Below the pieces are notes generated by a model that did not search any database, was not told the DNA's origin, and saw only the letters and a program-made list of their open reading frames with translations. DNA of 64,000 nucleotides from Branchiostoma floridae (lineage: Eukaryota; Chordata; Leptocardii; Amphioxiformes; Branchiostomatidae). Below, in pieces: positions 1-64,000 of this stretch. Location of the stretch: assembly GCF_000003815.2 (NCBI RefSeq), contig NC_049984.1:12581186-12645185 (forward strand), given 5' to 3'. The stretch's first letter is position 1; every line of letters begins with the position of its first letter. A program made the translations under genes and the position numbers.

Positions 1-605
1 GTATAACACATTGTTTTGATTTGACTTGATTTATCTGGCTGTACACATTGTTCAGCAGTGTTGTGACAAATGTTGTGTTGTGGTATTAAGCTTATCACTA
101 AGTTATGAAAGTATTAATTGATTGTGTATCATTGCACACCAATTATTCCCTGTAGGTAAGGTTATATTTTTAACCTATTCAAGTACTGCATTTACAGTAA
201 TTACAGACACACCTTCAAAAGATGTGCTGCAATTAGGGGGCATTCACATTTAAGCATGTTATTACTGTCATTATCAAAATAGTGTCTCTGGATTAAAATA
301 ATTTTATCTGTAAAATCACAATTGTTCTCATATATGTGCACTTTTTGTGGAGCAAATGCAGACCTCTAAGCCTACAAGTGCTCTTTGAAGCCTTGCTTAT
401 TACACATAGCTGAACATGGTACCCCGACCACTAGCCAACTAAGGTCAGTGGTAGTTCAGGTACAGTCTGACCAGTTTTATGCCATGCCTACCGGGAGTAT
501 ACATTTTTTAGTGTTGAACATGCACCAGACATGCGCAGAACATCTCTCAACCAGTCAATGACTTACAAGTACTCCTGAGCGAGCCCCAAATACAACCCTA
601 TAACA
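1..605. other. Non-coding 3' flank of OPLAH
   Basis: No coding region is supported here. This is AT-rich sequence downstream of the OPLAH stop codon (minus strand) and probably includes its 3' UTR. I saw no clear poly(A) signal in the expected orientation close to the stop. Confidence 0.6.
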
Positions 606-3600
606 CTATGCTGACTCCTGAGTGAGTTTGTAGGCATACACACTGCCCCTCTGCTGGTAGTGGTGACTGGCCACCTCGTCTCTCTTGCGACGTTTGGCCA
701 CGGGTTCCCTGGGGTCCCTCAGGGTGGGGTCACCGTAACCCCCTCCCCCTGGGGACTGCAGCTGGAAACAGTCCTGGATCAGGAAAAACAGTGACTATGA
801 AACAACTGGATAATATTATTCTCTATTCTTTAAATTTAGTGGGGTCATGTGGTATAACTGTAGGGTGTTTGGCCCAGAACCCAGAGGTCCCGGGTTAACA
901 TCCTGCTGCATACAAATGTATCCTGTGCCCATGGAAAATAGCTGCAGTAATTTCAAAATAATTTGCAAATCTTTAAAAGTCTTGGCATGACCCTTAAGAA
1001 ATGTTTAAGAAAACACTTTAAACAGAGATGATAGAAACATTAGATTCAAATCCTCTTGCAATGACACTCACCCCAGGGTGTAAGTTGACGCTTGATTTGC
1101 CTCCCAGGTTGACAACTCTACCATCGTGATAGATGACCAGGTTCATCCCCCTGGCTCCTGGCTCTCCTCCTAGTATCCAGGTATACCGATATCAGAACAA
1201 GAACATGGCAAAGAACAAATCACATCCTACTCATTTCTACCTGTATAAATGTATTAGAAAGTGTACATAGGAATATACAGCAGTTTCTTTTCGAAAACAC
1301 AGACTCAGGCACCAGGACGTTGTGCTATTTGAGATTTATTTTCTTTCATTACTTTACATTTTGCTTGAATTTGTTTGTTTTGCTCCCATTTTACTTTATT
1401 TTGCTCTATTTCTTTCCCATTTTCTATTTCATTTTGCTCCATTTTGTTCTCATTTTGTTCCATTTTGTATTTTCTGTGCACCCCCAGAAACCAAGAATGT
1501 CCCCTATGAGATACACCACTTACCGTTAAGACCATATGGCTGGAAGGCTCTTCTCTCACTCAGGATGGTGAACATGACTGGCCTCCTGAAGAGGAGTTCC
1601 CTCAGCACACCATCCCCTCCACAGTACTGACCCTTCCCCCCTGTCCCATGGTTCAGGTGGAACCTTCTCAATACCACTGGGTACCTTCGGGGGGACAACA
1701 TACATTTAACATGAAACTAGTGGCATCATGTTAGTGTATATAAAGGGTTAGGGTGTTTGGTCCAGGATCCAGAGGTCCTGGGTTTGAATCTCCTGACATA
1801 CCACAAATGTTGTGTCCTGGGAAAAGACACATACACACAAATTTCCACACTTCACTCAAAATGAGTAGCTATCTTTGATTAGGATAGGAGTCATATAGGA
1901 CATTAAAATTTAAATACAGGTCCCATGTTTGAGGAGAGCCACACCTCAAGCACGTAAAATGAACCTATCACACTTATCAAAAAGAGTAAGGGACCATTCC
2001 GGTGTGAGTGGATCAAATAAATCAGTCCAGACGTACAGCTTGGACAAAATGTACAGCCGCTTTTCATGCTGTCACTCTGCAATATTCCCATAACTGAGGA
2101 TGCACACCAAGACAAACAAACAAACACACCAACTGATTATGATAATTATTTTTCTATTTTCACCGAGGTAATAATACTATGCCTGTCCCTCACCTCCTCT
2201 CCACAATTTCTGGATCAGTGATCCTGGTGTTGGTCATGTGGACATGAACCCCACTTCTGCCATCCCATGTTGGGCCCTGGAGGTCACAGAAGTTATATAT
2301 TAGCACCACAGGTTAATAGTCAAGTCAAAGGTGTTACCATGAATAGTCTCTACTCTGATATTGGCACAATAGTAAATTATATTATTGAACTGTATTTAAA
2401 CTGTAAAATCCAACACAAAAAATTGGACTCACCTTAATTTTCAACTGAACACCATCAGTCAAGGAATGACAGGTGTTCAGTCGAAAATTTGGGTGACTCC
2501 AATTTTTGTGTTGGATATTACAGTTCAACTAGTTCAATAATGACTTTTACCGACACAGATGAACTTCCAAGTTATGTAAATGATATTGAAGTGACTTATA
2601 CATTCTACATTGAATACACTTCATACAAAAAATCGTAATGTAGAAGACCTGAACTACATGATAAAGAAAATAAAGCATGTGAATCATTTGGGCCATGCAG
2701 AAGCAAGCGAAGAGAGCATATCACAGTCAGATGCTGATGGTAGATAACTGCAAATTAAACTGTATTTGGAAGAAAAACAAACTGAATTTCAGCGTAGACT
2801 GTATGAAAATCATTGCTCAGTGAGAGGAAAATTTTGGAGAATTCTTGGTAGAGTATGTTGACTTGATGATAGACTCACAGCCCCATGGCCCCCTGCCACC
2901 GTTTCCACATATCCACTGCTGTCCTCACCAAAGCTGGTCACATTCATGCAACCCTGGATATCAAGAGGGTAAAGCACAAACACCACTTTGACATTGTCCA
3001 ACTCACCGCCCCATGTCCTCCCGCAACTGTCTCATAGTAGCCGACATCCTTGTCACCAAATGCAATGTTATTCATGCAGCCCTGCAATAGTCAGGTGAAA
3101 CAAGTTATCTATGAGAGAAAAATCTCTCAGTCTACATGTTACGTATGTCTGACTTTTTCCAGTCCAGCGGTAAGCAATTCTGCCTCTGGACCAAAAGATT
3201 GGGAGTTGGAATCCCTTCTGTTGCTCACCTGACATACACTCTACTTCAAAGGGTCACAGTCCTTAGGCCAGGACATTATATGCAGTGAACCACTCTTCAT
3301 TGTGCTTGTCAAAAATAGCTAGACTAGGGAATTTCCCAAGTACAATGAACCTGTAACTACTGTAACTTAACATATAGCATTTGCCTTCTCCATAATGTCC
3401 AGTGGAGGAATTTTGCTATTCAGTGAGCTAAACTGGTTCCAGGTCACTTTCACCTTTTTTCACTTTGTTTCCCAACACTAATACATGGGTCAAAAAGATC
3501 GATTTACAAAATACAGCCTTGTTGAGCAATGTCAGATTAACATGTATTTAGTACATGTAGTAGCCTATCAGTATCAGTATCAGCTGGAACACTTAACGGT

Positions 3601-6600
3601 GAATTGAAATAACTTGCTATGTCTCATATAAAAATGTCAAGCAGACCCTCCTGTTACTGCACCTGCGAGGCAGCACAGATGTGGAAGGCCTTCAGGATGA
3701 CGTCCACCACTCTCTGGCTGGTCAGCACGTTCCCTCCCACCACAGCAGCAGTGTCAGACGGGTTCAGGATGCAGTTGGGTGGCATCTGGATCTTAACTGG
3801 CTTCAAACAACCCTGTGTGTGAGGGAGATTTTAGAGCAAAGTTATTTTTCTGAAGACATGCTCCTCTTCACATCATGGTAAATGTTTTAATGAAAAAATC
3901 ACTGTAAAAATTTAAATATTTGAGGGGATTTGATTTCATAGAAAAAACAAAATGGAGTGTTTCCTATCATGTTCTGAAGGAAGAGAATGTTGGAAATAAT
4001 GGTAACTTTTGGATCTTGTCATTGAAGAAGGAGTTTACCGAAAAACATAGAAGAGATTCTTACACTATACAGGTAAATCACAAGACTGCTGTGAACACCT
4101 GTCTTACCTGGTTGAGTGGAATGTCATGTGCCACCATACACCTGAGGCAGTAGATGAGGGCAGATGACGTGATGGCTCGGGGTGCGTTGGTGTTCCCAAA
4201 CACCTCAGGACCCGTCCCACTGAAGTCAAACACTGCCGTTCCCTGGAAGGGTACAGAGAAAAATGTTCAACAAACTTTCTACAGGTTGAGGAGAAAGCAG
4301 TGTGGATATTTGATTAGAGTAGGAATCAAATCACTCTTCTCTTAGCTATCTACATGTAATTCTACCATTGTGTTCCTCTGTGAAAAATGAGGAATTGTAA
4401 AGTGCATCTTGGTGCACAAGTGCATGAATATTGCAGAGTGGAAACATGTAAGGAAGACGTGGTGGAATAGGATACTTAAAAAATTGGAAGTATAGTTTGG
4501 CTCAAGTCTTTTGGTGTCATAGCTGGGAGTGCCAGTACAGGACGACTCATGGCTGCGCCCATACAGTAACATTAGGTCATTGGGGTACCCAGTTAGAGCT
4601 TGTCACAACAATGTTCAGCCATCAGAGTCATAAGTATCAGGGTCTTAAATTTCATATAGCCTGCCACATAGTGAAGGAGTTGAGTTTAGCCTTGTTTTAT
4701 CTGTGCCATTCCCACATGATCTTTGTTGCACCTCTATCATGTGACTATGAGACTCTCATCCCAATCTGCACTTATCCTCTACATTACTTGTTCCCACCTT
4801 CTTTTCATCAATGCTGACGTTCAGCACCAGGGGAGTGCCATCATCCATGTGGTCCTCAGCAAACAGCTGCGTGGTGCCAGTCCTGGCCTTAGTCTCCTGG
4901 GCAATCTCCTTCAGCATGTCCCGCACAGCCACCTCAGCATTGTTCTGTAAAAGTAGGGAACTACAAATATCAGCAACTACCGTCCCACACAGCCACCTCA
5001 GCATTGTTCTGTAACATTATGGAATTAGAAATATCAGCAACTTCCATCCTGCACAGCCACCTCAGCATTGTTCTGTAACAGTAAGGAACTACAAATATCA
5101 GCAACTACCGTCCCACACAGCCACCTCAGCATTGTTCTGTAACATTATGGAATTAGAAATATCAGCAACTGTGGACAGATTTGTGCTTAAGTGCAATTCA
5201 TGTCTGGTAAAATTGTAAGCAGGTGACATAACATGTACGGGTAACATGTAACATGATGTTGTTATTAAGGCCCACTATACATTACGCTTTTCGCGTCAGC
5301 GGTGAAATTTCCCGCTGTCGGGACGCCGCTATCGGGACTTCTTTACACACCGCCCGGAAATCTGGCAGGACACCCGCGGTGCTTAGGGCATGCGGTAGTG
5401 ACCTTACCTGACCCACTGTGACATAAGGCGCGAATCAGATATATGGCGGGAGAGCCGCCACCACATTTGTTGCTCGCCGTGTTTCAGATGTTTTCTTTAC
5501 GTGTCTCATTTGCGTTATGTCCAACATGAGGCAGGGAGCAAGGCTAGCGCGCAGGAGACGCCTGAGATACCGGGAGATGTTGATGGGACGTCGCCCAGCT
5601 AGAATTCACCCTGCTTACCCCACTGCCCTTGCTTTGGCACGAGGTGGCGATCCTATCAACCGGACGATTTGGAGTTACGTAAGGTTACCGGCGACCTTTT
5701 GGCAGAAGTTTTTCCAGGGCACACTGTGTGATGCAGAATTCTACAAATTAGCTTTATGCTAATCGCTGAACCCTGACCTCCCGCTAACGCCAGCCCGACG
5801 AGTTCTCTTTATACAAAGTTTGAAGTTGTCGGGGACTCCCGCTGGGCCTACGGGCGTACACTTCGGAGTGGACGGGAGAAAATTTGAAGATAGCGGGACT
5901 ACGTTAACGGGAACTCTCTTTACACGGGGCTCCCGCTAACGCAGTCCCGCTAATGCCAGTCCCGCTAACGCAAAAAGCGTAATGTAAAGTGGGCCTTAGT
6001 GTTATTTATTCCAGGAAGCTATGTTTCTATATTCTTGAATTATTTCAAGATTACACCTTTAAAATTTAGCAACTTAGTAGTACTGAACAGATGACTAGTA
6101 ATCCATGACGGTACTGCAGCCTGGCTTGTAGACCAGAATCCAAAGATGCAATTGCCGATGGACAGTGGAAATTATAGCTTTATGATTTGAAATACTTGTA
6201 TAATCATCTCATACACAACTTTCCACACTCCTACATACAGTGACCTAGCTACAGCAGTCTACATCTACATCTACAATAAGAAACCCCCAAGTAACCCCAA
6301 CAGTGGCAAAGTAGGGGGTGGGGTGGGCTGGTCTCCAGCCTGGCGCAGAAGGACCCAACTGTGTGGGCTGTCACAACTGTACCAGGCTGAGCGTTCCACT
6401 CTGGTACAGGCAAACATACTCATCTGTAGGTATCCCAAGTTGGCTTAAACTCACCTGTATGTAAGTATCCCATGTATGCCTGTACTCATTATCTGAATGT
6501 AGCCTGTATGTAAGTCTGTACTCGCCTGTATGTATCCCATGTAAGCCTGCACCACATCCAGCCCATAAGCATCGATCAGCTCCTGCACCAGTTTGATGCC

Positions 6601-9600
6601 CTTCTGGTTGGCTGCCACCTGAGCCTGCAGGTCCGCCAGGTTGTCATGGAGATTCCTGGTGCCTGAGCTGCCCGGGATCAGCCCTGGGGCCATCAGCCTC
6701 TCTGTAAGGGCTGGCAGAGACAGAAGGAATGGAAAGTTTATCAATGTGTGGTTATGGTTAGAGTTCCACACAAAGTTCCAGTCCTACTCCAGTCACCCAT
6801 AATGTTGAAGTGGCCTTCAGGTCTTATGAGTTTTGAGTAAGTGAGATGCCCTTCATCCCTTCATCTTTAAACCTTGGTTACACCATTTGATATAAAAAAT
6901 AGAAAAGGAATTCAACAGAATCCTAAAATAGACACTAGTCTATATATAGGTATTGAATAGCATGAGCAAAGTATAGCATATCAAATTTCATTTTACTTTT
7001 CAGTCACAAACCTTCCTGCATGTATTTCCCATTCTCTATCAGCTTGAAGGACTTGAACACTGCTCCTTCCTCACTGAGAGACTTTGAGTGTGCAGGCATG
7101 GAGCCAGGTGTAATGCCACCTATATCTGCATGGTGCCCTCGTGATGCCACAAAGAAGACAGGTCTCTCTTCTCCCTTGTAGAAAACCTGAGGAGATAGAT
7201 GAGAACAATCTTTCTGCACTTACCCAAATTTTGAAACAAAATACATCGTGATCAGCTGATAAAAAATTTGTAATCAGAAGGAGGAAGATCTTCTGACTGA
7301 AATGGACATATTATTAAAATCATGATTGTTAAAATACATAATATAGACTTACTGGTGTGATAACCGTGAAGTCAGGTAGATGACTCCCTCCTGCAGAAGG
7401 GTGGTTACTTAAGATGACATCACCTTGATGGATGTCTTCTCCTAACTGCCTCAACTGTATATAAGACAGTGTGGAAAGAACTGTGTATATAATTTCAGGA
7501 AATAATTCTTTATGTTAAATTAAACGCACTTGACAGTATGATCATGTTATGTAAAAATCATATCAATATTAATAAATTTTAATATTAATGTAAGAATGGG
7601 TTGTGTAATCAAGAATCAAGCTACAATGTAGCTTGATTACACAGGTCTAATCCTACAATTCCCAGAAGGGTATGGGGGAAAGTGTTAACCCTGACCTGGT
7701 ACTGGACAGTTTCCTGCATGGCCCCCAGGTGAACAGGGATGTGAGGTGCATTGGCCACCAGTCCACCGTCTGGGCCAAATAGCGCACAGGAGAAGTCAAG
7801 TCTCTCCTGAAATGGGTTAATACATGATAAGGAGCTGCACTTTTAATGCAGGAATGTTGCTTCCACAAACTTTATAACACTTGTTAGTAGTTTTTCATGC
7901 ATTATAATTCCTAAGACATGTCAACTGTTCTCCCATTACCTTGATGTTGGTGGATATTGCAGTTCTTTGGAGGATTCTACATGGAAGAAACATCCAACAT
8001 AAGTCAAATGAGTCAGTGCACTTTACACAAGTGAAGTTTAAGAATTGTTTAGAATAATTTGTGGCTGAGGAAGAAATGTCTATACCAGATTCATTCATTA
8101 TCTAAAATAAGTAACAAATAAATAAAATAAAGATAAAAATGGATAGTTTTCCTGGGAAGAATCAACTGTGTAAGAACAAGAACGATAGAACTTACCTGCC
8201 CATCTGTTCAGCAATACTCATGAACCGATGGGAGAAGATCGAGAGCTGCAGACAAAAATTGATACAGTTTTCTTTAAGTAACATTTTGAAAATGTACCAT
8301 TGATTCAATACACTAATCAATGCCAATGTAAAATATATGTTTGTTTGGTGGTTATTAAAATGGCAAGGTGGTCTTAAGGTTAGGGTTGTTGGAATGCAAA
8401 GATTCTGGTTTTAAATTCCTAGCAGGCCTGATGTTGTGCCCTTAGAAAAAGGTGCTAACCTGTATGGCGTCCAGTCCTGTTCCTATTCTCTTCCTCCCAG
8501 CAGTGCCGACCGATATCTTCACATCCCCCTCTGGAGTGATGCTGGCACTGCAGTCAGGCTCCACTATGATGGTACTAAAGACCAGAAGACAGAAATCTTC
8601 TTTTGAAACCATTTGAAAGAGTCAAGATGGCTTCCTTCTCTAACCTAAGATGAATTTGTTACTGTCATCATTACAATACTTTTAAAATAAATTAGATTTT
8701 AAAACCACTCAAAACCTTAACTGTGAAAGAAGAAGCATATTCAAATGAAAGTCGATCAGTGATGCTAATTGACAATTTACAAAGATTGCATACTCTAGTT
8801 CCCTACACAAGACAAAGCACTTATCAACAATATTTAGATCAGTCCTCTATAATCTAAGTTGAAATGGCCCAAAACCCATGGCCTGAACAGAAGTGTGATG
8901 TCATTTAACATGTCATTGTCATTAGGGCTCATTGGTCATCCATGAACCTTTGACCTGTTGATAACATCACACTTCTGTCCAGATCACGTGACACAAGCTT
9001 CTGGTCATTTCAACATGAGAATAATCAGAGGACTTGTTGGTAATCCTTTAATTATAAACTTTAGGAAAAGCATTATTGAGATTTTGCACCTGTTTTTCTC
9101 AATAAGAATGGCTGGCCCATGGATGTCATGGTCACATGACAGATCATCCAGCATGTATACATTGGTGTCATGGTAACGGTTGTCAAAGTAACACTTGGTC
9201 ACCTGTAAAATGACATTACAAAATGATTGTATACACTATTGCAGGGCTCTAAATACTGGGTGCACCCAAAGTTGGACCTGTGCATCCAATGTTTTTCTGT
9301 GGGTGCACAGGGTGCACCCAAATATTTTCATAGGCTTATGTATGTAAAGATATCAAAGTATACTAGTATACATCATATTCTTGACATCTAAGTGTTAGAA
9401 AGATTATAAAATGTCTGTCATGGTACTTGTTTAAGAATTTGATAGCTTGCTAAAGTTTTATTATTACGTTATTACTTAAATTTAAGTAGCACCCGATTTT
9501 TCAAGCTGGGTGCACCAGTGCACCTAATCCCAAAAATGAATTTCGAGCCCTGCTATACTATAGTAAGATTTTATCAAGAGCTGAGTCAGCAATTTTTTGC

Positions 9601-12600
9601 TTTCACTCCTTCTTTTCATCAACTTTCTTCTGCCACCTATTCATGTTACCTCCTAATAAAAATCATTTTCCCATTTCCAGTTCCTTTACCAACTCTTCTC
9701 ATTTTGTAGACTAGCCATATACTGTCAAATTGTGGATTGTAGATCTGAACATTAATGCACTTAAGCCAGGGTTTGATCCATCTGTCTCGCTGTGACTACA
9801 CACACTCTATCATGAATACATTCCCCATTAAAACCATGTGCATCTCACCAGTTCCACCCTGGGTGTTTGACCAGAGGGCCGAATCACGTGGTGGTCACGT
9901 ATCCCCGTCTGACCCACCCCGCGTACGCGGATGTCATCAACTTTGATTGGTCGTCCAGGGATTGTGAACCCAAACTCACGCATGTACCTGTGAGACACAC
10001 AAAAGAAAGAAAAGTGAACGTGATCTTCAACCAGTTTAGCTCAAATGAACTCAATGAACAGTCTATTTTCTTCTCACTGATCATGCAACAGAAAACAATC
10101 AAAGTTATTATATACAGGTATATTGCAGCAGGGATTCCTCTGGCACAGTGGATCAAGGTTTAACATCCTGTCCTGCTGAAGGACTGCAAATTTTTCCAGT
10201 AGCGAGCATGTCGGGTAAGGGACAACAGTTGGGATTCAAACCCACGACTTCTTGGTCCAGAGGTAGGGTCACCAACCAGTAAATTACACACGCTACTAAT
10301 GACAAGGGGTTTCCTCAGTGAAATTGCAATGAAAATCAAAGGTCGTACATGTATGGCAATGAGGGATTTTGACATGAAAAAAATAAGATTGTCACAACTT
10401 TAATCCAGTTCAAGGGAACATAGACTTTATAAGCCTGGAATCTCCACCTAAGCAATCATACATTGTTCTACTGAAGCCATTTTAAATTTATACCTGTAAG
10501 GAGTAAACATTCAGTGCCCTTTAGTGAAACAACCAGTCTAGAATAAGAAAAAAATACTTTAAGTTAAGTTTAATGAGTCTAGTAGGCTTTCAGTACCTGT
10601 CTGTGAAGGACTTCTCAAAGTCTCCCTCCCCACATGTGTCAGTACTTGGTGGATATCCATGGGAGGAGCACATCAGGGCACAGTCTGTCCTGTCATACCT
10701 CAGGTGCAGGAACGCTTCCGTCTGGATCTGAGCCCTGAAATTAGAGACCAAATATTTCTGTAGGGGAAAGCTTCTGAATGGGGGAGACTCCTTTGTGGGT
10801 GAGACTTTTGCATGGGAAACATTTCTGCACAGGGATATTCTTTTGTATGGGAGACCATTCTGAATGGAGAATGTTTTAATTTGCATAGTAGCATCAAGTA
10901 AAATCAGAGAGTCTGCATTCTACACCAGGACGGTAATTTGTTGAACAAAAAAATTTGACCATTCCAACATCATTGGTCAAAAAGGATCTCAAAATCTTAT
11001 CTGATGATGGAATAGAATGTTCTCCTTTTCCATGAAAATATGTTTCATCACCAATTAACTCTTGTCCTGCATACAATTACATCAATTTGACTTTCACCGT
11101 GTCATTTTAGCAAATCAAGTCAATTGAATCAAATTCTGTCTGAAAAGAAGAATACTTACTCTGTGAATCCTTCAGTCTTGAGCTCCTTAATGCAGGTTTG
11201 CCTGAGTGCTGCTATTCTCTGTTCAAGCAGAGAAAAGTTGTCTAAAAGGAAACATTTGATAGACAGAATTAATCATTTAAGTCCCTTGTGTTGAGGTGGA
11301 AACAACAATGAGTTTCTGCATTTACACATGTCTTTGTAGATTTTGAAAATTTTCAAAATACATTGAATTTCTCTTCTCTTAAGGACTCTTTTGTGAAAGT
11401 GATTTCAAACTAGTTTCATAGCTCACTGAAGTGCTCATAATTCTTCCACTGGTTGTGACAGAAAAGACTCATGCTATGTAGTACTAACAATATTTACAGG
11501 TCAATTTAGAGGAGAAATTTCCTTTGCACTTTTTGACAACTACAATGAACAGTGGACCACAGCTTAATGTCCTGTCCTAAGGACATTGAGCTGTGTACAG
11601 AAGCATGCATGTCGGGTCAGCAACAATAGCCAGGATTCAAACTTCTAACCTCTTGATCCAGAGGAAGTGTTAATAAATACTGGGCTACATGTATGTACAC
11701 ATGTATGCTACATTGTGTGTATGTTTCATATGTAGTTCCCTGCCATTCAAATTTCACACAGGTCCTTGTAGACTTCAAATCTAAGTCTAAACATTCACTT
11801 CAATCTATTAACTTCTGCACCTTTACTATAGTTGACAGCACATGGTTCCTGCGCCTCGTGAACCACATCAGCCAGGGCCATGCCATAGGCAGACAGGATA
11901 CCAGCATACCTGCAGGTACAGGGAAATGGTACTGTAAATCAGCTTACTTTTCTTTTGTTTTGTGGTAGCAGGAAGATGGAGATTTTGCTGTGTTTTAAAT
12001 TTCTGGTTGAAACAAATCAGTACAGTGGACATATACAAGTAAGGGAGATGTACTGTGTCTAGGTCATGAACAATCACGAAAACTACGGAAATGAAATCAC
12101 TGCAAAACTTTCAAGATTTATCAATAGTTTAAAGCAGGAAAAAAAAGGCAAAGAGGCATTTAACAGTATCATTGTGGCTGATGTCATGGATACATACAGG
12201 GCACACAAGTAACAGTACCAAATGTAGTCAGACGTTACGTCCTCACCTGTGGATGAAGACAGTGGACATGCCCAGAGACTTGGCGATGGCACAAGCATGC
12301 TGTCCTCCTGCACCCCCGAAACAGGCCAGGACGTGCTGAGAGGTGTCATGACCTTTGGCCTATGAGGATTTACAAAATTTAGTTCATCAGACATTATTTT
12401 ACATTATAATAATCATTACCTTGCCATTATGTTTTAGATGCTGTTTATGTGTTGGCTGGGGGTATCTAACAGTTTGTAACTAACAAAACAAGTACTGGGC
12501 AAGTTATCAATGAATGCTCATGCTATTGTAGGTGTGTACAAGTACAATTTAGGTGTTGGGAAAACAAAGGTCACCTTACGGTTCTGCAGTGGAACTTCTG

Positions 12601-15600
12601 GTTTTGATATCTCCTGTTCAGGACATGCTATAGTTGTGATTTTTTAGTGGAATATAGCTCTTGGACAGGTCGAAGACTTTGGATTGGCGTTTGTACAAGT
12701 AGATGTGTATCTTCTCTTTCATGATTCTACTGAACAGTGTAACCTACAATATGTGATCAACCCACCTGTGTCAGAGCTCTGATTGGTCGACACATGGCCT
12801 CATTGGCCACCTGTATGTACCCCATGGCAATCTCCTCCATTGTCATTGGCTCTTTCTTTGTGCCATCTGCATCTGATTGGCTAGCCTGGAAGTCATTGAC
12901 CTTGGAAAAAACAAAGATGAAGAACAAAACTTAATCCTACTTGGATAAACTTTATTTGCAAACTCAAGCCTACAGGATAAAAGCAAGTGGATTATTAGAT
13001 ATGATAACATAGAGCAGATACAAAATGTCTAGTCTATAGATCTATCTGATGTTATTATGAAGATGAAGATGCAATTCAAGGTGAAAGAGGAAATGTTCTG
13101 TACAGGTGATAAAGTAACAGACATCTGAGTAAGACCATTAACAATGGAGTGGCATACTCAGATAATCAAGGGTTAAAACAGGTAAAGTAATTTCCTACCT
13201 CTTGTGTAAGTTTTGAGAAGGCAGCCATGGTTGCAGGTTTGTCCAATGGCTGGTCTTCCTTCTCCCCAAAGATGGAAGGAAAATACCTGCAATGAAGTAT
13301 AATATTTAAGAATCACAGTTTTTATAAAAAAAATTCACACTAGATATTGTCCTCTGATATGATTTGCAATTTATCTTCCTGTTGAAAAGAATACATTTTG
13401 GCATTAACAACATATTGAAAATGCAAATTTATGAGATTTCAGTTAAATTAAAGATGGTATGAGCTTACTCTGGTAGGAGTCTCCCCAAACACAAGTTGGC
13501 ATCAGTTACTGTCAGGGGGCCACCTATTCCACAAAACAGAAACTCAATAAATGTTTGCACACTAAATTCTACCAAGACATAGGATGCAAGACAAAGTGAC
13601 ATGTATTCAGTAGAAATGTCATTTGAAAAGACACTGCCAAAAAATAAAGTTTGGCAGTAATCCCCAAACCTTACCATGTTTATAGCCACAATTCTTATAG
13701 CCCTGATAGAATAGGAAAGGAAAGGACAGAAAGTTGTGTTATACGTTATACAATGTGAAAAGCCTTACCCACAGCCAATACAAAATACATGTACCTTGGG
13801 AAAACTGGGCTGAGGTTTCTATTTTGTCGGTTTGGCCTCTAACCTGCTGCAGCTGTCAGCCAATCAGAGAATTGTCTAAATGTTTCTTTAATAAATAAAG
13901 CTGATTCTCTGACAGCTGGTTAGAGGCCATGCCAGCAACAACAGTGGAAACCTCAGCCCAGTTTTGCAGAGCCTCTCCAGTAAATTGTATATGCTGTGGG
14001 TGGGCCTTTGCTTAGAAGAATGAAAAGAAGCACCCACCTTTCTTGTAGCAGACAGGCCCAGGGTGTGCCCCTGCCGACTCTGGTCCAACAACAAACAGCC
14101 CTGAGCGGAAGAACAGCCGGGAGCCCCCACCTGCTGCTACTGTGTTGATGTCAAGCTGGGGAAGTAGAAATCGTTCAGACAAAAGCTTTCAGTAACAACT
14201 AATAATTGAAATGTTGTGAGGATATCTATTATCATGTTGGTTGTAATCCTACACAAAAGGTCGCAAGTGTCTGGTTGTGTCTGGGCATGTAAAAATGCAT
14301 GTCAATACCAATATGCATCTCCATTTTCCTAACTTGAAGTGTTGCCGGTCCTAAATTTACTGTTGCTACATGTATGTCTGCCCATGCAGATGCTTGTACA
14401 TGTGTATATAGTGGAAGGTCCTCTGTCTTACCTGTGGAGCTTGTATAGTCACCCCAGCTGTAGTTGTCTCAAACACATGTTCATATTCACCTGCATACCT
14501 GCTCACATCTGTAGATGTACCTGGGAAAGGTAAGGCAAGTGAAAACGTAGAAGCAATTAATAGTTTTTAGTTTGTACCACTCATTTCTCCAAGAAGTAGA
14601 TGTTAAAAAGATAAATCTGTTTAATTGTAATTCCGTTGCATTAATATTTGCGATTCTTTGGTACCAACATGCAATTTGCATTACATATACCCTATAGTTT
14701 TATTAGGAAACACTGTTATCTTATATTCTGTGGTGCTGGCAGCCCATTTTCACGCCAGGGTCTGGGCATGACTAGAAATGAGTCACATCGTCTTGGTTGG
14801 GGACTTAAACATTAGCAAGCTTCATGTATGAGAGAGATAACACCTGCAGGTAAAATTGCCTATATGTAAACAGTTATCAAGAAGAATACAGGTGATGCGG
14901 TGTGCTTGGCTAAAAGGCGCGAGCTGTAGCAAAGCTGTATTGCACTATCAGCTAACAAAACGCTTTTTTACTTACCTCCCATGTCAAAGCCAATGACTGG
15001 CTGTTGAGTTTCCTGGTCAAAGGTTGTCATGCCATAACCAACCACTCCTCCAGCTGGGCCGGACAGGATCGCGTGTGAGCCATTGAATCTGGGGAATGTG
15101 GAGGAACGGGAATATGGTGGAAACAAAACAACACAAGTAGTTGTTTTAGTCATTGAGGTTCATCACATCTGTGGAAGGATTGGCATACCAGGTTACTATC
15201 ACCTTTTATAGATGTCAACCCAGAGACCAAGCTGTAAGGTATATTGATTCATGGAGTTAACAAGGAAGGCAACGTGTATAAGAATATCTTTAAGTTATTA
15301 ATGTTACTGTTACAACATAACAGAATCCCAATTATTGCATTGATCTGAAACTTCAATTTTCAAATTTCAAAATTAATTTCACAATTTTTGAGACTCCCAT
15401 AATAATAGCCAAAATGTTTGGGTTAGCTCACTTGTCCATGGGGGTGAGACCTCCATCTGACTGCATGAACAGGACCTGTGTTTTCTCCAGACCTCCTTGG
15501 AAACCACTCCCAAAACTTGCAAGGTACCTCTTTATGTGGGGAGTCAAGTAAGCATCTGCACAAGCTGCAAGAAAACTCAAACAGTAAATACCAGTACATG

Positions 15601-18600
15601 TTTTACTTGAGTCAGTTTGCCTGTGTGGATGTTGCCATGAGTCTCTCAACTGTGACACCACTGAACCCGAGCCAAACCATACTTCCAAATTTCCAAGTAT
15701 CCTATTACACCACTTCTACCTTACATGCTGCCACGATGCAATATTCACATAACTGTACACTCACACCAAGGCAAAGAAACAAGGAAAGAAACAAACACAC
15801 ACCAATTGGTTACAAAATCTCAGTCTATTTTCACATACAATGACTTTCACCGTAAGATCAAGTCATTAAATTTTTAAAGGATGTGGATCCAGAAGAAGTC
15901 ATTAACATAGAATCAAATATAGAACAGTGCACTATTGGTAAGGGCTTGCTATCTCCTGACCTGTGTAACCTCTGGGTACAATACGGAACATGGGCATGAC
16001 TTCACTGGACAGGGACACCTGGTGGAACCCCATCTCCCTGGCCAGCTGGCCCACCTTCTGCTCGTGGCCTGCAAAACTGTAAAAAGATATGGTTATCAGA
16101 CTTTACACATAGAAGAATGTAAATAAAACGGCAATATTGTAGGGCTAACCTTGAATTAAAAGAATTGATTCATTGTTGGGAGAAATTTTGACTGTGTCAT
16201 ATAACATTGGAAGAATTAGAATATGGTCAAGAATTTTCAATTCAAATGGCATGTCTGGAACACCAGATGTCAAAACTGGGAGTTCCACTGCAGTACTGTA
16301 GAAAGTCACTAGGAGTCTCATTATCAAAGTTGATCTTTGTTTTCCTGACCTCAACTCACCTTCCAAAAATCATATGGATCCATTCAAGGATTCTCAAGTT
16401 ATACTATCCACAAACACACAAATGGCATTGAAAACATAGTAAGCTTGGTGAAGGTAAAACATAAAAACACATCCCTCCTTAACTTACGTGTAAGAGTGCA
16501 TGAGGACCACAGCCAAGCTCCTGATGCCTCTATCCAGTATAGCCTGTAGGTCTGCACGTAGCTGTACCTCATCCAGCTGTTCCCACACATGTAACTGTCA
16601 AGAAACACACCTGTCACTCAACTGTCAAGAAAGCTGTATATCATCCAACTATGCTATCAGCTTCACCCACACACTGAGAGCATACTCCACATAATCTACT
16701 GTGTAAGTGAGGCTAACAGCAGTCGCTCAGTGGTTGCAGTATCTATGAAGTGTATGTAATCACACCTTCTCTCCTGTTGTTCCAGTGACAGTCTGTAAGT
16801 CGGCAGGTTTGTCCAGCTGACAGGACTCCTGCTCCAGGATAACACGCTCCTTCACTTCAACCACCTCCTCATACAGGACATCTGGGGTCACAATTTCCTG
16901 AAACAAAAAAGTTTTTATGTCACAAGAAGTTCAAGAATATCAGAGGTCACAGATCCTAATTCAACAAGCATATATTTCAACCTCTGACAGAGGTTAAAAT
17001 ATTCTAAAACATCAGGTAATAATGTAAGTATGGACCATAATGATACTCTTTTCAGCACCATGGACAAGGCTAACATGGATGTCTAATTTGATAGACTGAC
17101 ATACATGTAGGGCTTAGATATGGGAGTAGGAGGCAGAAGATAGAACAGGATGTTTGGTCTAATACACAGAGATCCTGTGTCCCTTTTATTGCTCTGATGT
17201 AGTGCTCTTGGGAAAGGCACTTCAATGATGTAAAAATGAGTACCAAGCTTCAATTAGGTACCGAATCCGTATTGACATGTACTATCTTCCATAAACCTGT
17301 AGTGTTATGCCACGAGGCAATTTACCAGGTATGCAGTACAAACAACAAAAATTATACTTTTTTTTTACGAATAAATGACTTTGTCAGTTTTTACACGATA
17401 GACCTTACCAGATCAAAGATATTTGGCCGTGACTGGTTGCCGATGTGCAGCAGGTCCTGGAAGCCTTGAGTGATGACCAGCGCCATGCGCTCACCTTTCC
17501 TCTCCAGTAGGGCATTCGTGGCTACCGTTGTGCCCATACGGATCCAGCCAATCAGAGACGGGTCCAGTGGCTGGTCAGCTGGCATGGGGATACCTGTTTC
17601 CTAATGGAGTAGGGTGAGATGGAATAACAAAATGTGTAATGATACTTTGTAATGATATTGTATTCCTATGACTTAAAAGTTGTCAATGTTAATGTTTCAA
17701 TGACGATATTCATTAATGCTTGCTAACTTATGAAAATTGGATCGATGGCCTCACAGATTGTGGTATGGTAGGTAATAAAAAATGCTTGGGATATACATGA
17801 TAATCAATTTACAGCTATGTATTCAGCTGGTGTGTTATGATACCGGGTCAAATAGACACCTCTTAGCTGACTACACTCCTTGGCCAGTTTAGTAGTACTA
17901 TATTATGCCATCGTAGGATCTGCTTGGAGATTAGGTAAAGAGGACAAGGGAGTGGGGGGAAAAGTAGGTCATAGGTCAAACTGTCTGGAAGGAGTTGGAG
18001 AGAGAGAGTGTTGTGAGTAGAGGAGAAATCTACTCAGAACATAAATGGAGAGATTTCAAAGAGCTGTGGGATGCACCAGTGTGTGTCTTGAATCTCTTTA
18101 AATGAATTCAAAGGAACTTGCAATGAACTTGCAATTAATATCAGCAGCTTGATGATACAGAATGATGTTGTTGTTAAGTTATGTTTTAAGTTAAATACTG
18201 CACTATTAATAACCGTTGTTTATAAAAAAAATCTTCAAGATAAGTGATTCGTATCCCACAGGAATATGCTTCTAAAACTGGTAGTTCATTTTATCAAGCC
18301 TTGCCTCAGCTCAGAACAATGAAATTGCTTTGTCATGGCAAACTCCTGAAGATTTTAGGTCACCATGACTTGGCAAAAGTTAATGCCTGAAAGAAATAAC
18401 TGAGCATTTAAAAAAAGGACGGTTAACTTGTCTATGTTTAATACACCAGTCACTACTTTCATGAATATTGTTGGCCTGCAATGCTGCAGTACGTGACAAA
18501 ACTGATAGGGGGTCAAAATCTCCATGTTTCATGGCGACCTCAAATTATATACACCAAAATACCAGAATCCATGCAGAATTAAGTCGTGATTTATAACGTT

Positions 18601-18926
18601 ACCTGATAGCACGCGAACGCAAACAAAAACAGCACCCCTGGTGATCACCTAAACACAAAGAAGAAGATGAAGAAGAAAAGGGCATAAGTTCAGCCATCTG
18701 GTGAACGCCCCCAAAGTTGCAAACTCAGAGTCACCTCTTCCAAGATCCTGCGGATTCCCTCCCGTGGAGCATCGGGGTAGTTGGCGGGGTCTTCGGACAG
18801 CAGCTTCATGACCCTGGTCTTCCCTCCCGGACATCGTGCGTACACGTCCGTGAACGTGCCGCCTCGGTCTATCGCGAACTGGAACAGTTTCTTCATCGAC
18901 GCATTCGTGGACATCTTCTTCAGCAT
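606..18926 (-). CDS. OPLAH: 5-oxoprolinase (ATP-hydrolysing), complete, 33 coding exons
   Basis: Cytosolic enzyme of the gamma-glutamyl cycle that opens 5-oxo-L-proline to L-glutamate using ATP. Coding exons in transcript order: 18926-18735, 17600-17409, 16897-16766, 16594-16488, 16076-15961, 15564-15432, 15088-14976, 14520-14432, 14155-14038, 13523-13469, 13286-13199, 12900-12766, 12359-12247, 11909-11821, 11241-11160, 10734-10597, 9987-9849, 9202-9090, 8574-8460, 8245-8196, 7976-7940, 7806-7696, 7454-7353, 7186-7012, 6701-6526, 4944-4798, 4242-4108, 3812-3663, 3081-3007 (or 2953-2879), 2276-2194, 1684-1524, 1169-1072, 773-606. Phases agree throughout and give 1308 residues (human about 1288). 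Visible landmarks are the N-terminal [38 protein letters not shown] and C-terminal QRGSVY motifs of the HyuA/HyuB fold. The start has three nearby Met codons (residues 1, 5, 11); the third aligns best with human. Odd features: a duplicated exon, a GC donor and many transposons in introns. Confidence 0.97.
836..935 (+). repeat. tRNA-like SINE head fragment
   Basis: A stretch reading GGGTGTTTGG…CCAGAGGTCCCGGGTTAACATCC resembles the head of a better preserved SINE copy starting near 1745. It lies in the OPLAH intron between the last two exons. The match is by eye and partial. Confidence 0.45.
1745..2110 (+). mobile_element. tRNA-derived SINE (family A), fullest copy
   Basis: The head carries a Pol III B-box-like GGTTTGAATCTCC after GGTCCAGGATCCAGAGGTCC, followed by a TGTGTCCTGGGAAAAG block and a distal conserved core GTGTGAGTGGATCAAA. 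The same order of blocks recurs near 42364 and 51110, which supports a dispersed SINE family. It sits in an OPLAH intron. Confidence 0.6.
2381..2541. repeat. Long hairpin (foldback) element in OPLAH intron
   Basis: The outer arms are ATTATTGAACT at 2381 and its complement AGTTCAATAAT ending at 2541. Inside them further complementary blocks (ACTGTAA, CCAACACAAAAA, CTGAACACC) continue almost to the centre near 2465. The transcript could form a stem of roughly 60-70 pairs with interruptions. It lies in the intron just downstream of the duplicated exon pair. Confidence 0.8.
2879..3081 (-). other. OPLAH: Tandem duplicated OPLAH exon pair (29A 3081-3007, 29B 2953-2879)
   Basis: Two consecutive 75-nt exons each encode 25 residues beginning GCMN and ending ETVAGGHGA. 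Both have a CAG acceptor and a GTGAGT donor and both are phase 0 at each end, so either one can join exon 28 (…CAASQ) to exon 30 (GPTWDG…). They are identical at 17 of 25 residues. Copy A keeps the family-typical GCMNN and YYET; copy B has GCMNV and YVET. The intron between them is only 53 nt. Mutually exclusive use is inferred, not shown; inclusion of both would insert 25 residues. Confidence 0.85.
3170..3260 (+). repeat. SINE family B fragment, plus orientation
   Basis: Contains CTCTGGACCAAAAGATTGGGAGTTGGAATCCC, whose blocks recur in reverse orientation near 10142-10290 and 11551-11690. GTTGGAATCCC resembles a degenerate Pol III B box. Fragmentary. Confidence 0.4.
4455..4605 (+). repeat. 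Dispersed repeat, copy 1
   Basis: Shares blocks such as GAAGTATAGTTTGGCTC and TTAGAGCTTGT, in the same order and spacing, with 57391-57505 in an EDC4 intron. Superfamily not recognised. Confidence 0.5.
4921..5175. repeat. 64-bp tandem repeat carrying extra copies of an OPLAH 3' splice site
   Basis: The block ACCTCAGCATTGTTCTG, which spans the acceptor and first codons of the OPLAH exon at 4944, recurs at 4931, 4995, 5059 and 5123, an exact 64-bp period. Alternate copies are more alike, giving a 128-bp higher-order unit. On the minus strand each copy presents TTACAG followed by AACAATGC, so there are three decoy acceptors upstream of the real one. Confidence 0.9.
5269..5995. mobile_element. 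Non-autonomous PIF/Harbinger-like transposon (727 bp)
   Basis: The left end GGCCCACTATACATTACGC and the right end GCGTAATGTAAAGTGGGCC are inverted with one mismatch, and similarity continues for about 35 bp. TAA on the left and TTA on the right flank the element. GGCC-type ends and a TWA target fit PIF/Harbinger. The interior repeats CCCGCTAACG-type motifs. An 81-codon ORF at 5517-5762 (+), starting [10 protein letters not shown] and very Arg-rich, lies inside; no transposase domain is recognised. A shorter relative lies at 59241-59608. Confidence 0.75.
6455..6560. repeat. Local duplication of an OPLAH 5' splice site (71-bp offset)
   Basis: On the minus strand TACATACAG followed by GCGAGT (exon end 6526) recurs 71 nt further on as TACATACAG followed by GTGAGT (exon end 6455). 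Neighbouring blocks (GTATCCCATGTA, CCTGTATGTAAG) are also repeated. The proximal copy is in frame but has a GC donor; the distal copy is a consensus GT donor but shifts frame. Confidence 0.85.
8355..8455 (+). repeat. SINE family A head fragment
   Basis: GGTTAGGGTTGTTGG, GATTCTGG and TGTTGTGCCCTTAG occur in the order seen in the fuller copies near 42364 and 51110. It ends against the donor of the OPLAH exon at 8460. Confidence 0.45.
9242..9552. mobile_element. hAT-like MITE (311 bp)
   Basis: Ends are CAGGGCTCTAAAT and, reversed, CAGGGCTCGAAAT (12 of 13 match). CAGGG-type ends are typical of hAT elements. Subterminal GGGTGCACC motifs recur in both orientations near both ends. A clean 8-bp target duplication could not be assigned. 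OPLAH intron. Confidence 0.7.
10142..10290 (-). repeat. SINE family B copy, minus orientation
   Basis: On the minus strand it contains GTGGGTTTGAATCCCA, a good Pol III B-box sequence, preceded by CCTCTGGACCAAGAAG and followed by TTACCCGACATGC and a GGACAGGATGTTAA tail. The same order is found at 11551-11690. Confidence 0.55.
11551..11690 (-). repeat. SINE family B copy, minus orientation
   Basis: On the minus strand CCTCTGGATCAAGAGG, GTTTGAATCCTGG, ACCCGACATGC and GGACAGGACATTAA appear in the order seen at 10142-10290. The two copies lie about 1.4 kb apart in different OPLAH introns. Confidence 0.55.
13801..13965. mobile_element. Foldback element (165 bp)
   Basis: AAAACTGGGCTGAGGTTTC at the left is matched perfectly by its complement at the right end. 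Inner blocks (GGCCTCTAACC, AGCTGTCAG, AGAGAAT-type) also pair, so most of the element is a palindrome. It is non-coding and lies in the OPLAH intron 13524-14037. Confidence 0.75.
17140..17245 (+). repeat. SINE family A fragment
   Basis: GATGTTTGGTCTAAT, CAGAGATCCTGTGT and GTGCTCTTGGGAAAGGCAC follow the block order of the fuller SINE copies. OPLAH intron. Confidence 0.4.
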
Positions 18927-19168
18927 TGTGTCTAGCTAACCTCTGACCTCGGCATCGTCTACTTAACTAAAGGGAATATTTCATAAGACGAATATGAATT
19001 TACCTGAACCCTACGATGACAATATATTATGTTTTATATAATTTATTTATTACAATTATCTATAAGTATGTGATTTGATATAATTTGTCACGATGTGAAG
19101 GAAATTGTGGATATTCAATCTTGTTTACTGAAATCAACACCCCTATCAGTGGGCGATTCTTCCGTAAA
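18927..19168. promoter_or_regulatory. Bidirectional promoter region between OPLAH and EXOSC4
   Basis: Only 242 bp separate the two divergent start codons. The sequence is AT-rich, with a TATATAATTTATTTATT stretch near 19036 and no obvious CpG-rich core. Both transcription starts must lie inside this interval unless there are unseen upstream non-coding exons. Promoter activity is inferred from position. Confidence 0.6.
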
Positions 19169-21305
19169 ATGGCTGGTCTGGAGATCATTTCTGACCAGGG
19201 CTACCGCATCGATGGACGCCGTTCCTCGGAGCTTAGGAAGGTCTGTGCCCGTATGGGGGTGTTCACACAGGCCGATGGCTCGGCGTACATCGAGCAGGGA
19301 AACACCAAGGCGCTGGCCACCGTGTACGGGCCACACGAGGTATGGTAGCGTAGCAAGTGGGGAGGGGGGCTTGAGTACTGCGAGCACATGTGTGCTTTCC
19401 CTTGACTTTGGTTTTTCATGTTTGCATGCACGTGGTTAGCAGTATAACGTTATAATTCAAAACTAGTAGGCTATGGATGGTTGGTAATGAAATTTACCAT
19501 CAAGGCTCCTTGGTCCTATAAGAGAAATTATTAAATTTTTGGTCCCCCTGGCAGCTTTCCCAGGTACTGCAGATGAAATTCCGGATCTGATACCTCGTGT
19601 TCTGGACAGGCTGTGGTCATGATTGATGGGATAGGTCTTGTGCTCAGAAAGAAGTTTTAGTTTAAGTTTTTGCCTACTAACAGCTTTATCAGCAGGGGCA
19701 TATAATTTCCCAATTTTATACGATGGTAAATCACAAAATGTTTGGGATTTTTGCAGGAGGCTGTCAAACATCGCTGACTCTCCTTAACCTTGGCAATCTT
19801 TTGATATTTTATGACAGGTGAGGAAGGGAAGAGGCAAGATCCAACATGACAGAGCTGTTGTCAACTGTCAGTTCAGCATGGCTACCTTCAGCACCGGAGA
19901 ACGGAAATCCCGGCCGAAGGGGGACCGACGATCACAGGAGATGTCCATGCACCTGCGCCAGACATTTGAAGCTGTCATAGTCACTGAGCTGTTCCCCAGG
20001 TCACAGATAGACATTTATGTACAGGTGAGGCTCCTTTGCCTATTTTGCCTGGTATGTCAATCATGCATGTATGTAAAAGACAGTAAACAAATTCTATAGC
20101 AATCTGAAATCTTCAGTGGTTTCAGTTCTGTGCAATAAGTATGTTCACATATCAAACCGCACATGTGCAAGTCAAAGGTGAGGGCACATGAGACATCAAT
20201 AAAACATGTCTATGCACTTCAGCTGATTGAGACCATAGATATGTATATCTGGATATGGTCAAGACAAGAACTGTTTACAAGTCAGGGGTATTTGCCTATG
20301 TTATACCTTTTGTATCTGTGAACATGCATATTTTCAAGTTGTTAAATTTCATAGTAATGCTGCTATACCCTTACATGAAGTAATAATATATGTGTGGATA
20401 ATTATGATTATAAATCATAAAGGTAATCCATGAGAATCAAAAAGTGAACATTAAAACCTTTTCAGATCCTACAAGCTGATGGAGGGAACTACTGTGCCTG
20501 TGTGAATGCAGCCACTCTGGCAGTGATAGATGCAGGTATCCCCATGAAGGACTATGTCTGTGCCTGTACAGCAGGCTTTATCCAGGACTCACCACTGTTA
20601 GACATCAGTTATGTGGAGGAGTCAGCTGGAGCTCCCTTCCTCACTGTCGCCATGATGCCCAAATCTGAACAGATTGTCCTGTTGGAGATGAACTCAAGAT
20701 TACATGCAGGTTTGTCTGATACATGTACTCACCCCTATGTCGAATGAGGCATAATGTTACGTCTTTTCTAGAAGCATGCCATTGCTATGTCTTTTGATAT
20801 AGATTTGGCAGCTACTAAAATCTATATACACATGGTTTCATGCCGAACCCTACTGTACAGTAAATAGTATTCTCCAATCAGACCCTATGGTAGCATAAGA
20901 TTGTATCAAAAGCTGGCAGTGGAGTGAAGTCAACTGCAAATATTTTAAGATTTACAGTAGTTGTTAGATGCTGGAAACATAAATACATGTATCACATTAG
21001 GTGTGCAGTACTTGGGATTACTATGGTACATGTACATGGACATAGGCAGATAACAAGATGTGCAATGATCTTTCAAAGTGTTTCATTGAAAGGAAGGATT
21101 TAAGAGACAATATGTTAAGACATATTTCAGTTTTTGCTGCTTACTGCAAAACTGTCATAACCTTGACATCCGTTTGTCTTGCCCAGATAACATGGAGAAA
21201 GTTCTGGACCTGGCGACGCAGGGCTGTAAAGATGTGTTTGCTGTTCTGGACAGGCATGTCAGGGACCATGTCAGCGAATCACATGCACTCATGACAGCCT
21301 CCTAA
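19169..21305 (+). CDS. EXOSC4: Exosome complex component RRP41, complete
   Basis: Ring subunit of the nuclear and cytoplasmic RNA exosome, an RNase PH-fold protein that in animals has a structural rather than catalytic role. Four coding exons: 19169-19339, 19818-20024, 20466-20709, 21187-21305; phases agree and give 246 residues (human 245). The N-terminus MAGLEIISDQGYRIDGRR and the motifs GSAYIEQGNTKALATVYGPHE, NCQFSMATFSTGER, LRQTFEA and RSQIDIYVQ are diagnostic. The ATG at 19169 was chosen because it aligns with the human start; no in-frame ATG was found between it and the upstream stop. Head to head with OPLAH. The sequence after the last codon is 3' UTR followed by a palindromic transposon. 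Confidence 0.97.
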
Positions 21306-21568
21306 TGGATGACTGCTGAAGGCTGGAAGAACCAGATTTAGTTACAAGAACTATATTTGTATAACCTGTAACTCTAGATCTATTTAACACTGTTTATGCT
21401 GAAAAGTTATCAATGAAAAAAAAAAGAAATCTATTTTTGGTTCTTTCTTATTTTATAGATCTCTCTATAGCGTGTGGGGATCAAGTAGAATCAAATGTTA
21501 CCTGTGTTGGTCAGTGACAAGCCTTGTGTGGTCTGTGTTTATTACTATAAAAGCCTTTTTTTATCTTA

Positions 21569-21895
21569 AAGGCAACCTAAGCAAAATTGGATCGTTGAAA
21601 GTAGAAATATTCTGAATAAGGCAGTCTGTATAGTATTGACATCCAATGCACCATTTTAGCACATTTACATCTTTATTTCATAAATTGAGCCATTAAAAAT
21701 GGCGCAGAAGCAAGTTGCATGAGGATTCCTGCTCAAGACCTAATATCCTCGTGCGACTTGTATCTGGGCAGTTTTTAACCGCTCAAAGTATGAAATGATG
21801 ATGTAAATGTGAGAATACAGTGCAGTAGATGTCAATATCATACAGATTGCCTTATTCAGAATATTTCCACGCTGTAATATTGCTTAGGATGCCTT
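21569..21895. mobile_element. Near-perfect palindromic MITE (327 bp)
   Basis: The left half starts AAGGCAACCTAAGCAA and the right half is its inverted copy. Paired blocks include AAATATTCTGAATAAGGCA, TATTGACATC and CACATTTACATC. Arms of about 150 bp make nearly the whole element one hairpin. It is non-coding and lies 0.26 kb beyond the EXOSC4 stop codon, possibly in its 3' UTR. Confidence 0.8.
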
Positions 21896-22510
21896 CAGAG
21901 CTGGGATGCCTTTAAGTTTAACATGTGTCAAACATGGATAAGTTGTATGGTTTTGTATCTTGTAACGTTAGATGAGAAATTAAAATGAACAGACCAATCA
22001 AAGTGACCTTTCAATGAAAATGTTGAAAATTTGACTAGAATGATATGTGCATAGAGGTTAACCTTCATGATTCCGCGGCATGTGCAAGATAATTTCTTTT
22101 TTTGCACAAGCAACGCTGCAGAGTAAAGATGCATAGTTTAGTATTATCGCAAGGGGGCGCCGTGCAACAAAGGCAGGGATACCCACAATCCATTGGGAAG
22201 GAAAATATATCATTGTGACATACCCCCTTTTTCCCGTCACTTTTTGTGTTTGATTTAGTAATGCTACCGCAAATCGCCTATGTTCATGAACTTGACATAT
22301 GAAAATATATATCTCGCTTGTTAATGCTACTATACAGATACTGCTTGTAGTGTAAACAGCAATTTATTTTTAATGCGATAAATAAACCGGGGAGTGCGTG
22401 TGTCACCAGGAACAGCGTAAATAAGTTGCCGATCCAGAAAGGTAGAATCTGCTGATGTTATGATCCTGTCGTCCTTCTAAACTCGTTTTTCTCGATCGTC
22501 ATCCGCAAAT

Positions 22511-24507
<1,997 letters not shown>

Positions 24508-27500
24508 CGTACTGGAAATCCTCCAAACTTTCCCGGTGGTGTTGTTTTTGCAATGATCTCACTACTGCTTATTTATCACACAGTGAATATGTTGTCCTTG
24601 CGCACTACAGAATTGTCAGTCAATCATGAATTCAAAACTTGGTGAAAACTCCTTTATCCTCCTACTGTGAAATAAAACCTGAGAAAGTAAATGAATTTAC
24701 AGTAGCTACAAGGTTTATTATGTAGTTCATATCAGTTGGAATCTATGGTCTGTAGATGTTGAATAAATCAGCTGGAATGGTTATCTAAGGACATGGCTCG
24801 TAGATAACAATAATCATGTACATTAATTTGTGTTTGGATAGGGGTGTGTAGCAAGCGCAGCCTGTTTTCTTCTTTGTTTTGCTTTTTTATTCAAGGTCCA
24901 AAACAAGGACAATTGTTTCATTGAAAGTCAAAGATTCTAATTGAACTATCTCTTTTAATAAGAGATATAATGATTATTCTTACGGTGTGATTTTTTTATA
25001 TTGCAATGGATACTATTTGAAAGCATTAGTTGTGTTGAAATACACATTATAAGTTTCAAACCAATGTGAAATTTCCCAATGTATTATTTGATATTCCTGT
25101 AATTCATAGAGGTACTGTTGTATGGAGGGATGGAGGGACCAAACCCAATGTAATACCAAAAACAATACTGAAAGGAAGACAAACAGATTTACACAATATT
25201 TGATTGAATACTAGTAACTTCTGCTTGGCGTCAGGTGCACTAGTATAACTATATTGACACAGAAGCCAACTATTTTTCCCATTGCACCAAAGGCAGAGAC
25301 ATTTTATATTTTGTTTTTAATAGTTGTGTTCTGCCAGCACACTATTCAAGCAACTTTCTTGTCCGCACAACTGCAATGAAACAAGTAGGCCCTCTTCAGT
25401 TCAACATTACAAAATATGGTTATTCCAGTTTTCCAAGTTTTGTTCTTTGTCTAAAAGTCCAGTAGTGCAAAAATATATCATGCGTGTCGGAACAATTATG
25501 GTGAAAAAGCTGGAAAAATGATATATTGTACAGCTTAGCCGCACAGCTGAGAAACTTTATAAGGAATGGGTAGTATCATAGATAAAACATACAGGTCATG
25601 TAGACGTATGGGTGAGAAGATGATTATATATTGCATACATATATCACAAAATACCATTAAGATCACAACTGCAACAAAATATGGTACTCATAGTCAAAGC
25701 ACATACAAGACTAACAACAGCAAATCAAGTGGATATGTTAAGCTATCATGTTTACTGTAATGTCTATAAGCCCTTACATGAGATCTGACCATGCCTGAGC
25801 AGGTCAAAGGAGAATTTGAAGTCAAACAAAATGCCCAGATGTTATCATGCAGATTGACAGAAGGAGGCCATGTACATTTGTACATGTATATATATCTGGA
25901 CATGTATAAAGCATTTTTGAGACAAGAACTGTTTACCAGTTATTGGCCTTCACCTTTGACCTATCATCAGTGCATGTGCAGTTGGATCCATGACAGGACT
26001 TATTTATGGTACAAATGTACTATCATTATGACATCAAACTTGTGAGTAGGGAGTCAGAGATAAGATTTTATTTCATCACTTTGTACAGTAAATGGTTCAC
26101 AGCATTGATAGCGTGTCTTACAGTAAAAAAGATGGCAAGTTGTAGGAAAAGTTATTATTTTGTGTATGAAGTGGTAATGCAGATGGTACTGGTACCTTCA
26201 ATGACTGAGGATAAAATGTTGTTTGGCTGCATGTAGATCTGTTTAAATATTGTCAGAGAAATGCTAAGAAGTGTTCCATGTAAAAAGTGAACAGAGATCT
26301 GAAGATTTGGAATGTCACAGCCTTGGAATCAGGCAAAAACCTTTACAGTAACACTATTGTGTTCAACTTGAAAGACTGTAAAAAAAGGAGTGAACATATT
26401 TTATGTAACATTTAACAAGGCAAAGTATGTTTGATTCAGAATGGTTTATGTTGAAGCCTGTAGCTGTTTGAATATGGACAGAGATGTCTGATCTTAACCC
26501 TTTTGTAATTGTATAATCACACATGGCCTAAGAAAGAAGTGTACTTGTATTTGTCAGTGCAAGAAGTCTGTTGCTTGCAATGATGAATGAGGGGAAGCTG
26601 TATACATTTAATGTGAAGTTGACAGATTTAATACTGTAACAGCACTTCAGTGGTATGTTCATATACATAACTGTTTGTGTACATTATATCATGATGATAT
26701 GTATTGGGTGTAGAATTTATAAGCAGATATATTGTCTTCATATATTAAAGTTATATCTGGTGTACACTTTCCTTGCATCATTGTTACAGATACATTTATT
26801 ATTGATAGGTTAGTGAATGGTTGAGATGTTGCATTTTGTGGTAACTGCAATTCAAATGTAATTCCACACACAGTAAATCATAGCTAAAAGCTGGTAAGTT
26901 ATATACAAAGATGGGTCATCAAACATTCTGTTCTGGACAGTGACTTTATTTAGATTCTCGGAACAACAGAAATCCACAACACTTCTTAATATATACAGAC
27001 ATGGAAAAGTTTGGACCACTTAGTACTAAAGATTCTAGCAGCAGGTGCTCAAGACCTTATCCCTGGTCACAACAAAATGTCTTAAGGATGTATGGTAAAA
27101 GAACTGCTGCGTGAGGAAAGTGAAGGGGATTGAAATAATCCACTAACATTTCCTTTTTGGCAATGCTTCAGGGGCAGAGCCAACAGTATATTTTGCTTGG
27201 CATGGAAATCCTACTTGGCAATATGTGGATGGTTTTGATGCATGACATCTTTTGTACCGTCTTCATGTCGGTAGGAAGCAGTGTATTGCTGAGGTGGTTC
27301 AGACACCTTTCAAAAATAGTATATGTCTATGAGGACGGAATAGCTTATCGTGTGCATTGTGTCATACAAGCTACTGTTAAAAATACCACACCTCAATATG
27401 TGATATATGTGAAAGCAAAATAAGTACTGTATAAACAGCAAGGCAATCCTAATCATTGACTGATATACAGATCTGATGCTGGATTCTATAAAATCCTATT

Positions 27501-27731
27501 TAAAATGTACATATCCAACAGCAAAGGGAACTTTTCAATACTTCGGTCCCTGCTTCATCTTAAAACTGCAGTATGTGATATTATTAAAAGTAAATGGTGG
27601 TCCAACATTTTAAATGTTTAAATTCAAAACAATTGCTCATATTGGTTTTATAGTTAGAATTCTTTATCCACAAATGAAATGTTTTGCAATCCCCTACCCA
27701 CTCTAGAGTACAATCATGGTACAGCCCTGAA
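24508..27731. other. LC3 3' UTR and intergenic region
   Basis: AATAAA at 24671 and GAATAAAT near 24762 are plausible LC3 poly(A) signals. The remaining 3 kb up to the GAS8 stop is AT-rich with short unrelated ORFs only. A block near 25880-25990 shares ACAAGAACTGTTTAC with the EXOSC4 intron near 20270, suggesting an old dispersed repeat. No gene is supported. Confidence 0.6.
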
Positions 27732-30700
27732 TCACGTGGGTGCAGCGACCAGCCCAGCCGGCCCCTGTCCCAAGGCTTGCCCCCCTACTGTACTCTCAAG
27801 TGGTTTGAACCCAAGCTCTTCCGTCGGGACGCCGAACGCTCGTAGCTTGGCCTCGTATGTTCGCAACAGATCATTGTGAGCCTGTGAAAGAAACAAAGAA
27901 CATATCAAGATACAGAACTATGCAACATATTGAGTTAAATACACTGAAATTAAGATATTGACGATAGCGTATGGAATGTATGGCATTTTGTTACAGGGTA
28001 AAAAACAGATGACTGTTTTCCAAAAGAGTACAAACAATAAGAATAAAGTGAAAAGCCTACAGTTACAGCTTTCAAAAGGAGACAGCTTTGCAGTAGTACA
28101 GTAAATCTTGACACTTGCAGTGGTTTTATTTTCATGGCTTTTGTGGTGACCTCTACCCCAAAAATTCATCACACCATGAATATGTCTTCCTTGTATGACT
28201 ACAGTAATACAGAATTGTTTTCACTGAATTTAAAGTGCTGCAAAAGTAAATTGATTTGGACCATTGCTACAACAGGTGAAAACAATAGAGCGTACTGACC
28301 TTGCAGACGCGTGCCAGCTCGTACTGAAGATCCTTGATGGCGCTGTTCTTGGAGTCCAGAACGTCCTCCAGTTTCCTGGTCACCACGGTCAGCGCGGTCG
28401 GGTCCAGGTTGGACGCAGACAGGACCTCGTTCAGCTGTGCCTCCTTCTTCTCAAGAGTGTCGGCCAGGGCACCAAGCTTCTTCTCCAGGAGCAGGTTCTT
28501 GAAGTTGGACTTCTGCTGCACCTCGTGGATGGCCTTCACAAACTTACCATACAGCTCATCTCGCTCACCCTCAACCTGGTATTGGAATAAGATGGCATCT
28601 CTGTTAGTAAATAAAACTTGCGAACAAGCTCTAAGTGAGAAGCCCACAGTGACCTTACTGTCTGCATGTAGCCATGAGTCATCCTGGCTGTCAAATACAA
28701 CATCATTGAACAACATATGTACACCAAATGGCTGCAATATCTCTGATTGTACACAGGCAACCAGGTGAAATCAACTGTACAATAAATACAGTACCTGTCA
28801 TCCTGGCTTTAAGTTTGGATTCACATGACACAATAACAAAGTTAAGGTTGAACCGTTAAAGATAATTGAAAACAATAGTTACCTTTGCAAATCTTTGCTT
28901 CAGCACCTCATGTTCCCATTCTAGTGCCTTCATCTCCTCATCCATGACTCTCAGTCTTGCCTTGGCACTCTGCATGGCAGGAAACAAAAATATCATCAGT
29001 ACACCACTCGGTTTGAAAAATGTACATGATAGTGTCCCTCCTTATATATTGTTCTTTATTATCCACACTGTTCCAGATAGAAACATTATCAAATCTGTAG
29101 TTAAAATAGATGTCTAATATACTCACTGCGAGTGAAGCCTTGTCTTTGTCATAGTTGGCCAGTTGTTTGCGTAGGTCTTCCACCTCGTCCCGTGCTCTCT
29201 GCAGAGGTTCTGTGAGTCGCTTGTTCTCCGCCATGATTTCGTTCATCTGTTTTTCCATCCTCTCTTCCTTCTTCTTCATCTCCTCAACTTGCTCCTGTTG
29301 GAATCATAGAAAGACTCCATGGTTAGAAAAGAACCAGATAAAAAAGACACTAGACAAATCAAATAGGAGACATACTTACACCAACTACTAAGTGCCATTT
29401 CAATTTGGAATCACATCAAGACAAACACTCACATCAAGACAAACAAATGTACCAATGTAACTGATTACAATACCTCCATTTTTAACAAGCTCCATATTAG
29501 TTATTACACAGTTTTTAAGAACATGATTAAAAATCTTAATCACACATGCTATGGTTAATCAACAGTACCAGTAACATGAATACACTTAGAGGAAGGTCTG
29601 ACCTTGAGTGAGTTGATGAGAGCCAAGTTGTTCAGCGTGATATCGTTGTAGTAGTTCTTGATATCACTGAAGGCCTTCTCATGGTTCTTCATGAGTGTGT
29701 TGATTTGTCCGTTCTTCCTCTCCTCGATCTCATGAATCTCTGTTTTTCTCCTGAGTTCCAGCTCCTCTCGTAACATCCGCATCTTCTTCTCATACTTGGC
29801 TTCGATCTCCCGAGCCTCTCGTTCAAAGTCTTGTCTTAGTTCTGTGATGGCCTCATCGTGTTTCTGAGTAAACAAGAATAAAAGCATTCAGTTTTGTACC
29901 ATAAGAGTTTTCTCACTAATGGTTCTAACTGCACATGTGCAGCAAAATGCATGGTTTGTATTATGTTAAAGAAGGTATCTAACTTGGAAACAGTCGCAGT
30001 CGAGACCAGGCTTAATACATCACCAGTGTTTTACTTATTATGTTTCAAGGGCCTTCATCTTGACATATTATCACATAATTCATATTGCTTTCCATTTGGA
30101 ACAATGAATCCTTAAATTTCTTCTATCTCATACAACACATAAAAGTTACTGATAAAATGAATGAATGAACTGATAATCTCACATTCCTTTGTTTAAATTT
30201 AAGTTTTTAAAGGACAATAATGTAACTTACAATTTTCAAGTTCTTGATGATGTCTTCATGTGCAAGCTCCTGTTCCTTTAACTCCACCTTCAGGGAGCGT
30301 TTTTCCGAGCGCAGGTCTCCCTCGTTACCCCGATGGTCGTCCTGGGCCAGTTTCAGGGCGACTGCGCTCTCTGCCTTCAGCTCGGAGATGTTGTTCTGGT
30401 GTTCATACAGGAGATGCTTCACCTTCTGTTTGTAAACCTGTAGAAAAAGCAAGGATGATGTTGTACTCAGTTGTGTCTTTTTAGTTGAACGTCAGATTGC
30501 CCAGAAGTCAACAATGGAGTGCCGGGTAGTGTTAAGATTAAATCTCACTTATAGCACCCTGCCCAACATCTGGTGGGGAGTGGCCAGTTACACCCCCGGA
30601 CAGCAGAGTATGTGTTACACAGACTAGTTAGTGTTCACTGCCCTAGTTTTGCCAACACCCCATGAATACGACACTTCAATGAAATTGTCCCCAAAACCTC

Positions 30701-31593
30701 TCACAATACCAAGTCAAAAAGTCCTCCTGAATTTATCAAGCAATAAGCATTTCCAGGATCCCCCCAAGCAGACCCTCCAAAAGCAGCATCCATACCTTGA
30801 TCTCCACTTGATGCCTCTCCTCTGCATCCTCCATCTCCCTGTCCTTGTTCCTCAGCTCGGCCTTCTTCTCCTCAAACTGCCTCTTGGTGATCTCCCAGAA
30901 GGTGTTGACTTTGTCTCGCTCCAGCTGGAAGTAGTTTCTCTCCTCCCGCTCTCGGTCCAACTCCTCTCGTAATCTCACAATGTGTTCCTCAAGCTGAGAA
31001 CAAAAATTCCTCAGCATTAGCAAGGAACCTTATGGGTTGAAAATGTCAGAAATTGTGCCATAGTACAAAGAATGAAATATCTGTCCCACAAGAAACACAA
31101 TACTAAACAACATACCTGTTCCTTGGTCATCTCCTCTGTAGAGATTCCATCTACAACGGTTGGGGTCTTGGCCTTTGCGGACTTCTTCTTGCCCGACTTC
31201 TTCTTTCCCTTCTTCTTCTTGGGCGGCTAAGATGAAAATAACAATTTGTAATCTGTTAATTATAAATTACAATGTATAGTCATTTTATATAGATACCAGT
31301 TACATTTATCTATCATTTCAAAATTTTGTGAGTTGTGAAAGATTTCTTAATTGTCGTTTCGACATAAGATTGCTTCTCCTATGACCCAAACGTTACTGTA
31401 GGGTTAGAAAAATAGTGTTAGCAACAGAAACACATAATTCGCCCCCTCCCATCTTTCAACCTCAGAAAGAAGAAAACTTCTGCTGCCATAAAAATATCAT
31501 AGAAAGCAAAAGTTCAACAAAAAGGTAAATCCTTATTCATCCTTACACATTTAAAATTCCTTCTGAAATGTCTAAGTCGGGAATACGTACCAT
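27732..31593 (-). CDS. GAS8: Dynein regulatory complex subunit 4 (growth arrest-specific 8), complete
   Basis: Coiled-coil core subunit of the axonemal nexin-dynein regulatory complex in motile cilia and flagella. Exons in transcript order: 31593-31591, 31226-31116, 30993-30796, 30437-30231, 29863-29603, 29294-29127, 28969-28883, 28575-28300, 27881-27732; all phases 0, giving 486 residues (human 478). Lys-rich start [15 protein letters not shown], then long coiled coil with [49 protein letters not shown] and the C-terminal GFKPLE…GQGPAGLV. The first coding exon holds only the ATG, followed at once by the donor GTACGT. Head to head with the SPATA2-like gene. Confidence 0.97.
30720..30775 (-). 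repeat. Fragment of a GGGTCTGC-ended repeat in a GAS8 intron
   Basis: On the minus strand GAGGGTCTGCTTGGGGGATCCTGG resembles the start of sequence at 51650 (GGGGCTGTATGGGGGACTCCTGG) and, reversed, 45080-45120. It may be the end of a dispersed DNA transposon; only one end is seen. Confidence 0.35.
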
Positions 31594-33373
31594 TTTGGCG
31601 TGTTTTGTAGCTCGACAGTAACAGCAAAACGACTAACACCAAACACACCGGACCTCTGTCCTGCGTGACGTAAACGACTTTGTGTTGGCAACGCGGGAGT
31701 TAGTAACAGAATATACCAAACGGAAAACTATAGGGGTGTTTAGGTATGAAATAGGTTTTTATACAAACATCATTGTATACAATCATCTATTCTTTAACAG
31801 AAAATGATAAATATTATATCAATTAGTAAATAATCGATATAATTTATATCAATTAATGTAATGATTATTATGTCTGGTACATATTAAGAAACTTTACATC
31901 CTATCAATTATATAATAATAGAATCGTCTGCTGAACAGTCATTGGCTGTCGGAGAGTTTAAAGGTTAGAGGTCGCGTGGCAACCTTGGGCGAGAACATTT
32001 TGTTTCAAGCGTTGTACCGTCTGTCTCATAACTTGAAGTTGTATTTCTTACAGGATTAGAGGGGTTACATCAAAAGGTTTGCGCTTCAATTGTCATTCTA
32101 CTTAATTTATGAGTCACAGTTCGACCTTTTCACCTTTATTGTGCCTCTAAATGTCGTTAGATAGGAGTTAGTTTCGATGGACTTCACACGAATTTCTCAG
32201 TTCCGCTTTTGTGTTTGTTGAGGGGTGTTTTTTTGAATATGTATCTACGAAAAGACTTGTATAAGTTGTATATATGAAAAGTGTTACCCCTCAGATATGA
32301 TTAAGATTTTTATGTATTTAGTTATCTATAAACTCCGTATCTACGTGGAATTCTGTATCGAACAGTATATTGTATTCAGTGATAACATATTGTACTCCCT
32401 CTAAGAGAAATAGCATGATCCAAACCTGCTCGTTTCGGAGCTATGTAAGGGGAATCCCCTAGCCCGGGACTTTCCGTGGTGCGACATTTACCATGAAATT
32501 TTCCTACTTTTCCTTCGTTTCCTGTAGGCACGTATAAGGTTCCTTCCTCGTCTTTGTATCAGACTTACAGGGCAGAAGATTCTTCAATTCACAAGGCAAG
32601 TTTTGTAGTGTCTGAAGAGACGCATAGGCACACCAAGTTATGACCTCATCCACATTAGGATATGAGTCATGTGACCACGCCAGGTGTAAAGTTTGTTGTT
32701 GCTGTCCAACATGTATAAGAGATATTTGCTAAATTTTGTGGGATAACTCATTGTTTTCCAAAATAGCAGCAGAAACCACGTTTGTTGTGATTCAACATTG
32801 AACCTCAGACATTACATCATTGAATTTGCTCACTGAACATAAAGTTATAACGTTATTTTCTTAGTTAACGTCACATCAGGCCTATAACCTCAATGGTTGC
32901 ATCGACCATTGCTTGATTAGAGCATTCACCAAACGCATTGACATACTTCGGTCAAAGGCATTCTTGATTGTATATGACAATTAATTTTATACATCATCAC
33001 TGAATCTATTAAGTTAACTTGATATATATGAGGAAAAAAAGAGGAACCTTTACTCAAGGTCAAGCTGATGTGTGGAAATCCCCTTAGTCATCGGAAAGTT
33101 GTACATACATGTACTTTAAACAGCCATGTCATCTGAATAATGCAGACAGTATCTACCGCAAGCTGGGACGAGTTACTAACTGGATTTACTTCTGACTCAT
33201 TGCAGGTTTCACCAGTTGACATCATGATGACACACTTCATATGCGGTAAAGTGATTGTACATGTCCCCAGAGAGGGTCTCAATGAGAAAAGCACGGGTCT
33301 TGGCAATGTCACGGACTGCTTTTTGTTGCGTTTTTCCCATGACAAATTGAACTGAAGTACCCAAATCATAAAC
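31594..33373. promoter_or_regulatory. Divergent upstream region of GAS8 and SPATA2-like gene
   Basis: 1.8 kb without a supported coding exon. Near the GAS8 side there is an ATTGG at 31941 and GTCGCG-T-GGCAAC at 31971-31983, which matches the right half of the RFX X-box completely and five of six positions of the left half. 5' UTR exons of the SPATA2-like gene probably lie in 32-33 kb; a CAG near 33207 could be an acceptor. Confidence 0.45.
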
Positions 33374-36300
33374 ATGGACACAACAAATCGTAAGAAGGAG
33401 GACCTGCGTCGTGCCGTGCAGAAACGGTACCAGCATCTCATCCACGAGGAGGCCACAGGAGGAGCGAACAACAGCGCTCATGTGGCCAAGTATGGAGTCT
33501 CTCTGAGACAGGACCTGCTCAGGCTGGCTAAGGAGTATCTGGCCTGTATTGAGCACAAGGAAAAATTTATCTTAGTTCCATTTGGTGACTTGGTTATTCC
33601 AGCACTAGCTTACTTTGAAGAAGAGAAAGTGGGATTCAAGAAGATTGCTGAAGTGTTCAGGAAGCTTGAACAATTTGGGACAAATCTGATACTCTATCCC
33701 TGGCGTCAAGAGTTTAAGAAAATTAAGGTAGGTAACTTTAACATTACATAGTATTTGTAGGTTTATGGTTCTAGATGAGCATGTGCAGCAACATTGTGGA
33801 CAATATCATCATCAGATATGTCAAAGTTTAAGGTCCCTGTGACAAAGAAAAACATGTCAAGACATGTACTTAACATGGTCTAAGTAAGGGGTCTTCACCT
33901 TTTCATTTCATTTCATTTATTTTGCTTTGAGGTATTTCACAACATCTGTTCTGATAATGGATAAAAGTCAGAAGCACTGCATGCAAAGCTTTTATCACTC
34001 CTTGGCAGTATATTTTTTTTACTTAATCATTGATTTGGTTGGTTTATTGATTGCTTGTTGATCTGTATTGGATACATGCAATGTCAACTTCACAACCTTT
34101 GTACTTATTGTTTCAGACCTACACAGCAGTGTACTGGTGCCAGGTCAATGCTGTGCTGCCCCAGGCAGCTGAGACTGTGTTGGCACTGCTGGGATACAGC
34201 AAGAAAAATAATGTTTTTGTTCTACAGAGGGTGCCTCCAGAGGAAAAGGTTTGAAAATAGAATGTTTGTTGTCTATTTATATACTACAAGTTCATGTTTG
34301 GCTTTAAGCAATTTGTTGGTTGGCTGAAGTTAAAAATGTTAGAGAAATAAGACTGTCAGAAAGAAAATAACTTGCATGCAGATTCATAAAATTCAAAAAT
34401 TGCCTAAGCCCAGACAGATTGAGAAGTACATGTATTAAAATCAAGGAAGCAATATTCTATTTTGAGACGACCTCAACAAGATTTGTTCAACTTTAGAGCT
34501 CAAACATATGTTCCATATTTTAATGCAGGTATTTGTTCCTCAAGTTCTGCAAATATTTTAATCAGATCCACTTTTTCCAAACAGTTGCTGACTGTAGCAG
34601 TAGACCTTTTCCTGTGCCAAGCTGAGAGTCTGGTCATGGAGGATGTGTACAATGAGATAAGCAGCAAAGGTTTCTTACCCAGGCAGGTGGTGCAGGCAAG
34701 AGAGCTCATGGTATGCGTTATACAAACATTTTACCTTTGCCAAAAAGGTTATGTTTTTGATAGTGTTACAGTTTGGTGTATGTGCATTCATGATTGCATG
34801 TATGCGGTTGAACAGCACACCTTAAGAAGCTATGGATGGATTGTCAAGAAATTTGATATGAGGGTCTGCATGCTCTTTTACGTAAGGCGTAGGCAGCCAA
34901 TTTTATTTCCCGTAATTCGTAGGGAAAACCATCTTATCTACGTAATTCGTAGCGAGGCGACCAAATTTAGCGTAATTGCCTTCCTTGATTTAGCGTAATA
35001 CGTAGGGGGTTCTTTTAAATTCAGCGTAAATCGTTGTCGGAACTCCCCATGCAGACCCTCTGATATGGTTAACCTAGGTCTTACCCTATGAAAGAAGTAT
35101 TAGATTTTGGCACCCATGGCATCTTTCCTTGGTACTGAAGCAGAACTTCCAGTTTTGCATCTCACAAATAACAAATATAACCTATACTGAAGCATGGGAA
35201 ATGTTCATATGGGAACTAGGAGAACAGCACAGAAGGAAAACAAGCAATACTGGTACATGTTATTATATAATCTAACAAATGTGAATGTTGCAAAGTCACA
35301 ATACTCAAATCATCCCACATATTACGTAGTACGTGTGCATTATAGAAGAAAAATTGATTTTTCACTGTTTCTTTAAATTCTGCAGGTTGGGGATCGTATT
35401 GAATGTGCAAATTTCATGAAGAAGCAGATGAGGGCAGACGGCTCACCACAGTTGTCAAAAGTCAGGGGAGAAAGCCTCAAGGTCACACACGACATCTCAG
35501 GCAGCAGCGGCAGACACAGGGACAGCGAAGTAGCCACAAGAGAAAAGTCAGACAGAAGTAGTAGCCGCGATATTCCCCAGTCAAAGACTGTTCCGTCAAG
35601 AACTCGAGGATCTACCAAGAGTGTGTATACAGGCACCTCTGGGTATTCTAGTTTGGGATCAAGAGCCCAGGGGTCAACGACACTAAGTCATCTGGAAAAG
35701 AGAGATGGAGAGAAACCGGGAAGCTGGGATGACAAATGGACAACAAAACGTGACTTGGGGGTGGACGGAGCCGAAGATTTCATGAATGAGACACAGATTA
35801 GACAGTCCTTTGACATCAGGTACCCTCCGGATGACATCCACGGTCTCCCAACAACTCATGATGAACACATCATGGCCAGTATGGCTGAGATCTTTGGGCC
35901 GGAAGACGAAGAAAGTCAGGGACAGACAAGCAAGACGATGCACGTCATGCCAGATAAAACAGGAAATGTACCGTACAGAGCAGAGCTGTACAAGTCTGAC
36001 TACAACAGATATCTGCTAGATGTAGCCAGCTCAAGCAAAGGTCACACAGCAGGTTCAGTGCCACAGCCTCCCCCTGTACACTACCCCCCACATGGGATAG
36101 CTGTGAGCCCCCCTCCCCACACCCGCCCCCTAGGAGGGGACTTACTTCATGACCTTCAAACTGACAACATCAGGGGTTATGAGGTTACGCCAATGTCGAA
36201 TCAGCTAAACCGTTTCCCAGCTGGGCTCCCGGGATTACCTGATGGGGAAACAGCATGGCTGCCCAGGGAAAGCAGCTGGCAAACAAAGGACATGTTGTCA

Positions 36301-36888
36301 TCGTCTAGACCATATCAAGGTCGGGAAGCTTCTGTCCACCCTGTGCCAGGAAAAACAGCTGAAGACGTAGCAGACGGTCTTGGACAACCAAGGAGACGGA
36401 GCAGTCTGTACGACAATGTAGATGGCCAAGAAGGTGCAACAACAGGCCTTCCCTCTTCAAATGGCAAAACAAGTCCTCAGTTGGTTCTCAATCATGTGAA
36501 GTCTTCCAGCCCTGACAAGATTCAAAGCAGGCCAAAAAACAGCCATTGGACTTGTTGGTATTGTAATGCAAGCAATGAGCTCACTACCCATCTGTGTGTG
36601 CGATGTGGCACGAACAACGTAGGCGGTCAAAGCAACAGCAGTTCCAGGCAGAATGTAAAACAGGGGCAAGGAAGGAACTGGTCCTGCTATTTCTGCACTA
36701 CGATCAACTCCGCAAGCAGCATTGTTTGTGTGGAGTGCGGGAAAAGCCGATTTCCCGGAGCAGAAGCTCAACCTTTGAATATCGGTGGTCGCCAGTGTCA
36801 AGCCTGCACTTTTGTGAATCACCCGTCTGCAACTAAATGCTCAGTATGCAATGAGCTGCTAACATCTGCATCTGGCACCTGCATTTAA
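33374..36888 (+). CDS. SPATA2: SPATA2 / tamozhennic-like PUB-domain protein with three RanBP2-type zinc fingers
   Basis: SPATA2 bridges the deubiquitinase CYLD to the linear-ubiquitin ligase LUBAC in TNF and innate signalling. Exons 33374-33727, 34117-34248, 34585-34710, 35386-36888, all phase 0, give 704 residues (human SPATA2 about 520). The N-terminal 200 residues match the PUB region: FRKLEQFGTNLILYPWRQEF followed by KTYTA, and LLGYSKKN. A long Ser/Pro-rich linker follows. Near residue 546 is SSLYDNVD, a candidate PUB-interacting motif. The C-terminus has three Cys4 fingers starting at residues 592 (WTCWYC), 636 (WSCYFC) and 675 (CQAC). The third contains CTFVNHP. Drosophila tamo also carries such a finger; I do not recall three fingers of this type in human SPATA2. 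The family call is firm, orthology to SPATA2 versus SPATA2L is not resolved and should predate their split. Confidence 0.87.
34861..35059. mobile_element. hAT-like MITE (199 bp) with 8-bp target duplication
   Basis: Ends AGGGTCTGCATG and CATGCAGACCCT are perfectly inverted 12-mers. They are flanked by TTGATATG (34853-34860) and CTGATATG (35060-35067), an 8-bp target duplication with one difference, as expected for hAT. The interior repeats GTAATTCGTAG-type motifs about six times. It lies in intron 3 of the SPATA2-like gene. Confidence 0.85.
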
Positions 36889-39206
36889 AACTTCAAGATA
36901 TGTGACTCAGCCATAGAGGATTTAAGAATATCTAGCGTCTTTTTTTTATAATTTTGATATTTCAGTATACCTAATCATAATGCTAAAAGTATAGCATTAC
37001 ACTCAGATTATTGTCTGAAAAACTAATGATGCAAGAAATGTGTAAAGGAGATTGGCAGTATACAGAAGACTAAAAGCCCAATATAGAGGATGATGAAGAA
37101 AGTATCTTAATTTCAAAAAAGCTGTCAAACTCTTATCAGAAGCAATGACTATTAGTTTCCTGCTGTTTGGTTATGATGTGCATGTGGGTCTTTCTTTTCT
37201 AATTCAAGAGCCCCAACATTAGAATTTTTGTGACACTAGATTATACTTTTTATGTTATGGGGACACTTAATGGATCTTATATCTTTATTATTTTAAATAT
37301 TATTGCTTCACCCTCATTTCCTTCTATCATGAAAGGTAAACGTTGACTAACTTTGTGCTACGTACTGAAACGGCATTCAGCTCTTCCCATAAGATAAGTT
37401 TCGTGATGACACTAAACAGCTTTGTTTAGAATAATTCATCTTTCTGCCAATGTGCTGAGTACAAACATTTCTAGATTAAAGTTAAAAGATTCTAAGGCCC
37501 AGTAACACGTCGCTTATTGCTTTGTAAGTTTCTATGCAAATCACACAAGACTTGAGAACAGCTTCAAAGCTGCTGCTATTAATCCTGCAAATGTAGAAAA
37601 AAGCTGTTGATGACTGTTTCAGAAAGAACAAAAATTCAATGTAACGATTATGCTTTATTTCTAGAAAATAGATTAGAAATTGACATATGACCCAAGTAAT
37701 TCTCTGGAGAATCTGATTGGGATGGTTCAGAACATTGTGGTAATCCCCATTAGTTTGGCTTCTGAAATTCTTTACTTATAATGATAATAATAACAGCCTC
37801 TTTTAGGGAATGACAGCTTGAAAGCTTCAGTTCAATTTTTGGGAGGTAGGAAGAAAAGATTAAAGGTGGTAATTTGAGGTCACACTATATGTATTGTAGA
37901 ACAAATACATTTTGTTAACATCAAAATATTGATGAAAATACTGCAGCTGAAGAATACATGTGCATAATTATTTGTAATCACATTGTCTAGCCTGGCAGAG
38001 TTTTGTTTTTTGGCACAACACAGGAGGATTGCGAAATAAAATAAGTAATAAATTAATTCAGCATTTCAACTCATCATTGTGCTTTATTATGCCCTAGGGT
38101 GTAAGATAGCTGCATTCATACAGGGTGCATGCAGTATATTGTGATTTCAGGTACATATATTTTGTAGGTACATGTCCCATCAAACTCATTGAGCACAGGC
38201 GTACAAAACCATTTTAAAAAAAAATCAGTGGACCAGATTTTCAATCGATTGGAAAATGAAAAGATTGCATTAGCAGGCTTCCACATGTTTGGGGGATTAC
38301 TGGTCCAATGAAATAATGAGTTAAGTGGAGTAGAGTTTATAGTTAATTTCTACCAAATTTCCAGAGGCAAACTTGGTCTCAATATGACCACTTTTAGTCT
38401 CCCTCGTAAGTTTCAGTCCCCAGTCACGTCAAAGACAACGGCATGTCTCTTGCAGCTGCTACCACCTGGAGTTGATGCAGGTTTTCACCGACAAACCTGT
38501 ACCTGATTCTCTGGGCCTGAATTTTCTGTACCCCTTCACACCCCTAATTTAGACAGTCACATTCTTTGTTGCATCGCATATCAGAAATCATGCAACCACC
38601 CCGACATTCGTTGCATTACTCATTCTATCTTCAGTATACATCCCAGATGGCATCATCTTAGTCACAGCTCACACAACATACCAGCAGTTACATTCCTCTG
38701 GGTCTTAGCTTTCATTCCCAGACAAACACCAGATCAGTATATGGTAAGAGGAAGTTAACTTTAATACCAGTCCCCATTCAAGGAAAACATTGTTGAAACT
38801 GGTGTCAAGTAGTACACCATCTATAAACATTGCTATTACCAATTTAGAGGAGTGGTGAGACAACAAGAATCCATTCATAATCATTATCAGTAAAGATAGC
38901 AAAAAGATGAATGAAAAATCTAAGCAACATTCACTTAATGGCTTTCTTTGTTTTAGTTGCTTTTTAAAAAAGGAGGTACTTCTCACTGCTAGTAATACTA
39001 GAACTCTTGCTTCATCTAAAATAAGTATACAATGTATACTACATGTACTTTCAGTAACATAACATGTAAATGAAGTCACCTAGACTTAGTTTACCATGAT
39101 AACTTTTGCAGCTACCAGCACCCCAAAAGTATCTTATATGATTATGTAGAAACAAGTTCATAACTTTCCTTGTGCCAAGTGCACATTCATCTGATTCATA
39201 ACATAT
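36889..39206. other. Convergent intergenic region between SPATA2-like gene and SPIDR
   Basis: Presumed 3' UTRs of both genes. AAATAAAATAAG near 38034 is a plausible poly(A) signal for the plus-strand gene and TTTATT near 38083 (AATAAA on the minus strand) for SPIDR, so the transcripts may overlap. No coding exon is supported. Confidence 0.5.
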
Positions 39207-42200
39207 TCATGACTCAGTGGTCATTGTAACATCCTGCAGCTGTGGTATTTCCTCTACCATGAAGACCCTCTCCGCTGCAGAGTCCCTGCTGATGGATGTC
39301 AGGCACCCATCCACAGGCCTCAGCTCCTGTCCCAATACTGCCTGTAACTCATAACCCTGCAGGGAATAACAGTAACATTTTAAGGTAAAATTTGATGAAG
39401 CCAGCAGGACATTACTGGAAATGAAAAACTGACAAGGGTCTACATGGGGGATCTTAACAAAACGTGTTGGTGAATTTAGAAGGTTTGGCATCACTTATGG
39501 AAGACCATCAACACTTGATGAAAAATTAACTTGTTATTGCGGTAGGTTTTTTTAAAGTTAATTGCAATTGGGTTTTTCCTTTGAGTTCAAGGGATGTCTG
39601 GCCAAACTAGTCCGGGAACAAAGGCACAACCAGACACTTTAGACTTTTTGGCAATCTGATATTCAAATTGAGAACACACATTATGGTTTGTGAATTTGAT
39701 TTGTGAAACGCGGGCAATCTTGTCTTCACCACGTATCACTATGCCACAACATCAGCGCGTCACAAAATATGATAATCATGTCTGTACTACATGTACAACT
39801 AGTGATGTTACTAGTACCTCATCATCAGCCTGTTGGTTTGACAGTAGCTGCTGAATACTATCCTGTAACAGCTGACAAACAGAGAAGACATTGCAACATT
39901 ATGATGAAATATTGGCAACAATATCATTTCTTACCAACAATATGCGCTTCACATTCATGTGCAGAATACTTACATTACAAACTGACATAGATTGACAATT
40001 TCACATAGTTTATGTCAAATTTCCCATGCAGAACTGACATTGGGTGTCTTCATGCACCAGTTTGATACTAGTACACAGGTACATGTGTGTTAAAGTGCTG
40101 ATTTGAAAAGTGAAAGTTCAGACTTTCTTACCAAGTATTGTACACATTAGTTTAGTTATTCTCAAACAATCGCAGAATGATGCTATGTGTATTTGCTTTG
40201 TCAACATTACTTAGAATCTAGACTAAATGTATGAAAGTTGTTATTAAGTCAATATATACCTTAATTTTGACAATACCAGACTTTTCCAGAGATGGACAGT
40301 CCACGTACACCTCAAGGCTCATTCTGGTCAGTGGTTCAGTGACAGTCTTATCACAAGTTGGACACTGGAGTAAGCTGTCAAAAGAGAGGAGAATTTTACA
40401 GATACTTTTACACTATTACAGATCTTCAGATACAGACACATTCAGAAAAGGGACCGCTGCCTTAAAGCACAACAGGACGTGTATAGAATTTTCATCCTCA
40501 ATGTTTATTCATTTCATCTCAAAAAACTTGGATTGCCCTTCAGCTTACAAATTTAAACATGATTTCCAAACGGGAAAGATTCAGTCAGGACGAAAAGATA
40601 TGATTTTACTATGTCAAAATAGAATTGTTATCCATAAAACTAAGTCTAAGGTGTTCTAAGGTCAAAATCAATAAAGCTCAAGGGTTGAAGTAGAGGGCAG
40701 AAGTTAACAAACTATATGAAGCATGCATCTCAAGCCCAGGCCACTTTAAATTGTTAGGGCTGATACATGCCTTTTGTCAGTGTAAAAGTAAAAGTAAAAG
40801 TAAACCTTTATCATTATACCTTCCTTGTTCGATGAGTCTGTTGTTACCACAGGTGTCACACTCTGGCCATGAGAAGGCTGTCTCCTCATCCACACTGAGT
40901 ACCTGACCTGGATAGTACAGAAGCAATATAAAAGAACTTATGACAGATTTTATGACACATAAACTCTTTGAAGAATTGATAAAGTGTTCTGCAGGACATC
41001 TGGCACATTGCATTGAGAGTGTGCTTTCTACAGTCGGGCTGGTACTTCAGGTGAGATGGTCATGTACTAGCAATATTCTGTTAAAAGTTTACATTACCTT
41101 GAACCTGTACCAGACTGTGGAGGTTAGCAGAGGAGGTGACGACTTGTAGTCCAGGAGTCACAGCTGTAGCCAGACTGTTCCATACATGTGGAGGGGTGAC
41201 CCTCTGCCACCACTCTGTAACAACACCCTCTGGACAGGCCTGGTGTAGAACACTACAGACATCTGCAGTTAACACTCGACCTGTGGACACAGGGCACATG
41301 CATTGTTCAATTGTAAAGTCACATTGTACAGTTCTTGTTATCTTCATGAAAACAGTGGTATTGTTTTCAGTGTTCCTTTAACTAAAAATGTTATCTTGTC
41401 TATTAGACTTCTGACAGTCAAATGTATGTGACCATGACAAAATAGAGTTGAAATTTATATGAAAAAACTAGAAAGGCCGACATTTGCTTTAGAGCAAATA
41501 CAGCATATTTCANNNNNNNNNNNNNNNNNNNNNNNNNNNNNNNNNNNNNNNNNNNNNNNNNNNNNNNNNNNNNNNNNNNNNNNNNNNNNNNNNNNNNNNN
41601 NNNNNNNNNNNNCAAAAGTTGCAATAAAACCTTAATAAAATCATTTAAGGAGCAGATATGAAAAAAATGAAAAAAAAAACACATTTTGGTATTGGCTCAC
41701 TCTGCCCTTGTGCCAAATTTCAGGTCATTCGGTCCAGGAACGGCGGAGATGAATCACTTTGAAGATTTGACAGGAGAAAGAAAGAAAGAAAGAAAGAAAC
41801 ATTACGAATACAATATATTTCACCATACTATGTATGGCTGAAATATAACAATACTAACCTTTCTCCCAGAGTATATCCTTCAAAAACAAGCAGGCACCAG
41901 GCTGCTTCATCAGGTTCATGACTTGTTCTGTGATGACACACGACTGTCGTACATTTATTTTGGAATATGGTTGGGAGGAGTCTGTGGTGGAGCCATCCCA
42001 CACAAATAGAACACGTCCTGTCTCCATTGTAGAATTGCTGTCTCCAGATGGCTGGGAAATACAATATATATAATATGTTTTTAAATCTATGAACCTAAAT
42101 AAAAGGTAACTATGAGCCTAAATGTCTATATAAGCATTTCTCTCATGTCTTATCAAATGCTTATATAGACAATGATACTTCTTCCATGCGCATTACCTAT

Positions 42201-45200
42201 TGTGTATTTCACTAGTACTTCAAATTACTCCATGTACAATAGTAGCTTAGATACTCTGTTGTTGACAAATGTATTATTTGTTTTACTAATAAAGCCTTGA
42301 AAAAAAAACAAAAAAACTATGAGCCTAAATAAAAAGTGATAGCAAAGTATCATCTTTCCCTACTACTACCTGGTACAAGGAGGTCTTGAGGTTAGGGCTG
42401 TTAACCTGGAATCTAAAGCAGCAAAGGTTCTGGCTTTGAGTTCCTAGCTGGCCGCAATGTTCTGTCCTAACAGAAGGCACTTTACACCTATTTTCCCTGA
42501 ACACAGATGAAAATGATTCCCTAGCTTTGGTTAGAAATGCCCTCTTGGAAGGGACATAAAGTTGTAGGAAATTGTTTGAGGAGAGAGCCACACCTCAAAC
42601 ATGTAAAGGATCTCACCACAAAAGAGTAGGGGTCCTTCTCAGTATGAGTGGATCAAACATACAGTTTGGCCTTACTAACTGTACAGAACTGTAACAGTTG
42701 TGCTCTCCTAAGGGTTATGCAAAAAAACAACAAAGAAACAAACAAACCTGTGATCTCCAAAATCTCAGTTTAACATAGAGGCTGATCCTTGCTGAGTCTG
42801 CAACAGTCTGGGGAAGAACAAGGAGACATCAACAAAGTCAGTAAAAACAGCTTTAATCCCAGGCCAACCTTGGACCTGTGCCAGAGGGAAATCTTGAGCA
42901 CACACCAAAACAAACAAACAAAAATACCCCCTTTATCATGAAGATAATGATGTAGTCTTAATAAGCATTCCGTCAAGAATTTGACAAATGTAAAAGACAG
43001 ATACCAAGTAAGAATTTGCATGACATGAAAACCAAAATCATTTAAGACAGGTACACCCCCTTTGCTCACTTGTGGTTTATTCAGTGATTATACAAACCAA
43101 ACATTCCTCAAGACACAGAACACACCTCAAGACAGATCATTACGTAACCCTACTATTCTTACCTCCTCACTGTCTGCAAGCATTACAACCTGTGCAGACT
43201 TGTATATGGCAGAGATGGAACTGTCTTTGGATTGCCCACTGCCGTCCCTGGTACTGCTGGTGAGGTTGTCCTCAGGGGGCTCCACTCTGCTCTCTCCTGG
43301 CCAGGCCGACACCAAGTAACAGAAACTTGGGGGTAGGCACGTTGGCATGCTCACATATGCATTCTACAGAAAAAATATACAGGAATGTGAACTAAGATGC
43401 AAAGCACAAAATGTCTCTCTTGTATGACTGTATTACAATGTTGTTTTGATTTTGCAAAAACCTACTTTCCCTCCTAGTGCAAAATACAACTAGTGGTTTG
43501 GTACTTCAGTGAAGGCCTGTACAACATACCTCTGATTGTTCACTGTCTTGTTGAGAGGTCCATGACTCCCTGGCTGTGCTGTCTGACCACACGGAATCAA
43601 TCAGACTGAACAGTGTAGGCATTCTGTGGAAGGGAAACAAAGTGTCTGTAAAAGCAATTAAAGACAGTAAAGAAAGTTAAGTAGCATAATCTAATGGTAT
43701 TTTAGACAGATATGACTATGAATCAAACTTATATACACATGTATAATATATGACCTAATGCAAATGAATGCAATACGTGATTCTTCCTTCCTCATGAGAA
43801 CATGAGATTTTTTACATAATGAAGTGGTTAGTGCAAGAGATATAGTAGTGCTGCATTACCTAGAGAAGAAAGATCATAAACTTTTCAACCTCAGAGAGAA
43901 GACTTACCGACTCCTGTTGGCCCGATGAGTAACTCTGAGCCCAGAAAACACCCATTCTTTCCCCTCCCCTCCATGTAAACATGCTGCCCACCCCTCCTCC
44001 TGCAGTAGAACGTTCGGCACCTGCAGCTCACAGAATGCCCCATGTCCATCTTCTAACAGCAGGTGCCACCTACAAAGACGGAAAATATGGATGAAAGTAT
44101 TAGAACCTCACTTCATTTCTACAACTACAACCATGTCATGATAGCTACTTTCCCAGTTTCATGTCAACAACAACCAAACTAGTTTCACTTCTACATCTAC
44201 TCATAGCTACCTCACTAGTGTCACTTTGACAAGTACAATCAAGACTACCACAAGACATATGTTCCCATTATCATTGTTTTCTTGGCATGTTTACCATTTC
44301 TGGACAGATAAAAATTTCTTGTTTGCTTTTTAATCATCCCAAGATGGGCTCTGATGTCATTAAAAAATCTCCTTAAACTGACCTGATGCAATACATGCAT
44401 GCAATACACTGTCAACCCTCCATCTGCATTTACCTGAGCTCCTGTGTGGGCTCTGCCACTGATGTCTGTGTCTTGGCTGCCCTCAGTAGCAGTGCCTGTT
44501 GTCCTAGGGTGACTTGATGCCGCTGGCACCATACTCTCTGTACAGTAGCCACCACATGTAAGCCTGGTGATGCTCTACCTGACAACCCCTCAATTGCCTT
44601 CGGAAAGAAACAATAACAGGATTTCATTACATAATAAACCTACAGAGAAACTGGACTAGCAAGAAAACAATTTGATAATGGACAGTTACTTGTAATATTC
44701 CATGTACTGTCCAGTCCTGCAATAGTTGTTTGCATAATCATAGTAATACTATGTATCTTTGCGGTATGTACCAGTATGACAGTGAACCTGGCCTAGTAGG
44801 AGCATTGGCATGCTTTTTTTCATGAGGCTTCACACTATCTTTAGAGCTGGACCTCTCCAATTCAATGTTAAGCACTGTCAGTTTTTTACTCATTGTACAA
44901 AAAATTGTCATACCATGTTAATGTTATCCTAAGTGCATCATTAAGCATTACTGCCAAATCATTCTTATTGCAAAGTCAAATGTAAGATTGCCCAAAAGTC
45001 ACTTCAGAGCAACATGTCAATTTACCACCAACCATTGCCAGACCTCCATTAAGAGTTGCCAGTTGTCCTAAATTTACCATTAAACTAAGAATTCCCAGGA
45101 TCTTCCCATACAGATCCCCTGGTGGAACAACAGTAATTCTAATGGTTGTGGGTACAGTACCTCAAGAAATGACCTGACTGCCTGATGCCTCTCCTGACCA

Positions 45201-48200
45201 GTTCTTACAGAGTACAGCCTGTTGTGTCCTGCTGAGCTGTCCTCATCAGCTGCTGTACCGGCCTCTCCTGTAGAGGTGCCAGCAGGGAACAGATTGGAGG
45301 GCCTGAGGGACTTCCTGGTTGATGTCAGCATGGAGTGGACCGTCTGGGCTTTCTGTGGTGACAAGTTGGTCACCAGACTGGGGGCTGGGCCTGTCAGAAC
45401 ATGGTAAGAGATGTGTTTATTCCTAACCACAAGACCAGCAAGCATGCCCCAATGTTGTGCCTTTGCGACAAGTACCTTACAACTATAATCTTAATTAATA
45501 CTGTAATGGTAAGCAAGAGGTCCCAACTTTTAAGAAATTGCACCTTGGGCACATTAAAAAACCCCAGCAAACTTATGGAGTGTGAGTGGATCAAATCTTA
45601 CAGTCCAGTATTACACAGCTTGTACAAAACAGGTGTGTTATGTGCAAACCAAAGCAGTTTACTGGTTACAGAGAAGAAACAAGAGAAACAAATGTGGGAT
45701 CATCAACTGGATCGCCAACAAAGCAACAACAGAATTGCTCACATTTGCATAAAAACAACAGTGACTCGAAAGTTTACACAAAAACTCAACTGTTAAAATG
45801 CAGGACACATGGCCAAAGTATGCTAGGGTTGAAAACACTTAGACAAATGTCCACCTTTAATCTCACTCTGTTCAACCTCCAGGTTCTCTTGACTGTCAGC
45901 AGTGCCTTCTGCCACAGGCTGACAGTAGTATGTACACAGCAGAAATGGGTAGTCATGTGCAGGAATACTCAGCTTCTGCCTGGAAAGGACCGGAAGAGGA
46001 CATCTTACTTGGATCAACTAAAACTTATTATGCTAAAACATTTTCTTTTATAGATACATCACTTCTCCACTACATCTCCATGATCTTTATTTTAAGCCTA
46101 TATCTGTATCCCATCGTGGCTATATGATAATAACATTAATAACACACTTTCCTTCTGTGTATTTGGTTCACCATCTCATAAACCACCTTGTCCGGAAACT
46201 GACCATGCCTTATGAGGCTTATGACACCATATATGCCACTTTCGGATGGGTCATTTGTTTAATCATTCAGATTCTTGAAGTTTTTAGTGACTAGTGTAGC
46301 TGAGATGCCCTTCCCAGGATTGAACCGGAATCTCCCAGTTACAAACTAATTGGAATGAGGAGGTCAATGGTGCAGACATGTACGAGGCTGCTACCAGTTG
46401 AGCCACAGGGACATCCCTCATCAGTGTAGCTCATTAGCCCTATATTACATCTTCTCTTACCAGGGTGGATATATGGCCACTGTGTTTCCCGGCATCAGTC
46501 CAAGTTGTTCAGCCGTCTGTTTGTTGAACAGGACGCTCACATATGGAGATTGTGGATCATCCAGAAGGTTGTGACCAGACAGGGTTTTACACTTGGTGAT
46601 GTGCACACTGCACTCCACACATGAGCTGAGCACCTTCACCACCAGGCATGTCTTTTGGTCTACCAAAGGAACAAAGGCTGTTTAGTTGCAAATCCTTTAT
46701 ACTTTTTTCAGACATGATTATCACTGAAATGAAAACAGATCTACAGAGGCTGGCACTTACAGGCAGAAGAAAAATGTCCACACTATGCATGATGTATAAA
46801 ACGACATTTCAGTATCTAATACATGCCCAGAAAACAACAATAGATAGTTATGCCTTCAAGTGAGATATGAACCAACTATGCATGATCTTACAGTGAACAG
46901 ATAGCATTTAAACAATGCTTGCAGCTATATGTGGAAAGGTTTAATCTGTGTGACAAGTCGTTCAGTGTAATATAACCAGCTGCCACTGATTTGCAAGCAT
47001 GCAAAGCTGGTGTGTTACACCAAACAGTGGTCATGCCGCCTATAAAGGTACACACTCACACTCGCATGTTTCTTACCTGAGGGGTCAAATGTCGAGTTGG
47101 CTACCTTGTGGTTCCAGAAGGTGATAGAGGCACGTTCTCGGGACTGTAGTCTCTGCAGCTGCTCAGCAAACCCTCCCCTAAAAATAGATGAAATACATTG
47201 TATCCACAAGATGTATGATTATTAAACTTTCAATAATATCACATCACGGGTATCAAAATTCTACCCGGTAAAAATTTAGAAGATTTTTAGGCATTCATCT
47301 TCCTACCTGACAAACTTCTTGCCTTTCCTGGTTGAGTCTAAAGGGCCTCTTGGCTCCTCCTCATTGTCTCCATCTTTGGGTGAGCTGATTTGCCATTGGA
47401 CCTTCTTCAGCCAATCAGAGCCTGTCTTTGGTGAGCCCTTTGAAGCAGAGATGGGATTGGCTGGGGAGGCATCAGGGGTTGAGATGGACACAGATGAACC
47501 AGTGGCCACCTGAAATGACAGTTAGCCATCAGACATGAGAAACAGGGCTAGACGTACAGGTATATGCACTTTTGTACACCAAAATTGGTGTTAACCTAAT
47601 TTTTTACCATGGTTGTACTAGTACTGATGCACATAGATATTTGTGTAAGGACATGTACATTAGATACTGTACATGTTGTGCTTGAGTACATAGCATATTC
47701 CTGACAAGAGTCAGAAAAAAAGAAAACTCTGTGATACGACTTTGTTACAAAAATTTTGAAGTTACATGTATCTGAACTGCATATTCAAGATCTGAAGAGA
47801 TGCAGTAGTTATGCTTTGCTGACATCTATCTTTTTAAATCATTTTTTTTTTCTGTATCCGTTCAGACAGTAACGCTAGTTAACCTTTATTCGTTCAGTTA
47901 CCTTAATTCGTTTTTTTCAAAAACAGGGAATCTACGGAGATACGATGAATGCAACATCAGTAATAACCACAGGGATGCATAACCGAGAGACTCAAGTGTT
48001 CAGAATATTCATGAAAAGGCTCCGATGACCACGCATTCGAAAACAGCGAGGTCAAAAACGTACCGTCCCTTATTGTAATAGACTGAGCGCTTCATGGGAT
48101 CAGATTGCATCAGCGCGTTGTTAGCTGGAATGGCGAGATCTATCACATTCGCTTCTAGTTCACAATTATCATGCACAAGACAACTCAATAAAGTTTGTGT

Positions 48201-51200
48201 TGCTAACCAGTAACTGGACTCAAAGTGTGATCAATTGTCGAAAACCGTCTCTTTGTTGCCAAAACCTCCCGCGCACGATCGAACGTCGCCATGTTTTTTC
48301 CCCCAGAAACCTACGGTCGCAAGCGCGGGAAAAAGATTGGATGACGACATTACTAGGTATTTCTTAAACTTACCTTTAATAACTCACTAACTCGCCTTAC
48401 TCTCTTAGATCATTAAGCAGCCATCTATTAAACATTTTATGCACCACCAAGAATGGAAATGATATTGAACATCGACAAATTAATTGATTTTACTCTGGTC
48501 CCCTTTTTTCAAAATGTTAAAGTCCCAAGCCAGGCGTAGTGTTAAACTGTTGCAAATACGGCCTTGAAGACGATACCAACAATCTCAGTACGGGTATGAT
48601 ACATCGATAACAAGATTTGCACTGCATATTTGTCGACCACGAGTCTGACAGCAATGTTTTATATCATTTATTGTGGAATCTTTCGTTCTTTGATCCAGGG
48701 CATTGACAACAATGATATATCAGACATCGCACCCCTTCATCTTTAGTGTTGTTGGCCGCCGGAATAGACCTTTGACACAAATATATCGGAATATTACATT
48801 TTGCCGTGTGGAGGGTGCAAAACACTGCATAACACTGTACAGATGGTTGTACTGCAAACTGATGATTACCCGCTTGGTACTAGCCGCAGCACGCCGTTCA
48901 AGTTGCAACGAAAGGTGCATAAGTTTCATGGAACGATCATGGCGCCAGGATCGATTTTACGTCACGGTCTACTGACCCAACGACCTCATTTTTTACCAAC
49001 GCGCTACTGCGTGCGATGTAAATACTCAGCGGTAGTTGTCGGGATTTTTTTGTTGCCTGTATAAGTTTGTAATCTAGAGCACTCCATTCATGTCAAAAAA
49101 GGAACAATAGCTTCAGAATAAAGTAATTAGCAGTGGACAAACATAACGAGTCTAGTCAGAACGAATAAAGGTCACGCCCTCCGGGAGCGCGGTCGTTCTC
49201 AACGCAACGCGACGGTGTTTTCAAATTGAGATATTTTCATATTAGCATGGCAGGAGAGAAACTATATCGTGGATGGGATGAATGACAAAGGTAAACAACA
49301 ATATCACCATGTTAAAGACAGAAATTATGCTTTGTTCTTCTGCCAGATTGGAGCAAGCTGACTCTTGATGAAAAACGCAACGAATAAAGGTTAACTAGCG
49401 TTACCAAAAATGAATTTTGAACACCGAAAGAGACACAAAGATCAAACAAGCACAAAATCTATGAATAAGCACAGTAACTAAGATCTGAAAGATCTGATGA
49501 GATCTGAAAACATTTCCCCATTCTTACCTCTAAGGATGACACAGCCTTGTCTCCATCTGCCTCGTCAGAACTTGCAGATTCATAGTCAGAGATCTCTACA
49601 TCCTGTGTAACAGTAAAGCATTGGATGTGAATGGAGTATAATAGAACAAGAAGAACACCATACTTCCTAAAACACAACATAGAGATTGATACGCCAAAAA
49701 TAGTTACTCAAGCAACTGGATATGGTTTTGAAACGGTCAGACGTTTCGGATAGAATCCACTATCCTTCGTCAGTGACACTGAAGAGATCTGGAAGAAACA
49801 GGTCTTTTATACTCTAACTATGAATGAAGATTCATAGAGATTGATCTATATTTGTATTCATGACTAGGTGACTTGGAAAAAAAGCTTACAAGAACACTGA
49901 AAACTCCTTGTATAACTACTGATTATTACGCATGGCAATGGGTACAGGAGCAATATGACATTGTCAAACTTCTGAAGTAGCTCACCTCTGCTGTTACTTC
50001 AGGTTTCAGTGACAACAGCTTCTGTACCACAGAACTCCGAACCTTTGCACAAGATTGTGGACTACTGCTAACATGGGAACGCCTCTTAAGTCTTGAAGCT
50101 CCTAGAACTTTAGGAATTGTATGTCTTGCCATACTTTTGGGGCTGATTGGACTAGGTGAGGTGCATCCTGATTGGTCAACAATAGTAGGTGTGGGTTCTG
50201 ATTGGCTGTGATGTGATATGGTACTGGCCTCCGATTGGCTGATTTCTGACCGTGCAGGAAGGACTGCATCTGATTGGTCAGAGCTGATAATGTTGTCTTC
50301 TTCCTGTGAAGCTGATTGGACAGGAGACAATGGAACAATGTCTGATAAGCTGTCAGCTTCTTGCTCTGCCTCATCCTCACTTTCACTCCACTCAATGGGA
50401 ATATCCTCAGAGGTATTTGGGTTCCTCTCTGAAACAACAAGACAAAAACTAATTGCAAGGAACATACAACTTTGTACAACAGGCTTCTAATACAGCATAT
50501 CCTGTGCATCATGGTAACATTGAGATTTGAATACAGACTGCATGTGGTTAAAGGAAGTTGTACTTATTTTGATTTGATTATAAGTACATATTTTGATTCA
50601 TTCCTAAAGACAAAAGAACATTAAGGTTTCCCTGTTACCTGAACCAATTTACATTTCACATTCTCCAAGTAAGCAGAGCCTTGCACATGACTTAATACAA
50701 TATGGATTGGGTAGGTTCTGCTAAACCAGATTGAAGTTTCCACTTATGTGGGGGTGGCTTGACTGGCTGATAGCTGATTAGAAGCTATTCCAACAAAAGT
50801 GGCAACCTCAGACTGGTTGATCACATAGCCTCCCCTATGTATATTGTGTAGGTCATGTGAGAGGCTCTGCATACAAGAACAGAAATTGTTGCTCACCTTG
50901 CCTACAGACCCCTGGCTGATCCCAGGACCCTACTCTTGGTCTTTTCCTGCTGTGGGGTTTGTTATGATCATGTGCTTCAGGATCAAGACTGAAACCTGCA
51001 AATCCCTCTCCAGCTTTGGACCACTCGCTGTGAAGCCTGTAGTGATAAAGATGGGAGTCACCAACAATTCACATTTCAGGGTTGCAAGGTAGTCTTGTGT
51101 TTATGGTTGATAACTAAATACTAAGCAAGATTGTACAGGTTCTAGGTTCAAATATTCAAATTCCAAGTAGGTCCCAGTGTTGTGCCCTTGGGAAAGGCAC

Positions 51201-51570
51201 CTAACACCAGTTTCCAAACTAAACTAAGTTCTCATCTTTGGTCAGGGACAAAGCCACGAGCTATGTTAAAGAGAACACCACCTTCACTGAGTACAGGTCC
51301 TTCTCAGTGTGAGTGGATCAAACCTTACAGTCCAGTCTCCAGATTGACTCTTGGAAAAGTGATAGCCACCTGTTAAATCAATCCTGCCACAAAATGTGAT
51401 GACTTTCAATAGATAATGTCACATCTATAGCATAAAACTTTAAGACATGCTCACCTCTTGGTACTTGAAGAAGCAGCTGATCTGACACCTCCCTGTCTGC
51501 GCTGGTCGTGGCTCCCTGCCTCCTCATGGAAGGACTCAAATGATGGGAACCCCTTGTTGGATGATGGGTT
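39207..51570 (-). CDS. SPIDR: Scaffold protein involved in DNA repair (SPIDR), 5' exon missing
   Basis: Nuclear scaffold that links BLM helicase and RAD51/FIGNL1 in homologous recombination. Exons in transcript order: 51570-51455, 51036-50897, 50428-49986, 49602-49528, 47509-47307, 47177-47077, 46659-46461, 45979-45855, 45390-45161, 44597-44434, 44069-43908, 43623-43530, 43363-43163, 42807-42748, 42051-41859, 41280-41098, 40907-40820, 40374-40260, 39871-39818, 39356-39207. Phases agree and give 1031 residues (human 915 in total). Matching blocks include LHSEWSKAGEGF, DVEISDYESASS, GFAEQLQRLQSRERASITFW, PPWQKLSIP, FSLIDSVW, LSVDEETAFSWPECDTCGN and YELQAVLGQEL. CDTC and CPTC, in two adjacent exons, form a probable zinc ribbon, as in human. 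The 60-nt exon 42807-42748 is the least certain. The first exon must end in phase 0 upstream of 51570 and was not identified. Confidence 0.92.
41513..41612. other. Assembly gap (100 N)
   Basis: Exactly 100 N inside a SPIDR intron, which suggests a placeholder of unknown true length. The left flank (AAAGGCCGACATTTGC…GCAAAT) and right flank are repeat-like. Confidence 1.
41690..41815 (+). repeat. Repeat with (GAAA)n tail
   Basis: GCCAAATTTCAGGTCATTCGG followed 60 bp later by seven or so GAAA units and an ACATTACGAATACAATA tail. It looks like the 3' end of a dispersed element and adjoins the assembly gap. Confidence 0.5.
42364..42745 (+). mobile_element. tRNA-derived SINE (family A) copy
   Basis: Block order: GGTTAGGGCTGTT, GGTTCTGGCTTTGAGTTCC (degenerate B box), TTCTGTCCT, GAGAGCCACACCTCAA, CCTTCTCAGTATGAGTGGATCAAA. 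GAGAGCCACACCTCAA is shared with the copy at 1745-2110. Ends in an A-rich CAACAAAGAAACAAAC tract. SPIDR intron, abutting the small exon at 42748. Confidence 0.6.
45080..45125 (-). repeat. Fragment of GGTAAATT-rich dispersed repeat
   Basis: On the minus strand GGGGATCTGTATGGGAAGATCC…TTAATGGTAAATTTAG parallels 51650-51715 (GGGGCTGTATGGGGGACTCC…AAAGGTAAATTTAG). The GGTAAATT unit recurs several times downstream in both. SPIDR introns. Confidence 0.45.
45570..45625 (+). repeat. SINE family A tail fragment
   Basis: GAGTGTGAGTGGATCAAATC followed by TTACAGTCCAG and ACAGCTTGTAC, the distal core seen in the three fuller copies. Confidence 0.5.
46297..46420 (-). repeat. tRNA-derived SINE head with intact Pol III A and B boxes
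   Basis: On the minus strand TGGCTCAACTGG (46393-46405) fits the A-box consensus and GGTTCAATCC (46315-46325) the B box, about 65 bp apart. The intervening sequence does not fold as a tRNA cloverleaf that I can build, so a SINE is more likely than a tRNA gene. SPIDR intron. Confidence 0.6.
46955..47050 (+). repeat. Dispersed repeat shared with 55139-55215
   Basis: TTCAGTGTAATATAACCAGC, TTGCAAGCATGCAAAGCTGG and TGTGTTACACC occur in the same order as in the EDC4 intron copy, which lies directly 5' of a reverse-transcriptase fragment. Confidence 0.6.
47869..49404. mobile_element. Non-autonomous DNA transposon (1.54 kb) with perfect 26-bp inverted ends
   Basis: The left end (47869-47894) begins GTAACGCTAGTTAACC and the right end (49379-49404) is its exact complement over 26 bp. 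Subterminal variants of the AACGAATAAAGGT motif occur again near 49160. The interior has no ORF longer than 90 codons and no recognisable transposase. It fills most of the SPIDR intron between exons at 49528 and 47509. Superfamily not determined because no target duplication is clear. Confidence 0.8.
51110..51345 (+). mobile_element. tRNA-derived SINE (family A) copy
   Basis: GGTTCTAGGTTCAAAT (B-box-like), GTGTTGTGCCCTTGGGAAAGGCAC, GGACAAAGCCACGAG and GTCCTTCTCAGTGTGAGTGG then ACCTTACAGTCCAG. SPIDR intron between exons at 51455 and 51036. Confidence 0.6.
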
Positions 51571-52745
51571 CTGAATGTAGTGATGAAGCACAAGGCAATA
51601 TAGATAATATTGATACTATGCATTTTTATACATTACACAATTGTAAGAGGGGCTGTATGGGGGACTCCTGGAGATGCTTAAAGGTAAATTTAGACATGCC
51701 GGTAACGCATAGCGGTAAATTGAAAAAGGCCAACAATGCTTAGCAGTAAAATCGAAAGCTCCTTAACACATTCTATAGAACTCATCAGCAAGCACTTAGA
51801 CTTTTGCATCAAATTCAAAGCTGCTGATTTATGAGGACAAAATATAGCAATAACCCTTAACAATGAATTACAGTAGCTCGGATACGCTTAACAGTGAATC
51901 AAAATAGCCAGTCGTGGTAATAACATAATGACATGATATTTTTTACCATGATGGCAAATTCCAAAGACTGCATGACCTGCTATAATAGTATTATAAACCT
52001 GGCATGATGGACAGTTCAGTCTTTTCCATAAACCCTTTAACGCTTGAGATTGGTAATATTCCAATGAAACAACCTTTCTCAATTAGAGCTTTTCCTCAAA
52101 CTAAAAACTACAAAAGTTTCAACAATTTCAGTGAGTGCAGTCACAGCAACTTTAGTAGTAATTTGAAGGGACAACAAACCTTTCTCTTCTTTAACATTTT
52201 CTATCTTCTCTTCCTTATCCCCACGATGTCTGATGAGTTGATTTGCCTGATCGCTTTCAACTTGTGGAAGAAATAACCGAGTTTGATGCACAAAAAAAAA
52301 CTTTCAAATTTTCAAGAGTGCCGCCATGTTGTCGTGTCAAAGGTCATAGCAAAAACCGCAGCGTAGTACGTTCGCAATGTGCATTTGATATCGCATGATT
52401 ATCACCACATTTCATCCTTTTGTATCCAAATTTTTATTTAGTCAGATTATCTAGACACATTTCTGCGTCAAAAATCAGAATATGTGCGCCAAATTTCTCT
52501 CAAATCTTCTGTGACGGTTTTTGATGTTTTGCTGCGGTGCGTGCGTGCTGACCCTGCGCGCGATCTTAGCGAGTCTGAGTGAAAGGAAAGTCCCGATTTC
52601 CAACACAGAAAAATAACCTCAAGTTTCGCCGCGTCATTCGCCAAACAACCATCGTTTGGCGTTCTTCTTATCACTCTAGTTCCCTCTAAGATCTCCCTTA
52701 GCCTACTAGGCAAAAGGGATAGGATAGAGTCGGTGGTAAAGTGTC
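51571..52745. promoter_or_regulatory. Divergent SPIDR / EDC4 upstream region
   Basis: Must hold the missing first SPIDR exon and both promoters. A GGTAAATT-rich repeat occupies 51650-51900. CpG density rises around 52540-52600, close to the EDC4 start. A GCCGCCATG at 52321 on the plus strand opens only a very short reading frame. Confidence 0.5.
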
Positions 52746-55700
52746 ATGGACGGTGGTGAAAGTAGCAGCACTCCCTCAAGTCTGTCCACAGCGGAGGCGA
52801 CGCAGCTTCTGAAAGATATCCTGAACGTGGGGAGGACAAGGGACTCCGGTAAGAGTTGGCTTTATGATATTGGTCTCCGGTAAGAGTTGGCTTTATGATA
52901 TTGGTCTCTGTCTACCTTAAGAATCGCGTGTTAAAGTAGCTACAATCGATAATGGCGCAGCACAAAATGTGACTGTATAGTTTGGGTTTGGGGGGGGGGG
53001 GGGGTGAAACTTTCATGCATGTTTGCTCCATATTCAAGACAACACCACCCACGCTTTCTAAACCAGAAATTATGGAAGTCGATTTGTTGAAATTTCCAGT
53101 ACTATTCATACCATCACATGTGTGTAGCAGATGTGCACTACCCCAATGAACAAATTAGGACAATGAATTGTAGTAGCCATATTATGTCAAAGAAACAATT
53201 ACTTATTGTTATGACACAATGTTATGACAACAATGCTTTCATGATTTTCACCTCAATGGGATCAAACTGTTGCATGTAAATAAAGTTTGCAGAACTTATC
53301 AGAAATCAGAAACATTCGGGGAGCATTGAACCATTGAAGCATATTCTAGTAAGCTCTATCGCAGAGTTTGCCATGCATGTGCAGGAAACTGGAATACTGG
53401 ATAATATGTCAAAGGTGAGGACCGTCAGAGTCAGACATAAACAGTCTCGTCTCAACCATTGTCTTGATTTGCGTAACAATGTCCTGAACACAATGGCGCC
53501 TGCACCTTCATCTTTGACATATTACCCAGAATTTCTGTCTCCCGCACATGGGTAGTGTGAAATCTGCGAAAGAGCTTATTGTTATTGGCAGTAATGACAA
53601 GATACATACATTGGTGGTAACACGTTGTTATTACAGTTCTTATCTAACCTGTATTGTTTTGCTAGATGTGGTCTCTACTTAGTAGGTTCTGAGTTTTGCT
53701 GGTGCTCTCTTATTTTTGTCCGATGGTATCTTGACCATGTGTGTTGTTGGTAATGTTTCTAGATGTGTAATCAAGTCTGTGTCTTCTCAATACAAATGTA
53801 TATGGTAAGAATATTTATTTGTAGGTTGCTTAGTGAGGATTTCTCTCCTTGAGTCATTCCATCAAGGGTGATGATGTTTCTATCCTCCAGAATGCCGTAT
53901 GTCTTATATATGCTTTAATCTTCCTGAGCACAGCGTGTATTGTCTCTCATTTTCATGCAATTCCAACTCTGTCCAATCTGGAGCAAAATGGTGGTAGTAA
54001 TCAGTACTGGATATAGGACATTTGAGAATTTATTCATTACAACACATCATGTGACTCTAAATGTATGTCAACTAGTCCTTATGTATTTAATGTCCCTGAC
54101 TGAGGCTGTGATTGAAACTGAAGCATTGAAGCAAACTTAGAACAAATTTCAGGTCTGCATTCTCTAAAGGTGAGACATCACTATACTAGTACATTTCCCC
54201 ATTGTCCACATTGACGGGGCAACATCCTGACAAGGGAATGGCATGACAGGGAAATATGCACACCAATTGGGACAAGTCCTGAGTCCCGATAGGGAAGAAC
54301 TAGGGAGTTGTCCACACCAACAGGGAAATATTTTGATAAGAAAAATATGGCCGTCCGTATTGAAAGGGAAATGTGCCGATAGTGATACTATAGGGAAAGT
54401 GCATGCCAACAAGGGAATCTAGACATTTTGCTTGCTGTAAAGCTTGCATTGTACAGGTGAAAATGTTGTTTTCTGTGTAATGTATGCCATAGTGTTGAAG
54501 TGTAGAATGGCAGGAATTGCAGGATGTTACATAGGAAATGATATAATCGAATATTGGCACTTGACAGTATGAGATGGTGGCTTGGCCTACCTGGGAAAGT
54601 TGCTAGGCATGTGGGGACACTGACAGGAAGTTAGGTCAAAGGTTCCAAAAAAGATTCCAGGATAGGTCATTAAAGTTATATACACACCTGTTGCTTTATG
54701 GGAGCCAGTAGGAAAATTAATACTATGGACAGAATAAGCAAGCAATTCTATTCTACACTAGTAATGAAAGAAATAAGAAATTCACAAAAACTCATGGAGG
54801 TATGAGATCTTGACTTCCTTAATTTTTTTATTCCAGATTCCTCCCTGTCAAGTGCTCGTAGTATGACCTCCCAGAACGGGGCTGCAGAGATGGGTGAAGC
54901 TGGCAGCAAGGCAAGTGGAGGAGGAGGAGGTGAGGAGGAACCTGACAAACCTGGGGAGGAGGAGAGAGATGCCACTCAGGAGGCAGATCAACTCACTGAA
55001 GACAGGCAGCAAATGTACGTACACTCAGCACACATAACAAGAAAGGTGTTTAGATTCGCTGCCATGAACTTCTGTAGGCGCATCCTCACTAGCCACACTT
55101 CAAGCAATATTTGCAGTCAGATGTGCAAAGGTTAGGTGTGATTCAGTGTAATATAATCAGCTGCTGCCGTGCCACGTGCCTGCAAACCTGGTGTGTTACA
55201 CCAAAGGGCGTTTATACTGGCTATATTGATACAGATTGTGGTACTGACGACCCTTCTGTATGGCTCAGAGTCATGGGTCACATACAGACACCACCTGCGT
55301 CTCCTAGAACGGTTTCATCAACGATGTCTTCGCACCATTCTCAACATACACTGGAGTGACTACATCACCAACGTTGAAGTCCTTGAGCAAGCAGAGATCC
55401 CCAGCATCGAGGCCACCCTGATGAAAACGCAGTTACGCTGGGCAGGTCATGTCTCAAGAATGGAGGATCATCGTCTGCCAAAGATTGTCCTTGCTGCTGA
55501 ACGTGAGGCTTGGCGACACACTGTAAACCAGTCAGTCACTAACTTTGAGACGAACCGCAAAGCTGCCCTTGTAGAGAAGCGCAGTAGGAGGAAGACCCGC
55601 AAAGTCACGGCTCCAACTACAGACCCAGCATTGACCTGCAGCCGCTGCGGCCGAGTCTGTCTGTCACGGATTGGGCTCGTCAGCCACCAGTGCGCCTGCA

Positions 55701-58700
55701 CCAGACGTGGGCAACAACCCTAGACGATCTTCGTCAGCGAAGAAAAGCCGAGAGAGAGATTGATACAGATACAGAGGACACCTTGACATATTCCCAAAGT
55801 GGCACATCTTATGTATTACGACATAACGTCAATGTGTCATAACGTCATGTTGCATGTGTCATTACTTAAGTTCCATGATGTCATACCTTTGGCAAATAAT
55901 GTTAAAACCTTCATGCCCAAGATTGTATAATATGATAAATATTTTGCTTGGTTTATGCAAGTTAGGTCCTCATCTGCACAAATTATATTGATGTCATCCA
56001 TGAAGTTTCCCTGCTGTGGCCTAATGTGAGTTTCTGTCACCTGCAGACTTCTCCAAGGTGATGACACGCTGGGCTGTGTGCCCATATTTGGGCGTGATGT
56101 GGACATCCTGAGCAGCAGCCCGCCTGACGGGACCAGCAGCACCAGCGGCAGCAGCAGAGTCAAGGTCATCCCAGTGGCCAACTACGACTGGGAACACAAG
56201 TACTACATGGGCAGTCTGGTGGCCATCAACAACACTTACATCGCGTATGCACTGAAAGGTAGCCTGAAATATTTCTTAAGCCCTGTTCTGCTGAGCCCGT
56301 TTATATACGGGATTGACATATTCAACCCTTGTCATGTTGAGCTGTATTGTTATGAGTTCGGGCTATTTCTCATGTAAAAGTTGCATATAATAGTGACTGC
56401 AAAGCCCAGCGAATGGGGGAGTTGCACAGAACAGGTCAAGTTTTACTGACCTGGTGAAGCCATCAGCTCTGGGAGGTTAAATTGGCCAAAAAATAGCCAG
56501 CAGGACAAGGGTTAATATTTTATAGATTATGTACTAGTAATTAATGTTGTATCCAAATTGCAAATGTTACATAGGTGTGATATCTAGCAAACTTTTATCA
56601 TGTACGAAATAGCTTGATCAAGGCTGCATCTGCAATAAGCACCATTAAACCACACTTATAGTTATAGCGGCCCATCCCACATTGCCAGCCCAAGGACAGC
56701 AGAGTTTGAATAACACGAACTACATCTGAATGGCTCAAGATTAATACTCTATAGATTGTCTGCAACTTTGAAATACCTTTCATTTCATGAATGTTTGATA
56801 TTTTAGTGAATGAGTCCGGCGGGGTACCAGATCTGATAGGCTACAGGTTCTGGTATATCGGGTGCAGGAAACAAATGCACTTGTATCTGTTACTGTTATG
56901 GATAAGACAGCATACAAAGGGAGTAGTGTTGAGCTTTGGCTGTAATCTGTTCCAGGTAAGTCCCACGTTGTGCGAGTGATCAACAGACAGACAGCAGAGC
57001 GGACCCTCCTGAAGGGGTTTGTGGGGAGTGTGACTGACCTGGGGTTCGCTCACCTCGGCTCCTCACTGCTGGCCTGTACAGACCAGCTGGGAAACCTCTT
57101 CATCTGGCAGATCTATGAAGACAACCAGAAGATACAGTATCTTTTCTGTTCTCCGACAATTATAGAATTTGTTTCCACTGTCCCTTGATGTGCCAAGAAT
57201 GTTGAGTATGAAACATGCAAATGCATATATTTTTCATACATCAAACAGCTCTTGTTTGTTTCTTCCCTCATGACATATCTCCAGGAAATTGAGGTATTGT
57301 AGTCAGTTGGCATGTTTGTTTGCTGGGGTGTGTGTCCACGGTAATGGGAGTATTTCAGAGTGGTGGCCTGCAAGGAAAATTTGTGTAATTATAGGATATT
57401 TAGAGAATTAGAAGTATGGTTTGGCTCTGGTCCAAAACTATTGAAGCTAAGAGCAACCACACAGTAATGTCAGGTTGTAAGGGTTGCCTGCTTAGAGCTT
57501 GTTATCTATTTAAACCATAAGGATAGAAAGAATAAGTGTATTTTCTTCCTTAACTGACGCTTCTTGTAGATACAGCAAAAAGTTACAGGTGATGCGCCCC
57601 GAGAGCACCCCGCCCAGCAATAACCACCGCCTGGTGTGGTGCCCGTACATCCCTGAGGACGGCAGCGCCAGCGACACGGCTTCCTCTGTAGCCTCCAGCG
57701 CAGAGGAGAGGGGCAGGATCTTAGCACTTACCCACGATGAAAATGTGAGCAATCCTACAAATACAAAATTTGGATTTTAAAGTTGTTTCAAAGTTAGAAA
57801 GGAAATTGATATTTGTTGGAAATTTCTTGGTTGTCCATGGAGAAAATGAAGTACATGTAGGTGTATTCACGTGTTGATGGGTTGATGAACTATTAGTAGT
57901 TGAAATGGTGGCTCCCTGTGTGCGACCTCAAGCTGGTTTGAGTAGACTGTTGGTTTTATGTAACTAGTGTATTGATATTCTTGTGCATTAACTTGTAGAA
58001 GGTAGTAAGGTGGGCATTCCTCCTCCTTTTGCAGAGAAGTGGCTACTGACAGTCATTGAGCATTTATGTACTAAAAATTCTACCGGTATTGTTCTCAACG
58101 TGTGGTATTTACTGGAGTTGCTATTGTGTTCCCCTACAGACAGAAGTGTGGGATGTGGAGCTGGTGATCTCCCAGTTTGGGTCGGACACGATCCAGGTGA
58201 AGGATGTCACCACTGGCTACATCACTGTGGAGGGCAGCAGCAAGGCGGTGAGGAACCAGCATCTTCTGTCTGTTTAGTGTGTTTTTAACCAGTCACAAGC
58301 TGTTCTATAGTTTTGTGTTGGCTGTTCTGTGTCATATGCTTGTAATTTTTACCATTGAATGTTATGCAATACCCATTGTGACTACATGCCTAGGTGTAAA
58401 ACGTCACTCCTATCATTATCAAGGTACTCTCATAATTCTACCAGATGCCATAATAACACATGAGATAAAATACATGAACTGGAAGTGAGAATCTACCAAA
58501 TGAATGCAGCATCAATATAAACTTCAGATTTTTAGGTGTTCAACACCTTGTGAAGGCCTTTAGAACAAGGATTTTTTATGTGGCAGTATCATGGCACCTG
58601 GTAGAATTATGAGAGTTGATGTTACCATGTTTTGACACTTATCTTTTCTTGTAGCCCATTGCTGACTGCTCCCTGTCTCCCGACGGAGCTGTCCTCGCCA

Positions 58701-60536
58701 CGGCCAGTCAGGACGGCGGGGTGAAGTTCTGGCAGGTGAATGTAAATACCTTTCCTACCACATTGATCTGTGCTGTGTTGCAGTGATTGTCCTGCTGTCA
58801 GTATCTGCACAGTTTCTAATGATCATGGCTGAAACATACTCTTTGATATTCAAATACTGCAGTGCTGTAGGAATGCTTTAGACTTCGAATTGGAAAAAAT
58901 GAAGGCATTTGGAAAAATGAAGGCATTGTTTTTGGTTTTTGTGTGTTCTTGTTTGTCTTGTGTGTCTGCACTGTGTTTGTTGCCCTGGTGGCAGAAATGT
59001 CATAATAGGGTACTTGCAGAAGTGTGATTAAGACTTAGGTCCCATTTCCAAACCAGGACCTGGCCCCGGGTTGGGAATTGGGACCTAAGCCTTAACCATG
59101 GTTCAGCTGCAGTACAAAGTAGAACCAGTCATTATTGCCAGAAAAAAGGTGACAAACAGTCACTAAACCATGGGCTGTTGGAGGTCCTTGCTTGTAAATA
59201 AACAACAATGTAATCTTGTAAGATGGTAGGATGATAGTTAGGCCCAATCTATACACAGTTTTTGCCAATATCTGTGGATGTGTCGGGGGGATCTGGAATG
59301 TTGGCTGCGGGACACCCGTGGCGCTTGTAGTCTTAAACATCTATATAGCCTAATGAGCCCGCGTTATATGCTAATGAGCCCTCCCGAAGTCGGGACACAT
59401 CTACACGCGCGCGGAAGCTGTCGGGGACCCCTGCCAAGTTATTGGGGACCCCTGCTAAGTTATCGGGCGAATGGTCCGGACCTTTCGGGAGAAAGTTTGC
59501 TGATATCTCAATGGCGATATTGCAGTTCCATCTACACGCTGAAAAAAAGCTGTCGGCGAGAGGTTGTCGGCTCGCCGATATCAGGAAAAACCGTGTCTAG
59601 ATCGTGCCTTACTTTCATGTTTGACTTGTTTTGAAGATGTGTGGACTAATCCGCCTGTTTTGGCAGGTATATCTGGAGAGTGATGACCCCCCACGATGTC
59701 TGCACAAGTGGCAGCCGCACGGCGGCCAGCCCCTCAGCTGTCTCCTGTTCCTGGACAACCACAAACTGGCCGACCCCAAGTAAGTGTCTGCAACGCTAGA
59801 TGTCAGTTTCAGAAGTTATGATACTAAGATGTGAAAAAAAAAATTATTAATTAGTAGTGTATAGTATACTGCTGTGGGTTTCCCTGACATGGGCGAGCAG
59901 CAGTCAGACAGTCCTCATACTGTGTTTCCAGCTCTGTTCAGCTGGTCTACTCTAGATCTGGTGAGGCTGCACTCTTTGATGACACACTTCATCCAAGATC
60001 ATTCCTTGATCTACCACAAGTTCTGTTGCTAGGCAACTGCAACTTGGTGATGTTAAACTGTATTTTGGCAGTACTTTCTCAGACTCCTTATTTGAGGATT
60101 TCTTGTAAATTGAGTTGAGTTTTTTCTACTCTATGGTTCTTTTTGAAGTGCTGAGCTTCAAATGTGCTGAGCTTTACTTGGCATGACACAGTCATTTTGT
60201 TGGGAGTAATACCCACTGATACATATTCCTGACTGAACAAAGCATACAATTCTAGATTTCTATGATCTCATCTAATCTCATTTCATCTATCCCTTAGTCT
60301 GACAATCAGTTTTATCCACCCTTCTCAGTTTTCTTGCAGTGTTGTTTTGTGTGATAGACTTCATCTAACACAATACATAAGACATACATCTTTGTGGACA
60401 TTGGGAGTCAACCTTCTGAGCTTGTGCTTGTCCTTTCCAGCATGCCATTCTGGCGTTTCCTGATCACAGGGGCAGACTACAACCGTGAGCTGAAGGTGTG
60501 GTGCACAGTGTCCTGGACCTGTCTACAGACTCTCAG
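52746..60536 (+). CDS. EDC4: Enhancer of mRNA-decapping protein 4 (Ge-1), N-terminal WD40 part; 3' end not in window
   Basis: P-body scaffold that links DCP1/DCP2 and promotes mRNA decapping. Exons 52746-52848, 54837-55014, 56047-56258, 56956-57136, 57570-57744, 58140-58247, 58655-58735, 59667-59779, 60441-60536; phases agree and give 415 residues of an expected ~1400. Start MDGGESSSTPSS with ATQLLKDIL as in human; later VANYDWEHKYYMGSLVAI, TLLKGFVGSVTDLGFAHL, LSPDGAVLATASQDGGVKFW, FWRFLITGADYNRELKVW and VSWTCLQTLR. The last exon ends with two bases of a split codon and a GTAGGA donor, but no next exon (human continues FSPDIFSS) is found up to 64000. A 31-bp duplication repeats the exon 1 donor. 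Confidence 0.94.
52849..52911 (+). repeat. 31-bp tandem duplication of the EDC4 exon 1 splice donor
   Basis: CTCCG followed by GTAAGAGTTGGCTTTATG occurs with the GT at 52849 and again at 52880. Both are consensus donors. Using the second adds 31 nt and shifts frame. Confidence 0.95.
52986..53004 (+). repeat. Poly(G) tract
   Basis: A run of about 16 G in EDC4 intron 1; prone to length error in sequencing and possibly G-quadruplex forming. Confidence 0.9.
55139..55780 (+). mobile_element. Non-LTR retrotransposon fragment: C-terminal reverse transcriptase region plus zinc finger
   Basis: An open frame at 55169-55723 contains TLLYGSESWVTYRHHLRLLE, FHQRCLRTILNI, LRWAGHVSRMEDHRLPK, the conserved region following the RT domain in many LINE ORF2 proteins. 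It ends with CSRCGRVCLSRIGLVSHQCAC, a C2H2-like finger. The 5' part of the element is missing (5'-truncated insertion) and the frame is still open for 184 codons. 55139-55215 also matches a repeat at 46955. It lies in EDC4 intron 2, sense orientation. Confidence 0.85.
57391..57505 (+). repeat. Dispersed repeat, copy 2
   Basis: GAAGTATGGTTTGGCTC…CACAGTAATGTCAGG…TTAGAGCTTGTTATC parallels 4455-4605. EDC4 intron. Confidence 0.5.
59241..59608. mobile_element. Non-autonomous PIF/Harbinger-like transposon (368 bp) with TTA target duplication
   Basis: The left end GGCCCAATCTATACACAG and the inverted right end GGCACGATCTAGACACGG match at most positions, and TTA directly flanks both sides (59238-59240 and 59609-59611). 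Interior GTCGGGGACCCC motifs resemble those of the larger element at 5269-5995. EDC4 intron. Confidence 0.75.
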
Positions 60537-60539
60537 GTA

Positions 60540-60775
60540 GGACTGGTGTGCTCGTGTATAAGTGTACAAGGTTGGACAGGTGTGCTCGTATACAAGTGTA
60601 CCAGGTTGTACAGGTGTGTATCAGAGTCTATGATACGGGTCAGGTGTGGTAGTGTGTAAATGATTGGACAGGTGTGCGAGAGAGTGTACAAGGTGAGACT
60701 GGTGTAGAGGTGTTTGAATGTATGAGGTGGGGCGGGTGTGGTAGGGTGTGAGTGTAAAAAGTGGCACTGGTTAGA
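60540..60775 (+). repeat. Diverged GT-rich minisatellite
   Basis: Roughly six imperfect units built from GGACAGGTGTG and GTGTACAAGG motifs begin immediately after the last visible EDC4 donor. Each unit contains GT dinucleotides that resemble weak donors. Confidence 0.7.
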
Positions 60776-61745
60776 GTATGTGTGTAATGATTTTGTGGCT
60801 GCAGTTCTTCCTCTTACTGCTAGGAGTCACTTTTGTATCACAGATTGGCTCTGCTTGTGTTGTTTGTGATGTACATGACGTGTACTGGCTGTAGATGGTC
60901 CTGATATGCCTAACATTTACCACCTTACATGTCACTTCTCAAGAGTTCAAGCCTATAGTTGCAGTGGGTTGTTATCTCATAGTTCTAATGGAAACTGTTC
61001 TATGTTGACTCCCATACTGGCCTCTCATTAGTAGTTCTTTTTTTCATACTAGCATGCCCAAGTTAGAAGTCTGGCTACAAACTCTGTGGGCAAGGGACTG
61101 TTACAGCCCTTAACAGCAAGAGTTTGCACAAGATAGTAGTTTTGTGTTACGTAATTGTGTATTTCCTGATATTTTTGTTTGCTTACATCACCTTGGTGTC
61201 TAGTTCTGGTATTGCTTGTAATCACATGCATCTCATTCTTTGAACAGATTGTACAATATACATGTAGCTCTTGGATATCTGTAAGCTACTGCTGCAGTTA
61301 TCATTCAGGCTGATAGGTGGCTCCCCTCAGCCTTTCGATCAAATAACATCAGTAACTGTGTGTGTAGCGGAGCCAGAAACTTACAAGCAATGAATCTCAG
61401 CAGTCATCCTTTTAAACAGTCACAACATTTATTTACATAACTGCATCATCACAACCAGTAAGCTCCTTACCTATGTGTATTTACATAGAGAAGTATTGGG
61501 AAGGCTTGACAGTGACAGTACAGGCATTACAGTGTGGACAAGTTAGCAGTGCCAGTGTTGTGAGAAGTCTGCCTAAAGTATTTACAGGTTTGCAATAGCC
61601 AAACCTGTATTGTGTAACCTTTGTGATCCTGGCTATCTACAAGGCTGTCTGACTCTGACAGTTGTTTATGCTGTTTGTGGTAATGTCAATGTGTTTCTCA
61701 CACTCAAGAGGTTGTAGATGATCATCCGGCAATGTTCTAACATGC

Positions 61746-61845
61746 NNNNNNNNNNNNNNNNNNNNNNNNNNNNNNNNNNNNNNNNNNNNNNNNNNNNNNN
61801 NNNNNNNNNNNNNNNNNNNNNNNNNNNNNNNNNNNNNNNNNNNNN
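61746..61845. other. Assembly gap (100 N)
   Basis: Exactly 100 N, a placeholder; the true distance between 61745 and 61846 is unknown. Confidence 1.
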
Positions 61846-62165
61846 CATGTTATTTACAGGATTTAAATGCTACTGAAAATTCTAGATATAATTCTGCAAC
61901 ACACTGTCTTTGCGTAGAAAACATAGATCAACAAACCCTTGCACAGTGATATATTTAGGCACCGTCATTGTTCACACAAGTGACCAATACTAAGACCAAT
62001 GATAAGTTTCCTATTCTCCCTTGCTATTGATTAACACAAGTCATATAATTACTTACAGTCTTCAATTTCACCACATCCCCATTAGAAACAGTTTGACTCC
62101 TCACGCTTTTATTGAACTGACTTTGATACATACACATTCATGCACAACAATGCAGAAAGCTTGGC

Positions 62166-62300
62166 TCAGTCTCCATAGTTACCAAGATGGCTGTTCAATC
62201 TCCATGGTTACTAAGATGACTGTTTGGTTGCCTTGGTTACCAAGTTGGCTGTATAATTTCCATGATTACCAAGGTGGCTGTTAAGTTGCCATGGTAAGTT
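62166..62300 (+). repeat. ~29-bp minisatellite, about 4-5 units, with X-box-like core
   Basis: Units share CCATGGTTACCAAGATGGCTGTT with changes. Variants include GTTGCCTTGGTTACC and GTTGCCATGGTAAG, which approach the RFX X-box palindrome GTTGCCATGGCAAC. Confidence 0.75.
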
Positions 62301-62909
62301 GAGTATGCTGTTTGTACCAAGACTAAGTCATTGTGAATATGTTTCATACCACTTGGTGCTATTGGTGACTCTGATTAATCTACTTGATATAATTTTTCCG
62401 ATGAACACAGTATACAAGCTAACAAGCAACAAAGACTTTGCCTGAAAACAAGCTCCAAACTTTTACAACAAAACCACCATATACATTGAAAAGGTCACAT
62501 TGTTATCTCCTCTATGTACAAAATTCCACCATGTTTCAGCAAATATAAGACTTTTCATTTTGGCACAGGACCTGCTTTACTGAGATCCACACAGTAGGAA
62601 CCACACACCCACTGCACAGGAATTCCCATACAACATGTAGAGAGACATATTCAAAATCTATCAATACGACCAAAGTATCAGTCTTACATTGTACATGCAA
62701 GGTTCTGAGTTCCACGGGTCCTCGAGCCATACAAAATGTATAGTACAGTGCCAAGTAGAATTACAATGGCACGTCAATTGTTTGGTAGAAGTTTAGTGGA
62801 TCATTAATGTTGATATGATATGCTTGGTCTATCATCTGTCTTACCAGAGAAAGCTGTCTGGTCATGATTTACAATTCTTACTGTACTGTTGTGGTTTCCT
62901 CAATATCAG

Positions 62910-64000
62910 CTACACTACTGTTGATCCCACCTGTTCCAAGGCTGGTGGGTTGGACTCTAAGTACACTTCCTTCCCCTTTTCATTCCCATCAGTGCCCCCT
63001 TCCTCAAAGTCATACGGGGAGTCAGGCCCTTCCAACTCGTAGTATTTTGGCTCTTTTAGGTTGTCCATACTGTAGTCTTCGCTGTTGTCGTTTTCCGTGT
63101 TTGGCACTGGTTCAGGAGGGTGGTATGTCTGGTTTAACTGGTCGCGAGTCGACGCCTGCTCAGCCGGCCTGTAAGGGTTGGAGGTCAGTGAACCAGATGT
63201 GCGATCTTGGCTTGCCTGTCGGACCATGCCGTTTGTATTAGGCCCTGCATCAGAGTTCTGGTTGATGAGTGGCTGGTATATACCTGGAGCTGACTTGTTG
63301 TTTTGGTTGTTGCGATGGCTGCTGTCCTTGGTGCTGGACAGAGTGCCCAGGGTGGACCCGTCCAGGAATGCCACCAGCTGCTTCCCACTGTGGATGTTTG
63401 GAACGGAGCTGGACCCGACGTGTGGTGCCTTGGACTGCTCCACACATAACGGACGACTGGTGGACTTCTTGAGGTAAGGATGACCACCCCGTGCTGGCGT
63501 GGGAGTGTCTGCCGTCACGTCTGGCAGAGGCTTAGCATCGGAGAACATACCTCCGCTCTCAGGCTTGGTGCTGAAGGAGACAGACTTAGCTGGGCCCTCT
63601 GATGGAGTTGGCGTGGCTGCTGCTTGGGGTGAGTGGATGTCTTGGAAGTCAGGAAAAGTGTTGGATCTCCTGTTGCTGGAAGTCTCAGATTCAGTCGCAC
63701 CGAGGCTCAGTGACTGCTCAGGCCTGTGGTCTTTGCTACTGTAGGGCTTGATGGCGACCACCTCTGGCTGATACTCTGATGGCTGATACTCTGATGGGTG
63801 CTTCAGTGGGGTGTGGTACTGCGAGCCGTCAGAGTCCAGGTCCATCTCTGGGATGGCTTCGTACACACGCTCGGGACACTTTGGCTCGGAGGGCTGCTCC
63901 GGTAGAGGGCGCTGCTCTGGCTGCTGCCCGAGCGGCCGCACCTCCTGGACCCGCGTGGTCTGGGTGCTGGCGTCCGGCTGGTAGTCATTGGGACGGCTGC
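62910..64000 (-). CDS. Unrecognised protein, C-terminal exon (disordered tail ending in TVV), open at window edge
   Basis: The minus-strand frame is open from 64000 to the TAG at 62912-62910, at least 362 codons, without a visible acceptor, so the exon continues outside the window. The product is rich in Ser, Pro, Thr, Gln and Asn with no globular domain or transmembrane segment. It has a duplicated PSEYQ unit from a 15-bp repeat near 63765-63795, acidic Tyr sites (KYYELEGPDSPYDFEE) and ends GSTVV, a class I PDZ-ligand pattern. This would fit the cytoplasmic tail of a membrane receptor or adhesion protein, but that is inference. Coding status rests on length, composition and the clean stop. 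Confidence 0.7.
   Translation of the reverse strand, partial: SRPNDYQPDASTQTTRVQEVRPLGQQPEQRPLPEQPSEPKCPERVYEAIPEMDLDSDGSQYHTPLKHPSEYQPSEYQPEVVAIKPYSSKDHRPEQSLSLGATESETSSNRRSNTFPDFQDIHSPQAAATPTPSEGPAKSVSFSTKPESGGMFSDAKPLPDVTADTPTPARGGHPYLKKSTSRPLCVEQSKAPHVGSSSVPNIHSGKQLVAFLDGSTLGTLSSTKDSSHRNNQNNKSAPGIYQPLINQNSDAGPNTNGMVRQASQDRTSGSLTSNPYRPAEQASTRDQLNQTYHPPEPVPNTENDNSEDYSMDNLKEPKYYELEGPDSPYDFEEGGTDGNEKGKEVYLESNPPALEQVGSTVV

Follow-up and report, generated by a model that had tools for sequence, protein, structure and literature searches.

Two homologous, probably mutually exclusive exons in the 5-oxoprolinase gene of Branchiostoma floridae

The OPLAH gene and its exon pair

We have analyzed a 64-kb window of the Branchiostoma floridae genome, the window being the whole stretch of 64,000 nucleotides. 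It contains, on the minus strand, a gene coding for 5-oxoprolinase (OPLAH). When a bacterial 5-oxoprolinase-type protein (L004) is aligned to the genome, about 31 exons are recovered between positions 16894 and 732, and the stop codon is found at 606. L004 is 71% identical to OPLAH over 119 residues around the exon pair described below. In L004 and L005 the HyuA and HyuB halves belong to one gene with a long single open frame, which the exons match in order. The aligner has also produced a spurious exon of 8 nt, which has been set aside, the two introns beside it are counted among the 31 intron lengths given below. The main features are the following:

606..16894, minus strand: OPLAH gene, traced part, about 31 exons plus exon B; traced no further than 16894.
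3663..3812, minus strand: OPLAH exon upstream of the pair, which ends ...AASQ, phase 0.
3007..3081, minus strand: exon A, 75 nt, with the canonical motif; acceptor TTGCAG, donor GCG/GTGAGT (the slash marks the splice junction).
2954..3006, minus strand: spacer of 53 nt from the donor of A to the acceptor of B, the proposed steric block.
2970, minus strand: best candidate branch-point A (TTTAC, yTnAy), spacer position 37, a consensus match only.
2879..2953, minus strand: exon B, 75 nt, with N5V and Y16V; acceptor ATCCAG, weaker donor GCT/GTGAGT.
2194..2276, minus strand: OPLAH exon downstream of the pair, which starts GPTWDG..., phase 0.

The spliced C-terminus containing exon A (338 residues) matches the Pfam domain Hydantoinase_B with E = 4e-110, and this domain extends over the exon pair. 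Both HyuA and HyuB halves are present in one gene with Hydantoinase_B over the pair, as expected for a 5-oxoprolinase. The 513-Mb assembly contains 8 matches to Hydantoinase_B at E up to 1. All of them lie within the OPLAH gene and no second locus is listed, therefore there is probably a single OPLAH gene in this genome.

Exons A and B have the same length and phase (75 nt, 0/0), with AG and GT borders. Either copy can be joined in frame with its neighbours, the upstream exon which ends at 3663 and the downstream exon which begins at 2276. Since both copies are in phase 0/0, the frame is kept with A alone, B alone, both or none. The two copies are identical at 45 of 75 nucleotides and 17 of 25 amino acids: B differs from A at residues 5, 6, 7, 10–13 and 16, the other 17 are kept. 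This is not a chance similarity, a possibility which we reject: Peptide A finds exon B with E = 6e-10, the next match in the 64-kb window having E = 2.8. When peptide B is the query, the best two among the matches listed for the window are B itself and A. A query of 53 residues (exon A and the next exon) gives three matches in the 513-Mb assembly, which are A, B and the next exon. No third copy has been seen by peptide search of the 64-kb window, where a search of Rfam also gives 0 matches. Mutually exclusive exons which arose by tandem duplication show this same arrangement of neighbouring homologous copies, with lengths and phases that are compatible. The original prediction had described this pair, with its splice sites, phases, identity and 53-nt gap, and we have reproduced all its coordinates.

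Several other features of the gene and the window may be mentioned. A 64-nt unit is tandemly repeated at 4919–5170 (minus strand), upstream of the exon at 4798–4944. The unit holds a 3' splice site and the first coding bases, so that four acceptors ACAG/AACAATGCTGAGG are found, with starts at 5136, 5072, 5008 and 4944. From the three upstream acceptors (5136, 5072 and 5008) the frame reaches a stop at codon 13. The exon at 6710–6526 (minus strand) ends in CAG/GCGAGT: This is apparently the start of a GC-AG intron, the one leading to the repeated acceptors. Nested inverted repeats are found at 2372–2550, in the intron which follows exon B, with arms of 36 and 29 nt which are 89–90% complementary. 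They look like a small palindromic transposable element. Another OPLAH intron has inverted arms of 37 nt (92%) at 5266–5998, separated by 659 nt, and TCCCGCTAACGC-like words recur there. This is probably a short inverted-repeat transposon. Outside OPLAH, an open frame at 28270–28770 (minus strand) has a GAS microtubule-binding domain (E 4e-32), and another at 35377–36885 (plus strand) has a RanBP-type zinc finger (E 6e-7; a double zinc ribbon, with E 3e-5, is below the cut-off). They belong to other genes of the window.

Age of the duplication and selection on exon B

The 30 nucleotide differences between A and B are distributed as 6, 6 and 18 among codon positions 1, 2 and 3. Third positions are saturated, and we reject a fresh duplication. 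The spacer and the introns adjoining the pair are similar to each other only at chance level.

Selection has been modelled with one common neutral time, because both copies share genome and age, and with separate omegas for A and B. The best common omega for the pair, obtained on a grid, is 0.12, with synonymous change saturated. When sequences are simulated with B neutral and A constrained, at least 17 identical amino acids together with at least 18 third-position differences are found in at most 1 of 20,000 runs, in each of 18 settings. A value of omega_B = 1 is rejected without outgroup for five values of omega_A (p 0.003–0.010; fitted on a time grid), and also with each of four bacterial outgroups (p 0.002–0.013), the chi-square on 25 codons being approximate. 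Some estimates of time and omega run to extreme values because the 25 codons are saturated (with L004 the outgroup branch is degenerate), and only the tests have been used.

Simulations and tests both reject a neutral relic since the duplication. Exon B is an old exon which stayed coding, under past purifying selection. Protein-level constraint is found in both copies, as in mutually exclusive exons.

Splicing of the pair

Splice sites have been scored with a matrix which was applied to the same sites used to build it, one doubtful donor included. By this measure the acceptor of B lies above 26 of the 29 other OPLAH acceptors, and its donor below 27 of the 28 other donors. Because of this weak donor, B may be the minor exon and A the default. 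Another reading goes further: B would have been used in the past, but would now be dead or nearly unused, with A alone being spliced. Besides the weak donor GCT/GTGAGT, the alteration of two residues which are nearly invariant in relatives speaks for it. Nevertheless, exon B has no stop or frameshift, its AG and GT are intact and its acceptor is strong. Since neutrality is rejected, only a fairly recent death of B would fit. We consider this reading unlikely.

The A of the candidate branch point TTTAC is 36 nt away from the donor of A, and 16 nt remain between it and exon B. For a second yTnAy match the distance from this donor is 45 nt, but only 7 nt separate it from exon B, which we judge to be too close to the exon. 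Both are candidates by consensus match, and in both cases the distance from the donor is below the limit of about 50 nt for steric interference. According to PMC6692369, in the E1A pre-mRNA assembly of the early complex is permitted at 50 nt and abolished at 35 nt.

The roughly 60 other introns which we have measured are all longer than the spacer. The shortest of the other OPLAH introns has 133 nt (31 lengths). We have also estimated 29 introns from 28 chaperonin exon pairs and one aldehyde-dehydrogenase exon pair, the shortest having about 107 nt; this survey is small and based on exon matches, and very short introns read through inside one match could escape it. Of 60 rows for chaperonin it includes 54, of 14 rows for aldehyde dehydrogenase 2, and only neighbours within 12 profile positions have been considered. 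The 6 chaperonin rows left out include a pair on C6, whose members are about 93 bases apart (less than 90 after correction) inside one open frame of 551 residues, and a pair on C7, inside one frame of 637 residues. Both pairs have been taken as intronless.

Short introns may nevertheless be functional. Flies routinely splice introns near 55–60 nt, which counts against a steric model. Human introns of 43, 49 and 56 nt, which also count against it, are spliced according to PMC4463651. If introns of 43–56 nt can be spliced, A and B might be included together as an insertion of 25 residues, with the frame kept, as both are 75 nt long and in phase 0. Such a protein would have two copies of a core segment which is present once in the aligned relatives, and the spacer is shorter than any other intron we have measured: We regard double inclusion as highly improbable.

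Exclusive choice might also depend on competing RNA structures or on regulators instead of the short spacer, a mechanism known for other genes (PMC7969005). We have compared the pairing of the spacer with each flanking intron with 200 simple shuffles of the spacer. The values are -32.3 for the upstream intron (shuffles -31.2, s.d. 3.5) and -24.4 for the downstream intron (shuffles -27.8, s.d. 3.0), so that the spacer pairs with neither of them better than chance, in contrast to what a Dscam-type mechanism would lead us to expect. On the other hand, the upstream and downstream introns pair with each other beyond simple shuffles (-204 vs. -184, s.d. 8). This explanation appears quite unlikely.

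The joining of A to B is probably blocked, as judged from the size of the spacer. A mutually exclusive choice of A or B is the best reading and a likely one, and the anatomy of the pair points to the steric model as the best supported mechanism. The original prediction of exclusive exons with a steric block gains from the constraint on B, from the 53-nt gap with 36 nt to the branch-point match, and from finding no comparably short intron; exclusivity as such is still inferred.

Residues changed by exon B

Exon A has Asn at position 5 and Tyr at position 16, while exon B has Val at both. It had been predicted that A keeps the motifs GCMNN and YYET, which we take to be also those of human OPLAH, and that B has GCMNV and YVET. 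This is indeed what we find, and most of the prokaryotic relatives we have checked have the motif of A. Position 5 is N in 84 of 88 prokaryotic homologues, position 16 is Y in 81, and 80 have both residues, in a sample which favours the residues of A because it was gathered with isoform A. The sample derives from 97 loci. We have removed L001–L003, L026 and L027, from the genome under study, and L033, which is the same place as L005. Among the remaining 91, L011 and L012 gave nothing and L014 lacks residues at both positions, 5 as well as 16, which leaves the 88. From 100 listed matches 70 were taken, L033 included, and 98 of the 395 genomes searched had a match. Twenty loci are from plasmids: 10 were picked among 40 listed of 825 records, and 10 among 60 listed of 620.

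A smaller set shows N5 and Y16 in 16 of 16 OPLAH-type proteins, while among six distant HyuB proteins Y16 is found in none and N5 in one. The two classes are separated by overall identity (at least 40% vs. at most 33.3%), a split of our own. The presence of both signature sites among the eight changes of B is not significant alone (P 0.09).

The YVET motif is found in 4 of the 88 relatives (L087–L090), which belong to a bacterial HyuB group, L090 having also Ile at position 5. Val at position 16 therefore has natural precedents. Two members of the YVET group, L098 and L099, sit in two-gene HyuA/HyuB pairs, for which the best NCBIfam models are the caprolactamase subunits CapA/CapB, well below the cut-off. 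Relatives with Val at position 16 are probably not 5-oxoprolinases.

We have compared the exon with CapB (6yra chain B). Residues 2, 5, 15 and 18 align with Ala365, Ile368, Val386 and Ser389 when two conserved blocks are read without gaps. Identity is low in this alignment, and the ungapped register is our own reading, because HMMER placed gaps in this segment. The residue letters and numbers given for CapB in PMC8453981 agree with the aligned sequence. According to the same paper, A365, I368, V386 and S389 are among the residues flanking the pocket beside the metal, and the metal ligands are Asp41, His99, Asp102 and His124. The positions of these ligands lie far upstream of the exon pair, in other exons. 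Should the segment fold as a symmetric hairpin, residue 5 would lie opposite residue 16. Structure prediction for the HyuB half of L004, with L005 in the alignment, gives a mean pLDDT of 35 and supports no claim.

A retuned pocket in the B isoform is plausible. It had been suggested originally that the two isoforms have different active-region surfaces, or that B gives an inactive or regulatory form. The first suggestion has gained support, as four residues of the segment fall on the CapB pocket and B changes one of them, residue 5, although the position in the pocket is derived from the alignment. The second one is somewhat disfavoured. B might still have a regulatory role or no catalytic activity, for instance as a dominant-negative subunit of an oligomer, instead of acting on a new substrate: N5 and Y16 hardly vary among the relatives sampled, and Asn5 aligns with a pocket residue of CapB. 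However, B retains the other conserved residues of the segment, the metal ligands, by CapB position, are coded elsewhere, and Y16V is natural in the YVET relatives, one of which has Ile at position 5. An inactive or regulatory B is, in our opinion, doubtful.

Interpretation and comparison with known systems

Our preferred explanation is an ancient tandem exon duplication in a single OPLAH gene, kept as sterically exclusive exons, with a retuned pocket in B, to which we assign a probability of roughly 0.6. Exclusivity, steric mechanism, pocket position and functional consequence are inferred. According to this explanation, tandem duplication of one OPLAH exon would have given A and B, both kept coding. 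With 53 nt between them, U1 could not engage the donor of A while U2 engages the branch point of B, and A would not be joined to B. Each transcript would then go from the upstream exon to A or B, and from there to the exon at 2276. Isoform A would be the ordinary 5-oxoprolinase, and isoform B a folded enzyme with Val in place of Asn5 and Tyr16 in the pocket of its HyuB half. These changes would most likely retune substrate choice or activity, not abolish it. Going one step further, we may tentatively suggest that B provides a second OPLAH with a more hydrophobic pocket, as in bacterial caprolactamase-like HyuB proteins: It might use ATP to hydrolyse another lactam or a cyclic amide. A single gene would then code for this enzyme as well as for the 5-oxoprolinase of the glutathione cycle, and a second core metabolic enzyme would have a substrate switch like that of coq-2.

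Among known systems, helminth coq-2, described in PMC7434440, comes nearest to the OPLAH pair. Its exons 6a and 6e, found in helminths, annelids and molluscs, also belong to a metabolic enzyme and are tandem, homologous and mutually exclusive. Use of the alternative exon exchanges two residues, strictly conserved elsewhere and located near the substrates, which resembles the change of two nearly invariant residues by exon B. The two cases differ in that RNA, genetic and metabolite data prove the substrate switch of coq-2, whose exon is found across phyla, while the OPLAH pair is a sequence observation in one genome and concerns another enzyme. The same paper gives cytochrome P450 CYP4F3 as a case in which splice choice switches substrate specificity, as may be so in OPLAH, and its authors call such pocket-altering splice switches rare.

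Exons 4a and 4b of OGDH (PMC7969005) also come from an old duplication in a metabolic enzyme, and their exclusivity is ascribed to a branch point lying too near the 5' splice site. Nevertheless, OGDH has distant branch points, in an intron of 118–131 nt in birds and mammals, and the choice switches calcium sensitivity. In OPLAH it is the spacer itself which is short, with 53 nt, the distance of the best branch-point match from the acceptor being an ordinary one. A short distance from donor to branch point also excludes joining in the alpha-tropomyosin exons (Smith and Nadal-Ginard 1989, as cited in later papers), as proposed here. This differs from OPLAH in being a structural protein, with an unusual branch-point location according to the title of that paper. 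CapB and other HyuB-type lactam hydrolases have a homologous half of the fold, in which the same segment lines the pocket (PMC8453981). In our alignment CapB is aliphatic at the positions equivalent to 5 and 16 of the exon (Ile368 and Leu387). Unlike OPLAH, these enzymes are bacterial and have two subunits, with no splicing.

In a literature search which covers few subscription papers, we have found no paper joining 5-oxoprolinase with mutually exclusive exons. Among the matches listed for 5-oxoprolinase, alternative splicing and exon, none deals with OPLAH splicing, as judged by title and start of abstract, and the same is true of OPLAH for amphioxus and mutually exclusive exons. Human tandem duplicated exons have been surveyed in PMC9741552, and a term search of its main text does not find OPLAH. 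The OPLAH pair is thus probably a new case of mutually exclusive exons, and we have found no earlier report of such exons for this gene.

If our explanation is correct, an enzyme of the glutathione cycle would join the small number of enzymes whose catalytic pocket is altered by the choice of an exon. N5 and Y16 would be natural residues which may decide the activity or the substrate of OPLAH. It would also suggest that lancelets regulate 5-oxoproline turnover through splicing.
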